Below the pieces are notes generated by a model. The model was not told the origin of the DNA, did no database searches, and saw nothing but the letters and a program-made list of their open reading frames with translations. 64,000 nt of DNA, from contig NZ_VIRN01000054.1 of the NCBI RefSeq assembly GCF_008107725.1, positions 124,001 through 188,000 of the forward strand, written 5' to 3'. Positions 1 through 64,000 of this stretch are shown here, in pieces (within the stretch, counting starts at the first letter, position 1; each line of letters opens with the position of its first letter). The position numbers and the translations under genes were made by a program. Origin of the DNA: Marinobacter sp. BW6. GTDB lineage: Bacteria; Pseudomonadota; Gammaproteobacteria; Pseudomonadales; Oleiphilaceae.

Positions 1-1754
1 TCTGGCATGTTTTCGACCGGAATCTCCAGCTGTGCCAGGTAATCCAGGGTGTTCTGTATACCCAGGTCGCGCAGAAGCCGAATGGAAACCAGGTTGCGTG
101 AGCGATAGAGTGCTTCCCGAAGACGGGTCGGGCCATAAAACTGTCCGGAGGAGTTCTGGGGCCGCCACGCGGTCTCCAGCTCTGAATCGTCGAACACGAT
201 TGGTGCGTCGTTATAAATGGTTGCCGGCGTCATGCCGCTTTCCAGGGCGCTCAAGTAGAGAAAGGGCTTAAAGGTGGAGCCGGGCTGTCTTCGTGCCTGT
301 ATGGCCCGGTTATATTTGCTCTGACCGAAGCTGTAGCCCCCGCTCAGTGCCTCAATGGCACCGGTTTTGGCTTCCAGTGAAATCAGTGCGCCTTCTACCC
401 TCGGAATCTGGGCGAGTGCCACGGTCACTACTGTGGGCTGCTCCGGCTCGTCAACCTGTGGCATGTTTTCCTTGGTGTCAGCTTCTGGGGAAGCCTGGGC
501 CGGGTCCTGGGCGCGCACATAGACAACATCGCCTGGCGAAACAACATCTGAAGGTTTCTTGGGCTCTGGACCAGTGAGGTTTTCGGTTTTGTAGCGCTTT
601 GCCCAGGTCATGGTTTCAAAAGGCATGACGGCGGAGCCGATGCGGCGTGCGTGTACACTCACTTCGCCAGATTCGTCGTCAACCTCCTTGACGACTGCGG
701 GCAGCAAGGACTCTATCCGAGGGTAATTCAGAATCAGGTCGGATAATTCGCTGTTGGCCAGTGTTTCCTGGTCGATCTGGCCGATGGGGCCCCGGAAACC
801 GTGGCGTCGATCATAGGCTTCCAGTCCATTCCTGAGTGCTTCGGTGGCAACTTGTTGCTTTTTGCCGTCAACCGTCAGGGTGACGGTATAGCCATCTGTG
901 TAGGCGTCTTCGCCGAACCGCCTCACCATTTCCGATCTTGCCATTTCAGCAACATAGTCGGCGTCGACTTCGGTTTCCGTGCTGTTATAGCTGGCAGTAA
1001 TGGGGGCGGAGACCGCAAGTTCGTGGGCATCCGGAGTGATGTATTCCAGATCCCGCATGCGTCCGAGAATCCAGTTCCGGCGGATCATCGCACGGTCCGG
1101 GTTGGCCAGCGGGTTGAACGCTGAGGGCGCCTTGGGCAAGCCGGCGAGCATGGCCATCTGGGCCAGGGAAAGTTCCGAGACCGGTTTGTTGTAATAGACT
1201 TGCGCGGCAGCGGCAATTCCATAGGCCCGATTGCCAAGGTAGATTTTGTTCAGATAGAGCTCGAGGATGCGATTTTTATCCAGTTCACGTTCGATCTGAA
1301 GAGCCAGAAGTATCTCGTTGAACTTCCGGATAAAGGTTCTGTCCCGTGACAAAAAGTAATTTTTTGCAACCTGCATTGTGATGGTACTGCCCCCGGACTG
1401 GATCTCGCCGGTTGAGATCAGTTCGATGGCAGCCCGCGCCAGGCCTTTGATGTCGACCCCAAAGTGCTCGTAAAAACGCGAGTCTTCAGCTGCCATAAAG
1501 GCTTGTAACTGAATTGTTGGGATCTGTTCGATTGTGATGGGTGCCCTTCTCTTTTCACCGAATTCTGCTATTAATCTGTTGTCTTTGCTATAGACCCGTA
1601 ATGGTGTCTGAAGCTTGATGTCCAGAAGCTGATGAACCGGCGGAAGGCCAGGGCGAAGGTAAAGATAGAAGCCTGAGGTTACGATAACGGCGACACTCAG
1701 TCCGGTAAGAAACAACCAGGCGAAAAGGCGAGATGTGCGCAACAAATGAGACAT
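1..1754 (-). CDS. ponA: Penicillin-binding protein 1A, 3' end outside window
   Basis: Bifunctional class A penicillin-binding protein that polymerises glycan strands and cross-links peptides in the periplasm. About 584 N-terminal residues are present. A single membrane anchor lies near residues 8-33. The glycosyltransferase signature EDSRFYEHFG is at 90-99, with the GGSTITMQVAKN block after it. The transpeptidase SxxK motif is STFK at 493-496, inside RQPGSTFKPF. Between the two domains is an inserted region rich in charged residues, as expected for the OB-like insert of PBP1A. The ATG follows a poorly conserved upstream region. The gene diverges from pilM, the same arrangement as ponA-pilM in Pseudomonas. 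The C-terminal part of the transpeptidase domain lies beyond base 1. Confidence 0.95.
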   Translation of the reverse strand, partial: MSHLLRTSRLFAWLFLTGLSVAVIVTSGFYLYLRPGLPPVHQLLDIKLQTPLRVYSKDNRLIAEFGEKRRAPITIEQIPTIQLQAFMAAEDSRFYEHFGVDIKGLARAAIELISTGEIQSGGSTITMQVAKNYFLSRDRTFIRKFNEILLALQIERELDKNRILELYLNKIYLGNRAYGIAAAAQVYYNKPVSELSLAQMAMLAGLPKAPSAFNPLANPDRAMIRRNWILGRMRDLEYITPDAHELAVSAPITASYNSTETEVDADYVAEMARSEMVRRFGEDAYTDGYTVTLTVDGKKQQVATEALRNGLEAYDRRHGFRGPIGQIDQETLANSELSDLILNYPRIESLLPAVVKEVDDESGEVSVHARRIGSAVMPFETMTWAKRYKTENLTGPEPKKPSDVVSPGDVVYVRAQDPAQASPEADTKENMPQVDEPEQPTVVTVALAQIPRVEGALISLEAKTGAIEALSGGYSFGQSKYNRAIQARRQPGSTFKPFLYLSALESGMTPATIYNDAPIVFDDSELETAWRPQNSSGQFYGPTRLREALYRSRNLVSIRLLRDLGIQNTLDYLAQLEIPVENMP

Positions 1755-1940
1755 TTTTTTCTGACAACTGTTGGATATAGGTCTATCATTTGAGAAATTG
1801 CTTTAGGAAGGAAGAGTCGCTTCACCGCTGCAATAGTTCTCAATTAAAGAAGAACACGCATTGTAGACGGAATGGTGAAGAAATTCTCTTAAATAAAAAA
1901 CACATAAGTTACGTAACCGGGTGCATCTAACCAGGTATAG

Positions 1941-3010
<1,070 letters not shown>

Positions 3011-3011
<1 letters not shown>

Positions 3012-3574
3012 TGGCAAAGATTAACCTTCGACCGTGGCGCGAAGAACTCCGTGCCGAGAAACAGAAACAGTTTGTGGTCATGATTCTGGGTGCCGCGATT
3101 ATTGCCGGTGGGCTCGTCTTCCTGTGGAAGACTGATATGGATAGCCGGATCGCCTATCAGCAGTCCCGGAACGCGTATATCGAAACAGCGACAAAGAAGC
3201 TGGACCAGCAGATCAAGGAGATCGAGAACCTCAAGCGCAAGCGGGATGAGTTGCTCGCCCGGATGCAGGTCATACAGGACCTTCAGGGCAAGCGCCCGGT
3301 TATCGTGCGAGTCTTTGACGAGTTGGTGAGGACATTGCCTGATGGTCTGTTCTATATGGACCTGAAACGAACTGGCGAGCGTCTCGATATTGTCGGCATG
3401 GCTGAGTCGAATAGCCGGGTTTCTGCACTTATGCGTCAGTTTGAGGAGTCCGAGTGGTTTACGGCTCCCGACCTCTCTAATGTTTCCGCTGCTGATAGTC
3501 GCCGGGCCGGTTACAGCCAGTTCAATCTGTCGGTTAAACAGAAAACGCCCGAGCCCGAAGGGGAGGATAAGTAA
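3011..3574 (+). CDS. pilN: Type IV pilus inner-membrane protein PilN
   Basis: Bitopic inner-membrane protein of the pilus alignment complex. The short cytoplasmic tail begins AKINLRPWREE, matching the INLLPWR-type motif by which PilN binds PilM. One membrane helix follows at about residues 21-39, then a periplasmic coiled-coil stretch (about 50-95, rich in K, E, Q and L) and a ferredoxin-like fold. PilN heterodimerises with PilO, encoded next with a one-base overlap. 187 residues is typical. Cotranscription with pilM is implied by the overlapping start and stop codons. Confidence 0.96.
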
Positions 3575-4185
3575 TGAGCCTCGCGGACTCTCTTAAAAGC
3601 TTGAATGAATTTGATATCAACGATCTCGACGTTAACAACGCCGGTATCTGGCCTGCTCCGATCAAGGCGATCGTCGTACTGATCATTTTCGGACTCATCG
3701 CTGGGGGCGGTTACTGGTTCTTTATCAAAGACCAGTATGGGCAGCTTGAGCGCGTCGAGCGGACGGAGCAGGAGCTGCGGAAGACCTACGAAGAAAAGGC
3801 CTATCAGGTGGCCAACCTTGAGGTCTTTAAAGCCCAGATGGCAGAAATGGAAGAAACTTTCGGTGCATTGGTGAGGCAGTTGCCCAGCGAGACCGAGGTG
3901 CCCGGGTTGCTTGAAGACATCACTAATACAGCTCTTGGTAACGGATTGGCGCTCCAGGAAGTGGCGCTTCAGCCGGAACGCCGGCGTGATTTCTACTCTG
4001 AGCTGCCCATTAATATCCGGGTGTCTGGCTCTTATCATGAGCTGGCCTCCTTTGTCAGTAGCGTTGCCAGTCTGCCGCGGATTGTCACGTTGCATGACTT
4101 GACCATAAAACCAACTGGCGGAGATGGAGAACGGCTTGATATGCAGGTTGTCGCTCGTACTTACCGCTACCGGGCTGGAGAATGA
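3574..4185 (+). CDS. pilO: Type IV pilus inner-membrane protein PilO
   Basis: Partner of PilN in the periplasmic alignment ring. A cytoplasmic N terminus with the segment FDINDLDVNNAGIWP precedes a single membrane helix at about residues 28-48. A short coiled coil (about 52-90) and a periplasmic domain follow, including the conserved-looking LPSETEVPGLLEDIT block, where the PilN/PilO family has its ferredoxin-like fold. The start codon overlaps the pilN stop by one base and the 3' end overlaps pilP by four bases, so translation is probably coupled through the operon. Confidence 0.96.
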   Translation: MSLADSLKSLNEFDINDLDVNNAGIWPAPIKAIVVLIIFGLIAGGGYWFFIKDQYGQLERVERTEQELRKTYEEKAYQVANLEVFKAQMAEMEETFGALVRQLPSETEVPGLLEDITNTALGNGLALQEVALQPERRRDFYSELPINIRVSGSYHELASFVSSVASLPRIVTLHDLTIKPTGGDGERLDMQVVARTYRYRAGE

Positions 4186-4736
4186 GCATGACAGGAAAGC
4201 ATGCGGTAAAAGCCTGGCTGGGTGTCTGTGTGGTGTCTCTCCTGACAGCCTGTTCCCAGGGCAGCGGATTTTCAGATCTTGATCAGTTTATGGCCGAGAC
4301 CCGGGCGAAACCAAGGGGTTACGTTGAGCCTCTGCCTGAGTTTAAAGCTTACGAGGCCTTCAGTTATTCGGCGGCAGACCGTCGTGCGCCTTTCGAACCG
4401 CCGATCGACGTTCAGTTGACCATGGTGGACGAGCAGCCAGTCAGCGACGTTGAGCCGGATCTGGATCGGCCGAGGGAAGTTCTTGAGAATTTTGACCTGA
4501 AAGCGCTTGAAATGGTCGGCACGCTTCAGGGTACATCGGGCAATCTGTTCGCCCTGATTGAAGACGATACCGGCGGAATCCATAGAGTCCGTACCGGAAA
4601 TTACATGGGGCAGAACTACGGTCGCATTGTGGGCGTCAGTGAAACCCGTATCGAGCTTATTGAAATCGTTCCCAATGGCCGGGGTGGCTGGGTAGAGCGT
4701 CCTCGCTCCCTGACCCTGGAAGAGGGCGCAGGCTAA
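4182..4736 (+). CDS. pilP: Type IV pilus assembly lipoprotein PilP
   Basis: Inner-membrane lipoprotein that connects the PilN/PilO complex to the secretin PilQ. The N-terminal signal ends in a lipobox LLTAC with the modified cysteine at about residue 24. The next portion is low-complexity, and the C-terminal half (about residues 105-184) carries the beta-sandwich PilP domain, with a GTLQGTSGNLFALIED core and a VRTGNYMGQNYGRI stretch typical of the family. Its ATG lies within the end of pilO (ATGA overlap). Length of 184 residues matches PilP. Confidence 0.95.
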   Translation: MSMTGKHAVKAWLGVCVVSLLTACSQGSGFSDLDQFMAETRAKPRGYVEPLPEFKAYEAFSYSAADRRAPFEPPIDVQLTMVDEQPVSDVEPDLDRPREVLENFDLKALEMVGTLQGTSGNLFALIEDDTGGIHRVRTGNYMGQNYGRIVGVSETRIELIEIVPNGRGGWVERPRSLTLEEGAG

Positions 4737-4747
4737 GGAGCGGCTGA

Positions 4748-6868
4748 ATGAAAGTTGAAAGAAACATGCACGTACAAAAAAGTTTAGGGTCGAGGCTAGC
4801 GATGTTCAGAAAACTCAATGTATACGTCAGCGTGATTGCTTTTGGGTTGTTATCCGGCCTGGCCAACGCGGTCACGCTGGAAGACGTGTCGTTTTCGTCG
4901 CTACCGGGCGAGCGGCTTGAAGTTACACTTCAATTTGATGGGGCGCCGCCAGAACCTTCCGGATACACCATTGAGCGCCCTGCTCGAATCGCGGTTGACC
5001 TTCGGGACACGACCAGTGGCCTGAACAGTCGCAGTGTGCCTCTGGGGTCAGGCAATGCCCAGAGCATGACCGTGGTGGAAACCAAGGATCGTACGCGGTT
5101 GATTTTTAACCTGGTTGAGCTGGTGCCCTACGACACCGTTCGCTCGGGGAACTCCCTGGTCATGACGATCGGCGGGCAGGCTCAGGGCGTTGCCGCGAGT
5201 TCCTCTGCGTCCGTGCCGCAAAGTAATTCATCTGCAGGTCCCATGTCTTCCAACGCCCTTGCCGGGGTGGATTTCCGGCGAGGCAAGGACGGGGAAGGCC
5301 GTGTGCTTGTTGATTTGGGTAGCTCCAGCACGCCGGTGGACCTGACAGAGCGTGCCGGCAAGATCCGTCTGACGATGGATGGTATTGAAGTGCCGTCGGA
5401 TCTTCGTCGTCGGCTCGACGTGACAGACTTCGCAACGCCTGTTACCCGTATCGACACCTTCGTGGAAGATGGCAATGCCGTTGTCGAGATTAGCCCTGAG
5501 GGGAACTACGACTACATTGCCTATCAATCTGGCAGCCAGTTTACGGTCAGTGTTGAGGCGTTGAGCCAGGAAGAGGCGGAGTCTCGTCGGGAAGAAAAGT
5601 TCCCGTATACCGGCGACAAGCTCTCCCTGAACTTCCAGGATATTGAAGTCCGCTCGGTTCTTCAGCTGATTGCCGACTTCACCGGCCTGAACCTGGTGGC
5701 CAGTGACACGGTAGGTGGCAGCATCACCCTGCGTCTGCAGAACGTTCCCTGGGATCAGGCTCTGGATCTGATCCTCAAGACCAAAGGGCTTGATAAGCGT
5801 CAAATTGGCAACGTGCTGCTGGTAGCGCCTGCGGATGAAATTGCCGCGCGAGAGAAGCTTGAGCTTGAGACTAACAAGCAAATCGCAGAACTGGCCCCGG
5901 TTCGTCTGGACATTATTCAGGTTAACTACGCCAAGGCTGCTGATGTTGTTGCGTTGATCAAAGAAGATGAGGAGCTGATTTCTGATCGCGGATTTGTTTC
6001 CTCTGACGTTCGGACAAACACCATCAGCGTTCGTGAAACTGCAGAGAAGCTGGATGAAATTCGGCGCCTGGTATCGACATGGGATGTGCCGGTACGTCAA
6101 GTATCCATCGAGGCTCGGATTGTACGCGCCCAGACCAACGTGGCGGAGGACCTCGGTGTTCGCTGGGGTGGTGCGGCATACGATGTCAGCGGAGACAATG
6201 TGTTTACTGTGGGTGGTTCGCAGCAATCCCTGCAGGAGGCGCGCGACGCAGCGGCTGGAAACAGCAATACCATTACGTTCCCGGGCGCCCTTGCGGTTGA
6301 TCTCGGCGTGACAGGTGAAGGTGCGTCCTCCTTCGCCATCGGGTGGGGCAGTGACGACTTCCTGGTAGACCTTGAGCTTTCCGCCCTAGAGAGCGATGGT
6401 CAGGCCGAAGTCGTTTCCCAGCCCCGAGTGGTAACTGCCGACCGTCAAACGGCGTCGATCAAATCTGGTGAGGAAATCCCCTATCAGGAAGCGTCCTCAA
6501 GTGGTGCGACATCTGTTTCCTTCAAGGAGGCTGTGCTCTCCCTGGAAGTAACACCGCAGATTACACCGGATGACAAGATCATCATGGATCTGGTAGTGAA
6601 TCAGGACTCTCGTGGTGAGGTGACTGCCGGTATTCCATCGATCAATACCAATGAAGTCACTACTCAGGTACTGGTTGGTAACGGAGAGACGGTTGTTCTG
6701 GGTGGTATCTTCCAGTCGGAAGTCGCAACCCAGACCACCAAGACGCCTTTCCTCGGAGATATTCCTTACCTGGGCCGTCTGTTCAAGCGTACCGAGCACA
6801 TCGATGAGCGCAGTGAGCTGCTGATCTTCATTACCCCGAAGATCATCAAGAACGACCTGCTTCGCTAA
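4748..6868 (+). CDS. pilQ: Type IV pilus secretin PilQ
   Basis: Outer-membrane secretin through which the pilus passes. A cleavable signal ends near residue 41 (SGLANA). Two AMIN-type peptidoglycan-binding regions follow (about 43-125 and 155-255), then the secretin/TonB short N-terminal domain (about 295-350, SLNFQDIEVRSVLQLIADFTG), an N1-type domain and the secretin core (about 460-702) containing VVSQPRVVT and the VLGGIF block. The chosen ATG has a strong AAGGAG seven bases upstream. An internal ATG at 4802, also with a weak GAGG site, would give a shorter classical signal peptide. It ends the pilMNOPQ operon and is followed by an intrinsic terminator. Confidence 0.96.
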   Translation: MKVERNMHVQKSLGSRLAMFRKLNVYVSVIAFGLLSGLANAVTLEDVSFSSLPGERLEVTLQFDGAPPEPSGYTIERPARIAVDLRDTTSGLNSRSVPLGSGNAQSMTVVETKDRTRLIFNLVELVPYDTVRSGNSLVMTIGGQAQGVAASSSASVPQSNSSAGPMSSNALAGVDFRRGKDGEGRVLVDLGSSSTPVDLTERAGKIRLTMDGIEVPSDLRRRLDVTDFATPVTRIDTFVEDGNAVVEISPEGNYDYIAYQSGSQFTVSVEALSQEEAESRREEKFPYTGDKLSLNFQDIEVRSVLQLIADFTGLNLVASDTVGGSITLRLQNVPWDQALDLILKTKGLDKRQIGNVLLVAPADEIAAREKLELETNKQIAELAPVRLDIIQVNYAKAADVVALIKEDEELISDRGFVSSDVRTNTISVRETAEKLDEIRRLVSTWDVPVRQVSIEARIVRAQTNVAEDLGVRWGGAAYDVSGDNVFTVGGSQQSLQEARDAAAGNSNTITFPGALAVDLGVTGEGASSFAIGWGSDDFLVDLELSALESDGQAEVVSQPRVVTADRQTASIKSGEEIPYQEASSSGATSVSFKEAVLSLEVTPQITPDDKIIMDLVVNQDSRGEVTAGIPSINTNEVTTQVLVGNGETVVLGGIFQSEVATQTTKTPFLGDIPYLGRLFKRTEHIDERSELLIFITPKIIKNDLLR

Positions 6869-6880
6869 TCGGTGTAGTTT

Positions 6881-6912
6881 AAAAGCCGCCGCTTAAAACC
6901 GGCGGCTTTTTT
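6881..6912 (+). terminator. Intrinsic terminator after pilQ
   Basis: A 10-bp perfect stem (AAAAGCCGCC pairing with GGCGGCTTTT) closes a 10-base loop and runs into a T tract. It ends the pilMNOPQ transcript and separates it from aroK. Confidence 0.9.
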
Positions 6913-6945
6913 GTGCCTGAAACAGGCCTAAGGCGGGTCCTGAAC

Positions 6946-6974
6946 TTATGCAATCATGGACCCTGTGATATTCT
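6946..6974 (+). promoter_or_regulatory. Possible sigma-70 promoter of aroK-aroB
   Basis: TTATGC and TATTCT are separated by 17 bases, 31 bases before the aroK start and downstream of the pilQ terminator. The -35 match is poor, so the call rests mainly on spacing, position and the -10 hexamer. Confidence 0.3.
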
Positions 6975-7004
6975 CACCCGCCTGAACGAAACTGAGCTGA
7001 AGTT

Positions 7005-7571
7005 ATGTCTTTGCCGAAACGCGTTGTCCTGGTTGGCCCCATGGGCGCAGGGAAAAGCACGATTGGCCGGATGCTCGCCAAAGAGCTGGGCTATCGTTTT
7101 CTCGATTCTGATCGCATCATTGAGGGGCGGTGCGGGGCCAATATTCCGTGGATTTTTGATGTTGAGGGGGAAGATGGGTTCCGTTTGAGGGAGACGGCCA
7201 TGCTGGAAGAGCTGTCCCATGAAGATAACACCGTGCTGGCCACAGGGGGCGGAGCAGTGATGCGCCAGGAAAACCACCCTATCCTGAAGAGGGACGCGAC
7301 GGTCATCTATCTTAAAACGTCGATTGAGCAGCAGGTGGAGCGGACACGCAGGGACCGAAATCGGCCCTTGCTGCAAAACGACGATCCGGAAGCAGTTTTG
7401 CGGAAACTTTTCTCGATCCGCGATCCGCTGTATTCGAGCCTGGCAGACATTATTATGTTCACGGACAAAAAAAGCCCCAGGCTTGTCGTACGTCAACTGG
7501 TTAATCGACTCAACCCCAAAACCCCCCGTCATAAAAGGCAGATACGAAAGGAAGGTCGCAATCATGTCTAA
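7005..7571 (+). CDS. aroK: Shikimate kinase
   Basis: Cytoplasmic enzyme that phosphorylates shikimate to shikimate 3-phosphate with ATP, the fifth step of the chorismate pathway. The Walker A loop GPMGAGKST occupies residues 11-19. The shikimate-binding DSDRIIE block (about 34-40), the GGGAV element (about 81-85) and the lid segment [10 protein letters not shown] (about 112-121) are all present. At 188 residues it is slightly longer than typical shikimate kinases, the excess being a basic C-terminal tail. aroB begins eight bases before the aroK stop, so the pair is a translationally coupled unit as in enterics and pseudomonads. Confidence 0.97.
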
Positions 7572-8658
7572 CGTGTATCGCGAACTCTCGGTGGAGCTGG
7601 GGGAGCGCAGTTATCCTATTTTTATCGGCCAAGACCTTCTCGGCACCCATGATCTGTCGCCTTACGTGTCCGGGTCACAGGTCATGATCGTTACCAACGA
7701 GACGGTCGCACCGCTCTATCTTGAGCGGGCGAAGGCCTGTTTCCCGGAGAAGCGGGTCGATAGCGTCATCCTTCCAGATGGCGAGAAATTCAAGGACTGG
7801 CAGACCCTTAACAGGATTTTTGACGGACTCCTTGAGCAGCGGCACACCCGTAAAACCACACTGGTTGCCCTCGGTGGGGGTGTCGTCGGCGATATGGCTG
7901 GTTTTGCTGCAGCCTGCTACCAGCGGGGTGTTCCGTTCATCCAGATTCCAACCACCCTGCTTTCTCAGGTGGACTCTTCCGTTGGCGGAAAAACCGGCAT
8001 CAATCACCCCCTTGGCAAGAACATGATTGGTGCTTTCCATCAGCCACAGGCCGTTCTGATAGATACCGACAGTCTGCAGACCTTACCCCCGCGCGAGGTT
8101 TCCGCGGGGCTGGCGGAAGTGATCAAGTATGGGCTTATTCGGGACCAGGGCTTTCTTGCCTGGCTTGAAGAGCATATGGATGCTCTGGTCAGCCTCAACC
8201 CGGCGGTGCTGGCAGAAGCCATCTTCCGGTCCTGTGCCTGTAAGGCCGAGATTGTGGCCCTCGATGAGCGCGAGGGTGGCCTCAGAGCGATACTGAATCT
8301 TGGTCATACCTTCGGGCATGCGATAGAAACCTATGCCGGATATGGCAACTGGCTGCACGGAGAGGCAGTAGGGACCGGTATGCTTATGGCCGCCGAATTG
8401 TCTGCTCTTGAGGGGATGATCAGCCGTGACGATTGTCAACGGATAAGCCGACTGATTCTGAGTGCCGGATTACCGGATAAACCTCCAGTCGACATGACAG
8501 CGGATGACTTTATGAGCCTGATGGCTGTCGACAAGAAAAACGTGGATGGCCTGCTCAGGCTGGTGCTGCTTCGCTCGGTTGGCGATGCTGTCGTCACATC
8601 AGAAGCGAGCCCTGAAAACCTGGCCCTGACGTTTGCTCGTTTTTCCAGCGCGACATGA
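7564..8658 (+). CDS. aroB: 3-dehydroquinate synthase
   Basis: Converts DAHP to 3-dehydroquinate, the second step of the shikimate pathway, using NAD and a divalent metal. The start is the ATG after AAGGAAGG, giving [21 protein letters not shown] as N terminus, which matches the family; the frame stays open far upstream inside aroK but that part is not coding. Visible motifs include [10 protein letters not shown], the NAD-binding [39 protein letters not shown], and the metal-binding histidines in [11 protein letters not shown] and WLHGEAV. 364 residues is the usual length. Confidence 0.97.
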
Positions 8659-8713
8659 TACCGGCCTGAAGGCTTCAATGATTTGGTAACGGACCAGCAG
8701 ACAAGGAAGACCC

Positions 8714-10096
<1,383 letters not shown>

Positions 10097-10185
10097 TGGC
10101 ACCATTTCTGGCGCTAACTTGTTGTTCCGTAACCTTGTCGATTGGTAATTCCGGTCGCGGCTTCCCACAATAATTCCACGCCGAT

Positions 10186-10214
10186 TTGAGTACGTATTTC
10201 TACGTGTGTAAAAT
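10186..10214 (+). promoter_or_regulatory. Probable sigma-70 promoter of gltBD
   Basis: TTGAGT and TAAAAT are separated by exactly 17 bases, about 95 bases before the gltB ATG. The spacer holds an inverted repeat ACGTA-TTTC-TACGT that could be a small operator. No -24/-12 sigma-54 pattern was seen in the 212-base gap. Confidence 0.55.
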
Positions 10215-10308
10215 GGCCAGCCCCCATTTTCAGTGTCAAAGGGTGGTTGTATGGCTACGCGCCAACTAACCCTCTGATTGAAAAGCATTTCTATGTGAGA
10301 TAACGCTT

Positions 10309-16249
<5,941 letters not shown>

Positions 16250-16271
16250 TTGCAGGATTGATCCTGATCAG

Positions 16272-16306
16272 AAGGGCGGTTTCCTAAGGGAAAGCCGCCC
16301 TTTTTT
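16272..16306 (+). terminator. Intrinsic terminator after gltD
   Basis: A stem of AAGGGCGG with GTTTCC pairing to GGAAA and CCGCCCTT, small loop, then six T. Ends the gltBD transcript ahead of hemE. Confidence 0.92.
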
Positions 16307-16376
16307 ATTCCCGCAAACCGGGTATTATGGCTCCCCATTCCATTTTTCCCTTTGTACAGAACACGCTGGATTTCCT

Positions 16377-17441
16377 ATGACCGAGCTGAAGAATGACCGT
16401 TTCCTGCGCGCCCTGATGCGCCAGCCCGTGGACCGCACACCGGTTTGGATGATGCGCCAGGCAGGGCGATACTTGCCGGAATACCGTGCAACAAGGGCAA
16501 AGGCCGGGGACTTTCTTAGCTTGTGCAAGAACACGCCGTTGGCCTGTGAAGTGACGCTTCAGCCCCTGGAGCGCTTCCCGCTGGATGCGGCCATCCTGTT
16601 TTCAGATATTCTGACCATTCCGGATGCATTGGGTCTCGGCCTGTACTTCGAAACGGGCGAGGGCCCAAAATTCCGGAACACGATCCGCTCCGAGGCTGAT
16701 GTTGCTGCTCTGCCGAAGATCAACGCTGAGGTGGACCTGGATTACGTCATGAACGCGGTTTCTACCATCCGGGGTGCCTTGAATGGCAGCGTTCCCTTGA
16801 TCGGCTTCTCCGGCAGCCCGTGGACCCTCGCCACCTATATGATTGAAGGCGGCTCTTCCAAGGATTTCAGGGAGGCGAAGAAGCTCATGTACGGCCAGCC
16901 GGAGGTTATGCACCGCTTGCTGGACCATCTGGCCGACGCGGTCATTGATTACCTCAATGGCCAGATCAAGGTCGGTGCCCAGGCCGTTCAGATTTTCGAT
17001 ACCTGGGGTGGCGTTTTGAGCAGCTGGGCGTATGAGGAGTTCTCGCTTCGCTACATGAAGAAGATCGTCGATGGCCTGATTCGCGAGAGCGATGGTCGCC
17101 GGGTACCGGTGATTCTGTTTACCAAGAACGGCGGTCAGTGGCTGGAATCCATAGCCGATTCCGGCGCGGATGCCGTTGGGCTGGACTGGACCACTGACAT
17201 CGGCAATGCCCGCGCTCGCATTGGCGACCGGGTTGCCCTCCAGGGCAACATGGATCCGGCCATGCTGTATGCGCCGCCCGAGCGGATTCGTAAGGAAGTG
17301 GCCGATATCCTGAGGCGCTTCGGTTCCGGCAATGGGCATATCTTCAATCTCGGGCACGGCATTACGCCGGATGTGGATCCGGAGCATGCCAGGGCGTTTA
17401 TTGAAGCCGTCGTTGAATTGAGCCCGGACTATCACCGTTAA
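16377..17441 (+). CDS. hemE: Uroporphyrinogen decarboxylase
   Basis: Decarboxylates the four acetate side chains of uroporphyrinogen III to give coproporphyrinogen III in haem synthesis. The N-terminal signature [18 protein letters not shown] (about residues 21-38) contains the substrate-binding arginines. The second conserved block, [22 protein letters not shown], lies near 142-163. The C-terminal block includes [17 protein letters not shown]. 354 residues is normal. The gene follows the gltD terminator and is followed by a 16-bp-armed palindrome that may also act as its transcript end. Confidence 0.98.
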
Positions 17442-17457
17442 GACTGCACGCCAGTAG

Positions 17458-17492
17458 GTCGGGTTAAGCACGCATAGCGTGCTTAACCCGAC
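17458..17492. repeat. REP-like palindrome after hemE
   Basis: Perfect 16-bp inverted repeat with a three-base ATA loop; arms begin GTCGGGTTAAG. It is a variant of the GTCGGATTA palindromes found between radA and ettA and beside ispB. It lacks a T tract, so it is called a repeat; a role in ending or stabilising the hemE transcript is possible. Confidence 0.75.
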
Positions 17493-17582
17493 TAGTTCCG
17501 CACAACCCAAAACTCCTCTGGATGCATTCTTCTGTACGGTCTATAGTCAGGTAAAACAAGACTGGTAAACAGGAGTAACCAC

Positions 17583-17951
17583 TTGCCCACCAAGACTCCC
17601 GAAAAACGCCGATTCCACCGGATCGATTTCGACGCGCCCTGCGAGCTGCATTGCCTGGAAGCTGTCTGGAAGACCGAGGTGCTGGATATTTCTTTGAAGG
17701 GCGTTCTGGTAAAGCGCCCGGAAGGTTGGGGCGTACCGTTAAAGCAGCCCTGTGAAGTGATTATTCACCTTAATGATCACGAGGCAGGTATTGTGATGGC
17801 AGTGGAGCTTCGGCATATAGAGCCGCACAGGCTTGGTTTTAAATGCCAGTACATTGACCTCGACAGCGCGACCCACCTCAAGCGCCTCGTTGAGCTCAAC
17901 CTGGGAGACCAGGCGTTGCTCGAACGAGAGTTCGCGCATCTTATCGACTAG
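17583..17951 (+). CDS. PilZ domain protein
   Basis: Small single-domain protein of the PilZ family, whose members bind cyclic di-GMP. The binding signature is RRFHRIDFDAPCEL near residues 8-21 (RxxxR part) with DISLKGVLV near 36-44 (D/NxSxxG part), both intact, so ligand binding is plausible. No membrane segment or extra domain is visible in 122 residues. The start is TTG with GGAGTAACCA just upstream. It stands alone between hemE and the convergent radA, so its target is unknown. It could affect pilus function, given the pilus loci nearby, but nothing in the sequence shows this. Confidence 0.85.
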   Translation: MPTKTPEKRRFHRIDFDAPCELHCLEAVWKTEVLDISLKGVLVKRPEGWGVPLKQPCEVIIHLNDHEAGIVMAVELRHIEPHRLGFKCQYIDLDSATHLKRLVELNLGDQALLEREFAHLID

Positions 17952-17957
17952 ATCCCT

Positions 17958-19334
17958 CTAAAGTTCCTCAAGAGCCGTGAGCGCATCACTGAGCTTGGTT
18001 ACCGGAATCACCTTCATGCCCTCAATCGTCTTACGCGGGGCATTGGATTTTGGCACCAGGGCCCGGGTGAAACCGTGTTTGGCGGCTTCGTAAATTCGTT
18101 CCTGGCCGCTGGGTACCGGGCGAATCTCTCCGGAGAGGCCGACTTCGCCGAAGATCACCAGGTCTTGGGGAAGGGCGCGGTCGCGGAAGGAGGAAACAAT
18201 CGCGGCCAGCAACGCCAAATCGGCGCTGGTTTCGTTTACCTTCACGCCGCCGACCACGTTTACGAAGACATCCTGGTCGGACACGTGCATACCGCCATGA
18301 CGGTGTAAAACGGCGAGGAGCATGGCCAGCCGGTTCTGATCGAGGCCGACCGCGACCCGTCTCGGGTAACCGCCCTGAGCCATGTCCACCAGAGCCTGGA
18401 TTTCCACCAGCATGGGGCGGGTGCCTTCCCAGACGACCATCACCACGCTTCCCGGAGCCGCCTCTTCGCCGCGGTTCAGGAAGATTGCGCTGGGGTTCTT
18501 CACTTCCTTAAGACCCTGTTCCAGCATCGCGAAGACGCCCAGCTCATTGACCGCACCAAACCGGTTCTTGATGCCGCGCAGGGTTCGATAACGGCTGTCG
18601 CTGGAACCTTCCAGCAGGATTGAACAGTCGATCATGTGTTCCAGGACTTTCGGGCCCGCCAGGCTGCCGTCTTTGGTGACGTGGCCGACCAGGAACAGGA
18701 TGGTGCCGGTCTGCTTGGCGAAACGGGTCAGGTAGGCTGCGCTTTCCCGCACCTGGGAGACGCTGCCAGGTGCGGACTCGATATCCGCCATGTGCATCAC
18801 CTGAATACTGTCTACCACCAGAATTCGGGGTTTTTCCGCTTCGGCCACCTGCATGACTCGCTCGACACTGGTTTCGGACAGCATCTTCAGGTCTTGGGTC
18901 GGCAGGCCCAGACGTTTGGCGCGCATGGCAACCTGCTGAAGCGATTCCTCACCGGTGACATACAGTGCGGGGACGCTGGCTGCAAGATGGCAGACGGCCT
19001 GGAGCAGAAGCGTGCTTTTGCCCGCGCCCGGGTGGCCGCCCATCAGAACAGCCGACCCCTCGACGAGACCTCCGCCCAGAACCCGATCAAACTCCTGCAT
19101 GCCGGAGCTGATGCGTGGCTGCTCTGCCAGGCTGACGTCGTCCAGGCTCTGAACTTCGGATAGGCTGCCGGCGAATCCCTCAAAGCGGGCACCGCGGACG
19201 CCTTTGCTGTTGCTGCTGACGCCGCGGACTTCGCTGACGGTATTCCAGGCCTGGCACGCCGTGCACTGGCCCTGCCATTTGGAGTAGTCCGCACCACATT
19301 CGGTGCAGACAAAGGCGGTTTTGGGTTTGGCCAT
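17958..19334 (-). CDS. radA: DNA repair protein RadA
   Basis: RecA-related ATPase that promotes branch migration and processing of recombination intermediates. A zinc finger CTECGADYSKWQGQCTAC spans about residues 10-27. Walker A GGHPGAGKST lies near 98-107, the RadA-specific KNRFG motif near 253-257, and a Lon-protease-like C-terminal domain fills about 280-458 (SADLALLAAIVSSF). Length of 458 residues is typical. The ATG is preceded by GGAAGGTAGC. It converges on the PilZ gene, six bases apart, and is separated from ettA by a pair of REP-like palindromes. Confidence 0.97.
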   Translation of the reverse strand: MAKPKTAFVCTECGADYSKWQGQCTACQAWNTVSEVRGVSSNSKGVRGARFEGFAGSLSEVQSLDDVSLAEQPRISSGMQEFDRVLGGGLVEGSAVLMGGHPGAGKSTLLLQAVCHLAASVPALYVTGEESLQQVAMRAKRLGLPTQDLKMLSETSVERVMQVAEAEKPRILVVDSIQVMHMADIESAPGSVSQVRESAAYLTRFAKQTGTILFLVGHVTKDGSLAGPKVLEHMIDCSILLEGSSDSRYRTLRGIKNRFGAVNELGVFAMLEQGLKEVKNPSAIFLNRGEEAAPGSVVMVVWEGTRPMLVEIQALVDMAQGGYPRRVAVGLDQNRLAMLLAVLHRHGGMHVSDQDVFVNVVGGVKVNETSADLALLAAIVSSFRDRALPQDLVIFGEVGLSGEIRPVPSGQERIYEAAKHGFTRALVPKSNAPRKTIEGMKVIPVTKLSDALTALEEL

Positions 19335-19362
19335 GGGGTTGTTGCTACCTTCCGGGTTGGCT

Positions 19363-19459
19363 GTCGGATTACGGCTGCGCCTAATCCGACCTACGCGGGA
19401 TATATCTCAGTTCAGGGCAATACGTAGGTCGGATTAGGCCCGCAGGGCCGTAATCCGAC
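19363..19459. repeat. Inverted pair of REP-like palindromes between radA and ettA
   Basis: Two palindromes sharing GTCGGATTA...TAATCCGAC arms (19363-19390 and 19428-19459) lie in opposite orientation. Their inner flanks CCTACG and CGTAGG are also complementary, so the whole block can fold as one large cruciform around about 27 unpaired bases. The layout is like paired REP units (BIMEs). It sits upstream of radA and just after the ettA stop. Confidence 0.8.
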
Positions 19460-19467
19460 ACAGGGCC

Positions 19468-21129
19468 TTACGCAAGCTTCTTGTACTTCATGCGCTGGGG
19501 CTGCATGGCAGAGTCACCCTTGCGCTTCTTGAAGTCCTCATCGTACTCCGTGAAGTTGCCCTCAAAGTACACGACCTCGCCATCATCTTCGAATGCAAGG
19601 ATATGGCTGGCTACACGGTCGAGGAACCAGCGGTCGTGCGAGATAACCAGGGCGGAGCCCGGGAAGTTCAGCAGGGCTTCTTCCAGGGCGCGGAGGGTTT
19701 CCACGTCCAGATCGTTGGTTGGCTCATCCAGCAGCAGCACGTTGCCGCCCTGTTTCAGCAGTTTGGCCAGGTGCAGGCGGTTGCGCTCACCGCCGGACAG
19801 GTCGCCAACCCGTTTCTGCTGGTCGCTGCCCTTGAAGTTGAAGCGGCCCACGTAGGCTCGGGAGGGCGTCTCGTAGTTGCCAACCTTGATGATGTCATTG
19901 CCGTCGGAGAGTTCCTCCCAGACGGTTTTGCTGCCGTCCAGGTCGCGCATCTGGTCCACGTAGGCCAGTTCCACGGTTTCGCCGACGGTAATGTCACCGG
20001 AGTCAGGCTTGTCAAAACCTGCGATCATCTTGAACAGGGTGGATTTGCCGGCCCCGTTACCACCGATAATACCCACAATGGCGCCGGGCGGTACGCTGAA
20101 GGACACATCTTCATACAGCAGGCGGTCACCGAAGGACTTGCTGATGCCTTCCACCTCGATCACCTTGTTGCCAAGGCGTGGTCCGGGCGGAATGTAGAGC
20201 TCGTTGGTTTCGTTGCGCTTCTGGAATTCCTGTGAGCTCATCTCCTCAAAGCGGGCCAGACGGGCCTTGCTCTTGGACTGGCGGCCTTTGGCGTTACTGC
20301 GCACCCACTCCAGTTCCTGTTTGATGGCTTTCTGGTGAGAGGCTTCCTGTTTGGATTCCATCTCCAGGCGCTTTTCCTTGTTCTCCAGCCACTGGCTGTA
20401 GTTGCCTTCGAACGGAATGCCATGGCCGCGGTCCAGCTCCAGGATCCAGCCGGCGACATTATCGAGGAAGTACCGGTCGTGAGTGATGGCGACCACGGTG
20501 CCTTCGTAGTCGTGCAGGAATCGCTCCAGCCAGGCCACGGATTCGGCATCCAGATGGTTGGTAGGCTCGTCCAGCAGCAGCATGTCCGGGCCGGACAGCA
20601 GCAGGCGGCACAGGGCCACCCGGCGGCGTTCACCACCGGAAAGAACGCTGACTTTCTGATCCCAGGGTGGAAGGCGCAGTGCGTCCGCGGCAACTTCCAT
20701 CTTGCGTTCAATATCGTGGCCGTCGGTGGCCTGGATATAAGCCTCCAGTTCGCCCTGCTTCTTGGCCAGGGCGTCAAAGTCGGCATCCGGTTCGGCGTAG
20801 GCTGCGTACACCTGGTCCAATTCGGCCAGGGCGTCATGCACACCGGAAACCGACTCATCCACGATTTCCTTGACGGTTTTCTCTTCGTCCAGCTCCGGCT
20901 CCTGGGGCAGATAGCCTACGTTGATGCCGGGCTGCGGGCGGGCTTCACCGATGTAATCCTGATCCACGCCCGCCATAATGCGGAGCAGGGTGGATTTACC
21001 GGCACCGTTGAGGCCCAGAACGCCGATCTTGGCGCCTGGGAAGAAGCTCAATGAGATGTCTTTCAGTATCTCGCGCTTGGGCGGGACCACCTTGCCCACG
21101 CGGTTCATGGTGTAAACGTATTGGGCCAT
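19468..21129 (-). CDS. ettA: Energy-dependent translational throttle protein EttA
   Basis: ABC-F ATPase that binds the ribosomal E site and gates entry into the elongation cycle according to energy state. Two ABC domains are present: GLNGAGKST with LSGGERRRVAL and LLLDEPTNHLD in the first, GGNGAGKST with LSGGERNRLHL and LLLDEPTNDLD in the second. The interdomain linker is basic, and no membrane domain exists. The start AQYVYTMNRVGKVVPPKR is the family N terminus and gives 553 residues. The open frame extends 33 codons further upstream into the palindromic element and is not believed coding. Confidence 0.96.
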   Translation of the reverse strand: MAQYVYTMNRVGKVVPPKREILKDISLSFFPGAKIGVLGLNGAGKSTLLRIMAGVDQDYIGEARPQPGINVGYLPQEPELDEEKTVKEIVDESVSGVHDALAELDQVYAAYAEPDADFDALAKKQGELEAYIQATDGHDIERKMEVAADALRLPPWDQKVSVLSGGERRRVALCRLLLSGPDMLLLDEPTNHLDAESVAWLERFLHDYEGTVVAITHDRYFLDNVAGWILELDRGHGIPFEGNYSQWLENKEKRLEMESKQEASHQKAIKQELEWVRSNAKGRQSKSKARLARFEEMSSQEFQKRNETNELYIPPGPRLGNKVIEVEGISKSFGDRLLYEDVSFSVPPGAIVGIIGGNGAGKSTLFKMIAGFDKPDSGDITVGETVELAYVDQMRDLDGSKTVWEELSDGNDIIKVGNYETPSRAYVGRFNFKGSDQQKRVGDLSGGERNRLHLAKLLKQGGNVLLLDEPTNDLDVETLRALEEALLNFPGSALVISHDRWFLDRVASHILAFEDDGEVVYFEGNFTEYDEDFKKRKGDSAMQPQRMKYKKLA

Positions 21130-21183
21130 GTTGGCGTACACCTCTTGATATAACAGGTTCGTGAATTCGGAAACTGATGGCTC

Positions 21184-21287
21184 GGGCGGCGGGGCTGGCC
21201 TTCCTGGATACGCTGTAAATACGTCCATGTAAGCTCGACAAAATCATCCCTGATTTTGACGATCCCGGAAGGCCAGCCCCGCCGCCC
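21184..21287. repeat. Long palindromic element A, 21-bp perfect arms
   Basis: Perfect inverted repeats of 21 bp (GGGCGGCGGGGCTGGCCTTCC-type arms) flank a 62-base interior. The interior is asymmetric: one side carries, read on the minus strand, AGCTTACATGG followed by CGTATTTACAGCGTATCC; the other side has a hairpin of CAAAATCA and TGATTTTG with a TCCC loop. The first part recurs in element B near clpB, with unrelated arms. It sits between the divergent ettA and glyA genes. Confidence 0.85.
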
Positions 21288-21299
21288 TTGATCGGACTG

Positions 21300-21346
21300 A
21301 TTGCTATTGAACCGGTAAGGTATCGAAACCTACCTTTGATAGCAAT
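21300..21346. repeat. Hairpin upstream of glyA
   Basis: ATTGCTAT and ATAGCAAT form the base of a stem; GGTAAGGT and ACCTACC pair above it with a bulge. It adjoins element A and lies before the glyA promoter region. No T tract follows. Function unknown: an operator or remnant of another repeat are both possible. Confidence 0.45.
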
Positions 21347-21507
21347 TGAGCAGAAACCGGAGTTGGCCGCATGCCGGTATCTGCGGACGGTATAAAGGAT
21401 GATTTTTCACCCGTTTGTAAGATAGAATAGCGGCCCAATTTTTCAGGGAGCCTGCGGAGATCGCCAAAGCTCTCCGGGCCAGCCAAGCACACAGGGGCAG
21501 CGCATCC

Positions 21508-22761
21508 ATGTTTAATCGTGAAATGAAAATCGCCGGGTTTGACGACGAACTCTGGAACGCCATGCAGGCGGAAGAGAAGCGTCAGGAAGCTCACATCGAG
21601 CTGATCGCGTCGGAGAACTACACCAGCCCAAGGGTGATGGAAGCTCAGGGCAGCGTGCTGACCAACAAATATGCGGAAGGCTATCCTGGCAAGCGCTACT
21701 ACGGCGGCTGCGAGTTCGTGGATATTGCCGAAGATCTGGCGATTGAGCGTGCCAAGGAGCTGTTTGGTGCTGCTTATGCCAACGTCCAGCCGCATTCCGG
21801 CTCCCAGGCTAACTCCGCTGTGTTCATGGCACTGCTCAAGCCCGGTGATACCGTGCTCGGTATGAGCCTGGCGCATGGTGGTCACCTGACCCACGGTGCA
21901 AGCGTGAACTTTTCCGGCAAGATCTATCACGCCGTGCAGTATGGTCTGAACCCGGAAACCGGCCTGATTGATTACGACGAAGTGGAAGCCCTGGCGGTTG
22001 AGCACAAGCCGAAGATGATCATTGCCGGCTTCTCCGCTTATTCCCAGGAGCTGGATTTCGCCCGCTTCCGCGAGATTGCCGACAAGGTTGGTGCCTACCT
22101 GTTTGTGGATATGGCTCATGTGGCTGGCCTCGTTGCTGCCGGCGTCTACCCGGATCCGGTTCCTCATGCTCACGTGATCGCAACCACCACCCACAAGACC
22201 CTGCGCGGTCCCCGTGGTGGCCTGATCCTGGCCTGTGACGACGCCGACCTGCAAAAGAAACTGAACTCTGCCGTCTTCCCCGGCGGCCAGGGCGGCCCGT
22301 TGATGCACGTGATAGCCGCCAAGGCTGTGTGTTTCAAGGAAGCCATGAGTGACGAGTTCAAGACCTACCAGCAGCAGGTTGTGAAGAACGCCTCTGCCAT
22401 GGCTCAGGTGTTCGTTGACCGTGGTTATGACGTGGTTTCCGGTGGCACCAAGAACCACCTGTTCCTGGTCAGCCTCATCAAACAGGACATAACCGGTAAA
22501 GATGCGGATGCGGCACTGGGCCGTGCCCACATCACCGTGAACAAGAACGCGGTTCCCAATGATCCCCGGTCTCCGTTCGTTACTTCCGGTCTTCGTATTG
22601 GTACCCCGGCGATCACCACACGCGGTTTCGGCGAATCCGAGTGTCGTGACCTGGCCGGCTGGATCTGCGATATCCTCGATAACCTGGACGATGACGCGGT
22701 CAACAGCCGGGTTCGTGAGCAGGTGAGTGCGCTCTGCGCCCGTTTCCCTGTCTACGGCTAA
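21508..22761 (+). CDS. glyA: Serine hydroxymethyltransferase
   Basis: PLP enzyme that interconverts serine plus tetrahydrofolate and glycine plus methylenetetrahydrofolate, the main one-carbon source. Visible family blocks are [13 protein letters not shown] (about 29-41), [20 protein letters not shown] (about 52-71), and the PLP lysine in the [13 protein letters not shown] segment (about residues 225-237). 417 residues is the standard length. AGGGG lies nine bases before the ATG. It stands at the head of a folate/riboflavin-related stretch but has its own leader. Confidence 0.98.
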
Positions 22762-22792
22762 TCGTTTTATAGCTAGACTACAGGCATGACCC

Positions 22793-22816
22793 GCCGGGCC
22801 GATCAGTTGGCCCGGC
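22793..22816 (+). terminator. Possible weak terminator or leader hairpin between glyA and nrdR
   Basis: Perfect 8-bp stem GCCGGGCC / GGCCCGGC with an 8-base loop, followed by TTCCTCCTC rather than a clean T tract. It may attenuate glyA read-through into nrdR. Confidence 0.4.
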
Positions 22817-22838
22817 TTCCTCCTCGGAGTTCCTGACT

Positions 22839-23357
22839 ATGCATTGTCCCTTCTGTGGTGAAGCAGATACCAAGGTGATTGACTCCCGGCTTGTGGCCGA
22901 GGGTGATCAGGTGCGTCGCCGCAGGGAATGCCTGTCCTGTCGGGAAAGGTTCACGACCTTCGAATCTGCCGAGCTGGTGATGCCGCGGGTGGTCAAGCAG
23001 GATGGTACCCGGCAGCCGTTTGATGAAGAAAAGCTGCGTGCGGGGCTGATGAAAGCGCTGGAAAAGCGGCCGGTGAGCATCGAGCAGATTGATGCGGCCC
23101 TGAACCGGATCAAATACCGTTTGCGGGCGACCGGCGAGCGGGAAGTGAAATCCATGCAACTGGGCGAGGAGGTAATGACCGAGTTGCGTCAGTTGGACAA
23201 GGTTGCCTATGTCCGCTTCGCTTCGGTGTATCGCAGCTTCCAGGATATTAACGAATTCAAGGAAGAGATTGAGAGGTTGTCGGCCAGCAACGGTGAGGCG
23301 GCTGTGGATGTCGCTAAAGCGCTGGCGGATAACCACGCCCCGAAAGGAAAGGCATGA
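22839..23357 (+). CDS. nrdR: Transcriptional repressor NrdR
   Basis: Represses ribonucleotide reductase genes according to the ATP/dATP balance. The zinc ribbon is [15 protein letters not shown] with [12 protein letters not shown] (residues 3-6 and about 31-34 hold the four cysteines). The ATP-cone follows at about residues 46-140. Length of 172 residues is slightly above the usual 150-160. Its 3' end overlaps ribD by four bases, the nrdR-ribD coupling common in proteobacteria. No ribonucleotide reductase gene is in the window. Confidence 0.97.
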
Positions 23358-24469
23358 TCGAGAACCGCGACAGGGCCATGATGGCGCGGGCTGTCCAGCT
23401 TGCCTGGCGCGGTCGGTACTCTACTCATCCTAATCCCCGGGTTGGCTGTGTTATAGCCCGGGGAGATCTGGTGCTCGGTGAAGGCTGGCATGAACGCGCC
23501 GGAGAGGCACACGCGGAGATCCGTGCCCTGAGTCAGGCCGGTCCCGATGCCCGGGGCGCGACAGCGTACGTAACACTGGAGCCGTGCAGCCACTTCGGTC
23601 GTACGCCACCCTGTGCCAGAGCACTGATTGATGCCGGTATCGCCCATGTGTATGCCGCGACCAAGGATCCGAATCCCTCGGTGTCTGGTCGCGGGCTGGA
23701 TATGCTTAGGGAAGCGGGTGTCCGGGTTACCGAGGGCTTGCTGGCGGAAGAAGCTATTCGACTGAATCCGGGTTTCATGAAGCGCATGAACACCGGTCGG
23801 CCCTGGGTGAGGCTTAAGATGGCTGCAAGCCTTGATGGTCGCACCGCCATGGCCTCCGGCGAAAGCCAGTGGATAACCGGTGCAGAGGCCCGTCGGGATG
23901 TTCAGCGCCTGAGAGCGATCAGTGACGCCATCCTGACCGGTGTTGGCACGGTGCTCGCAGATGACCCGTCATTGACGGTCCGTCGCGAGGAGCTGGGCGA
24001 TATCAGTGACGCGACGGAGCCGTCCAGGCAGCCTCTACGGGTGATCGCCGACCGGGATGCGCGCACGCCGTCTTTGGCGAAGATCCTGCAGGGCGGCAAC
24101 GTGCAGGTGTTCTGTGCTTCATCAACCCTGGCGACAGCGCCGGCCCAGGATCTGGCTGCGCTTGGCATCAGCCTTACTGGCGTCGCCTGGAAGGATAACG
24201 GCATTGATCTGGCCGAACTGCTGGATTCGCTGGGCGAGCTCGGGATCAATGAGCTGCTGGTTGAGGCGGGCCCCACGTTGGCCGGCACCTTTATCAGCGA
24301 AAATCTGGTCGATGAACTCTGGCTCTATCAGGCGCCGGTTTTCCTCGGCAGCACGGGGCGTCCGACCGCACACCTGCCGCTGGACACCATGGCAGATAAA
24401 GTACAATGGAACGTGCTGGACCGACGTCAGGTAGGTGAGGATCAGCGTCTGATTCTTGCCCGCCGGTAA
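23354..24469 (+). CDS. ribD: Bifunctional riboflavin deaminase/reductase RibD
   Basis: Deaminates the pyrimidine from GTP cyclohydrolase II and then reduces its ribosyl side chain. The zinc deaminase motifs are HAE within [10 protein letters not shown] and PCxH...C within [13 protein letters not shown], in the first 145 residues. The reductase domain (about 150-365) contains [22 protein letters not shown] and the NADPH-binding [15 protein letters not shown]. 371 residues is usual. The ATG lies within the end of nrdR. No FMN riboswitch-like leader precedes it, as expected inside an operon. Confidence 0.97.
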
Positions 24470-24533
24470 TCCATAAACTCAGGCTGTTCCGGAAGCCAAC
24501 AATCGCCGGAACGCCGCAAGGGTGCAAAACCAT

Positions 24534-25649
24534 ATGGCACTGAACAGCATTGAAGACATCATTGAAGATATCCGTCAGGGCAAGATGGTCATACTGATGG
24601 ATGACGAGGATCGCGAGAATGAAGGCGATCTCGTGATGGCTGCTGAGCATTGCACGGCCGAAGCCATCAACTTCATGGCCCGGTTTGGTCGTGGCCTGAT
24701 CTGCATGCCCATGACCCGGGACCGCTGTGAGCAGCTGGGACTGCCGCTGATGGTTCAGCAGAACGCCTCCGGCTTCGGGACCAAGTTTACCCTCTCCATT
24801 GAGGCCGCTGTGGGCGTAACTACAGGCATCTCGGCCGCAGACCGAGCCCGTACGGTTCAGGCGGCGGTAGCCCGCAATGCCAAGGCCAGTGATTTGGTCC
24901 AGCCCGGCCATATTTTCCCGTTGATGTCTGATCCGGGGGGTGTATTGAGCCGCGCGGGGCACACCGAAGCATCCTGTGATCTTGCGGCACTGGCCGGTTG
25001 CGAGCCGGCAGGTGTGATCTGCGAGATCATGAATGACGACGGCTCAATGGCCCGTCGTGAAGATCTGGAGCGGTTCGCCGAAGAGCATGACCTCAAGATC
25101 GGCACCATTGCCGATCTGATTCACTACCGCACCATGAACGAGCGCACCGTTGAGTGTGTGGAAGAGAACGACCTGGACACCGAATATGGCGTGTTCAAGC
25201 TTCGGACCTATCGTGACAACATCCAGGGAGCGACTCACCTGGCCATGTTGATGGGGGATATTTCCCCCGACGAGCCCGTCTTTGTGCGTGTCCACATAAC
25301 CGATACCCTTCGGGACCTTCTGGGAGCCCGCCGCAAGGACTCCCGAAGCTGGCCTCTGCATCATGCTCTGGAAAAAGTGGCGGAGGAAGGCAAGGGTGTG
25401 GTTGTCCTGCTGAACAGTGCCGAGGACAGCTACAACCTGGAAGACCGGATCCAGGAATTCTTCGACCAGGGTAAAGGCTCCTCTGGCAAGGGCAGTTCCG
25501 GCGTTTACTTCACCGTAGGCACTGGTTCCCAGATTCTCCGGGATATTGGTGTTGGCAAAATGCGCCTGTTGAGCCCGCCGATTAAATTCTCGGCTATTTC
25601 CGGTTTTGATCTGGAAGTTGTTGAATACGTTCCCTATACCCCTGAATGA
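24534..25649 (+). CDS. ribBX: DHBP synthase with degenerate GTP cyclohydrolase II domain (RibBX type)
   Basis: The N-terminal half (about 1-200) is 3,4-dihydroxy-2-butanone 4-phosphate synthase, with [12 protein letters not shown] and the [22 protein letters not shown] block intact. The C-terminal half aligns in general shape with GTP cyclohydrolase II, but the stretch [23 protein letters not shown] lacks the three zinc-binding cysteines that active RibA has after VRVHSE. This matches RibBX, a variant described in Proteobacteria as lacking cyclohydrolase activity. ATG chosen because [16 protein letters not shown] is the family start; a GTG twelve bases upstream is in frame. Confidence 0.9.
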
Positions 25650-25696
25650 TAAACCCGGTCGCGGCCCCGACGCCGCGACACGTGAAGGAGCCATCG

Positions 25697-26173
25697 ATGG
25701 CAGATATCAGAGTAATTGAAGGTGATTTTACCGAGTGCAGCGGGCGTTATGCGCTCGTAGTCGGTCGTTTTAACGGTTTTGTTGTCGAGAGTCTGGTTGA
25801 AGGCGCGCTGGACACACTGCGCCGGCATGGTATTTCCGATGACGACGTCACCATCGTTCGCGTACCTGGGGCCTATGAAATGCCTCTGGCCGTTAAGCGC
25901 GTTGCAGAAACCGGTGAGTACGATGCGATTATTGCCCTGGGGGCTGTCATCCGTGGCGGTACACCCCACTTCGAATACGTTGCCGGCGAGGCCTCCAGTG
26001 GCCTTGGCGCGGTCAGCCTTGATACCGACGTGCCGGTGACGTTCGGTGTGCTGACGGTGGATTCCATCGAACAGGCCATCGAGCGTTCAGGCACCAAGGC
26101 TGGAAACAAGGGCGCGGAAGCGGCGATAACCGCCCTTGAAATGGTCAGCCTGTTCAAGAAGCTGGGTGAGTAA
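25697..26173 (+). CDS. ribH: 6,7-dimethyl-8-ribityllumazine synthase
   Basis: Condenses the RibD-derived pyrimidine with 3,4-dihydroxy-2-butanone 4-phosphate to give lumazine. Visible family elements are [47 protein letters not shown] and [17 protein letters not shown]. 158 residues is normal. The ATG follows AAGGAG by eight bases, which fixes the start. The stop overlaps nusB by one base, so ribH and nusB are coupled, as in many proteobacteria. Confidence 0.97.
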
Positions 26174-26649
26174 TGAGCGAAACTGAAGGTACATCACCGC
26201 AGCCGGCCCCGTCCGGCCAACCCAAAGCCGGTGATCGACGCCGTGCCAGGGCCCTGGCGATGCAAGGGCTTTATCAGCGGCATTTCAGCAAGACGGCGAT
26301 TTCTGACATCGAAGCCGAGTTCATGGTCGACAACGACATGAGCAAGGTCGACCTGCTGTATTTCCGGGATCTGCTCCGTGGCGTACATCGCGAGCAGGGC
26401 GAGCTGGACAAGCTGATCGAGCCGTTTCTGGATCGGCCTATTAACGAGGTTGACCCTGTGGAACTGGCCATTGTCCGACTTGGGGCCTATGAACTGAAGC
26501 ATCGGCTTGATGTGCCCTACAAGGTGGTCATCAACGAAGGCATTGAAATGGCCAAACGCTTCGGTGGCACCGAGGGTCATAAATTCGTCAACAGCATCCT
26601 CGACAAGCTGAGCGGCCGACTCCGGCTTGCCGAGACCCGCGCCCGTTAG
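26173..26649 (+). CDS. nusB: Transcription antitermination protein NusB
   Basis: RNA-binding component of the rRNA antitermination complex, which pairs with NusE/S10 on boxA. The all-helical NusB domain covers about residues 20-155: RRRARALAMQGLYQ at the start, then PVELAIVRLGAYEL and VVINEGIEMAKRFGG, and NSILDKL near the end. A short Pro/Gly-rich N-terminal tail precedes it. 158 residues. Placed between ribH and thiL in an apparent operon with one-base and three-base junctions. Confidence 0.97.
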   Translation: MSETEGTSPQPAPSGQPKAGDRRRARALAMQGLYQRHFSKTAISDIEAEFMVDNDMSKVDLLYFRDLLRGVHREQGELDKLIEPFLDRPINEVDPVELAIVRLGAYELKHRLDVPYKVVINEGIEMAKRFGGTEGHKFVNSILDKLSGRLRLAETRAR

Positions 26650-26652
26650 CCG

Positions 26653-27609
26653 ATGGGCGAGTTCGAACTGATCCGGCGTTATTTTCTGCCGCTGGCCGGG
26701 CGGCAGGAATCCCGACCCCTGATTCTGGGTCCCGGGGATGACTGCGCCATTCAGCGGATTCCTGCTGGCCGGGATCTTGTCTTTTCCGTGGATGCTCTCG
26801 TGGAGGGTGTCCATTTTCCCCGAAACTATCGTCCCGATTACCTGGGTTGGCGTGCTCTCGCCGCGGCAGCCAGTGATCTTGCTGCCATGGGTGCCGATCC
26901 GGAATGTTTCACGCTTGCGCTGACATTGCCGGCTGTGGATGAGCAGTGGCTTGAAGGCTTCTCGAAGGGGCTGAGAAGTGCCAGCGATGCGTTCGGCCTC
27001 GAATTGGCCGGCGGGGATACCACCTCCGGGCCCCTAACCCTGAGCCTGCAGGTGCATGGCACAGTGGAGCAGGGTCGCGGGGTTCTACGCTCCGGCGCCC
27101 GTCCCGGGGACCTGATTGCCGTGTCGGGAACCCTGGGTAACGCCGGTGCTGCCCTCGACTACCTTTCAGAACCTGATCCCTCCGCTGACATGTTATCGTT
27201 GCTGGAGCATTACCACCGTCCCTGGCCCAGGCTGGATCTGGCAAGTTCTATGCGTAGGTACGCAAATGCGGCAATTGATATCTCTGATGGTTTACTGGCT
27301 GATCTCGGTCACATTCTTGCCGCTTCGGATGTCGGTGCCCGGATTGAGAGTGCCCGATTGCCTCTTTCGCCTGCTCTGTCAGGGCTTAAAGGCGACAAGG
27401 CCGTGAACTATGCGTTGCGTTCAGGCGACGATTACGAACTTTGCCTGTGTTTCTCCCCCGAAAACTGGGATCGCGCCCCGGAATCACTGAAGAGTCAGCT
27501 TACCTTGATCGGCTCTGTTGAAGCTGAGCCGGGCCTGTATCTCGACGGTGTCGATTGCAGTTTGGAATCCGTGCCCGCTGGGTTTGACCATTTCAGGAGT
27601 GAGTCATGA
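26653..27609 (+). CDS. thiL: Thiamine-monophosphate kinase
   Basis: Phosphorylates thiamine monophosphate to thiamine pyrophosphate with ATP. The N-terminal GEFELIRRYF and GPGDDCAI (metal and ATP binding), VDALVEGVHF, LGWRALAAAASDLAAMGA, and GDTTSGPLTLSL segments are family hallmarks; the later block AAIDISDGLLADLGHI is also intact. 318 residues is normal. It starts three bases after the nusB stop and overlaps pgpA by four bases. Confidence 0.96.
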   Translation: MGEFELIRRYFLPLAGRQESRPLILGPGDDCAIQRIPAGRDLVFSVDALVEGVHFPRNYRPDYLGWRALAAAASDLAAMGADPECFTLALTLPAVDEQWLEGFSKGLRSASDAFGLELAGGDTTSGPLTLSLQVHGTVEQGRGVLRSGARPGDLIAVSGTLGNAGAALDYLSEPDPSADMLSLLEHYHRPWPRLDLASSMRRYANAAIDISDGLLADLGHILAASDVGARIESARLPLSPALSGLKGDKAVNYALRSGDDYELCLCFSPENWDRAPESLKSQLTLIGSVEAEPGLYLDGVDCSLESVPAGFDHFRSES

Positions 27610-28133
27610 ATCAGGAAGGTCAGCCCCCGGAACCGGAGACGCCGGCAATCATACTGCCGCCGGGCTTTTTGCGGGACCCCGTTCATCTTCTCGCGTTTGG
27701 TTTTGGCAGCGGCGCAACTGCGAGGGCACCCGGTACCTGGGGAAGTCTGGCTGCGATCCCGCTCTGGTACGGTTTTGCCTGGTTGCCGCCTGTAGGCTAT
27801 TGGCTCGTGGTCCTGACTGCTTTTTTTGTCGGTATCTGGCTGTGTGGCAAGACGGCTCAAGATCTCAAGGTTCACGACCATGGCGGCATTGTCTGGGACG
27901 AATTCGTCGGGATGTGGATTGCCCTCGGATTGTTCCCCGACAACATCTACGGGGTTCTCGGCGCCTTCGCTCTGTTCCGGTTGTTTGATATTGCCAAGCC
28001 CTGGCCCATCAATTGGCTCGACCAGCAGCTGCCTGGCGGGCTGGGTATTATGGTTGACGATGTTATTGCCGGCTTCATGGCGCTGATCTGCCTGTGGGCA
28101 GTGGATGTGTGGCTAGTGCCCGTGATGATTTAG
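27606..28133 (+). CDS. pgpA: Phosphatidylglycerophosphatase A
   Basis: Inner-membrane phosphatase that converts phosphatidylglycerophosphate to phosphatidylglycerol. The conserved FGSGATARAPGTWGSLAAIPL segment lies near residues 34-54, and the acidic block DHGGIVWDEFVGMW near 94-107 holds likely metal ligands. Three to four hydrophobic membrane segments are visible. 175 residues is typical. Last gene of the nrdR-to-pgpA run; ATG overlaps thiL by four bases. Confidence 0.95.
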   Translation: MNQEGQPPEPETPAIILPPGFLRDPVHLLAFGFGSGATARAPGTWGSLAAIPLWYGFAWLPPVGYWLVVLTAFFVGIWLCGKTAQDLKVHDHGGIVWDEFVGMWIALGLFPDNIYGVLGAFALFRLFDIAKPWPINWLDQQLPGGLGIMVDDVIAGFMALICLWAVDVWLVPVMI

Positions 28134-28151
28134 ACGGGCACGTATGGTTTG

Positions 28152-28355
28152 TCAGTGAAGCTGCTGTTCTTCCGGCAGCATACGGACAACGTGCAGAAAT
28201 CGCTTGAGGCCTGTCTCGGCTCGCTCCCGCGAAGCGAACGGGCCACTGTCAAACCCTTCCCGGGTGGTGAAGTACCATTTGCTCCCTACGCAGAAAAATC
28301 GACTACTGCGAAAGGGCACCGGCCCTTCTTCTCCGGTCCTGTGTTGGGTATCCAT
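28152..28355 (-). CDS. DUF6316 family small protein
   Basis: A 67-residue protein with the pattern RSSRFFCVGSKWYFTTREG followed by GPFASRERAETGLKRFL, which I recognise as the small DUF6316 family of gammaproteobacteria; function unknown. It begins with an acidic-polar tail and has no signal or membrane segment. The ATG is preceded by AGGAG at a good distance on the minus strand. The opposite strand also has an open frame over this stretch, without conserved content. It is convergent with pgpA, 18 bases apart, and diverges from the DUF2057 gene. Confidence 0.7.
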   Translation of the reverse strand: MDTQHRTGEEGPVPFRSSRFFCVGSKWYFTTREGFDSGPFASRERAETGLKRFLHVVRMLPEEQQLH

Positions 28356-28624
28356 GGCGTCTCCTGTGCTGCCCGCTTATCGTTCTTGCTTTTCGGGCGC
28401 CGCGTTAATATCTGCCGATCTGTTTAAAATTAACCCAATTCAGGGCGAATTCAACATTTTTTTACAATTTTACGGGTTGGGTCTCAATCGGGATCAGCGA
28501 TAAAAAAACCGGAGTAGGCCAGCGAAGCGCGCCGTTGTCTTGCCCTTGTCAGATGCACTCGTCAGAATGCTACGAAACTGGCGCCAGCCTGACGCCACTT
28601 CCATCCTCATGCCAAGGAGACTAA

Positions 28625-29320
28625 ATGAACATTTCTCATGTTATCCGTGTTTTCCAATCAACAAGACAGGGGTGGTGCAAAGGCGTCGCTCGCTTGCGCG
28701 TCGGAGTGGTTGCAGTCGTTGTGATGTCTCTTGTGGGGTGCGCTTCCAGTGTAAGTGTTGTAGAAACCTGGGAGGGCAGTCCCACTGCCGCGGCCAATGC
28801 GGCCACGCTCGAGGCGCCGGGTGAAATCCGGGTTACCCAGGTGAATGGACGGGCCATGACCAACTTCCTTATGGATGACCTGGCGCTGGACTATGCCCTG
28901 CTTCCCGGCGAAAACGAGGTTGTCTTTGTCTACAAGACAATCTGGGCAAAAAGTGGTGTGGTCAGAAACGGGGAATCGAAAGTTCACGTGATTGAGAGTG
29001 AGCCCCAGGTTGTTCGCTTCGAGGCGGAAGCTGGTGAGACCTATCGTTTTGACTTTGATCGGCCCGAGTCGCGTCGGGAAGCAGAGCAGGAAATGCCGGA
29101 GTTCTCCGCAGCTATCGTCTCTTCTACAGGAACGGCGGTAGCAAGCTCAACTGTCTGGGATCGAGAAGAGCAAATGACTGCCTCTCGTACGCCGATCCCG
29201 GCGTCCAGCGCCGACAGCGCGCCGGTGAGCGGCGATAACGCGCTTGAGCAGCTCAAAACCATCTGGGAAACAGCGAGTGACGAGGATAAGAAGGCGTTCC
29301 TTCGCTGGGCGTTTGAATAA
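28625..29320 (+). CDS. DUF2057 family lipoprotein
   Basis: Predicted lipoprotein of the DUF2057 (YccT-like) family, of unknown role in the envelope. The hydrophobic signal ends in VMSLVGCAS with the modified cysteine at about residue 39, a rather long leader. The DUF2057 region covers about residues 60-165: PGEIRVTQVNGRAM, LLPGENEVVFVYKTIW, and an EAEAGETYRFDFDRP block. The C-terminal part (about 170-232) is polar and low-complexity, ending in a helical DEDKKAFLRWAFE tail. AAGGAG lies close upstream of the ATG. Neighbours do not indicate a pathway. Confidence 0.8.
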   Translation: MNISHVIRVFQSTRQGWCKGVARLRVGVVAVVVMSLVGCASSVSVVETWEGSPTAAANAATLEAPGEIRVTQVNGRAMTNFLMDDLALDYALLPGENEVVFVYKTIWAKSGVVRNGESKVHVIESEPQVVRFEAEAGETYRFDFDRPESRREAEQEMPEFSAAIVSSTGTAVASSTVWDREEQMTASRTPIPASSADSAPVSGDNALEQLKTIWETASDEDKKAFLRWAFE

Positions 29321-29337
29321 CCTGAGCCGCGTATAAG

Positions 29338-29368
29338 CGTTTCCGGAGCCTGTTCAGGCCCGGAAACG
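29338..29368. terminator. Bidirectional hairpin between DUF2057 gene and WS/DGAT gene
   Basis: Perfect 9-bp stem CGTTTCCGG / CCGGAAACG with a 13-base loop; it covers the stop codon of the acyltransferase gene. T-rich flanks are short, so efficiency is uncertain. Confidence 0.55.
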
Positions 29369-30883
29369 TTTCAGGGCTTTCTTCAGAAGTCCCTCCAGCG
29401 CCGTCATGGCATCATCCGCAAGGGTCTGTGTTGGAGAGGCCGCTATGGGCTCTTTGGCATCGTCGGCTCCGAGCCGTTGCATGGCAGCTTCGATGGCATT
29501 GAGACTTTCAGCCACATGGGCCTGCAGGGACTCTCCGTTAGCCACCACGTCCGGACAGGTGGTGAAATTAAGTGTCAGTCTTCCCTCATAGCTTACCGCA
29601 ACGATGACCAGCCCCATGCTGTCGAACAGCGGCGCCGTATTGTATTGCTGAACCAGACGTGCACCCTGCAGGTAAAGTGGCACCTGTGGTCCGGGAACGT
29701 TGGTGATGGGCAGGTTGAACACTGGCTGATAGCGCTGGGCAATCTGCAATTCCGAGTAGAGTCTCGCAGATAGCGCCAACATGGTGGAGGGAAGGAGTTC
29801 CGTCAGCCGGTCGGCGGCAATGGCCTCCCGGTAGGGTTCCGAGGCGACTGCGTTCCAGTGTATCCGGCGAATGCGGTGGGCGGGATTGGTTTCATCGGTC
29901 GCCAGATCCAGCAGCATGGCGGACATCTGATTTCCGGTTGCCCGACGCAGGCTGTTGGATCGCACCGAAATGGGTGTCATGACCACCAGAGACCTGTCGG
30001 CACTGGCGCCTTCGCTGATCAGGTAGCGCTTCAGGGTTTCGGCGCACAAGCCCAGAACCACATCGTTCAGGGTTACGTCTCCGAGAAATGCCTTGATGGC
30101 TTTTAGCCTTGAAAGCTCCACGCTGGCCGCGACAATTTGCCGATTTGCCGTAATCTGGCGATTGAAGGGGCTGTGTGGGGCTGAGAACAGCGGCAGGGGC
30201 AGTGGCAGTTTGCGCAGCTGTTTCTGGATCAGGCCGCGGGCGGTGGCCTCGGCCGCGTTGAACGCCAGAGAGGTAAACTGAAGCGGCGTGCGGATGATGT
30301 TGGCACCCGCCTGCAGCACGACCCGCTCTTCCGAGGGTTCCGGTCTGGGCTGCCAGGGTCGCGGTGGTGCAATCGGGCTGGGCTCGGGGGTGTATTCGAG
30401 CAGCTTGCCAATGATTTCCTCGCCACTGAAGGCGTCAATGGCCGCGTGATGCAATTTGACGATCAGCGCAAAGCCGTCACTGCTGGTGTTTTCCTCATCC
30501 AGTTTGAACCCGTCCACGAAGGTGATGTGCCAGAGGGGACGGTCCCTCTTTAACGGTTCTTCCAGAATCCGTGAGGCCAGGGTCATCAGGCTTGCCTTGC
30601 GGCCGTGTTCGCCCAGATTGACGTAGGCAAGGTGGCGCTCAATGCTGAAATCCGGGTCATCAATCCAGTACGGCCGGCCCAGCCGCAAGGGGATTTCCTT
30701 CAGGCGCTGCCGGAATACCGGCACGACATGAAGGCGGCTTCGAAGATAGGCGACAAAGGTGCTGAAGGCCAGTGGTTTTTCCCGCTCGCTGGCATCGAAG
30801 AGGTAGATGCCTCCGATGTGCATCGGTGTGGTTTCCGACTCGAGGTACAGGAACGAGGCATCCAGTTCCGACAGTTGCCGCAT
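29354..30883 (-). CDS. Wax ester synthase/diacylglycerol acyltransferase family protein
   Basis: WS/DGAT family enzyme, which uses acyl-CoA to esterify fatty alcohols or diacylglycerol for storage lipid. The acyltransferase core fills residues 1-460, with PLW at 116-118, an NDVVLGLC motif near 270, and ISVRSNS then GNQMSAMLLDL. The catalytic motif HHxxxDG reads HHAAIDA at 145-151: both histidines and the aspartate are kept but the glycine is alanine. ATG chosen because RQLSELDASFLYLES is the family start and AAGGGAG precedes it; 509 residues. Marinobacter genomes carry several such genes, only some highly active, so activity here is uncertain. Confidence 0.88.
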   Translation of the reverse strand: MRQLSELDASFLYLESETTPMHIGGIYLFDASEREKPLAFSTFVAYLRSRLHVVPVFRQRLKEIPLRLGRPYWIDDPDFSIERHLAYVNLGEHGRKASLMTLASRILEEPLKRDRPLWHITFVDGFKLDEENTSSDGFALIVKLHHAAIDAFSGEEIIGKLLEYTPEPSPIAPPRPWQPRPEPSEERVVLQAGANIIRTPLQFTSLAFNAAEATARGLIQKQLRKLPLPLPLFSAPHSPFNRQITANRQIVAASVELSRLKAIKAFLGDVTLNDVVLGLCAETLKRYLISEGASADRSLVVMTPISVRSNSLRRATGNQMSAMLLDLATDETNPAHRIRRIHWNAVASEPYREAIAADRLTELLPSTMLALSARLYSELQIAQRYQPVFNLPITNVPGPQVPLYLQGARLVQQYNTAPLFDSMGLVIVAVSYEGRLTLNFTTCPDVVANGESLQAHVAESLNAIEAAMQRLGADDAKEPIAASPTQTLADDAMTALEGLLKKALKRFRA

Positions 30884-30999
30884 CAGAGAGCTCCCTTCGG
30901 CGTTGGTTTCAGCTGCAGTATAAACGAAGTGTCCGGGCAAGCGGTTGACTCATTTGCCTGACATGACTCCGAGTTGCAGTCATACCATTTTCTTTATTT

Positions 31000-31911
31000 T
31001 CAGCCTGTTAGCCAGTTCGAAATGGCACCCTCTGCGCTGAGTTGCTCCCAGAACCACATCAAGGCCTTGCCCTGATCCTCGGCATGCCTGGCCAGATGAA
31101 GTGTTATCGGCTGGCGCGATTCCTGGACCTCTTTGATGACCAGTTTCCCTTCTTTCAGCTGTGAGCTGATTCGTGCCCTGGGTAGCCATCCGACGCCGAG
31201 GCCGGCCACCTGTGTGGCGATCTTCTGGTCAATGTTGGCGACCGTAAGGGTTCGTTGCCGATGGAATATGCCCGCGTGTCCCGGTGGCAGTGACCGTGAA
31301 GTGTCCGCAGCGACGGCTGCGGGATAACGGGAAATGTCTTCCTCGGAGAGCGGCGTTTCGGCATCCGCCAGAGGGTGGTCAGCGGCTACGGCAAACACAA
31401 AAGGCATATCTCCCAGGGGTTTGGTTGTGTAGTTTCCGGCAGGCTTGCTGAAATTATCGGCGCCGATAATCAGATCCACACGGCGGCTTTGCAGCGCATC
31501 CCAGGTGCCGGCGAAAACCTCTTCGACAATTTGAACGTCCACCGGCACGCCCAGCTCATAAAACTCCTGGATTGCCGGGAACAGGCATTCCGCCGGCAGC
31601 AGAGAGTTAAAGCCGATCCGTAACCGGGTTTCCCAGCCCTGGGCTACCTGCCGGGTGGTGTGCGCAAGGTTCTCTGCTGCTTCCAGCAGGGTACGACCTT
31701 CTTCCAGAAGGTACCGGCCGGCCGGGGTCAGTCGAGCACGATGGCCAGTGCGATCGTAGATGGCCACGTTCAGGTCTTCTTCCAGTTTCTGAACGGTGTA
31801 GCTGATAGCAGAGGGAACCCGGAACAGTTCGTTGGCAGCCCCGGCAAAACTGCCTTTGCGGTCTATGGCGTCAAGGACTTTGAGCGCGTCTATGGTGATG
31901 GCTGTATGCAT
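31000..31911 (-). CDS. LysR family transcriptional regulator
   Basis: A 303-residue LysR-type regulator. The winged helix-turn-helix is at about residues 5-65 (ALKVLDAIDRKGSFAGAANELFRVPSAISYTVQKLEEDL). The effector domain (about 92-298) starts LRIGFNSLLPAECLFPAIQEF. It diverges from the glutathionyl-hydroquinone reductase gene across a 115-base gap, so it probably controls that gene; a clear T-N11-A box could not be singled out. The inducer is unknown. Confidence 0.92.
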   Translation of the reverse strand: MHTAITIDALKVLDAIDRKGSFAGAANELFRVPSAISYTVQKLEEDLNVAIYDRTGHRARLTPAGRYLLEEGRTLLEAAENLAHTTRQVAQGWETRLRIGFNSLLPAECLFPAIQEFYELGVPVDVQIVEEVFAGTWDALQSRRVDLIIGADNFSKPAGNYTTKPLGDMPFVFAVAADHPLADAETPLSEEDISRYPAAVAADTSRSLPPGHAGIFHRQRTLTVANIDQKIATQVAGLGVGWLPRARISSQLKEGKLVIKEVQESRQPITLHLARHAEDQGKALMWFWEQLSAEGAISNWLTG

Positions 31912-32026
31912 GTTCGAATTATCTGAGGTTGTTGGCCAGAAATGCTTGTTTGAGAGCGTAGCAGGGTCCCCGGTATTCTGCCCATATTGATTTCATCATG
32001 TTCAGGAATTTTAACGGGAGGGCATT

Positions 32027-33013
32027 ATGGGTCTGCTGATTGACGGCAAATGGCATGACAGGTGGTACGACACCGACAAGAGCGGTGGCAAGTTTGAACG
32101 GGAGGCGGCCCGGTTCCGTAACTGGGTGACCGCTGACGGCTCACCGGGGCCCGAAGGTGAAGGTGGTTTCAAGGCCGAGTCTGGGCGCTATCACCTTTAT
32201 GTATCCATGGCGTGTCCGTGGGCGCATCGGACGTTGATTTTCCGGAAGCTCAAGGGACTGGAGAAGCATATTTCGGTGTCAGTGGTACATCCGGATATGG
32301 TGGAAAACGGCTGGGAGTTCCGACCCGACAGCGAGCAGCACCGGGACCATCTCCATGGATTTCGTTTCATGCACGAGGTCTATACCAGGGCTGCCCCTGA
32401 GTATTCCGGCCGGGTGACGGTACCGACCTTGTGGGACAAAAAGAAAGAGACGATTGCGAGCAACGAGTCGGCCGAGATTATCCGGATGTTCAATTCGGCT
32501 TTCAATAGCCTCGAAGGTGTTCGTACCGACCTGGATTTCTATCCCGAGGAGCTGCAAGGAGAGATTGGTACTGTGAATGCCCGGGTTTACGACACGGTTA
32601 ATAATGGCGTTTATAAGGCGGGTTTTGCCACTGCGCAGGATAAGTACGAGGAAGCCTACAATGCGCTGTTCGATTCTCTCGACTGGCTCGAGGAGCGGTT
32701 GTCTTCTCAACGGTATCTGGTGGGTGGCCGGCTCACCGAGGCTGACTGGAGGTTGTTCACCACGTTGATCCGGTTTGACGCGGTGTATTACAGCCACTTC
32801 AAGTGCAACCGCCAGCGTATCAGCGATTTTCCGGCGCTTTCCGCCTACGTTCGGGACCTCTACCAGGTGCCAGGTGTAGCGGAAACCGTGGATATTGATC
32901 AGATCAAACGCCACTACTACGTAAGCCAGAGAACCATTAACCCGACGCAGATCGTGCCAGTCGGGCCGGCGCTGGATTTTGCATCGCCTCATGGCAGGGA
33001 GATCTTGGAGTGA
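32027..33013 (+). CDS. yqjG: Glutathionyl-hydroquinone reductase (Xi-class GST)
   Basis: Cytoplasmic Xi-class glutathione transferase that reduces glutathionyl-hydroquinones through a mixed disulfide. The catalytic cysteine is Cys63 in SMACPWAHRTLIFR. The thioredoxin-like domain is followed by NESAEIIRMFNSAF and an all-helical C-terminal domain with EADWRLFTTLIRFDAVYY, all typical of YqjG/ECM4-type proteins. 328 residues matches. GGGAGGGC lies just upstream of the ATG. The divergent LysR gene is a likely regulator, suggesting a response to quinone-type or electrophile stress. Confidence 0.93.
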   Translation: MGLLIDGKWHDRWYDTDKSGGKFEREAARFRNWVTADGSPGPEGEGGFKAESGRYHLYVSMACPWAHRTLIFRKLKGLEKHISVSVVHPDMVENGWEFRPDSEQHRDHLHGFRFMHEVYTRAAPEYSGRVTVPTLWDKKKETIASNESAEIIRMFNSAFNSLEGVRTDLDFYPEELQGEIGTVNARVYDTVNNGVYKAGFATAQDKYEEAYNALFDSLDWLEERLSSQRYLVGGRLTEADWRLFTTLIRFDAVYYSHFKCNRQRISDFPALSAYVRDLYQVPGVAETVDIDQIKRHYYVSQRTINPTQIVPVGPALDFASPHGREILE

Positions 33014-33028
33014 CTTGCCGGTGACCAG

Positions 33029-33058
33029 TGTCGGATTACGGCTTTGCGTAATCCGACA
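33029..33058. repeat. REP-like palindrome between yqjG and ispB
   Basis: Perfect 12-bp arms TGTCGGATTACG / CGTAATCCGACA with a 6-base loop, same family as the palindromes between radA and ettA. It separates the convergent yqjG and ispB genes. Confidence 0.8.
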
Positions 33059-33079
33059 AACCGCTAGCGAAAAAGCTCA

Positions 33080-34048
33080 CTAGCTAACCCGCGCAACCGC
33101 AATGTCAGTCAGCAATACCATCGCTTCCTTGTGTGCTGATTCGGGAAGGCATTTCAGGCAGCCAGAGGCCAACGCGGCCTGCTCCCGGGCTTTTGTCATG
33201 GTGTATTCGATTGCCCCTGAGCGCTCAACGATATCGAGGATTCGGGGCAGATCATCCAGGCCGCCTTTTCGGATCGCTTGACGGATAAGCTGCCGCTCAT
33301 CTTCGGTTCCGTGGCTCATGGCGTGGATCAGGGGTAGGGTGGTCTTGCCTTCAGCCAGGTCGTCGCCGACGTTCTTGCCCATGGCTTCGGCGTCGCCCCG
33401 ATAATCCAGAACATCGTCCACCAGCTGGAACGCCAAGCCGAGGTGCTTGCCGTATTCTTTCAGTCCCAATTCCTGATCCTCACTGGCAGCGGCGAGCAGG
33501 GCGCCGGTGTGGGAGGCGGCTTCGAACAGCATGGCGGTCTTGTTGTGGATGACCTTCATATACTGGTCTTCGGTCAGGTCTGGGTTTTTCACGTTCATCA
33601 GCTGCATGACCTCGCCTTCGGCGATCACCGCTGTGGCATGGGACAATACTTCCATAATGCGCAGGCTTTTCAGTTCCACCATCATCTCGAACGCCCGGGC
33701 GTAGAGGAAATCACCTACCAGCACGCTTGGCGCGTTGCCCCACCGGGCGTTGGCGGTGCTTCGGCCCCGGCGCATGTCTGAGGTGTCTACTACATCGTCA
33801 TGTAGCAGGGTGGCGGTGTGCAGGAATTCGATCACGGCGGCGAGCTTGAGATGGTCGTTTTCCCCGTAGCCGGCGGCCTGGCTGGAAAGCAAAACCAGTA
33901 ATGGTCTCAGGCGCTTACCGCCACTCTCAATGATGTATTGGGCGATTTTCTCCACCAGGGGAACATCTGAGGAAAGCCGCTGGATGATCAGATCATTAAC
34001 GCGGCTGAAGTCGTCGGCCACGGTGTCGTAAATGCGCTGGGCTGTCAT
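33080..34048 (-). CDS. ispB: Octaprenyl diphosphate synthase
   Basis: Builds the C40 side chain of ubiquinone by successive additions of isopentenyl diphosphate. The two aspartate-rich motifs are LLHDDVVDTSDMRRG (about residues 82-96) and QLVDDVLDYRGD (about 210-221); GGKRLRPLLVLL precedes them. The chosen ATG gives 322 residues, as in E. coli IspB. An open frame continues 23 codons upstream without conserved content. It diverges from rplU-rpmA, the usual arrangement in gammaproteobacteria. Confidence 0.95.
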   Translation of the reverse strand: MTAQRIYDTVADDFSRVNDLIIQRLSSDVPLVEKIAQYIIESGGKRLRPLLVLLSSQAAGYGENDHLKLAAVIEFLHTATLLHDDVVDTSDMRRGRSTANARWGNAPSVLVGDFLYARAFEMMVELKSLRIMEVLSHATAVIAEGEVMQLMNVKNPDLTEDQYMKVIHNKTAMLFEAASHTGALLAAASEDQELGLKEYGKHLGLAFQLVDDVLDYRGDAEAMGKNVGDDLAEGKTTLPLIHAMSHGTEDERQLIRQAIRKGGLDDLPRILDIVERSGAIEYTMTKAREQAALASGCLKCLPESAHKEAMVLLTDIAVARVS

Positions 34049-34151
34049 GCGGCTTGTAGATCCCTTGCTGGTGTTATCGTCGTTGCGATCGTTGATATTA
34101 AAGGCAGGTCGCGGCAATGCTAGGTATTGCCGAAGGTAGTGTCAACTTGGC

Positions 34152-34180
34152 TTGTGTTGCGGTGCGTCTTTTCGTACAAT
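34152..34180 (+). promoter_or_regulatory. Probable sigma-70 promoter of rplU-rpmA
   Basis: TTGTGT and TACAAT are 17 bases apart, about 110 bases before rplU. The leader between is G+C-rich and can fold, including GCGCTC...GAGCGC pairing, but no named leader motif was recognised. Confidence 0.55.
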
Positions 34181-34291
34181 CACGCGCCCAACTCATCCCA
34201 ACCTGCGCTCCCTGCTATAGGGTCGCCAGAGCGCCTCCCTTAGAACCAGGTGGATAAGAGCAGGGATGGGTCAATCGTGGAGAACGAGTGA

Positions 34292-34603
34292 ATGTACGCA
34301 GTTATTGTTAGCGGTGGTAAGCAGCACCGTGTAAAAGAAGGTGAAACCCTGAAGCTGGAAAAGCTGGAAGTTGAAACCGGTGGCAACGTTGAGTTCGATC
34401 GCGTTCTGCTGGTCGCCGACGGCGACAAGGTTCAGGTGGGCGCGCCGGTTGTTGATGGTGCCAAAGTGACTGCAGAAGTGGTTAGCCACGGCCGTCACGA
34501 CAAGGTTCAGATTATCAAGTTCCGTCGTCGTAAGCATCACATGAAGCGTCAGGGCCACCGTCAGTGGTTTACTGAAGTCAAGATCACGGGTATCAAGGGC
34601 TGA
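34292..34603 (+). CDS. rplU: 50S ribosomal protein L21
   Basis: Ribosomal protein that contacts 23S rRNA. The 103 residues follow L21 throughout: [25 protein letters not shown] at the N terminus and the signature [19 protein letters not shown]-type basic block (read here as [18 protein letters not shown]) near residues 72-90. First gene of rplU-rpmA; the pair is followed by two hairpins and obgE. Confidence 0.98.
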
Positions 34604-34639
34604 GGCTCTCGAATTACCCCTTAAATAAGGAGGCTGGTA

Positions 34640-34900
34640 ATGGCTCACAAAAAAGCAGCAGGTAGTACCCGTAACGGTCGCGATTCCGAGTCGAAACGAC
34701 TTGGTGTGAAGCGCTATGGCGGTGAGACTGTTTCTGCAGGCAGCATCATCGTTCGTCAGCGTGGCACCCGTTTCCACGCTGGTAGCAACGTTGGCATTGG
34801 CAAGGACCACACCCTGTTCGCGAAATCGGAAGGTCAGGTGAAGTTCGAAGTCAAAGGCCCGCAGAGCCGTAAGTTCGTGAGCATCGTTCCGGCTGCGTAA
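34640..34900 (+). CDS. rpmA: 50S ribosomal protein L27
   Basis: Ribosomal protein whose N-terminal tail reaches the peptidyl transferase centre. The 86 residues start [17 protein letters not shown] and contain the L27 signature [15 protein letters not shown]. No cleavable N-terminal extension of the Firmicutes type is present. TAAGGAGG lies upstream of the ATG. It ends about 70 bases before a strong terminator. Confidence 0.98.
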
Positions 34901-34976
34901 GCAGCGGCGATCCGGTTCTATCGAACCTTGGGTGGCGCTGATACCCTGATATTATCAGGGAGTCAGAGTCATCCGG

Positions 34977-35013
34977 AGCCCCGCAAAGCTTCCTAGAGGC
35001 TGCGGGGCTTTTT
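34977..35013 (+). terminator. Intrinsic terminator between rpmA and obgE
   Basis: Nine-bp stem AGCCCCGCA / TGCGGGGCT with a smaller inner stem, then TTTTTA. A second hairpin (CCCTGAT-ATT-ATCAGGG, 34944-34960) lies just upstream. It probably gives partial termination before obgE. Confidence 0.85.
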
Positions 35014-35041
35014 AGTTTATGCGCATGGCGCAAAGGGTTGA

Positions 35042-36238
<1,197 letters not shown>

Positions 36239-36274
36239 AAGCAGGACAGACACCAGAGAGATCGCTCACGCACC

Positions 36275-37399
36275 ATGACTGAACGCCTACAGCTGCGCCA
36301 GGCCCGCCGCCTGGTAATCAAGATCGGAAGCGCCTTGCTGACCAACGACGGCCGTGGCCTGGATGTGGCGGCTCTTGGTTTGTGGGTCGATCAGATTGCA
36401 GAGCTGATCGAGGATGGCGTGGAAGTCGTTGTTGTCTCCTCTGGTTCGGTAGCGGAAGGGATGAGCCGGCTTGGCTGGACCGTCAGGCCCGACCAGCTCC
36501 ATGAGCTTCAGGCGGCTGCGGCTGTCGGTCAGATGGGTTTGGTGCAGACCTGGGAAGCCCAGTTCAAGCGCCACGACATCCATACTGCCCAGATTCTGCT
36601 CACCCACGATGACTTGTCCGACCGCAAGCGCTACCTCAACGGCCGGGGCACACTGCGTGCCTTGCTGAACTTCGGTGTCGTGCCAATCGTTAATGAAAAC
36701 GACACAGTGGTTACCGACGAGATCCGGTTTGGCGACAACGACACCCTGGGTGCTCTGGTTGCCAATCTGATTGAGGCCGATGGCCTGATTATCCTGACTG
36801 ACCAGTTGGGTCTTTTTGATAAGGATCCAAGGAAGCATGCGGATGCCCGCCTGGTGACTGAGCGCAGAGCCGGTGATCGTGAGCTGGATGCCATGGCCGG
36901 TGGTGGCGCCGGTGTGCTTGGTCGCGGCGGGATGCAGACCAAGTTGCGGGCCGCTCGGCTTGCTGCCCGCTCCGGGGCTTTTACCGTCATCGTCGGTGGT
37001 CGTATCGAAGATGTAATTGGCCGGTTGCGACAGGGTGATGTGATAGGCACGTTGTTACTGCCAGAGCAGGGCCGAATTGCTGCCCGAAAGCAATGGCTCG
37101 CCAGTCATCTGCAGACCCGTGGCAGGCTGACTCTGGACGATGGTGCCGTTAAAGTTCTTTGCCTGGGTGGGCGCAGTCTGCTGCCGGTGGGTGTCAAAGG
37201 TGTGGCCGGGCAGTTCCGGCGTGGGGAGATGGTCTCCTGCGTCGATCAGAGTGGCCGTGAAATCGCCCGGGGGCTGGTAAATTACGACGCCGATGAGGCC
37301 AGGGCCATTGCTGGCCGATCCAGCGACAGGATTACCGAAATTCTTGGCTATATGTCAGGTGACGAGATGATTCACCGGGATAATCTGGTGATCGTTTAA
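36275..37399 (+). CDS. proB: Glutamate 5-kinase
   Basis: Phosphorylates glutamate, the first and proline-inhibited step of proline synthesis. The amino-acid kinase domain (about 1-255) has [23 protein letters not shown] and [27 protein letters not shown] domain follows at about 280-360 ([20 protein letters not shown]). 374 residues matches the bacterial two-domain form. proA is not adjacent. A strong bidirectional terminator shared with rpsT follows. Confidence 0.97.
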
Positions 37400-37413
37400 T
37401 AACTGTTCGTCCA

Positions 37414-37445
37414 TAAAAAAACCGGCCAGTTGGCCGGTTTTTTTA
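37414..37445. terminator. Bidirectional terminator between proB and rpsT
   Basis: AAAAAAACCGGCCA pairs with TGGCCGGTTTTTTT around a tiny loop, giving A/T tracts on both sides, so it can end transcripts from both convergent genes. Confidence 0.95.
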
Positions 37446-37462
37446 TGCCTGAATCAAGCGAC

Positions 37463-37732
37463 TTATGCGCTCTTCAGGGCCTTGATCCTGGCGCTCAGGC
37501 GGCTCTTGCTGCGAGCAACCTTGTTCTTCGCGAAGATGCCTTTGTTGACCATGCTGTCCAGAATCGGCTGAGCCTGCTTGAAAGCAGCCTGGGCTTCTTC
37601 GTAGTTGCCGGCTTCGATCTTGGATTGGATCTTTTTCATGTAAGTACGAGCCATGGAACGCAGGCTTGCATTGTGCTTGCGGTTCTTCTCGTTCTGACGT
37701 GCGCGCTTCTTGGCTTGCGGGGAATTTGCCAC
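37463..37732 (-). CDS. rpsT: 30S ribosomal protein S20
   Basis: Ribosomal protein S20. 89 residues beginning [20 protein letters not shown], then [12 protein letters not shown] and a lysine-rich C terminus. The start is GTG, preceded by CAGGAG at seven bases; the longer open frame upstream has no S20-like content. A non-AUG start recalls E. coli rpsT, which starts with UUG and is translationally autoregulated. It faces proB and diverges from murJ. Confidence 0.97.
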
Positions 37733-37824
37733 CGTAAAACTCCTGAAAATCTCAAATTCGTTGCTGAATGATTCGTTACATCGCGGGCGCGCCAAAACCA
37801 GCGCGTCGAAATAAATGACGCGGA

Positions 37825-37853
37825 ACTATGCCGCTCAAACCTCGAAATGTCAA
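37825..37853 (-). promoter_or_regulatory. Sigma-70 promoter of rpsT
   Basis: On the minus strand a perfect TTGACA is followed after 17 bases by CATAGT, about 90 bases before the rpsT GTG. A strong promoter fits a ribosomal protein gene. Confidence 0.65.
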
Positions 37854-37891
37854 GGCCAAAACCCATTTCATGCCCCGACACAGAAGGCCTG

Positions 37892-37900
37892 TGGTAAACT
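37892..37900 (+). promoter_or_regulatory. Possible extended -10 promoter of murJ
   Basis: TGGTAAACT is an extended -10 element with no convincing -35, about 90 bases before murJ and divergent from the rpsT promoter. Confidence 0.35.
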
Positions 37901-37993
37901 CGCGGCTCACTGCACGTGGGTTGAGCCGGGAAGCAGGTAATTCCCGAAACGCCCGCGCCAAAAGGATGTCCAGAATGCCAGACAAGGGCCTGC

Positions 37994-39574
37994 ATGTCGT
38001 CGGAACCTGAATCAACGCCTGAACAAAAGCAATTGCCCAAGGCACCCGGCCTGCTCAGGTCGTCGGGGCTCGTGGGTATCATGACCATGCTGTCCCGGGT
38101 GCTGGGCCTGGTTCGGGATATGGTCATCGCCCGCTATTTCGGCGCCGGTGCCGGGGCAGACGCCTTTTTCGTTGCCTTCAAGATTCCGAATTTCCTGCGC
38201 CGGCTCTTTGCCGAGGGCGCCTTCTCCCAGGCCTTTGTGCCGGTATTGTCATCCTACCGGGAAAGTCAGTCACTGTCGGACGTTCAGCGGCTGGTAAACG
38301 CTGTGGCTGGCTCCCTGGGTTTGGTGCTCTTGGGTGTCACGTTGGTGGCCATTCTCGGAGCGCCGGTTCTGACAGCGGTTTTTGCACCGGGTTTTCTGGA
38401 TGATGACGTGAAATTTGCGCTGACCAGCGACATGTTGCGGATCACCTTTCCGTACTTATTACTGATTTCCCTGACCGCTTTCGCGGGCGGCATCCTCAAT
38501 AGTTACGATCGCTTCGCCGTGCCAGCGTTTACCCCGGTTCTCCTGAACCTGGCGATGATTGCGGCGGCCATCTGGTTGACGCCGCTGATGGATGAGCCCG
38601 TGATGGCCCTGGCCTGGGGCGTTTTCATTGCTGGCGCTCTGCAATTGTTCTTCCAGTTGCCTTTTTTGATGCGGTTGGGCCTGTTGCCGCGACCTCGCGT
38701 GGATTATCGCCACGAGGGCGTTAGCCGGATTCTCAAGCTGATGGCGCCTGCGCTGTTCGGGGTGTCGGTCAGCCAGATTAACCTGCTGCTTGATACAGTT
38801 CTGGCGTCCTTTCTCCAGACCGGTAGCGTTTCCTGGTTGTATTACTCTGACAGGCTCTCGGAACTTCCCCTTGGGGTGTTCGGCATAGCCATTGCCACGG
38901 TGATTCTGCCGAGCCTTTCCCGTAAACACGCAGCAGCGTCAGCGGACCAGTTTGCGGCGACCCTGGATTGGGCGGTTCGGGCGGTTCTTTTGATTGGTCT
39001 TCCTGCAGCCCTTGCGCTTGCGCTTTTGGCCGAGCCTCTCATTTCAACCCTGTTTCACTACGGGGCGGTAACCGACCGGGATGTGGCCATGTCAGCCCAG
39101 AGTTTGAGGGCTTATTCCGCGGGATTGCTGGCGTTCATGCTGATCAAGGTTCTGGCGCCAGGATTTTTCGCAAGAGAAGACACCAAGACGCCGGTCAAGA
39201 TCGGCATTGTTGCCATGGTGGCAAACATGGTGTTCAACCTGATTCTCATTTTTCCGCTGGCTCATGCCGGTCTCGCGCTGGCCACTTCCATATCGGCCTG
39301 GTTGAATGGCTATCTTCTGTGGCGCGGTCTGCGTAAGGAAGGGGCGTGGCAGAGTCAGCCCGGCTGGCCCCGTTTCCTGCTACAGCTGCTATTTGCCAAC
39401 AGTGCGCTCGCGGCCATCATTGTCTGGCTCAACGCCCCGGTGTCGGTGTGGCTGGCAAACGGCGGTTATCAGCGGGCGGCGGATATGGCATTGCTGGTGG
39501 GGGCCGGCGTAGCCGTCTACTTTGTTGCACTGGCGCTGGCCGGGGTTCGGGTAAGACATTTCCGCCACAGGTAA
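37994..39574 (+). CDS. murJ: Lipid II flippase MurJ
   Basis: Inner-membrane flippase that moves lipid II to the periplasm for peptidoglycan synthesis. The N-terminal signature is SRVLGLVRDMVIARYFGAGAGADAFFVAFKIPNFLRRLFAEGAFSQAFVP split over about residues 32-82, which contains the functionally important arginines. Some fourteen hydrophobic segments are spread over 526 residues. The start is the ATG after AGGGCCTGC; the first 20 residues are polar and cytoplasmic. Gene order rpsT/murJ/ribF/ileS is standard for the group. Confidence 0.96.
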   Translation: MSSEPESTPEQKQLPKAPGLLRSSGLVGIMTMLSRVLGLVRDMVIARYFGAGAGADAFFVAFKIPNFLRRLFAEGAFSQAFVPVLSSYRESQSLSDVQRLVNAVAGSLGLVLLGVTLVAILGAPVLTAVFAPGFLDDDVKFALTSDMLRITFPYLLLISLTAFAGGILNSYDRFAVPAFTPVLLNLAMIAAAIWLTPLMDEPVMALAWGVFIAGALQLFFQLPFLMRLGLLPRPRVDYRHEGVSRILKLMAPALFGVSVSQINLLLDTVLASFLQTGSVSWLYYSDRLSELPLGVFGIAIATVILPSLSRKHAAASADQFAATLDWAVRAVLLIGLPAALALALLAEPLISTLFHYGAVTDRDVAMSAQSLRAYSAGLLAFMLIKVLAPGFFAREDTKTPVKIGIVAMVANMVFNLILIFPLAHAGLALATSISAWLNGYLLWRGLRKEGAWQSQPGWPRFLLQLLFANSALAAIIVWLNAPVSVWLANGGYQRAADMALLVGAGVAVYFVALALAGVRVRHFRHR

Positions 39575-39582
39575 GGTATAAT
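39553..39582 (+). promoter_or_regulatory. Possible promoter of ribF-ileS-lspA-fkpB-ispH
   Basis: AAGACA and a perfect TATAAT are 18 bases apart, overlapping the end of murJ, about 75 bases before ribF. Confidence 0.45.
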
Positions 39583-39655
39583 CGCGCGTTTTCTCAACAG
39601 CGTTGCGATAATACTGGGCGCTGAAACCTAGCTGGCAATTGAAGGTTCGCATTGC

Positions 39656-40627
39656 ATGCGTCTGATCCGGGGCCTGACCAACCTGAAAATGCTTTCCCGT
39701 CGGGAGGATTCACCGCTCGCTAACGGGTGTGTCGCCACCATTGGTAACTTCGATGGTGTGCATCTCGGGCACAAGACCATTATTGATCAGGTCAAAAGCA
39801 AGGCTGCAGCTCTGGGTGTGCCCTCAGTGGTCATGATTTTCGAGCCCCAGCCCCGGGAGTTTTTTCAGGGCAGTGAAGCGCCACCCAGGCTGATGGGATT
39901 TCGTCAGAAGTTCGAGGCCCTGCTGGCGGAAGGCATCGATATCGTGCTGTGTCTGCGCTTCAATCAGGCGTTTCGCAGCTATTCGGCCATGGGGTTTATT
40001 GATGATGTCCTTATCCAGGGGCTGGCTGTCCGGCATCTGGTGGTGGGGGACGATTTCCGTTTTGGCTGCGATAGGGCCGGCGATTTTGCGCTCCTGGAGA
40101 AAGTTGGCAACGACGCCGGGTTTACCGTTGAAAATACCCTTACGGTGACGGTAGGCGGAGAAAGGGTGAGCAGTACCCGGGTTCGGGATTCGCTGACCGT
40201 GAATGGACTTGAGAAGGCTGAATTGCTTCTCGGTCACCCCTATCGAATCCGGGGCCGGGTTGTGTATGGCCGTCAACTGGGGCGCCAGATTGGCGCGCCA
40301 ACTGCGAATATTTTGCTGCACCGGACGCCGGCCCTGCGCGGTGTCTATGTGGTTGCGGCCACCCTGGATGACGGCGCCCGATTTGATGGCGTTGCCAATA
40401 TCGGTGTACGCCCGACCGTGGACGGAAAGCGGCCCTCGCTGGAAGTGCACCTGTTTAACTTTGCTGGCACACTTTATGGCCAGCATCTGGAAGTGGTGTT
40501 CCGGCATGGCCTGCGGGACGAGGAAAAGTTCGGTTCCGTGGATGAGCTTAAAGAACAGATTGCCCGGGATTTTGACCATGCCCGATCGTGGATTGCCGAA
40601 AACGGCTCCGTGAAGAGTGCGGATTGA
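39656..40627 (+). CDS. ribF: Bifunctional riboflavin kinase/FAD synthetase
   Basis: Phosphorylates riboflavin to FMN and adenylates FMN to FAD. The adenylyltransferase domain (about 15-185) contains GNFDGVHLGHK, VVGDDFRFGCDRAGD and the VSSTRVRDSL motif. The kinase domain (about 190-310) contains GHPYRIRGRVVYGRQLGRQIGAPTAN read in two segments, and ANIGVRPTVDG. 323 residues is normal. It starts a run ribF-ileS-lspA-fkpB-ispH. Confidence 0.97.
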   Translation: MRLIRGLTNLKMLSRREDSPLANGCVATIGNFDGVHLGHKTIIDQVKSKAAALGVPSVVMIFEPQPREFFQGSEAPPRLMGFRQKFEALLAEGIDIVLCLRFNQAFRSYSAMGFIDDVLIQGLAVRHLVVGDDFRFGCDRAGDFALLEKVGNDAGFTVENTLTVTVGGERVSSTRVRDSLTVNGLEKAELLLGHPYRIRGRVVYGRQLGRQIGAPTANILLHRTPALRGVYVVAATLDDGARFDGVANIGVRPTVDGKRPSLEVHLFNFAGTLYGQHLEVVFRHGLRDEEKFGSVDELKEQIARDFDHARSWIAENGSVKSAD

Positions 40628-40701
40628 AACGCCCGGCTGCGCCCCAACGAATACATGACTGACCAAAACTGACCAAGACCAAAAGAGTACGCACACAAAC
40701 C

Positions 40702-43521
40702 ATGAGCGACTACAAGCACACCCTGAATCTGCCGGAAACCGCCTTCCCCATGCGCGGCAACCTGGCCAAGCGCGAGCCGGAAATGCTCAAGCGCTGGCAG
40801 GATCTCGACGTCTACGGCAACCTGCGCAAGCAGCGTGAAGGGCGGGAGAAGTTCATCCTCCACGATGGCCCTCCCTACGCCAACGGCAGCATTCACATTG
40901 GTCATGCGGTCAACAAGATTCTCAAGGACATGATCGTCAAATCCCGCAGTTTCATGGGCTATGACGCGCCTTACGTTCCGGGCTGGGACTGCCATGGTCT
41001 GCCCATTGAGCACAAGGTGGAGCAGGAGATTGGCAAGGCCGGTGTGAAAGTGGATTACAAGACTTTCCGCCAGGCCTGTCGCGATTATGCAACCAAGCAG
41101 ATTGCCGGTCAGAAGGCTGATTTCATCCGCCTGGGCGTGATGGGAGAGTGGGATAAGCCCTACCTGACCATGGATCCCAAGGTTGAGGCGGGTATTGTTC
41201 GCGCACTCGGCAAGATTGTCGCCAAGGGTCACCTGGTGCGTGGTTACAAGCCGGTTTACTGGAGTGTGGTGGGTCAGTCCGCACTGGCAGAAGCGGAAGT
41301 TGAATACCAGGACAAGACCTCTACTCAGATCGATGTGCGCTTTACTGCCGTTGATCAGGCAAAAGCCCTGTCACTGTTCGGCACCGATAATGGCAATGGC
41401 GATGTGTCCGTGGTTATCTGGACCACCACGCCCTGGACCATTCCGGCTAACCAGGCCGTTTCCCTTAATGCCGATCTGGACTATGCATTGGTACAGACCG
41501 ATGTCGGGCACGGCCCGGAGCGGATGATCCTGGCTGCCGACATGGTCGATGGCATCATGGCCCGCTGGCAAGTTGAGAGCTACGAAGTGCTGGCAACCTG
41601 TGCTGGCGCGGCTCTTGAGAATCTGGTTCTTCAGCACCCGATCTACGACAAGCAGGTGCCGGTGATCCTGGGCGACCATGTGTCCACCGACGCCGGTACC
41701 GGCGCTGTCCATACCGCACCCGATCACGGCATGGAAGACTTCGAGGTAGGCAAGGCCTACAACATTGGCACCATCAACCTGGTCCAGGCGGATGGCACCT
41801 ACACCTCGGCCGCCGGTGAGCTGGCCGGTGTGCACGTTTACAAGGCGGATGAGCCGGTTTGCAGCGCCCTCGAGCGCGAGGGCAAGCTGGTGCGCTCCGA
41901 GAAGTTCCGCCACAGCTATCCCCATTGCTGGCGTACCAAGACCCCGTTGATCTACCGGGCCACGCCCCAGTGGTTTATCAGCATGGACAAGGAAAACCTG
42001 CGCGCCGATGCTCTGGAAGCCATCAAGGGCGTGCGCTGGGTGCCTGCCTGGGGTAAGAATCGTATCGAAGCCATGTTCAACCAGTCCCCGGACTGGTGTA
42101 TCTCCCGGCAGCGGACCTGGGGCGTGCCCATCACCCTGTTTATCCATAAGGAAACCCAGGAGCTGCACCCGGACACCCAGAACCTGATCGAAAAGGTGGC
42201 CCAGCAGATCGAGGAGGGCGGTATCGACGCCTGGTACGAGCTGGATGCGTCTTCCCTGTTGGGCAGTGATGTCGAGCAGTACGAGAAGGTGACGGATACC
42301 CTGGATGTCTGGTTCGATTCTGGCGTGACTCATGAGTCGGTGCTGCGGGTTCGCGAGGAGTTGGGTCAGTTCCCGGCGGATATGTATCTCGAGGGTTCCG
42401 ACCAGCACCGTGGCTGGTTCCAGTCGTCCCTGAAAACGTCCATCGCCATGAATGGCGTGGCGCCTTACAGGCAGGTTCTGACCCACGGCTTTACCGTTGA
42501 TGGCAAGGGCCACAAGATGTCCAAATCCCTGGGCAACGTTATCGCGCCTCAGGAAGTCATGAACGAGCTGGGTGCCGACATCCTGCGCCTGTGGGTGGCC
42601 GCAACCGACTACAGCGGTGAAATGACCGTCTCCAAGGACATCCTGCGCCAGACTGCCGACGGCTACCGCCGTATTCGAAACACCTCCCGCTTCCTGCTGA
42701 GCAACCTGACTGGATTCGATCCGGAGCAGCACATGGTGGCGCCGGAAGACATGATCGCCCTTGACCGCTGGATGGTGGATCGTGCCCTGCAGTTGCAGGA
42801 AGAGCTCCATGAAGATTATGGCAACTACGCCTTCCTGCGGATTTACCAGAAGGTGTACAACTTCTGTGAAGCAACTCTGGGCGGTTTCTATTTGGATATC
42901 ATCAAGGATCGCCAGTACACCACCCAGGCCGACAGTCTGGCGCGGCGTTCCTGCCAGACGGCGCTGTACCATGTGGCCGAAGCGCTCGTTCGCTGGATCG
43001 CCCCGATCCTCAGCTTCACAGCTGATGAAATCTGGCAGCACCTGCCCGGCGAGCGCAGCGATACCGTATTCTATGAAACCTGGTATGAAGGCCTTACCCC
43101 GTTGCCGGATAACGCCGAGCTTGGCCGCGACTACTGGCGCGAGATGTACAGTGTGAAAGAGGCCGTCAACAAGTGCCTTGAGGAAGCCAGGGCACGAGGT
43201 GAAATCAAGGGCTCTCTCAGTGCCGAGGTGACCCTGTTCTGTGAAGGTGACCTTGCAGCCGATCTGAACCACCTGGGTGAGGAGCTGCGGTTTGTCCTGA
43301 TCACCTCTGAGGCCAGCGTCAAGCCAGTGTCGGAAGCTGGCGATGCGGAAATGACTTCCCACGAGGGCCTTCGGGTCAAGGTGGCACCGGCTGCCCATAC
43401 CAAGTGTGAGCGCTGCTGGCACCACCGGGAAGACGTCGGCCGCAATGCCAAGTACGACGATCTCTGTGGTCGCTGTGTGACCAACGTGGAAGGGCCCGGT
43501 GAAGCCCGCGCCTACGCCTGA
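40702..43521 (+). CDS. ileS: Isoleucyl-tRNA synthetase
   Basis: Charges tRNA-Ile in the cytoplasm. The class I HIGH motif appears as [11 protein letters not shown] near residues 58-68 and KMSKS at 605-609. The editing domain lies between, with [12 protein letters not shown]. The C-terminal zinc finger is [12 protein letters not shown] with CGRCV near residues 905-930, typical of the bacterial type sensitive to mupirocin. 939 residues. Its stop overlaps the lspA start by one base. Confidence 0.98.
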
Positions 43522-44045
43522 TGGACGCGACCATGACTGAGCAGGTCACCGGGAGCAAATTGAAGTGGCTGTGGCTGGCGGTGCTGGTGATCGTTCTGGA
43601 TCTCGGTACCAAGGCCATGGCCACCGCCATGCTGACCTACGGCGATCCGGTTCCCGTGATTCCGATGTTCAACCTGACGCTGCTTCACAACACCGGAGCG
43701 GCATTCAGCTTTCTGGCCGAAGCGGCCGGCTGGCAACGCTGGTTTTTCGTAACTCTGGCCCTTGTGGTCAGCGTGGTACTGATCTATTGGCTGAAAAACC
43801 TCCAGCGCCATGAAACCTGGACGGCCATTGCCATCGTACTCATACTCGGCGGCGCTCTGGGCAACGTCTACGATCGTGTGGTGCACGGCTACGTGGTCGA
43901 CTTCCTGCACTTCTACTGGCAGGACTGGCACTTTCCCGCCTTTAACCTGGCCGACACCGCCATCACCATCGGTGCCGCCATGATGATTCTCGATATGTTC
44001 CGCAAACCCGCCGACTCGGACGGGGATGCGCAAAGGAGTGAGTAG
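43521..44045 (+). CDS. lspA: Lipoprotein signal peptidase
   Basis: Aspartic protease in the inner membrane that removes signal peptides from prolipoproteins. Four membrane segments are visible. The catalytic aspartates are in [15 protein letters not shown] (Asp near residue 118) and [11 protein letters not shown] (Asp near residue 137). [16 protein letters not shown] is also conserved. The first ATG overlaps the ileS stop; a second in-frame ATG twelve bases later is equally possible. 174 residues. ileS-lspA adjacency is widespread. Confidence 0.96.
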
Positions 44046-44050
44046 CTCTT

Positions 44051-44503
44051 ATGAATGAATTGCCTGTCGATAAGGGTACCCGGGTAAAACTGCATTTTGC
44101 CCTGAAGTTCCCTGATGGCGAAGTGATTGACTCGACCTTTGAGAAAGAGCCGGCGTCCCTGGAAATCGGCGATGACAATCTGCCGGAGAATTTCGAAGCC
44201 TACCTGATGGGCATGAAAGCCGGTGACAAAGACAGCTTTCAGGTGCCGCCCGAGAAGGCCTTCGGCCAGCACAACCCGAATAACGTCCAGACCTTCAAAC
44301 GTCATGAGTTTAGTCCCGATATGGTGCTGGAGCCCGGCGTGATGATCTCTTTCGCCGATGCGCGCCAGAGTGAGTTGCCTGGTGTTGTCAGCCGTGTAGA
44401 AGGCGACGAAGTGGAGGTGGATTTCAATCACCCCCTGGCAGGGCGTACACTAACTTTTGAAGTAGAAATCATTGATGTGGAGCCGGTCGGCCCGGCCCAC
44501 TAA
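44051..44503 (+). CDS. fkpB: FKBP-type peptidyl-prolyl isomerase (SlpA-like)
   Basis: Cytoplasmic prolyl isomerase and chaperone of the FkpB/SlpA type: an FKBP domain with the insert-in-flap. Residues 6-70 carry KGTRVKLHFALKFPDGEVIDSTF and the flap insert spans about 70-120 (GMKAGDKDSFQVPPEKAFG); the domain closes with VEVDFNHPLAGRTLTFEVEI near 122-141. 150 residues. AAAGGAG lies upstream of the ATG. Sits between lspA and ispH as in Pseudomonas and E. coli. Confidence 0.95.
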   Translation: MNELPVDKGTRVKLHFALKFPDGEVIDSTFEKEPASLEIGDDNLPENFEAYLMGMKAGDKDSFQVPPEKAFGQHNPNNVQTFKRHEFSPDMVLEPGVMISFADARQSELPGVVSRVEGDEVEVDFNHPLAGRTLTFEVEIIDVEPVGPAH

Positions 44504-44521
44504 CCAGAGCAGCAGGTTGAT

Positions 44522-45475
44522 ATGCAGATCCGACTCGCCAATCCCCGAGGTTTTTGTGCCGGCGTGGACCGCGCCATCGAAATTGTAAACCGGGCGCTGG
44601 ACGTGTTCGGAGCGCCCATCTACGTGAGGCACGAGGTGGTCCACAATAAATTTGTGGTGGATAACCTGCGCAATCGTGGCGCCATTTTCGTGGACGAGCT
44701 GGACGAAGTGCCAGACGACAAGCTTGTTATCTTTAGTGCCCACGGCGTTTCCCAGGCGGTGCAGAGTGAAGCCGCTCGCCGCGGCCTGAAAGTCTTCGAC
44801 GCCACCTGCCCACTGGTTACCAAGGTCCACCTGGAAGTCATGCGCTATAGTCGCGATGGCAGGGAATGCGTGCTGATCGGCCATCACGGCCACCCGGAAG
44901 TGGAAGGCACCATGGGGCAGTACGACCACAGCAATGGTGGTGAAATCTACCTCGTGGAAAACGAGGAGGACGTGTCGAACCTGGAGGTTAAAGACCCCGG
45001 TAAGCTCTCCTACGTTACCCAGACCACCCTGTCCATGGACGATACCGCCCGGGTCATCGATGCCCTTCGTGCAAAGTTCCCGGAGATCCAGGGCCCTCGC
45101 AAGGACGACATCTGCTACGCCACCCAGAACCGTCAGGACGCGGTCAAGCAGTTGGCTGGCGACTGCGATCTGATGCTGGTGGTTGGCTCGCCGAACAGCT
45201 CCAACTCGAATCGCTTGCGTGAGCTGGCGGAGCGCATGGGTACGCCGGCCTACCTTATCGATGAGGCTTCCCAGATCGATCCTGCCTGGCTGGAAGGGAA
45301 GACTTCGGTTGGGGTTACTGCTGGCGCCTCTGCTCCGGAGGTTCTGGTGAACGACGTGATTGCTCGTCTGCGAGAGCTTGGCGGGAGCGTCCCGGAGGAG
45401 ATTGCCGGGCGTGAGGAGAATATTGTGTTTTCTATGCCGCGGGAACTGAGGATTGATGCGGTGGATGTCTCCTGA
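44522..45475 (+). CDS. ispH: 4-hydroxy-3-methylbut-2-enyl diphosphate reductase
   Basis: Final enzyme of the MEP isoprenoid pathway, making isopentenyl and dimethylallyl diphosphate with a 4Fe-4S cluster. The three cluster cysteines are Cys12 ([10 protein letters not shown]), one near residue 99 ([11 protein letters not shown]) and one near 199 ([11 protein letters not shown]). The E/TxN substrate-site block [12 protein letters not shown] is intact. 317 residues. Last gene of the ribF-to-ispH run; the minor pilin operon follows after about 200 A+T-rich bases. Confidence 0.98.
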
Positions 45476-45578
45476 AAATCTAAAAGTTCCCCTAACGTCT
45501 TTTTTCGTGAGGCGGGGCCACCCACCACGCCTTCCTCAGGGAATGCGACAGCCTTCTCAAAGTATTAATTTCTAATTG

Positions 45579-45608
45579 CCGCTCGTCCGCTCTCCTGTGC
45601 CGTTAGTC
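45579..45608 (+). promoter_or_regulatory. Two AlgR-box-like sites upstream of fimU operon
   Basis: CCGCTCGTC (45579-45587) and CCGTTAGTC (45600-45608) each differ by one base from the AlgR consensus CCGTTCGTC. They are 21 bp apart, two helical turns, and 65-95 bases before the fimU start. In Pseudomonas aeruginosa AlgR activates the equivalent fimU-pilE operon. No algR gene is in the window. Confidence 0.4.
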
Positions 45609-45672
45609 AGAGACTAGTGGTCATCTCTATTTAAAGATTCTAACTTAGCACTAGTTAATGTGGGAAAAGACT

Positions 45673-46119
45673 ATGTACCTGACGACGAACAACAGAGGCT
45701 TCACGCTGGTTGAGTTGATGATTGTGATCGCTCTAATTGCGGTGATTGCAGGTTTTGCCATCCCCCAGTTCGGAAGGATTATTGATAACAATCGAGTGGT
45801 CTCTACCACCAATTCCATTGTCGGATTGTTGAATTACTCCCGAAGCGAGGCTGTTCGTAGAGGCGAGAGGGTGACGGTTACATCGGCCGCAGACACCCTT
45901 GCTACCACTTTGACATCGAACGGCAATGTAATCAGGCAGATTGAAGAGTCTGATGGTGGCCTAGGTATTACGGCGGGGGCTGTAACGTTTCGGGCTAACG
46001 GCCTGACAACCAGCGCTGGCAATGTGGCATTCAATGTGTGCACTGGAAGCGGCGATGGCAGAACCGTAACTGTGACGCCAGGTGGGCGTGTCGAAACAAC
46101 GGATTTCAACTGCCCGTAA
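45673..46119 (+). CDS. fimU: Minor type IV pilin FimU/FimT family (GspH-like)
   Basis: Prepilin-like protein of the GspH/FimT family, predicted to join the priming complex at the pilus tip. The leader YLTTNNRG ends in Gly, followed by FTLVELMIVIALIAVIAGFAIP with Glu at mature position 5, the PilD processing site. The soluble domain ends in NVCTG and DFNCP, giving a likely disulfide. This ATG has GGGAAAAG upstream and gives 148 residues; the ATG fifteen bases earlier lacks a ribosome site. First gene of the fimU-pilV-pilW-pilX-pilY1-pilE operon. Confidence 0.88.
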   Translation: MYLTTNNRGFTLVELMIVIALIAVIAGFAIPQFGRIIDNNRVVSTTNSIVGLLNYSRSEAVRRGERVTVTSAADTLATTLTSNGNVIRQIEESDGGLGITAGAVTFRANGLTTSAGNVAFNVCTGSGDGRTVTVTPGGRVETTDFNCP

Positions 46120-46158
46120 TAGCGGGCTGTATTAACAAAAATCCCGGAGAGAGAATGC

Positions 46159-46548
46159 ATGGCTTTTGTAACCGGTTCGAAGCCCCACAAAGGTTTTACG
46201 TTGATTGAAGTGTTGGTTGCTTTGCTGGTGCTTCTCGTCGGCCTACTGGGAGTCGTTGGGATGCAGTATCTGTCGCTCCAGCAGGTCAATAATTCCAATT
46301 TACGGTCTCAAGTTAACTTACACGCGCTTGAAATGGTCGAGATGATCAGAGCCAATGACAACAATGCATTGGCTGGTGCTGACGTCGATGCCTGGGAGGC
46401 GGCGCTGGATCGGGATATTCCCGGCGCAGAAGGTAATGTGGCGTTCAATGCCAACATAGTTAACGTCACCATCACATGGGATGAACGCCAGTACGGAAAT
46501 GATGCCGAAGAGCAGACGTACACCATGACAGCGAGGTTGGAGCAATGA
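46159..46548 (+). CDS. pilV: Minor pilin PilV
   Basis: Type IV pilus minor pilin. The leader VTGSKPHKG is followed by FTLIEVLVALLVLLVGLLGVVGMQ, with Glu at mature position 5. The remaining 95 residues contain the PilV pattern NLRSQVNLHALEMVEMIRAN and an internal acidic stretch. 129 residues is short compared with P. aeruginosa PilV. GGAGAGAG lies before the ATG. Its stop overlaps pilW by four bases. Confidence 0.88.
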   Translation: MAFVTGSKPHKGFTLIEVLVALLVLLVGLLGVVGMQYLSLQQVNNSNLRSQVNLHALEMVEMIRANDNNALAGADVDAWEAALDRDIPGAEGNVAFNANIVNVTITWDERQYGNDAEEQTYTMTARLEQ

Positions 46549-47600
46549 GGATTTCTGCAAGCCAGGCTGGCCTCTCTATTATTGAGGTGATAGTGGCTTT
46601 GGCCCTGTCACTAATCATCACTCTTGGGCTTACTCAGATATTTACATCCAATAGTCAGAGCTTCCGAGTTTCAGAGGCGAGCGCCCGTATTCAAGAAACA
46701 GGGCGTCTGGCTACGTCGATCATAGGTAGGGAAATTCGGAATGCCTCTTATTGGGGCTGCTTGGGTAGTCAGGGCGTTCGAGATGGGCGACTAAACAGCA
46801 TCCTAAATGACACTGGCTTCGATGTTGGCGCATTGCTCAGAGGACTGGATGCGGAAAATGACGCTGGTGCTGGTAATTCTGACATCCTGTACCTCGGGGG
46901 AGTGAATGGGAATTCGCAGATAAGTGTGACGTTCCAACCTAGTCAGCAAGCAGCGAACCTGCAAGTTGACGACAGTGATTCCTTCAACCTAAACGACATT
47001 CTAATTGTCACAAACTGCAGTCAGGGAGATGTGTTTCAGGTTACTAACCTGAATACCAACAACGAAGTAGTGGTCCACAACTCAGGAAGCGTAAGTGACG
47101 GTCCGGGAAACTCCACGCAAGCTTTATCGACCAATTACAATGACGACCCTGATGGCGCATCCGTATTCAGACCACGCCAGCAGCGATTTTACCTGCAGGA
47201 CAACGGGAATGGCATCCGAGAGTTGGTGACGGATGGAGTGGGTATTACAGGTGCGGGCATTGGCAACTTCTCGACTCCGGTTGCCTTGCTTCAGGATGTC
47301 ATCGACTTTCAGATTCAGCTTGGTGTTGATAGCAATCAGAATGGACAGGTCAATAATTGGGAAGAGCCTCTTGGACTTACTGTGGCTGGAAGAACGCAGG
47401 CAGACAATACCATCGCGGTTCGTATAAGTGCCTTGGTTCGCTCACCGAATGACGGGGTAACGGATGGTGAGCAGGAATATTGTTTTCCTGGATGGTTAGA
47501 CTGCGTGGCGAATGCAGGTTCCTTAACCACTACTGATGCCAGCGACACTTTTCTATATCGGGTCTATTCAACGACCATCTCTATGAGAAACAGGATCTGA
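46545..47600 (+). CDS. pilW: Minor pilin PilW
   Basis: Large minor pilin of the tip complex. The N-terminal region is SQAG followed by LSIIEVIVALALSLIITLGL, a class III-type processing site with Glu at mature position 5. The PilW domain follows: SARIQETGRLATSIIGREIRNASYWGC, then a long extracellular domain with paired cysteines including EYCFPGWLDCVANAG. 351 residues fits. Start codon lies within the end of pilV; pilX begins four bases after its stop. Confidence 0.9.
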   Translation: MRISASQAGLSIIEVIVALALSLIITLGLTQIFTSNSQSFRVSEASARIQETGRLATSIIGREIRNASYWGCLGSQGVRDGRLNSILNDTGFDVGALLRGLDAENDAGAGNSDILYLGGVNGNSQISVTFQPSQQAANLQVDDSDSFNLNDILIVTNCSQGDVFQVTNLNTNNEVVVHNSGSVSDGPGNSTQALSTNYNDDPDGASVFRPRQQRFYLQDNGNGIRELVTDGVGITGAGIGNFSTPVALLQDVIDFQIQLGVDSNQNGQVNNWEEPLGLTVAGRTQADNTIAVRISALVRSPNDGVTDGEQEYCFPGWLDCVANAGSLTTTDASDTFLYRVYSTTISMRNRI

Positions 47601-47604
47601 GACC

Positions 47605-48129
47605 ATGAGAAGGATCAATAGCCACAGGCAAACCGGAGCGGCGCTCATTCTTTCGCTTCTATTGTTATTGGTTTTAACGCTTCTGGCGGTTTCCAGTATG
47701 CAGGGAACGATCATGCAAGAGCGCATGGTGTCTGGTGAAAGGGAAGGGATGCAGTCTCTTGAGATTGCAGAGTCCGCTCTTAGGGACGCAGAAGTTACCC
47801 TGGAAGGAATCAACGTTCTTTCGGTGTTTGACGGTAGTGACGGATTATATGCCCAGGATGATGCAGCGCCAGACCCCCTGACACTGGACTGGGCGGCAAG
47901 TGGCAATGTCATTGCTGGTACGTCTGTTGATGGTGTAACGCCGCGCTACTTCATTCAGCACATGGGCGATGCGTACCAACCGGAAAAACTGACTGACATT
48001 GTTGTAGAGGGCTACACCAACGACACCGGCGCCGCGAATGCCCAGGCTTTCAGAATTGTGGCGTGGAGCCCCGGCTCGACAGGCGAATCCCGGCGGGTAA
48101 TCGAATCTTATTATGCCCGTCAGTTCTGA
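47605..48129 (+). CDS. pilX: Minor pilin PilX
   Basis: Minor pilin that bridges PilW/PilV and PilY1 in the tip complex. The N terminus RQTGAALILSLLLLLVLTLLAVSSMQ has the PilX_N pattern, which lacks the Glu at position 5 of other pilins. The block ESALRDAEVTLEG follows. The rest is a soluble domain ending SRRVIESYYARQF. 174 residues. AGGATC stands before the ATG. No cysteines are visible. Confidence 0.88.
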   Translation: MRRINSHRQTGAALILSLLLLLVLTLLAVSSMQGTIMQERMVSGEREGMQSLEIAESALRDAEVTLEGINVLSVFDGSDGLYAQDDAAPDPLTLDWAASGNVIAGTSVDGVTPRYFIQHMGDAYQPEKLTDIVVEGYTNDTGAANAQAFRIVAWSPGSTGESRRVIESYYARQF

Positions 48130-48150
48130 CGGCGCATCAGGAGGTACTGT

Positions 48151-51100
48151 ATGACTTCTTTCAGAGAAAGGCTGCCCGCTTTTGTTCTCGGGCTTCTTGT
48201 GATTGCACCGACGAGTGGCTATTCGGCGCCGGGACCATTATCGGATGAGCCTCTTTACCTGGCTTCCGTGATTGAGCCCAACATCATGTTTATAAAAGAT
48301 GATTCGGGCTCGATGCAGTTTGAAGTGATTCCTGATGGCATTGCGGGTGATACGGATTACTTATTTCCACCGGTAAGCGACATGTATGGCGATGGTCGTT
48401 ATTCCCGCTACATCCCTGCTTTCGACGACGACAATGACGCCAATCTTGCAGGCAGGACCAATGCCAACAATCCGCTGTTTTACAACCCGCTGACGACCTA
48501 CGAGCCCTGGTATAAGGGGGACAGGACACAATGGGATGATGCGGCTCCCTCCGCAGCACCGATCAATCCGGGGAGAACTGCCTCCGGTACTCTCGATCTG
48601 ACGTCTGAGCAGACCCATAGTCTGTGGAGGAACAGCGATGGGGGAACGTTCGATGAGGAGCGAAAATATTACCCCATGACCTACTATGTGTTGGAGGATA
48701 ACCAAGGCAACTTCTCAACCGATCCCACAGACACTTACTACCGAATCCAGTTCCGAGGGGGTAAAGCCTACAAAAGCCGGGTAGGGGCGAACGCAGAGAG
48801 CGAAATTACTAATTTCACCTGGTCCAGTGAGGTTTCACGGTCGGTCACTGAAGAAGAGCAGAACTTTGCTAACTGGTTCAGCTACCATCGTTCTCGTACC
48901 TTGGCGGCGCGATCAGGCATCGGCGATGCATTTTCGCGTCAGCCGGAGAATCTCAGAATCGGTTACGGAAGTTTGAATAAGGGTAGTTCGAGCGTGGATG
49001 GTGAAAATACATCCGTGATTTCGAGTGGGGTCAGAAGCTTTTCGGGAACCGATCGAGCGGCGTTTTTTAACACGCTATACACATCTGACGTGCCGTCTGC
49101 AGGTACTCCATTGAAGGGGGCACTTGATGCAGCCGGTGAATATTACCAGCGCACCGATAGCGAGGGCCCCTGGGGTGCAACTCCAGGGACTTCGAGTGCA
49201 GAAGCCCAACTTGAGTGCAGACGCGCCTTCACAATTCTGATGACTGATGGTTACTACGGCGACTCTGTGTCCGGTTTTGATAATGTAGACGGGACAGACG
49301 GCCCTACAATTGGAGACTTCAGTTACGAAGCCGTCTCTCCATTTACAGATGATCGCAACAATACGCTCGCAGATGTTGCGATGTATTACTGGAAAAACGA
49401 TCTACGGACAGATCTGGATAACCGGGTCCGCCCAACCAAACTGAATCCTGCTTTCTGGCAGCATATGACCACCTATGGTGTCGGGCTGGGTGTTACGGGT
49501 TCCATTGATCCGGACGATGCTTTTGCCGCCATTGAGAGCGGTGATGATATAACCTGGCCAGGTACCGGAACCAACGCAGGGAAGATCGATGATTTGCTGC
49601 ATGCGTCCGTGAACAGTCGAGGTGGGTTCTTCAGTGCTGCGGATCCTGAGACCTTCGCCACAGATTTGTCCGGCGTTCTCTTCGATATCGTCAATATCGA
49701 AGGGACCTCGACAGGTGTAACGTTCAACACAGCAACGTTGGAAACGGATACCTTGCTGTTTGGTGCTCAGTTTGATTCCACCTCCTGGACGGGAGATCTC
49801 TTTGCTTTTGGTCTGAGCGAAAACGAGAGTGGTCCTCCTACCATTGACGAAGAGGAATCCTGGAGTGCGGCCGGGTTATTGGACAGCAGGAATCTTACTA
49901 ATGACCCTCGTGACGTGATCACCAGCAATGGCACCAGCGGTGTCTCACTAGCCTGGGATCAACTTAACTCAGATCAGCAGGCAGATCTGAGTTACGGTGG
50001 TGATGATAGCACTGGACAGCAAAGGATCACTTATCTGCGAGGCACCGATATCACGGGAATGCGTGAGCGGGACAGCCTGCTTGGGGATATAGTGAACTCC
50101 ACACCGGTATATGTGAGCCGTCCATCCCTTACCTGGCCAAACGCTGAACCTTTTGGTGTTTCTACGAAGACTTATGCGGATTACAGGGCTGACAAGCAAA
50201 ACCGGAAACCGGTCGTTTATGTTGGCGCCAACGACGGTATGCTTCACGCGTTCTCAGCTGATAGCAGTGACGGTGGCAAGGAGTTGTTTGCCTACATCCC
50301 CGAATTCCTTTTTTCCAGTGAGGCGGACCGTGGTCTCCACTACCTGACAAATCCGGACTATTCCCATCGCTTCTATGTCGATCTCTCACCTGTGGTGTCC
50401 GATGTTTATACCCAGGGCGCTGGGAACTCCGCTGCTGACTGGCGCACTATTCTGATTGGCGGCGCTCGAGCGGGTGGCCAAGGAATATTCGCTCTGGATG
50501 TGACTAACCCCACTCAAATCAGTGAGAACTCCGCCGGCAATCTGGTCATGTGGGAGTTTACCAGCGAAGATGATCCTCGGATGGGGTATATAACCGAACC
50601 ACCAACTATCGGGCTTGCCCGTTGGGGTAACAACGAATATAAGTGGACAGCCTTTTTCGGTAATGGATATAACTCCCAGACCGCTGCTAGTGGCTTGTTC
50701 ATGCTCAACATTGAAGGGGGGCTTGATGGCGACTGGGATGACGCAGGCGACTATCGATTTATTGCCTTCGATACCAGTGCAGATGCCGCTGGACTATCTC
50801 CGGTGAGGCAATTGGATCTGGATGGAAATCGTATAATCGACAGGATCTACGCGGGTGATCTTGAGGGAAATATCTGGGCTGCTGAGGTACAAAGCAATGG
50901 TTCTTGGGCATCCGTGCACGGTAGCAACAACAACCCTGCTCCTTTGTTTACAGCGACCGATGGAACAAATCCGCAGCCAATAACAGCCGCGCCCATGGTT
51001 GTTCGTAACCCATTGGCGGATCCGGCTAATACTGATCCCGGGTTGTTGGTTTTGTTTGGCACCGGCCAGTATCTCACGGTTGATGATACCTCCAGCACCG

Positions 51101-51618
51101 ATACCCAGTCGTTCTACGGCATAATTGATGATGGAACCTCGAATCTTGATCGAGACGACCTTTTGGCCAGGTCTTTGAGTGAGGACCAGGTCACAGCAAA
51201 TGAGCAAACTTTTGACGTTCGAGAGTCCGACGGAGAAGTTTTGGACGGAGAAAATGGCTGGTATGTGGATTTCACCACAGAGGCTGGCGAGAGAATTATC
51301 CAGTCCCCCCAGGTTCGTGGTGAATACGCGTTCGTTAACTCCACAATCCCCTCTGACGATCCATGTTCTGTCGGTGGAAGCGGTTGGTTGATGGCTTTTG
51401 GGCTTGATGGGCGAACCCCTGACCGGGTTGTCTGGCCCAAACTTGGTGATGAGTTCGTTGGCTATAAAACTGAGGGGGGGTTGCCAAACCGGCCGGGCTT
51501 CCTTGGTGATTTCATGTTCACAACTCGTTCTGACAACGAAATCCTGACGGATGAGGTCGATGTTGGCGGAGATCAATCTTCGCTCGGCAGGATGAGCTGG
51601 CAGGAACTGTACGATTGA
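48151..51618 (+). CDS. pilY1: Pilus tip adhesin and mechanosensor PilY1
   Basis: Large secreted protein that sits at the pilus tip, aids extension and mediates surface contact. A signal peptide covers about residues 1-26. A von Willebrand A-like region follows, with the metal site Asp50-x-Ser52-x-Ser54 (DDSGSM) and MTDGYYGDSV near 360-370. The C-terminal part (about 620-1100) is the PilC/PilY1 beta-propeller (VVYVGANDGMLHAFSA). A calcium-binding loop DLDGNRIID spans 889-897, fitting the DxDxNxVxD site with Ile for Val. 1155 residues. AGGAGGT precedes the ATG. Confidence 0.93.
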   Translation: MTSFRERLPAFVLGLLVIAPTSGYSAPGPLSDEPLYLASVIEPNIMFIKDDSGSMQFEVIPDGIAGDTDYLFPPVSDMYGDGRYSRYIPAFDDDNDANLAGRTNANNPLFYNPLTTYEPWYKGDRTQWDDAAPSAAPINPGRTASGTLDLTSEQTHSLWRNSDGGTFDEERKYYPMTYYVLEDNQGNFSTDPTDTYYRIQFRGGKAYKSRVGANAESEITNFTWSSEVSRSVTEEEQNFANWFSYHRSRTLAARSGIGDAFSRQPENLRIGYGSLNKGSSSVDGENTSVISSGVRSFSGTDRAAFFNTLYTSDVPSAGTPLKGALDAAGEYYQRTDSEGPWGATPGTSSAEAQLECRRAFTILMTDGYYGDSVSGFDNVDGTDGPTIGDFSYEAVSPFTDDRNNTLADVAMYYWKNDLRTDLDNRVRPTKLNPAFWQHMTTYGVGLGVTGSIDPDDAFAAIESGDDITWPGTGTNAGKIDDLLHASVNSRGGFFSAADPETFATDLSGVLFDIVNIEGTSTGVTFNTATLETDTLLFGAQFDSTSWTGDLFAFGLSENESGPPTIDEEESWSAAGLLDSRNLTNDPRDVITSNGTSGVSLAWDQLNSDQQADLSYGGDDSTGQQRITYLRGTDITGMRERDSLLGDIVNSTPVYVSRPSLTWPNAEPFGVSTKTYADYRADKQNRKPVVYVGANDGMLHAFSADSSDGGKELFAYIPEFLFSSEADRGLHYLTNPDYSHRFYVDLSPVVSDVYTQGAGNSAADWRTILIGGARAGGQGIFALDVTNPTQISENSAGNLVMWEFTSEDDPRMGYITEPPTIGLARWGNNEYKWTAFFGNGYNSQTAASGLFMLNIEGGLDGDWDDAGDYRFIAFDTSADAAGLSPVRQLDLDGNRIIDRIYAGDLEGNIWAAEVQSNGSWASVHGSNNNPAPLFTATDGTNPQPITAAPMVVRNPLADPANTDPGLLVLFGTGQYLTVDDTSSTDTQSFYGIIDDGTSNLDRDDLLARSLSEDQVTANEQTFDVRESDGEVLDGENGWYVDFTTEAGERIIQSPQVRGEYAFVNSTIPSDDPCSVGGSGWLMAFGLDGRTPDRVVWPKLGDEFVGYKTEGGLPNRPGFLGDFMFTTRSDNEILTDEVDVGGDQSSLGRMSWQELYD

Positions 51619-51633
51619 TTTGATAAAAATACG

Positions 51634-51655
51634 CCGGGGCCTGGAAAGGCCCCGG
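51634..51655 (+). other. GGAA-capped hairpin between pilY1 and pilE
   Basis: A perfect 9-bp stem CCGGGGCCT / AGGCCCCGG closes a GGAA tetraloop of the stable GNRA class. No T tract follows, so it is not a standard terminator. It lies 15 bases after the pilY1 stop and 27 before the pilE start. It may protect the end of pilY1 mRNA or allow different pilE levels. Confidence 0.75.
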
Positions 51656-51682
51656 AATAATGGAAATGGCTGGAAGATAAAG

Positions 51683-52078
51683 ATGAATGTGATCAGGCGA
51701 CAATCTGGTATTACCTTGATCGAACTAATGATAGTGGTAGCCATTATCGGCATCATCGCTGCCATCGCTTTGCCAAGCTACAACCGCTATGTGGAAAATG
51801 CCCGAGCGGCGGATGCCAAAAGCGCTTTGATGTCCTTGGCAAACGCATTAGAGCGTTACCACACGCAAAACATGTCTTATGTTGATGCAACTATTGGCAG
51901 TGATGCAGATGACATATTTCCAGATGAAGCGCCTTTGGATGGTAATGCCAAATTTTATGATTTGGTAATCGATAGCCAGTCTGCAACCGCTTTCCGCATT
52001 GAGGCCCAGCCGAAAAATGGCCAGGGTGGCGGGACCATTGCTTTACTGTCCAATGGGCAGAGGGTTAATTGGGATTAG
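51683..52078 (+). CDS. pilE: Minor type IV pilin PilE
   Basis: Minor pilin at the end of the operon, connecting the tip complex to the major pilin fibre. The leader NVIRRQSG ends in Gly and is followed by ITLIELMIVVAIIGIIAAIALPSYNRYV with Glu at mature position 5. The short soluble domain has LANALERYHTQNMSYVDAT, the usual PilE/TfpA pattern. The 131-residue protein has no cysteine at all. The ATG follows GGAAGATAA; the frame is open further upstream into the hairpin but that part is not coding. It converges with fimT. Confidence 0.88.
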   Translation: MNVIRRQSGITLIELMIVVAIIGIIAAIALPSYNRYVENARAADAKSALMSLANALERYHTQNMSYVDATIGSDADDIFPDEAPLDGNAKFYDLVIDSQSATAFRIEAQPKNGQGGGTIALLSNGQRVNWD

Positions 52079-52090
52079 AGTCACCATTTT

Positions 52091-52666
52091 TCAGATGCCT
52101 TCGCAAGTTACCGGATCGCCGGAGGCGTCTTCCACTACTCCGTCGCCATCATAATCCCTCGCCATTTGTGGTCGCCCTCCCATATTTATTCGTACCTGAG
52201 CCGCGTAATGATTGTCATCTGAGTCGGGGCACCAGATAAAGTGGCCCAGAGTGCCTCTTGACCAACCACTGCTCTGGAATCGAAAGTAATTGTGGATTCC
52301 GGATCGGACTACCAGCCGTCCAGTTTCGATCGGGTGCATTACCCGCACTATCTGGCTATCGTGTTTGATCTGTTTGGAGCGAGTAGGGTCACGAAAAGCA
52401 ACGATTGGAAGCGACCAGTCATTGGCACATTTTGAATCATTGCCGATTGCGCACAGAGTCACCGTTGTCTGCTCGTTGATTGCGGTATTTCGTGCAAGAT
52501 TCAACGTTGCGATGAGGTCGGAAAGCGCCGTATGACGCCCTGAATGGTTCAGGAGATTTGCCGTGCCCGGGATGGCAAAGGCAAGAATGATCGCGCTAAT
52601 CGCCAATACAACAGAGAGCTCAACCAGCGTGAAACCGGATTTGGAATAATTGTTCACTTGAAACAT
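52091..52666 (-). CDS. fimT: FimT-like minor pseudopilin
   Basis: GspH/FimT family prepilin encoded opposite the main operon. The leader FQVNNYSKSG is followed by FTLVELSVVLAISAIILAFAIP with Glu at mature position 5. The soluble domain contains four cysteines and ends with a GGRPQMARD-DYDGDGV stretch close to where FimT proteins implicated in DNA uptake have a GRxR motif; here it reads GRPQ. The ATG chosen lies 42 bases inside the longest frame, which would start with TTG. 191 residues. Downstream of pilSR in the opposite sense to pilE, 12 bases apart at their ends. Confidence 0.8.
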   Translation of the reverse strand: MFQVNNYSKSGFTLVELSVVLAISAIILAFAIPGTANLLNHSGRHTALSDLIATLNLARNTAINEQTTVTLCAIGNDSKCANDWSLPIVAFRDPTRSKQIKHDSQIVRVMHPIETGRLVVRSGIHNYFRFQSSGWSRGTLGHFIWCPDSDDNHYAAQVRINMGGRPQMARDYDGDGVVEDASGDPVTCEGI

Positions 52667-52773
52667 CCTTGTATGAGGTTTTTCGTCACTAACTAAAGCA
52701 AGGCGCAACGTCCTGTTCCGACCTTTGGAACCCGAATAATATCAGGTTTATTGATTTTAGATTTGTGAAACAG

Positions 52774-54159
52774 TCACTCCATTCCCAACTTCTTCAACCG
52801 ATACCGCAGCGCCCGAAAACTAATCCCCAATCGTTTCGCCGCCGCTGTCTTGTTCCATCGCGTCGCCTCAAGCGCCTTCTCGATGGCTTGTCGTTCAATC
52901 TTCTCTAGATACCCCTCCAGATCTATTTCGCCATCTGGTACCGAAATACCGCCTTCGCCGGCCTCGCCCTCGGCAATAATTTGTGAGGCCGATGCAGCAT
53001 GCTGAACGCCGTTCCCAAGATGCAGATCCTCGGCATCAATCTGATCGGCATCACAAAGGGTGAAGGCGCGCTCCAGCGCGTTTTCCAGTTCCCGAACATT
53101 CCCTGGAAAATCATAACTTGTCAGGCGCTCTATGGCGCTTGGGGTTAACGAGGCAGGTTCGCACTCGTACTCTTTCGCAATCCGTTCAAGAATGTGGTTT
53201 GCGAGTAGGGATATGTCATCAGGCCGCTCCCGTAAAGGCGGTACAGCCAGTTCGATCACGTTGATACGGTAGAAGAGATCCTGGCGGAAGCTGCCTTCCT
53301 GAACCAGTCCCGGCAGGTTCTTGTGGGTGGCACTCAGTACCCGGATGTCGACGGGCACTTCCTTGGTATCGCCAACCGGCCGGACGGCTTTTTCCTGTAT
53401 GGCGCGTAGTAGTTTCACCTGCATGGCCAAGGGCAGGTCTGCCACTTCATCAAGGAATAGGGTGCCGCCGTTGGCTGATCGGAATAGGCCGTCTTTGTTT
53501 TCCACAGCCCCGGTAAAGCTGCCTTTCTTGTGGCCAAAGAATTCGCTTTCCATAAGTTCCGAGGGAATGGCGCCGCAGTTAACCGCGATGAACGGGCCGT
53601 CGCGGCGCGGCCCCTGAAGGTGGATCATTCGGGCCACCAGCTCTTTACCACTGCCAGACTCGCCACTGATAAACACGGGGGCCTGGCTTCTGGCCAGTTT
53701 TCGGGTCTGGTTCCGGAGTTTTCGAATCTCTGGTGATTTGCCGAGTAGCAGGCCTGGCTCATCAGCTGCCTCTTCCGCGTCCGGCTTGGGTTCCGAGAGC
53801 TTGAGAGCACTATTGACCAGTTCCCTTAGTCGGGGCAGTTCCACCGGTTTGGACACAAAATCAAAGGCACCGGCTTTCAGCGATTCAATCGCGGTATCCA
53901 TGTTGCCGTAGGCTGTGATCACGGCGACAGGCGTGGCCGGAGAGTGCTTTTGAATCCACTGGACCAGCTCGATGCCATTACCGTCTGGCAAATTCATGTC
54001 GGTCAGACAGAGGTGGATGGTGTTCTGTTCCAGCAATTTCCGAGCGCTGGTGACGTCGGGTGCCGTGAGGGTTGTGATGCCCATCCGGGTGAGGGTGATT
54101 TCAAGTAACTCCCGGATGTCCGGTTCATCATCAACGATCAGCGCTGTGTATGTGGTCAT
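52774..54159 (-). CDS. pilR: Sigma-54-dependent response regulator PilR
   Basis: NtrC-type activator that, phosphorylated by PilS, turns on the major pilin gene. The receiver domain has the phosphoacceptor Asp54 (LTDMNLPDG) and Lys near 104. The AAA+ domain has Walker A GESGSGKE at 166-173 and the sigma-54 contact loop as GSFTGA (213-218) in place of GAFTGA. The C-terminal Fis-type helix-turn-helix ends EKALEATRWNKTAAAKRLGISFRALRYRLKKLG, split here only for description. 461 residues. pilA is not in the window. Confidence 0.93.
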   Translation of the reverse strand: MTTYTALIVDDEPDIRELLEITLTRMGITTLTAPDVTSARKLLEQNTIHLCLTDMNLPDGNGIELVQWIQKHSPATPVAVITAYGNMDTAIESLKAGAFDFVSKPVELPRLRELVNSALKLSEPKPDAEEAADEPGLLLGKSPEIRKLRNQTRKLARSQAPVFISGESGSGKELVARMIHLQGPRRDGPFIAVNCGAIPSELMESEFFGHKKGSFTGAVENKDGLFRSANGGTLFLDEVADLPLAMQVKLLRAIQEKAVRPVGDTKEVPVDIRVLSATHKNLPGLVQEGSFRQDLFYRINVIELAVPPLRERPDDISLLANHILERIAKEYECEPASLTPSAIERLTSYDFPGNVRELENALERAFTLCDADQIDAEDLHLGNGVQHAASASQIIAEGEAGEGGISVPDGEIDLEGYLEKIERQAIEKALEATRWNKTAAAKRLGISFRALRYRLKKLGME

Positions 54160-54216
54160 CTTTTTATCGTCGGTTCCATGTCGTTGTTCAAGCGCCTGAT
54201 ATCCGCCGGCGCTGGT

Positions 54217-55872
54217 TCAGATCATTCGCCCTGGGTGAGCAAATGTAATGCGAAAACAGCAGCCGGGCTTGTTATCCTCTACCAGGGAAAGATGCGCCTG
54301 ATTAGCCTCGCACAGTTCCCTGGCCAGATAAAGCCCGAGCCCGGTCCCGGTCTTGTCTGTGGTGAAAAATGGTTCGAACACCGAGCTTCGATGCTCGGGT
54401 GCAATGCCGGGGCCCAGGTCACGGACATCAATATAGGCCCGCTCCCCGTCCTCAGTTGCTCCTGCATGGATTCCGATCTTTCGCTGCCTTGAGTGCTGTT
54501 CACTGTAGCGTAAACCGTTGTCGCACAGGTTCACCATTACCTGTTCAATCTGGCTCTTGTCGAATCTCGCGGAAGGCAGCTGTGGGTCGATTTTAAGTAT
54601 GATTTCGGCTTCAGTGCTGCCTTCATTCTGTGTTTGTAAAAAGTCTTCTTTGAATTCCTGTAGCCAGGGAGCCACTTCGATCAGATCTGCATTGGCAGCC
54701 CGCCGCCTCGATAGATCAAGAATGTTCTCGATAATGCCATTCACCCGGCGGGAGTGGCGACGGATGATCTCAAGCATTTGGCGGTCGCCAGGTTCGAGGT
54801 TAGGGGCTTCTTCCATAAGCTGGGCCGCGTGGCTGATCGCCCCCAGCGGATTGCGGATTTCATGGGCGATGCCCGCAGTGAGGCGGCCCAGCGACGCCAG
54901 CTTCATCTGCTGGGCCTGCTGGGTGACTTTGCTCATATCCTCGATGAACACCAGGATCTGGTCGCCCCGCTCCTGGTCAAGCTGGGTAAAATTGGCCTGG
55001 AGCAGAGGGGAGGTTGATGAGGGTTGGAACGGCTCAATTCGTTGTTTGGGGTCCTTCAGCCATGCATCCAAGCCCTGCTTGAGGGGCTTGGGTAGGACCG
55101 TTGCGCGCTGGTTAGTTGGTGCGTGGGTTTTCGGTGCGCCGTACAAAAGTTCTTCGGCGGCCGCGTTGGCAACGCGGATCTGGCCGAAACGGTCCAGTAC
55201 GAGAATGCCGGTACGCATGCGCTGGATAATCTGTTGATTGATTTGTTCCAGTTCGACAATGCTACGGGCGCGACTGCTGGCTAGTGCCTCGCTGCGCATC
55301 ATTCGCCGGGAGATGCTTTGCAGGACAAAAGCTGCGGCAAAGTACAGGATGCCGAGTGAACCGGCGCGGACAATATCGTCGGCGGTCTCTCCTAGCGCCA
55401 GCACTGCCCATCCTGAGATCCCGAGGGAGCATATCGCGGCCAGAGCCGCATAAAAGGTTCCCATACGGCTTGGTGTCAGGATGTTGCCTGCCGCTACGGA
55501 CACGATTACGAGGTTTGCAAGGCCGTTGGTAATGCCGGTGCTGGTCAGCAACAAGCCATGCATGATCAGGATGTCCAGTAGGATTGAGAGCGTAATGTGC
55601 CGCTGGCTGGGGTGGAATCCGGCCACCAGAAGCAGGGCAATAAAGGCGTTCAGACCCAGGTATGCTGAGACCCCTGCCTGGTAGTAATCCAGCAGCCGAA
55701 AACGCATATCAAAATTGACAGGGTCCACAAATAACAGCGCCACCAGCATCAAGCTGACCACCAGGCGGTAGTGGTTGTAGATCCTGAACAGCTTTGCCTG
55801 TTGCAGGTCGGACGGTGTCGAGGGGGTCGGACTCAGTGTTTCGGCCGAACGTGCTGGTGTATCTGCTGCCAT
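54217..55872 (-). CDS. pilS: Sensor histidine kinase PilS
   Basis: Membrane kinase partner of PilR; in Pseudomonas it senses pilin abundance in the inner membrane. Six hydrophobic helices lie between about residues 37 and 190. A PAS-like cytoplasmic domain follows (about 210-315). The phosphorylated histidine is His337 in AGIAHEIRNPLGAIS, and the ATPase domain has NLCDNGLRY, DLGPGIAPEH and GTGLGLYLA. 551 residues is typical. It precedes pilR with a 57-base gap and diverges from nadE across about 90 bases. Confidence 0.93.
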   Translation of the reverse strand: MAADTPARSAETLSPTPSTPSDLQQAKLFRIYNHYRLVVSLMLVALLFVDPVNFDMRFRLLDYYQAGVSAYLGLNAFIALLLVAGFHPSQRHITLSILLDILIMHGLLLTSTGITNGLANLVIVSVAAGNILTPSRMGTFYAALAAICSLGISGWAVLALGETADDIVRAGSLGILYFAAAFVLQSISRRMMRSEALASSRARSIVELEQINQQIIQRMRTGILVLDRFGQIRVANAAAEELLYGAPKTHAPTNQRATVLPKPLKQGLDAWLKDPKQRIEPFQPSSTSPLLQANFTQLDQERGDQILVFIEDMSKVTQQAQQMKLASLGRLTAGIAHEIRNPLGAISHAAQLMEEAPNLEPGDRQMLEIIRRHSRRVNGIIENILDLSRRRAANADLIEVAPWLQEFKEDFLQTQNEGSTEAEIILKIDPQLPSARFDKSQIEQVMVNLCDNGLRYSEQHSRQRKIGIHAGATEDGERAYIDVRDLGPGIAPEHRSSVFEPFFTTDKTGTGLGLYLARELCEANQAHLSLVEDNKPGCCFRITFAHPGRMI

Positions 55873-55965
55873 GATTTACAGGAATCCGCTGTTGGTCGGA
55901 AGAAATCCACGCCTATGCGGGGTTATAATAGCCTTTTCATGGCAATGAGTTACAGGAGCCGATTT

Positions 55966-57636
55966 ATGTCCGTGTCCGGAAACCAGGCAGCGACCGGGGT
56001 GTCTGCCAGAAAACTGCGGGTTGTAATGGCCCAGTTGGATTTTCTGGTGGGCGATATACCCGGCAATACTGAGCTTGTCCTGGAGGCGGCCCGGCGGGCA
56101 TCGTCAGAGCATGGGGCAGACATCGTGGTTTTTCCGGAGCTTTGTCTGACCGGCTACCCGCCGGAAGATCTGCTGTTGCGGCCCAGCCTGGAGGTTCGGG
56201 TAAACGAGGCGCTGGAAAGGTTGCAGGCGGAAAAGCTGGATCCGGTCATTGTGATCGGCGCTCCCCTGCGCCATGGAGCACTGTTGTATAACGCGGCGGT
56301 GGTGATTGATGGTGGTGAAATTACCGGCCGGTATTTCAAGCGTTTCCCACCCAACTACCAGGTATTTGACGAGAAGCGCTACTTCGCCGGGGGGCAGGAT
56401 GTTCTGACTCTTGATATCCGTGGCGTTCCAGTGGGTATCACCGTGTGTGAAGATCTCTGGAAAGAGGGGCCAGTAGAGGACTGCGCGGCTGCTGGTGCCC
56501 GTCTGATCCTGAACCTCAATGCCTCGCCCTACGATATCGACAAGCAGGCACGTCGCAAGGCCTTGTTGGAGCGAAAATCCCGGGAGAATCTAGTCAGTAT
56601 CGTGTACGTGAACCTGGTGGGGGGGCAGGACGAACTGGTTTTCGATGGCGGTTCCATGGTGTTCGACCATTCGGGTGTGCTTACGGCGGAGGCCCCTCAA
56701 TTTGCCGAAGGCTTATATCCGGTCGACTTTCTGTGCGAGCACCATTGTCAGCCGGTATCTCAGCCTTTGCCGGAAGAGCCGTCGTTGGAGGCTAATGTCT
56801 ACAGCGCCCTGGTGACCGGTGTTCGGGATTACGTCAACAAGAACGGATTCAAGTCAGTGGTGTTGGGGCTCTCAGGCGGTATCGATTCGGCCGTTACTCT
56901 GGCGGTCGCGGTTGATGCCCTGGGTAGGGATCGGGTTCGGGCAGTGATGATGCCGTTTCGATATACCTCCAGCATGAGCCTTGAGGATGCTGAGGCTGAG
57001 GCCGTTGCGCTGTGCGTGCAGTATGATGTGTTTTCCATTGAACCCATGTATGACGCCTTCATGGAAACTCTGGCCGGGCCTTTCGAGGGCACCACGCCGG
57101 ACACAACCGAGGAAAATCTTCAGGCGCGTCTGCGCGGTGTCTTGCTGATGTCCCTGTCCAACAAGTTCGGTTCCCTGGTGCTGACCACCGGAAACAAGAG
57201 TGAGATGGCAGTGGGCTATTCAACGCTCTACGGTGATATGGCGGGCGGATTCGATGTCCTCAAGGATGTGCCTAAAACCCTGGTGTTCCGTCTGGCCAAA
57301 TACCGCAACACGCTTTCAGAGGGAGAAGTAATCCCCGAGCGGGTAATCACCCGCCCGCCGTCGGCAGAGCTGGCGCCGGACCAGAAAGACGAGGACAGCC
57401 TGCCCGGTTATGACGTGCTCGATCAGATCCTGAATCTGTATGTGGAGCGGGATTTCAGTGCGGATGCGATCGTTGCAGAGGGCTTTGATCGGGTCGACGT
57501 TGAGCGGGTGATCCGCCTGGTGGATATTAACGAGTACAAACGTCGGCAGGCGCCGATTGGTGTGCGAATTACCGAGAGAGGATTTGGTAAGGACCGGCGC
57601 TATCCAATTACCAACGGCTGGAAGAGTGGTAAATAG
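55966..57636 (+). CDS. nadE: Glutamine-dependent NAD synthetase
   Basis: Amidates nicotinate adenine dinucleotide to NAD using ammonia made from glutamine. The N-terminal nitrilase-type amidase has the Glu in VVFPELCLTGYPPEDL (Glu58), a lysine in the FKRFPPNYQVFDEKRYF region and the nucleophile in ITVCEDLWKEG. The synthetase domain has the PP-loop LSGGIDSAVTLAV near residue 303 and TTGNKSEMAVGYSTLYGDMAGG. The ATG follows CAGGAG; the longer frame overlaps pilS and is rejected. 556 residues. A perfect TATAAT at 55924-55929 is a likely -10 box. Confidence 0.96.
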   Translation: MSVSGNQAATGVSARKLRVVMAQLDFLVGDIPGNTELVLEAARRASSEHGADIVVFPELCLTGYPPEDLLLRPSLEVRVNEALERLQAEKLDPVIVIGAPLRHGALLYNAAVVIDGGEITGRYFKRFPPNYQVFDEKRYFAGGQDVLTLDIRGVPVGITVCEDLWKEGPVEDCAAAGARLILNLNASPYDIDKQARRKALLERKSRENLVSIVYVNLVGGQDELVFDGGSMVFDHSGVLTAEAPQFAEGLYPVDFLCEHHCQPVSQPLPEEPSLEANVYSALVTGVRDYVNKNGFKSVVLGLSGGIDSAVTLAVAVDALGRDRVRAVMMPFRYTSSMSLEDAEAEAVALCVQYDVFSIEPMYDAFMETLAGPFEGTTPDTTEENLQARLRGVLLMSLSNKFGSLVLTTGNKSEMAVGYSTLYGDMAGGFDVLKDVPKTLVFRLAKYRNTLSEGEVIPERVITRPPSAELAPDQKDEDSLPGYDVLDQILNLYVERDFSADAIVAEGFDRVDVERVIRLVDINEYKRRQAPIGVRITERGFGKDRRYPITNGWKSGK

Positions 57637-57648
57637 TTGATGAGTTCT

Positions 57649-57675
57649 GGGTCAGATGCGATTCCCATCTGACCC
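57649..57675. terminator. Hairpin between convergent nadE and bamD
   Basis: Perfect 10-bp stem GGGTCAGATG / CATCTGACCC with a short loop, followed by TAATTTC. It lies between the two stops and may serve both, although the T run is weak. Confidence 0.6.
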
Positions 57676-57687
57676 TAATTTCAGCCC

Positions 57688-58521
57688 TTACTCGTCGCCC
57701 ATCAAACCGAAGGTAACAACGTTCGTCAGTGAGCGGTTTTCTCCCTTCAGCAGATCCACCTCAAACTCCCCGTTGTCATTAAACGCCTCGCTTTCCGGGA
57801 AATTGGTGCGGAGCATGGCGATTGCGTCCTGTGAACCTTTTTTCAGATCCAGGAAGCGAAAGGTTTCCGCGAGGATCATCAGAGCTTCTTCGGTAACCGT
57901 TGCCGTCGGGTAATTCTCGATGATGTACCGCGCCCGGTTGTTGGCCGCCACGTAGGCCTGACGTTTTACGTAATAGCGGGCTGCGTAAAGCTCCAGCTCT
58001 GCCATGCGATTGCGCACTGCAATCATTCGCTGGCGGGCATCCGCGACGTACTGGCTCTCCGGGTAGCGGTTGAGCAGTTCGGAAAAGTCCCGAAAAGACT
58101 GCAGCTGCTCGCCGGGATCCCGGGCCGAAACGTCAATCGGGAAGTACCGCGCGGCAAGCCCGATGTCCAGGTTATAGGAGGCTAAACCGCGCATATAGAG
58201 CGCATAGTCCGCATGGTCGCTTTGAGGGTTAAGGCGCAAAAACCGGTCGGCGGCGGCGCGGGAACCTTCCAGATCCAGGTTCTGATAGCGGGCATAAATC
58301 AGGTCAAGCTGGGCCTGCTCAGCGTAGCGACCAAAGGGGTAGTAGGTTTCCAGGGCATCCAGGTTCTCCTCTGCCTCGTTGAAATTTCCAGAAGTCATGG
58401 CCTGGCGGGCGTTCTCATAGTAGGTCTTCTCCGGAAGTACTTCCTCCTGCTTGTTGGAGGCGCAGGCACTGACCAGAACAACCAGTGTGGAAAGTAACAG
58501 CAAACGAAGACCTGATCTCAT
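57688..58521 (-). CDS. bamD: Outer membrane assembly lipoprotein BamD
   Basis: Essential lipoprotein of the BAM complex that folds outer-membrane beta-barrels. The signal ends in the lipobox VSAC with the modified Cys20. TPR-like helical repeats follow over about residues 30-230 (YENARQAMTSGNFNEAEENL, YPFGRYAEQAQLDLIYARYQ, and YPESQYVADARQRM). A tail of about 40 residues is non-repetitive. The chosen ATG starts RSGLRLLLLST, a classical signal; the upstream open frame runs into rluD leader. 277 residues. Diverges from rluD. Confidence 0.95.
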   Translation of the reverse strand: MRSGLRLLLLSTLVVLVSACASNKQEEVLPEKTYYENARQAMTSGNFNEAEENLDALETYYPFGRYAEQAQLDLIYARYQNLDLEGSRAAADRFLRLNPQSDHADYALYMRGLASYNLDIGLAARYFPIDVSARDPGEQLQSFRDFSELLNRYPESQYVADARQRMIAVRNRMAELELYAARYYVKRQAYVAANNRARYIIENYPTATVTEEALMILAETFRFLDLKKGSQDAIAMLRTNFPESEAFNDNGEFEVDLLKGENRSLTNVVTFGLMGDE

Positions 58522-58655
58522 TCCGGAATCCCGTATAATGTCGATTAATTCAAGGGCAGTCATTGTAGCGGGGAAGTGGCTCCATGTGCAGAGCAATGCC
58601 TCGCTGTTTCCAATAATCTGACCGAAACGTAACACACACAGGCCCTGGGGGCTTA

Positions 58656-59633
58656 ATGTCATCTGAAAAACGAATCATCGCCAACTTTGTTGTGCCGCCG
58701 GAACTGAGTGATCGGCGCCTTGACCAGGCCGCGGCAGAACTGATGCCCGAACACTCCCGTTCCCGCCTGCAGTCCTGGATCAAAAGCGGCGCGTTGACGG
58801 TGAATGGTGAGGCGCGAAAGCCTCGGGACAAAGTGATGCTGGATGATCGCCTGGCGCTGGATGCCGAGCCGGAAGCTCAGGTGAGCTGGCAGGCGGAGGA
58901 GATCTCCCTGGATATTGTCTATGAGGACGAGCACTTGCTGGTCATCAACAAGCCCGCAGGCCTGGTGGTGCACCCGGCCGCCGGCCATGCCGATGGAACC
59001 CTGGTCAATGCCCTGTTGAACTATGCGCCGGAAGTCGAGAATTTGCCCAGGGCTGGAATCGTACACCGCCTCGACAAAGACACCTCAGGCATCATGGTTG
59101 TTGCCCGCAGCCTGATTGCGCACACTTCTCTGGTCGATCAGCTCCAGACCCGAACCATGGGTCGCGAGTATGAGGCTGTCGTCGTTGGCACCCTCACCGG
59201 CGGTGCAACGGTAGACGCGCCCATAGGCCGGCATCCGCGGGAACGCAAGAAAATGGCGGTTGTAGCCTCCGGCAAACCGGCGGTCACCCACTATCGTTTG
59301 GTGGAGCGTTTTGCCGCTCACACTCACGTCCGCTGCAAACTGGAAAGCGGCCGAACCCACCAGATCCGGGTTCATATGGCCCATGTCAAACATCCGCTGG
59401 TCGGAGACCCGCTCTACGGCGGTCGGCTCAGGTTGCCCAAGGGAACCACCGAAGAGCTTCGCGAGGCGCTCTCGGCGTTCAACCGCCAGGCCCTCCATGC
59501 CCGGCAGCTGACCCTTGAACATCCGGAAACCGGTGAAATCCTGAGCTGGGAGGTGGCCCTGCCTGAGGATATGGTTGCGTTGATAGAAGCCCTGCGCAAA
59601 CACGCACGGGAGCTGGACACCCGTGACTATTGA
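58656..59633 (+). CDS. rluD: 23S rRNA pseudouridine synthase RluD
   Basis: Makes pseudouridines 1911, 1915 and 1917 in helix 69 of 23S rRNA. The S4 RNA-binding domain covers about residues 17-80. The catalytic motif HRLDKDTSGIMVVA has Asp140 as the expected catalytic residue. VHPAAGH and GRTHQIRVHMAH are further family blocks. 325 residues matches. It overlaps pgeF by 11 bases; bamD-rluD-pgeF-clpB order is common in gammaproteobacteria. Confidence 0.96.
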   Translation: MSSEKRIIANFVVPPELSDRRLDQAAAELMPEHSRSRLQSWIKSGALTVNGEARKPRDKVMLDDRLALDAEPEAQVSWQAEEISLDIVYEDEHLLVINKPAGLVVHPAAGHADGTLVNALLNYAPEVENLPRAGIVHRLDKDTSGIMVVARSLIAHTSLVDQLQTRTMGREYEAVVVGTLTGGATVDAPIGRHPRERKKMAVVASGKPAVTHYRLVERFAAHTHVRCKLESGRTHQIRVHMAHVKHPLVGDPLYGGRLRLPKGTTEELREALSAFNRQALHARQLTLEHPETGEILSWEVALPEDMVALIEALRKHARELDTRDY

Positions 59634-60381
59634 AGATAACGCCCTGAAACCGGACTGGTCCGCGCCCGATAGAGTGCGGGCCATCAGCACAACTCGCAGT
59701 GGCGGTGTCAGCGGTCGACCCTGGAACAGTCTTAACCTCGGTGTTCACGTCGAAGACAATTCGGAACACGTGCAAGAGAATCGGCGAAGACTCGCGGAGT
59801 CCTTGGGACTGGATAGCGCCCGCATCGGTTGGCTCAACCAGGTACACGGTACCGAGGTGGTTGAATTAACCCCGAATAACGTCGGACAAGTCGTCAAGGC
59901 TGACGCCAGCTACACCCGTCATCCGGGCATTGTCTGCGCCATACTCACAGCCGATTGCCTGCCCGTTATTCTTGCTGATCGCGAAGGCACAGTCGTCGGC
60001 GCCGCCCATTGTGGTTGGCGAAGCCTGTGTGGCGGCGTTATCGAGCATCTGGTGAGTGCCATGGCCTTGGCCCCCGGGACACTTCAAGCCTGGCTCGGCC
60101 CGGCGATTGGTCCGGACGGCTTCGAGGTCGGCCCGGAAGTGCGTGACGCCTTCCTTGACCATGATCCCAAAGCGGGCCACGCCTTCAGAGCTGAAGGCGC
60201 TCGGCCGGGTCATTTCATGGCAGATATCTATGCACTTGCCACTTTGCGGCTGAATCATCTCGGTGTTTCCGGAGTGACTGGCGGTGGCCTGTGTACCGTT
60301 CAGGATTCAGATCGGTTTTTTTCATACCGCAGGGATGGCCGGACCGGGCGGATGGCAACGTTAATCTGGCTAACAGACTGA
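59623..60381 (+). CDS. pgeF: Multicopper-oxidase-like purine nucleoside phosphorylase (laccase domain)
   Basis: Member of the YfiH/laccase-domain family, reported to act as peptidoglycan editing factor and to have purine nucleoside phosphorylase or deaminase activity. The family blocks are QVHGTEVVEL (about 71-80), ILTADCLPVILADREG (about 107-122) and AAHCGWRSLCGGV with His129 and Cys130. CTVQDSDRFFSYRRDG lies near the end. 252 residues. The start is GTG inside the end of rluD. It probably shares the rluD transcript. Substrate is not settled by sequence. Confidence 0.92.
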   Translation: MTIEDNALKPDWSAPDRVRAISTTRSGGVSGRPWNSLNLGVHVEDNSEHVQENRRRLAESLGLDSARIGWLNQVHGTEVVELTPNNVGQVVKADASYTRHPGIVCAILTADCLPVILADREGTVVGAAHCGWRSLCGGVIEHLVSAMALAPGTLQAWLGPAIGPDGFEVGPEVRDAFLDHDPKAGHAFRAEGARPGHFMADIYALATLRLNHLGVSGVTGGGLCTVQDSDRFFSYRRDGRTGRMATLIWLTD

Positions 60382-60430
60382 CTATTAGTGTCTTTTATTG
60401 TTTGGCTCTGGTTGTAATCGAGAATTTCGG

Positions 60431-60619
60431 GGTCTGGTGCAGGACTACTTTCCAGAACTGTCTGCAGCATGGATGCTGCAGCCAAGCCTACATGGGTGAG
60501 GCCGAGCGTATATGAAGCGAAGCTTCATGCGACAGACGAACGACTGCAATCTGTGATTGCAGGCTGGACCCCGCAGGGGTATTCACGGCGTGTTCTGGAA
60601 AGTAGTCCTGCACCAGACC
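60431..60619. repeat. Long palindromic element B, 28-bp perfect arms, split core
   Basis: Perfect 28-bp inverted repeats flank 133 bases. The interior contains four further hairpins: CTGCAGC...GCTGCAG, ATGAAGC...GCTTCAT, CTGCAAT...ATTGCAG and ACCCC...GGGGT. AGCCTACATGG near the left and GTATTCACGGCGTGTTC near the right match, in the same order, the core of element A, but about 80 bases lie between them here against two there. The arms share no sequence with those of element A. Confidence 0.85.
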
Positions 60620-60683
60620 TGCACCCAAGTCCCAATCTCAAACTGACGGCCGTCAATTTTCTGACGAATACACCGAGCCTCCG

Positions 60684-60711
60684 CTTGAAGTCCCTCGACT
60701 TGCCCCTACAT
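60684..60711 (+). promoter_or_regulatory. Sigma-32 (heat-shock) promoter of clpB
   Basis: CTTGAAG is followed after 12 bases by CCCCTACATT, close to the sigma-32 pattern CTTGAAA and CCCCATNT. It lies about 70 bases before the clpB ATG, the right place for this heat-shock gene. Confidence 0.55.
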
Positions 60712-60783
60712 TAACTGTCAAAGCAATCGAATATCCGCCACCCACGGCACCATGGTATTCGCAGAAATTTGGGGAAAGTAGAC

Positions 60784-63360
60784 ATGAGAATCGACAAGCT
60801 GACCAGCAAGTTGCAGACCGCCCTCGCGGACGCACAATCCATCGCGGTCGGAAAAGATCACAACTTCATCGAGCCGGTCCACCTGATGCAGGCGCTACTT
60901 GATCAGGAAGGCAGTGCCATCAAGCCACTGCTCAAACAGGCCGGCGCGGAACCCGGACGGGTTCGCCAGGCTATCGCCCGGGAAATCGAAAACCTGCCCG
61001 AAGTGCAGGGATCGGCCGGCGATGTCTCAATGTCCAACGACATGGGTCGTCTTTTCAATATTGCCGATAAGCTGGCCCAGAAGCGCAAGGACCAGTACAT
61101 CTCCAGTGAGCTTATGCTGCTGGCCGCCCTGCAAGACCGGGGCACACTTGGCCGAGTGCTTCGGGAGCAGGGCGTTGATAAGGCTGCCCTGGAAAAGGCA
61201 ATTGACGAGGTTCGCGGCGGTGAAGCTGTCAACGATGCCAGCGCCGAAGAAAACCGTCAGGCCCTGTCCAAATACACCATTGATCTTACCGAGCGAGCCG
61301 AGGCCGGCAAGCTGGACCCGGTGATTGGTCGAGACGATGAAATCCGCCGAACCATCCAGGTCCTCCAGCGCCGTCGGAAAAACAACCCGGTCCTCATCGG
61401 TGAGCCCGGCGTGGGTAAAACCGCCATCGTCGAGGGGTTGGCCCAGCGCATCGTCAACGGCGAGGTGCCGGATGGCCTCAAGGACAAGAAAGTCCTGTCA
61501 CTCGACATGGGCGCCCTGATTGCCGGCGCCAAGTTCCGGGGTGAGTTCGAGGAGCGCCTGAAAGCTGTTTTGAACGAATTGTCCAAGCAGGAAGGCCAGA
61601 TCATCTTGTTCATCGACGAGATTCACACCATGGTCGGTGCCGGTAAGGCTGAGGGATCCATGGATGCCGGCAACATGCTCAAGCCGGCGCTGGCTCGCGG
61701 TGAACTGCACTGTGTGGGCGCGACCACCCTGGATGAGTACCGTGAAAACATCGAGAAAGACGCCGCCCTTGAGCGTCGCTTCCAGAAAGTGCTGGTCAGC
61801 GAGCCCAGCGAAGAAGATACCATCGCAATCCTGCGGGGCCTGAAAGAACGTTATGAGGTGCACCACGGGGTTGAGGTGACCGATGGTGCCATCATTGCCG
61901 CCGCCAAGCTGTCCCACCGTTATATTGCCGATCGGCAGTTGCCGGACAAGGCCATTGATCTGGTGGATGAGGCTGCCTCCCAGATTCGCATGGAAATGGA
62001 TTCGAAGCCCGAGCCCCTGGATCGTCTTGAGCGCCGCCTGATTCAGTTGAAAATCGAGCGTGAGGCTCTCAAGAAAGAGACAGATGCGGCCTCTAAAAAG
62101 CGTCTGTCGGAGCTGTCGGACGTGATCACCGGGGTCGAGCGTGAATACGCCGATCTGGAAGAAGTATGGAATACCGAAAAGGCTGCGTTGCATGGCTCCC
62201 AGAAGATCAAGAGCCGTCTGGAGCAGGCCCGGATCGATCTGGAGAATGCCCGTCGCGCCGGCGACCTTGGCAAGATGTCCGAGCTCCAGTATGGCCAGAT
62301 CCCTGAGCTTGAGCGTCAGCTGGATATGGCCAGCCAGGCCGAAATGATGGAAATGAAGCTGCTCCGGAACCGGGTGACCGATGAGGAGATTGCAGAGATT
62401 GTTTCCAAGTGGACCGGCATTCCGGTGTCCAAGATGCTCGAAGGTGAGCGCGACAAGCTGATGCGCATGGAAGAGGCGCTTCATGGTCGGGTTATCGGCC
62501 AGGATGAGGCGGTTGAAGCGGTTTCCAACGCGGTGCGTCGTTCCCGGGCCGGATTGTCTGACCCCAATCGCCCCAACGGTTCGTTCCTTTTCCTTGGTCC
62601 GACGGGTGTGGGTAAGACCGAGCTTTGTAAGGCTTTGGCGTCCTTCCTGTTCGATACCGAGGAGGCCATGGTTCGCATCGACATGTCCGAATTCATGGAG
62701 AAGCATTCCGTGGCCCGCCTGATTGGCGCGCCTCCGGGCTATGTCGGCTACGAGGAAGGTGGTTACCTCACTGAAGCAGTTCGTCGCAGGCCGTATTCCG
62801 TGTTGCTGCTGGATGAGGTGGAAAAAGCCCATCCGGATGTGTTCAATATTCTTCTGCAGGTACTTGAGGATGGTCGCCTGACGGACGGGCAGGGCAGGAC
62901 CGTCGACTTCCGGAACACGGTCATTGTCATGACGTCAAACCTCGGCTCGGACATCATCCAGCAGAAAGCGGGCGAGGAGAACTACGAGGTAATGAAGAAT
63001 GCCGTCATGGAAGTTGTCGGCACCCATTTTCGCCCTGAGTTCATCAACCGCGTGGATGAAGTGGTGGTGTTCCACCCGCTGGCGGAGAGCCAGATTCAGG
63101 GTATTGCTAGGATTCAGATCGAGTCTCTGAGCAAACGCCTGAAAGAACAGGATATGAAGCTGGAGCTGGATGACGCCGCGATGGAATTGCTGGCCGAAGT
63201 CGGTTATGACCCGGTCTACGGTGCGCGGCCTTTGAAGCGGGCTATTCAGCGGATGATTGAAAACCCATTGGCCCAGCGACTGCTCCAGGGAGAATTTGTA
63301 CCGGGTGATGTAATTCGAGGTACGGTGAAGGAACATCACCTCGATTTTTCCAAGGCCTAA
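60784..63360 (+). CDS. clpB: Protein disaggregase ClpB
   Basis: Hexameric AAA+ chaperone that threads aggregated proteins together with DnaK. The N domain covers about 1-145. The first AAA+ module has Walker A GEPGVGKT at 206-213 and [14 protein letters not shown]. The M-domain coiled coil lies at about 400-525. The second module has Walker A GPTGVGKT at 605-612 and [14 protein letters not shown]. 858 residues, like E. coli ClpB. The ATG follows GGGGAAAG; a TTG fifteen bases upstream is rejected. No ClpP-binding IGF/L loop was noted. Confidence 0.97.
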
Positions 63361-63362
63361 CC

Positions 63363-63400
63363 AAAAAGGGGCAGATGAAAAGGCTCATCTGCCCCTTTTT
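63363..63400. terminator. Bidirectional terminator after clpB
   Basis: Perfect 16-bp pairing of AAAAAGGGGCAGATGA with TCATCTGCCCCTTTTT around a 6-base loop, with A and T tracts on both sides; serves clpB and the convergent DUF4124 gene. Confidence 0.95.
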
Positions 63401-63411
63401 CAAAAGCTCTC

Positions 63412-63873
63412 TTACTCTTCTGTGGGTCGGCAGCTCTCTTCAGCAATTCGCTTAAACTCAGCCCGCTTTTCGGCAATTTCTTCTTGGGAGAGGTAGCGCT
63501 GCTCTCCATTCTCCTCAATACGGATGCGAGCGTTGCGGTCTATCACGTCCAGGTTGGAACGTGCTGTCGCGCAGTTCGCCTCCCGCTGCTTTCTGCGAGC
63601 TTCCTCAACTGCTGTTTCCTGGCGCTGCTCCGCTTCATCCGCTTGCTGTTCCTGCATATTCCCCAGCCGCTCCTGAGGGCTTTGTCGGTTGCCGGAGGCG
63701 TCTGATGAAGTGCCAGAGCGAACATTCACTCGTTCGGCCTTTGAGCCCGTAGGTTGCCGGTCACCAAAATGGGTAACCCCGTTTTCATCGGTCCACTTAT
63801 AGACAGAGGCGCTCATGGCGACACCTGGTACAACGGCCAGTAATAAGGTCAGCGTCAGGGTTTTTCTGTTCAT
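63412..63873 (-). CDS. DUF4124 domain-containing secreted protein
   Basis: Predicted periplasmic or envelope protein of unknown role. A signal peptide ends near residue 22 (PGVAMSA). The DUF4124 motif SVYKWTDENGVTHFGDRQP lies at about 23-41, as in many gammaproteobacterial proteins. The rest is a charged, probably helical region rich in Glu, Gln and Arg (about 65-100) with two cysteines, one near residue 100 and one near 148. 153 residues. Convergent with clpB; upstream neighbour is outside the window. Confidence 0.85.
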   Translation of the reverse strand: MNRKTLTLTLLLAVVPGVAMSASVYKWTDENGVTHFGDRQPTGSKAERVNVRSGTSSDASGNRQSPQERLGNMQEQQADEAEQRQETAVEEARRKQREANCATARSNLDVIDRNARIRIEENGEQRYLSQEEIAEKRAEFKRIAEESCRPTEE

Positions 63874-64000
63874 GTCTCTACTCGCGTATGTTCACTGCTC
63901 CCGGGCAGGCAGACAACCTGGATAAACCGGGCCCGTTTTTTCTAATTTCATTATTCCCTATCATGCCATTCGTGTTGCGGATTTTCTTCTGTCTGGTTCA

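Follow-up and report, generated by a model that had tools for sequence, protein, structure and literature searches.

Small palindromic repeats are often taken for DNA relics. NEMIS and MITEs occur in short and long forms and end in terminal inverted repeats of 26-27 bp that are conserved between copies. NEMIS sizes of 108 and 158 bp are given in PMC2267715. REPs and REPINs are GTAG- or CGTC-tagged repeats of 20-40 bp with a short stem and a Y1/RAYT transposase. PMC3733652 describes REP dimers as predominantly head-to-head, and PMC3116915 reports compensatory changes in REPINs. The MRSC-65-2 repeat motif is described as a single long stem (PMC11109978). Csr/Rsm-sequestering RNAs such as CsrB, RsmY and RsmZ carry hairpins with ANGGAN loops at bridging distance. 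According to PMC7652899, such hexaloops are bound by RsmE, a member of the Csr/Rsm proteins, CsrA can bridge two sites that lie 10-63 nt from each other (optimum over 18 nt), and the SELEX consensus is RUACARGGAUGU. No description of the repeat family analyzed here was found in a literature search covering open-licence PMC papers, where the core words led to a single entry, on PCR prediction.

The initial annotation of the window (the whole 64,000-nt stretch of DNA analyzed) singled out a palindrome, element B, whose core was said to match that of a second palindrome, element A, with its two halves split by about 80 bases. The arms of element B (60431-60619) are perfect over 28 bp and enclose an inner hairpin, followed by a second one that is opened by 81 additional nt. 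The features are:

60431..60458, plus strand: left outer arm of element B (5' side of helix P1), 28 bp, 100% complementary to 60592-60619
60462..60481, plus strand: inner hairpin P2, CTGCAGC-ATGGAT-GCTGCAG, with hexaloop ANGGAN, read in the sequence and seen in the fold
60485..60495, plus strand: 5' half of hairpin P3 (first core word AGCCTACATGG)
60496..60578, plus strand: extra block that marks the long form; the two core words lie 83 nt apart here and 2 nt apart in short orthologs
60579..60591, plus strand: 3' half of hairpin P3 with the TTCAC bulge and GGCGT
60579-60595, plus strand: second core word GTATTCACGGCGTGTTC of element B
60592..60619, plus strand: right outer arm of element B (3' side of helix P1), complementary to the left arm
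59623..60381, plus strand: neighboring gene Cu-oxidase_4 (ORF with a PF02578 match)
60769..63360, plus strand: neighboring gene clpB (ORF with Clp_N, AAA and ClpB_D2-small domains), whose true start may be the ATG at 60785
21184..21287, minus strand: element A, a short-form member of the same repeat family as element B, found by pattern and model

Read inwards, element B runs from the P1 arm through P2 (stem CTGCAGC, loop ATGGAT), AGCCTACATGG, 83 nt and GTATTCACGGCGT to the other arm. The observation that opened this analysis is real: the arms are perfect (100% complementary) with 133 nt between them, the longest arm pair listed for the window at distances up to 250 nt, and the RNA-fold z-score of the element is -10.8. 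Element B lies between clpB and the gene at 59623..60381, which we take to be PgeF/YfiH-like, both on the plus strand. A stem-plus-T-run intrinsic terminator was absent from 60370-60800 (loops of 3-8 nt covered), and no Rfam family scored above its gathering score across the window, where four weak matches appeared at E up to 10 (E 3.6-10). Upstream of clpB, a CTTGAAGTC...CCCCTACATT block (60684-60714), presumably sigma-32-like, is retained by eye in nearly all ortholog gaps (L207-L236).

Element A has arms of 26 nt (21184-21209 and 21262-21287) that are 96% complementary, and its core lies on the minus strand as AGCTTACATGG, AC, GTATTTACAGCGT, which are diverged copies of element B's two words. 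The core is common to both elements though not identical, so the claim of a common core in the same layout stands for the presence of the words and fails for their identity. The described split is confirmed: 83 nt separate the core words in B versus 2 nt in A and in B's short orthologs, and the inner part is 133 nt in B versus 52 nt in those orthologs. Elsewhere in the window (19362-19460), nested inverted repeats surround CGTAGGTCGGATTAGGC outside the element A/B family; this cluster resembles GTAG-type REPs.

A degenerate core pattern was used to search the genome and hit 14 places, and the reversed control pattern hit none. The copies follow a strict plan with arms of 26-30 bp, an inner part of 52-54 nt and a total of 104-114 nt. 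The sole exception is L017 (23, 38 and 84, without P2), which was omitted when a covariance model was built from the other 13 copies. The model gave 58 matches in this genome at E up to 1, of which 56 were used besides element B; those dropped were C23:480486 minus, the same palindrome read backwards, and a partial match on element B. The existence of this family (14 versus 0 pattern hits, 56 model matches besides B) rejects chance as the source of the likeness between A and B, an outcome on which the annotation had staked its model. Across 58 searched genomes, this one included, the model matched 41, comprising every one of the 37 from the genus and 4 of the 21 outside it. Copy numbers in matched genomes run from 3 to at least 71, and two relatives searched singly have 80 and 105. 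Among the matches listed, the core is present in many Gammaproteobacteria, with the pattern found in Marinobacter, Stenotrophomonas, Xanthomonas, Microbulbifer, Rheinheimera, Shewanella, Idiomarina, methanotrophs and others. Several core subtypes live together in one genome, and all of them keep the AGC...GCG ends of P3 (the bulge being subtype-specific) and the two loops.

Blastn searches of plasmids and phages, one query each, found no copy, PgeF had no match among viral contigs, and the core pattern occurs in 9 stretches of IMG/VR. Rfam models run on 12 loci with copies found only a tRNA away from the element, and the flanks show only weak conserved tails (CTCCRAAG-like) about 15 nt before and 4 nt after the arms. 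In L093 (a Saccharophagus MAG), 3112-3745 holds four tandem copies at about 180-nt spacing, unlike the usual facing pairs. Copies of the Rheinheimera type (L082, L097, L104, L106) have a P1 of only about 3-6 bp beside the core, perhaps followed by an internal loop, and are possibly another form of the element. The family is an interspersed structured element of about 109 nt (short) or about 190 nt (long), and most genomes in the genus, though not every one, contain dozens of copies.

The arms carry the main evidence. Within the genome they are 28 bp and nearly perfect, and their sequence differs from copy to copy. Left arms of 54 copies average 49% identity; the inner 10 nt reach 61% and the outer 18 nt 42%, where composition alone would give 34%, and the best match between any two does not exceed 75% of positions. 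These counts omit C34:519293 (25 bits, imperfect) and C12:728101 (without P2). The assertion that the arms of A and B are unrelated thus holds in that arms differ between copies and needs amending for the inner 10 bp, which are biased alike; arms identical genome-wide, which would have contradicted the variable-arm model, are not what was found. Three copies (C12:1547748, C12:1431143 and C12:1517319) combine an identical 54-nt inner part with different arms. The 13-copy alignment has 26 of 28 arm pairs changed on both sides, with a score of 0.81 versus 0.23 for shuffled and at most 0.23 for slid arms.

Arm pairs were classified in the 54 copies, 28 per copy, as Watson-Crick (1436), G.U (43), A.C (4) and other (29). 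A G.U pair on one DNA strand is an A.C pair on the other and the copies are oriented by their cores, so equal numbers are expected without single-strand selection. The 43:4 ratio on the core strand (binomial p = 3e-9) therefore indicates selection on one folded strand, and argues against arm copying or a cruciform. The ratio holds in the four neighbor-orientation classes (11:1, 13:1, 10:0 and 9:1, with 10:0 where both neighbors are reversed), and the one copy overlapping a gene end has 0:1. Other records supplied 134 copies, located by their cores and with arms paired by symmetric score. The ratio is 73:9 in 79 of these; the remaining 55 were dropped for arms under 18 bp or score 12, an inner part outside 50-55 nt, or duplication. 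In 23 of 30 long forms it is 14:1, the 7 with an arm score under 14 being left out. For 49 of the 54 copies, folding favors the core strand over its complement. These counts support the conclusion that selection acts on a single folded strand, the core strand, and the family, fold and strand are well supported.

The pgeF-clpB gap was compared across species by fetching it through PgeF, which matched 99 of 100 genomes of the genus, and taking 30 loci. The element is present in 18; the other 12 lack it or gave no model match, so hosts do not rely on the copy at this site. The P2 stem of element B recurs in 17 of the 18 filled orthologs, with L213 one base off. A table of 17 species, which omits L213 and L246 (P2 or core outside the search expression), contains 428 Watson-Crick pairs in 442 arm cells, 11 G.U, 1 A.C and 2 other. 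Left-arm identity averages 56% over these species versus 93% for the inner part and core of the 15 short ones, the two long forms being left out of the core figure. Sums over species pairs give 1485 paired versus 136 single differences, which have shared ancestry and are not independent. Near relatives differ by one paired change (L208/L211) or three (L207/L210) and distant ones by ten or more. Paired changes that are few in near relatives and many in far ones show that arm sequence drifts pair by pair and is not rebuilt in one step. Some near pairs have as many or more single changes (L212/L214 with 3 paired and 4 single, L219/L222 with 1 and 2), as would be seen if some paired changes were still incomplete.

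The annotation had offered two explanations for variable yet self-complementary arms: selection for a folded single strand, or a copying mechanism that regenerates the second arm. The first is supported by the excess of G.U over A.C in four sets (43:4, 73:9, 11:1 and 14:1) together with paired changes at a fixed locus. The second finds no support on either point, as copying would give equal G.U and A.C and the ortholog arms show few paired changes near and many far. Arm conversion and cruciform formation are likewise disfavored by the strand asymmetry (43:4, 73:9). The broader possibility of palindrome upkeep at the DNA level, by template switching, arm-to-arm correction or cruciform binding with no single-strand selection, would fit the near-perfect arms and the scarcity of intermediates, but its G.U:A.C ratio should be near one unless correction is itself core-strand-specific, and we judge it very improbable.

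Filled and empty sites were compared for L221/L225 and L235/L231. The differences exceed the palindrome, and by eye there is no clear target duplication. Of the versions that a comparison of related loci was expected to reveal, empty sites and elements with and without the block were found. In L226 (G002) the complete element sits at the site in the opposite orientation to that of the other 17 filled orthologs; recombination between its two arms may have flipped it.

Of 56 copies in this genome, 55 lie between genes and one overlaps a gene end. The neighbors are oriented (+,+) 15, (+,-) 15, (-,-) 13 and (-,+) 12, giving no gene-orientation bias in this genome (15 versus 13 for the two codirectional classes). 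One reading is miniature mobile DNA of the REP/REPIN kind, in which the core strand folds as single-stranded DNA, is moved by a loop-reading transposase and leaves copies as footprints. The many intergenic copies without gene-orientation bias, a patchy copy number (0 to at least 71), the filled and empty sites, the compensatory changes reported for REPINs (PMC3116915) and the mostly 5' to 5' arrangement of close pairs, like the predominant head-to-head REP dimers (PMC3733652), all speak for it. In two single-contig relatives, 15 of 15 close pairs face 5' to 5' (among the matches listed, 72 of 80 and 78 of 105), as do 4 of 4 in this genome and 9 of 15 elsewhere; 47-236 nt lie between 5'-facing partners in 13 of 15 listed pairs (L049, L025, L048, L036 and others). 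Some spacers of such pairs contain other REP-like palindromes.

Several results weigh against mobile DNA. A search for Y1/RAYT transposases (PF01797, E up to 0.001) gave no match in this genome or in the high-copy genomes G005, G008, G009, G019, G021, G022 and G023, so RAYT mobilization was rejected for this genome, which has no Y1_Tnp. Recent copying is not seen (54 copies share at most 75% of left-arm positions), and the fold is kept at one site over deep divergence, which moving DNA would not need. A role as replication-strand single-stranded DNA was rejected for want of bias: 70 versus 80 of 150 copies in two relatives (among the matches listed, 72 of 80 and 78 of 105), with origin and terminus placed by visual reading of ten GC-skew samples in each genome. 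We regard mobile DNA as possible but rather unlikely.

An RNA hairpin acting in mRNA 3' or 5' regions, as a terminator, stabilizer or RNase III site on read-through transcripts of the neighbors, would suit an intergenic, very stable element whose 28-bp duplex is long enough for RNase III. In other species convergent contexts exceed divergent ones, 23 to 4, by a crude ORF caller that placed 34 of 91 copies inside ORFs and was not relied on. The same counts show no sense bias ((+,+) 10, (-,-) 17), nor is there one in this genome, a terminator-like site is absent at element B, and the strand asymmetry persists where both neighbors are opposed (10:0). This explanation is thus quite improbable. A sigma-70 promoter of the element's own was rejected, as no such signal was found upstream (up-plus versus down-minus, p = 0.27).

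The extra block of element B belongs to a recurrent long form. A similar block is present in 82 of 124 genomes of the genus, this one included, and in 30 of 30 copies read (B included), which span several core subtypes, it occupies the same spot of P3; the arms pair well in 23 of these. At the pgeF-clpB site the block occurs in three species: in B, in L246, whose block is identical to B's over 88 nt and which was placed at the site by its flanks, and in L260 (same place as L217). B's closest relatives (L208-L214) lack it there. Folded alone, the block is slightly better than shuffles (z = -1.89, with 7 of 200 shuffles as good). The block is a recurrent module of a long form; the suggestion of a second element nested in the first is right about recurrence, but the block was never seen free and was at one spot in all 30 copies.

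The hexaloops suggest what the folded strand might do. Short forms present two ANGGAN hexaloops 23-25 nt apart. ANGGA is found in 53 of 54 P2 loops and 54 of 54 P3 loops of this genome, with N varying, and outside it P2 has ANGGA in 67 of 79 copies and NNGGA in 78 of 79. Because the search pattern included the P3 loop and model R1 derives from copies with GGA loops, only the P2 counts are independent elsewhere. P3 of one subtype (C12:1364707) reads GUACAGGGAUGU, which fits the SELEX consensus RUACARGGAUGU (PMC7652899). Long forms such as B have an interrupted P3 loop, and the second ANGGA site is thereby lost or moved; B keeps only its P2 loop intact. ANGGA loops at bridging distance and the SELEX fit make CsrA the best candidate partner of the loops, and the function is put forward as a reasoned proposal from sequence. 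RsmA binding to Xanthomonas RsmU was not abolished when all four GGA motifs were changed (PMC7694677), so in that account GGA motifs are not always required.

csrA was found in 57 of the 58 genomes searched, low-copy ones included, all but the 62%-complete G032, so csrA does not track element copy number. Extra csrA-like genes occur in G008, G023, G035 and G051, with up to 9 in G051 (70 element matches). The Rfam RsmZ model had one match below cut-off in 38 genomes, which says nothing on Rsm RNAs here.

In the proposed mechanism, the core strand would fold as a three-way junction of the 28-bp outer helix P1 and hairpins P2 and P3. The folded strand would be RNA, its two loops could dock one Csr/Rsm (CsrA) dimer, and transcripts carrying the element would bind or titrate CsrA. 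The 28-bp helix would mainly need to be double-stranded, so that its sequence could drift as long as both sides changed together. A REP-like repeat kept as a structured, perhaps CsrA-docking, RNA is the best reading of these sequence comparisons, offered tentatively and with slightly less than even confidence. The absence of gene-orientation bias and of a sigma-70 signal stands against it, as it leaves the transcript unexplained. The presence of csrA in low-copy genomes, the lack of an Rfam match, the interrupted P3 loop of long forms, the inverted element of L226, the 12 gaps that are empty or unmatched and the RsmU result also count against it. The fuller picture, in which Gammaproteobacteria would hold dozens of dispersed two-site CsrA docks with free-sequence duplex clamps that jointly tune or titrate CsrA, the long form adding a module at the tip of one hairpin, is a conjecture that we consider doubtful. 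Should the loops indeed bind CsrA, then how many copies there are, and in what state, would form a hidden layer of a global regulatory circuit across many environmental bacteria.

Pair statistics here reveal which strand of a small palindromic repeat stays folded, and the signal spans dozens of copies per genome, including those whose neighbors both run in the opposite direction. The G.U versus A.C count is a simple test applicable to other repeat families.

The family is REP-like in habit and distinct in size, plan and variable arms. It shares with REPs and REPINs the many intergenic palindromic copies, compensatory changes and uneven distribution (PMC3733652, PMC3116915) and the head-to-head dimers, seen in 15 of 15 close pairs of two relatives among the matches listed. 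It differs in its 109-190 nt length, three-way junction and variable 28-bp arms: arms that share at most 75% identity replace the short stem with a GTAG or CGTC tag, and PF01797 has 0 matches in this genome. The short and long forms recall NEMIS and MITEs, whose inverted repeats are conserved where the arms here differ. Like MRSC-65-2, the family has dozens of copies per genome and strong covariation, and the UYCCGG word of that motif also occurs in some arms here (PMC11109978); the published description of that motif as a single long stem would set the two apart. With CsrB, RsmY and RsmZ the family shares ANGGAN hairpin loops at bridging distance (PMC7652899). The two or more ANGGA loops of Csr/Rsm-sequestering RNAs are found in its short forms, whereas B keeps the P2 loop alone. 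Unlike those RNAs, it consists of dozens of dispersed copies for which a sigma-70 promoter of their own and an Rfam match were not found, each closed by a 28-bp clamp helix.
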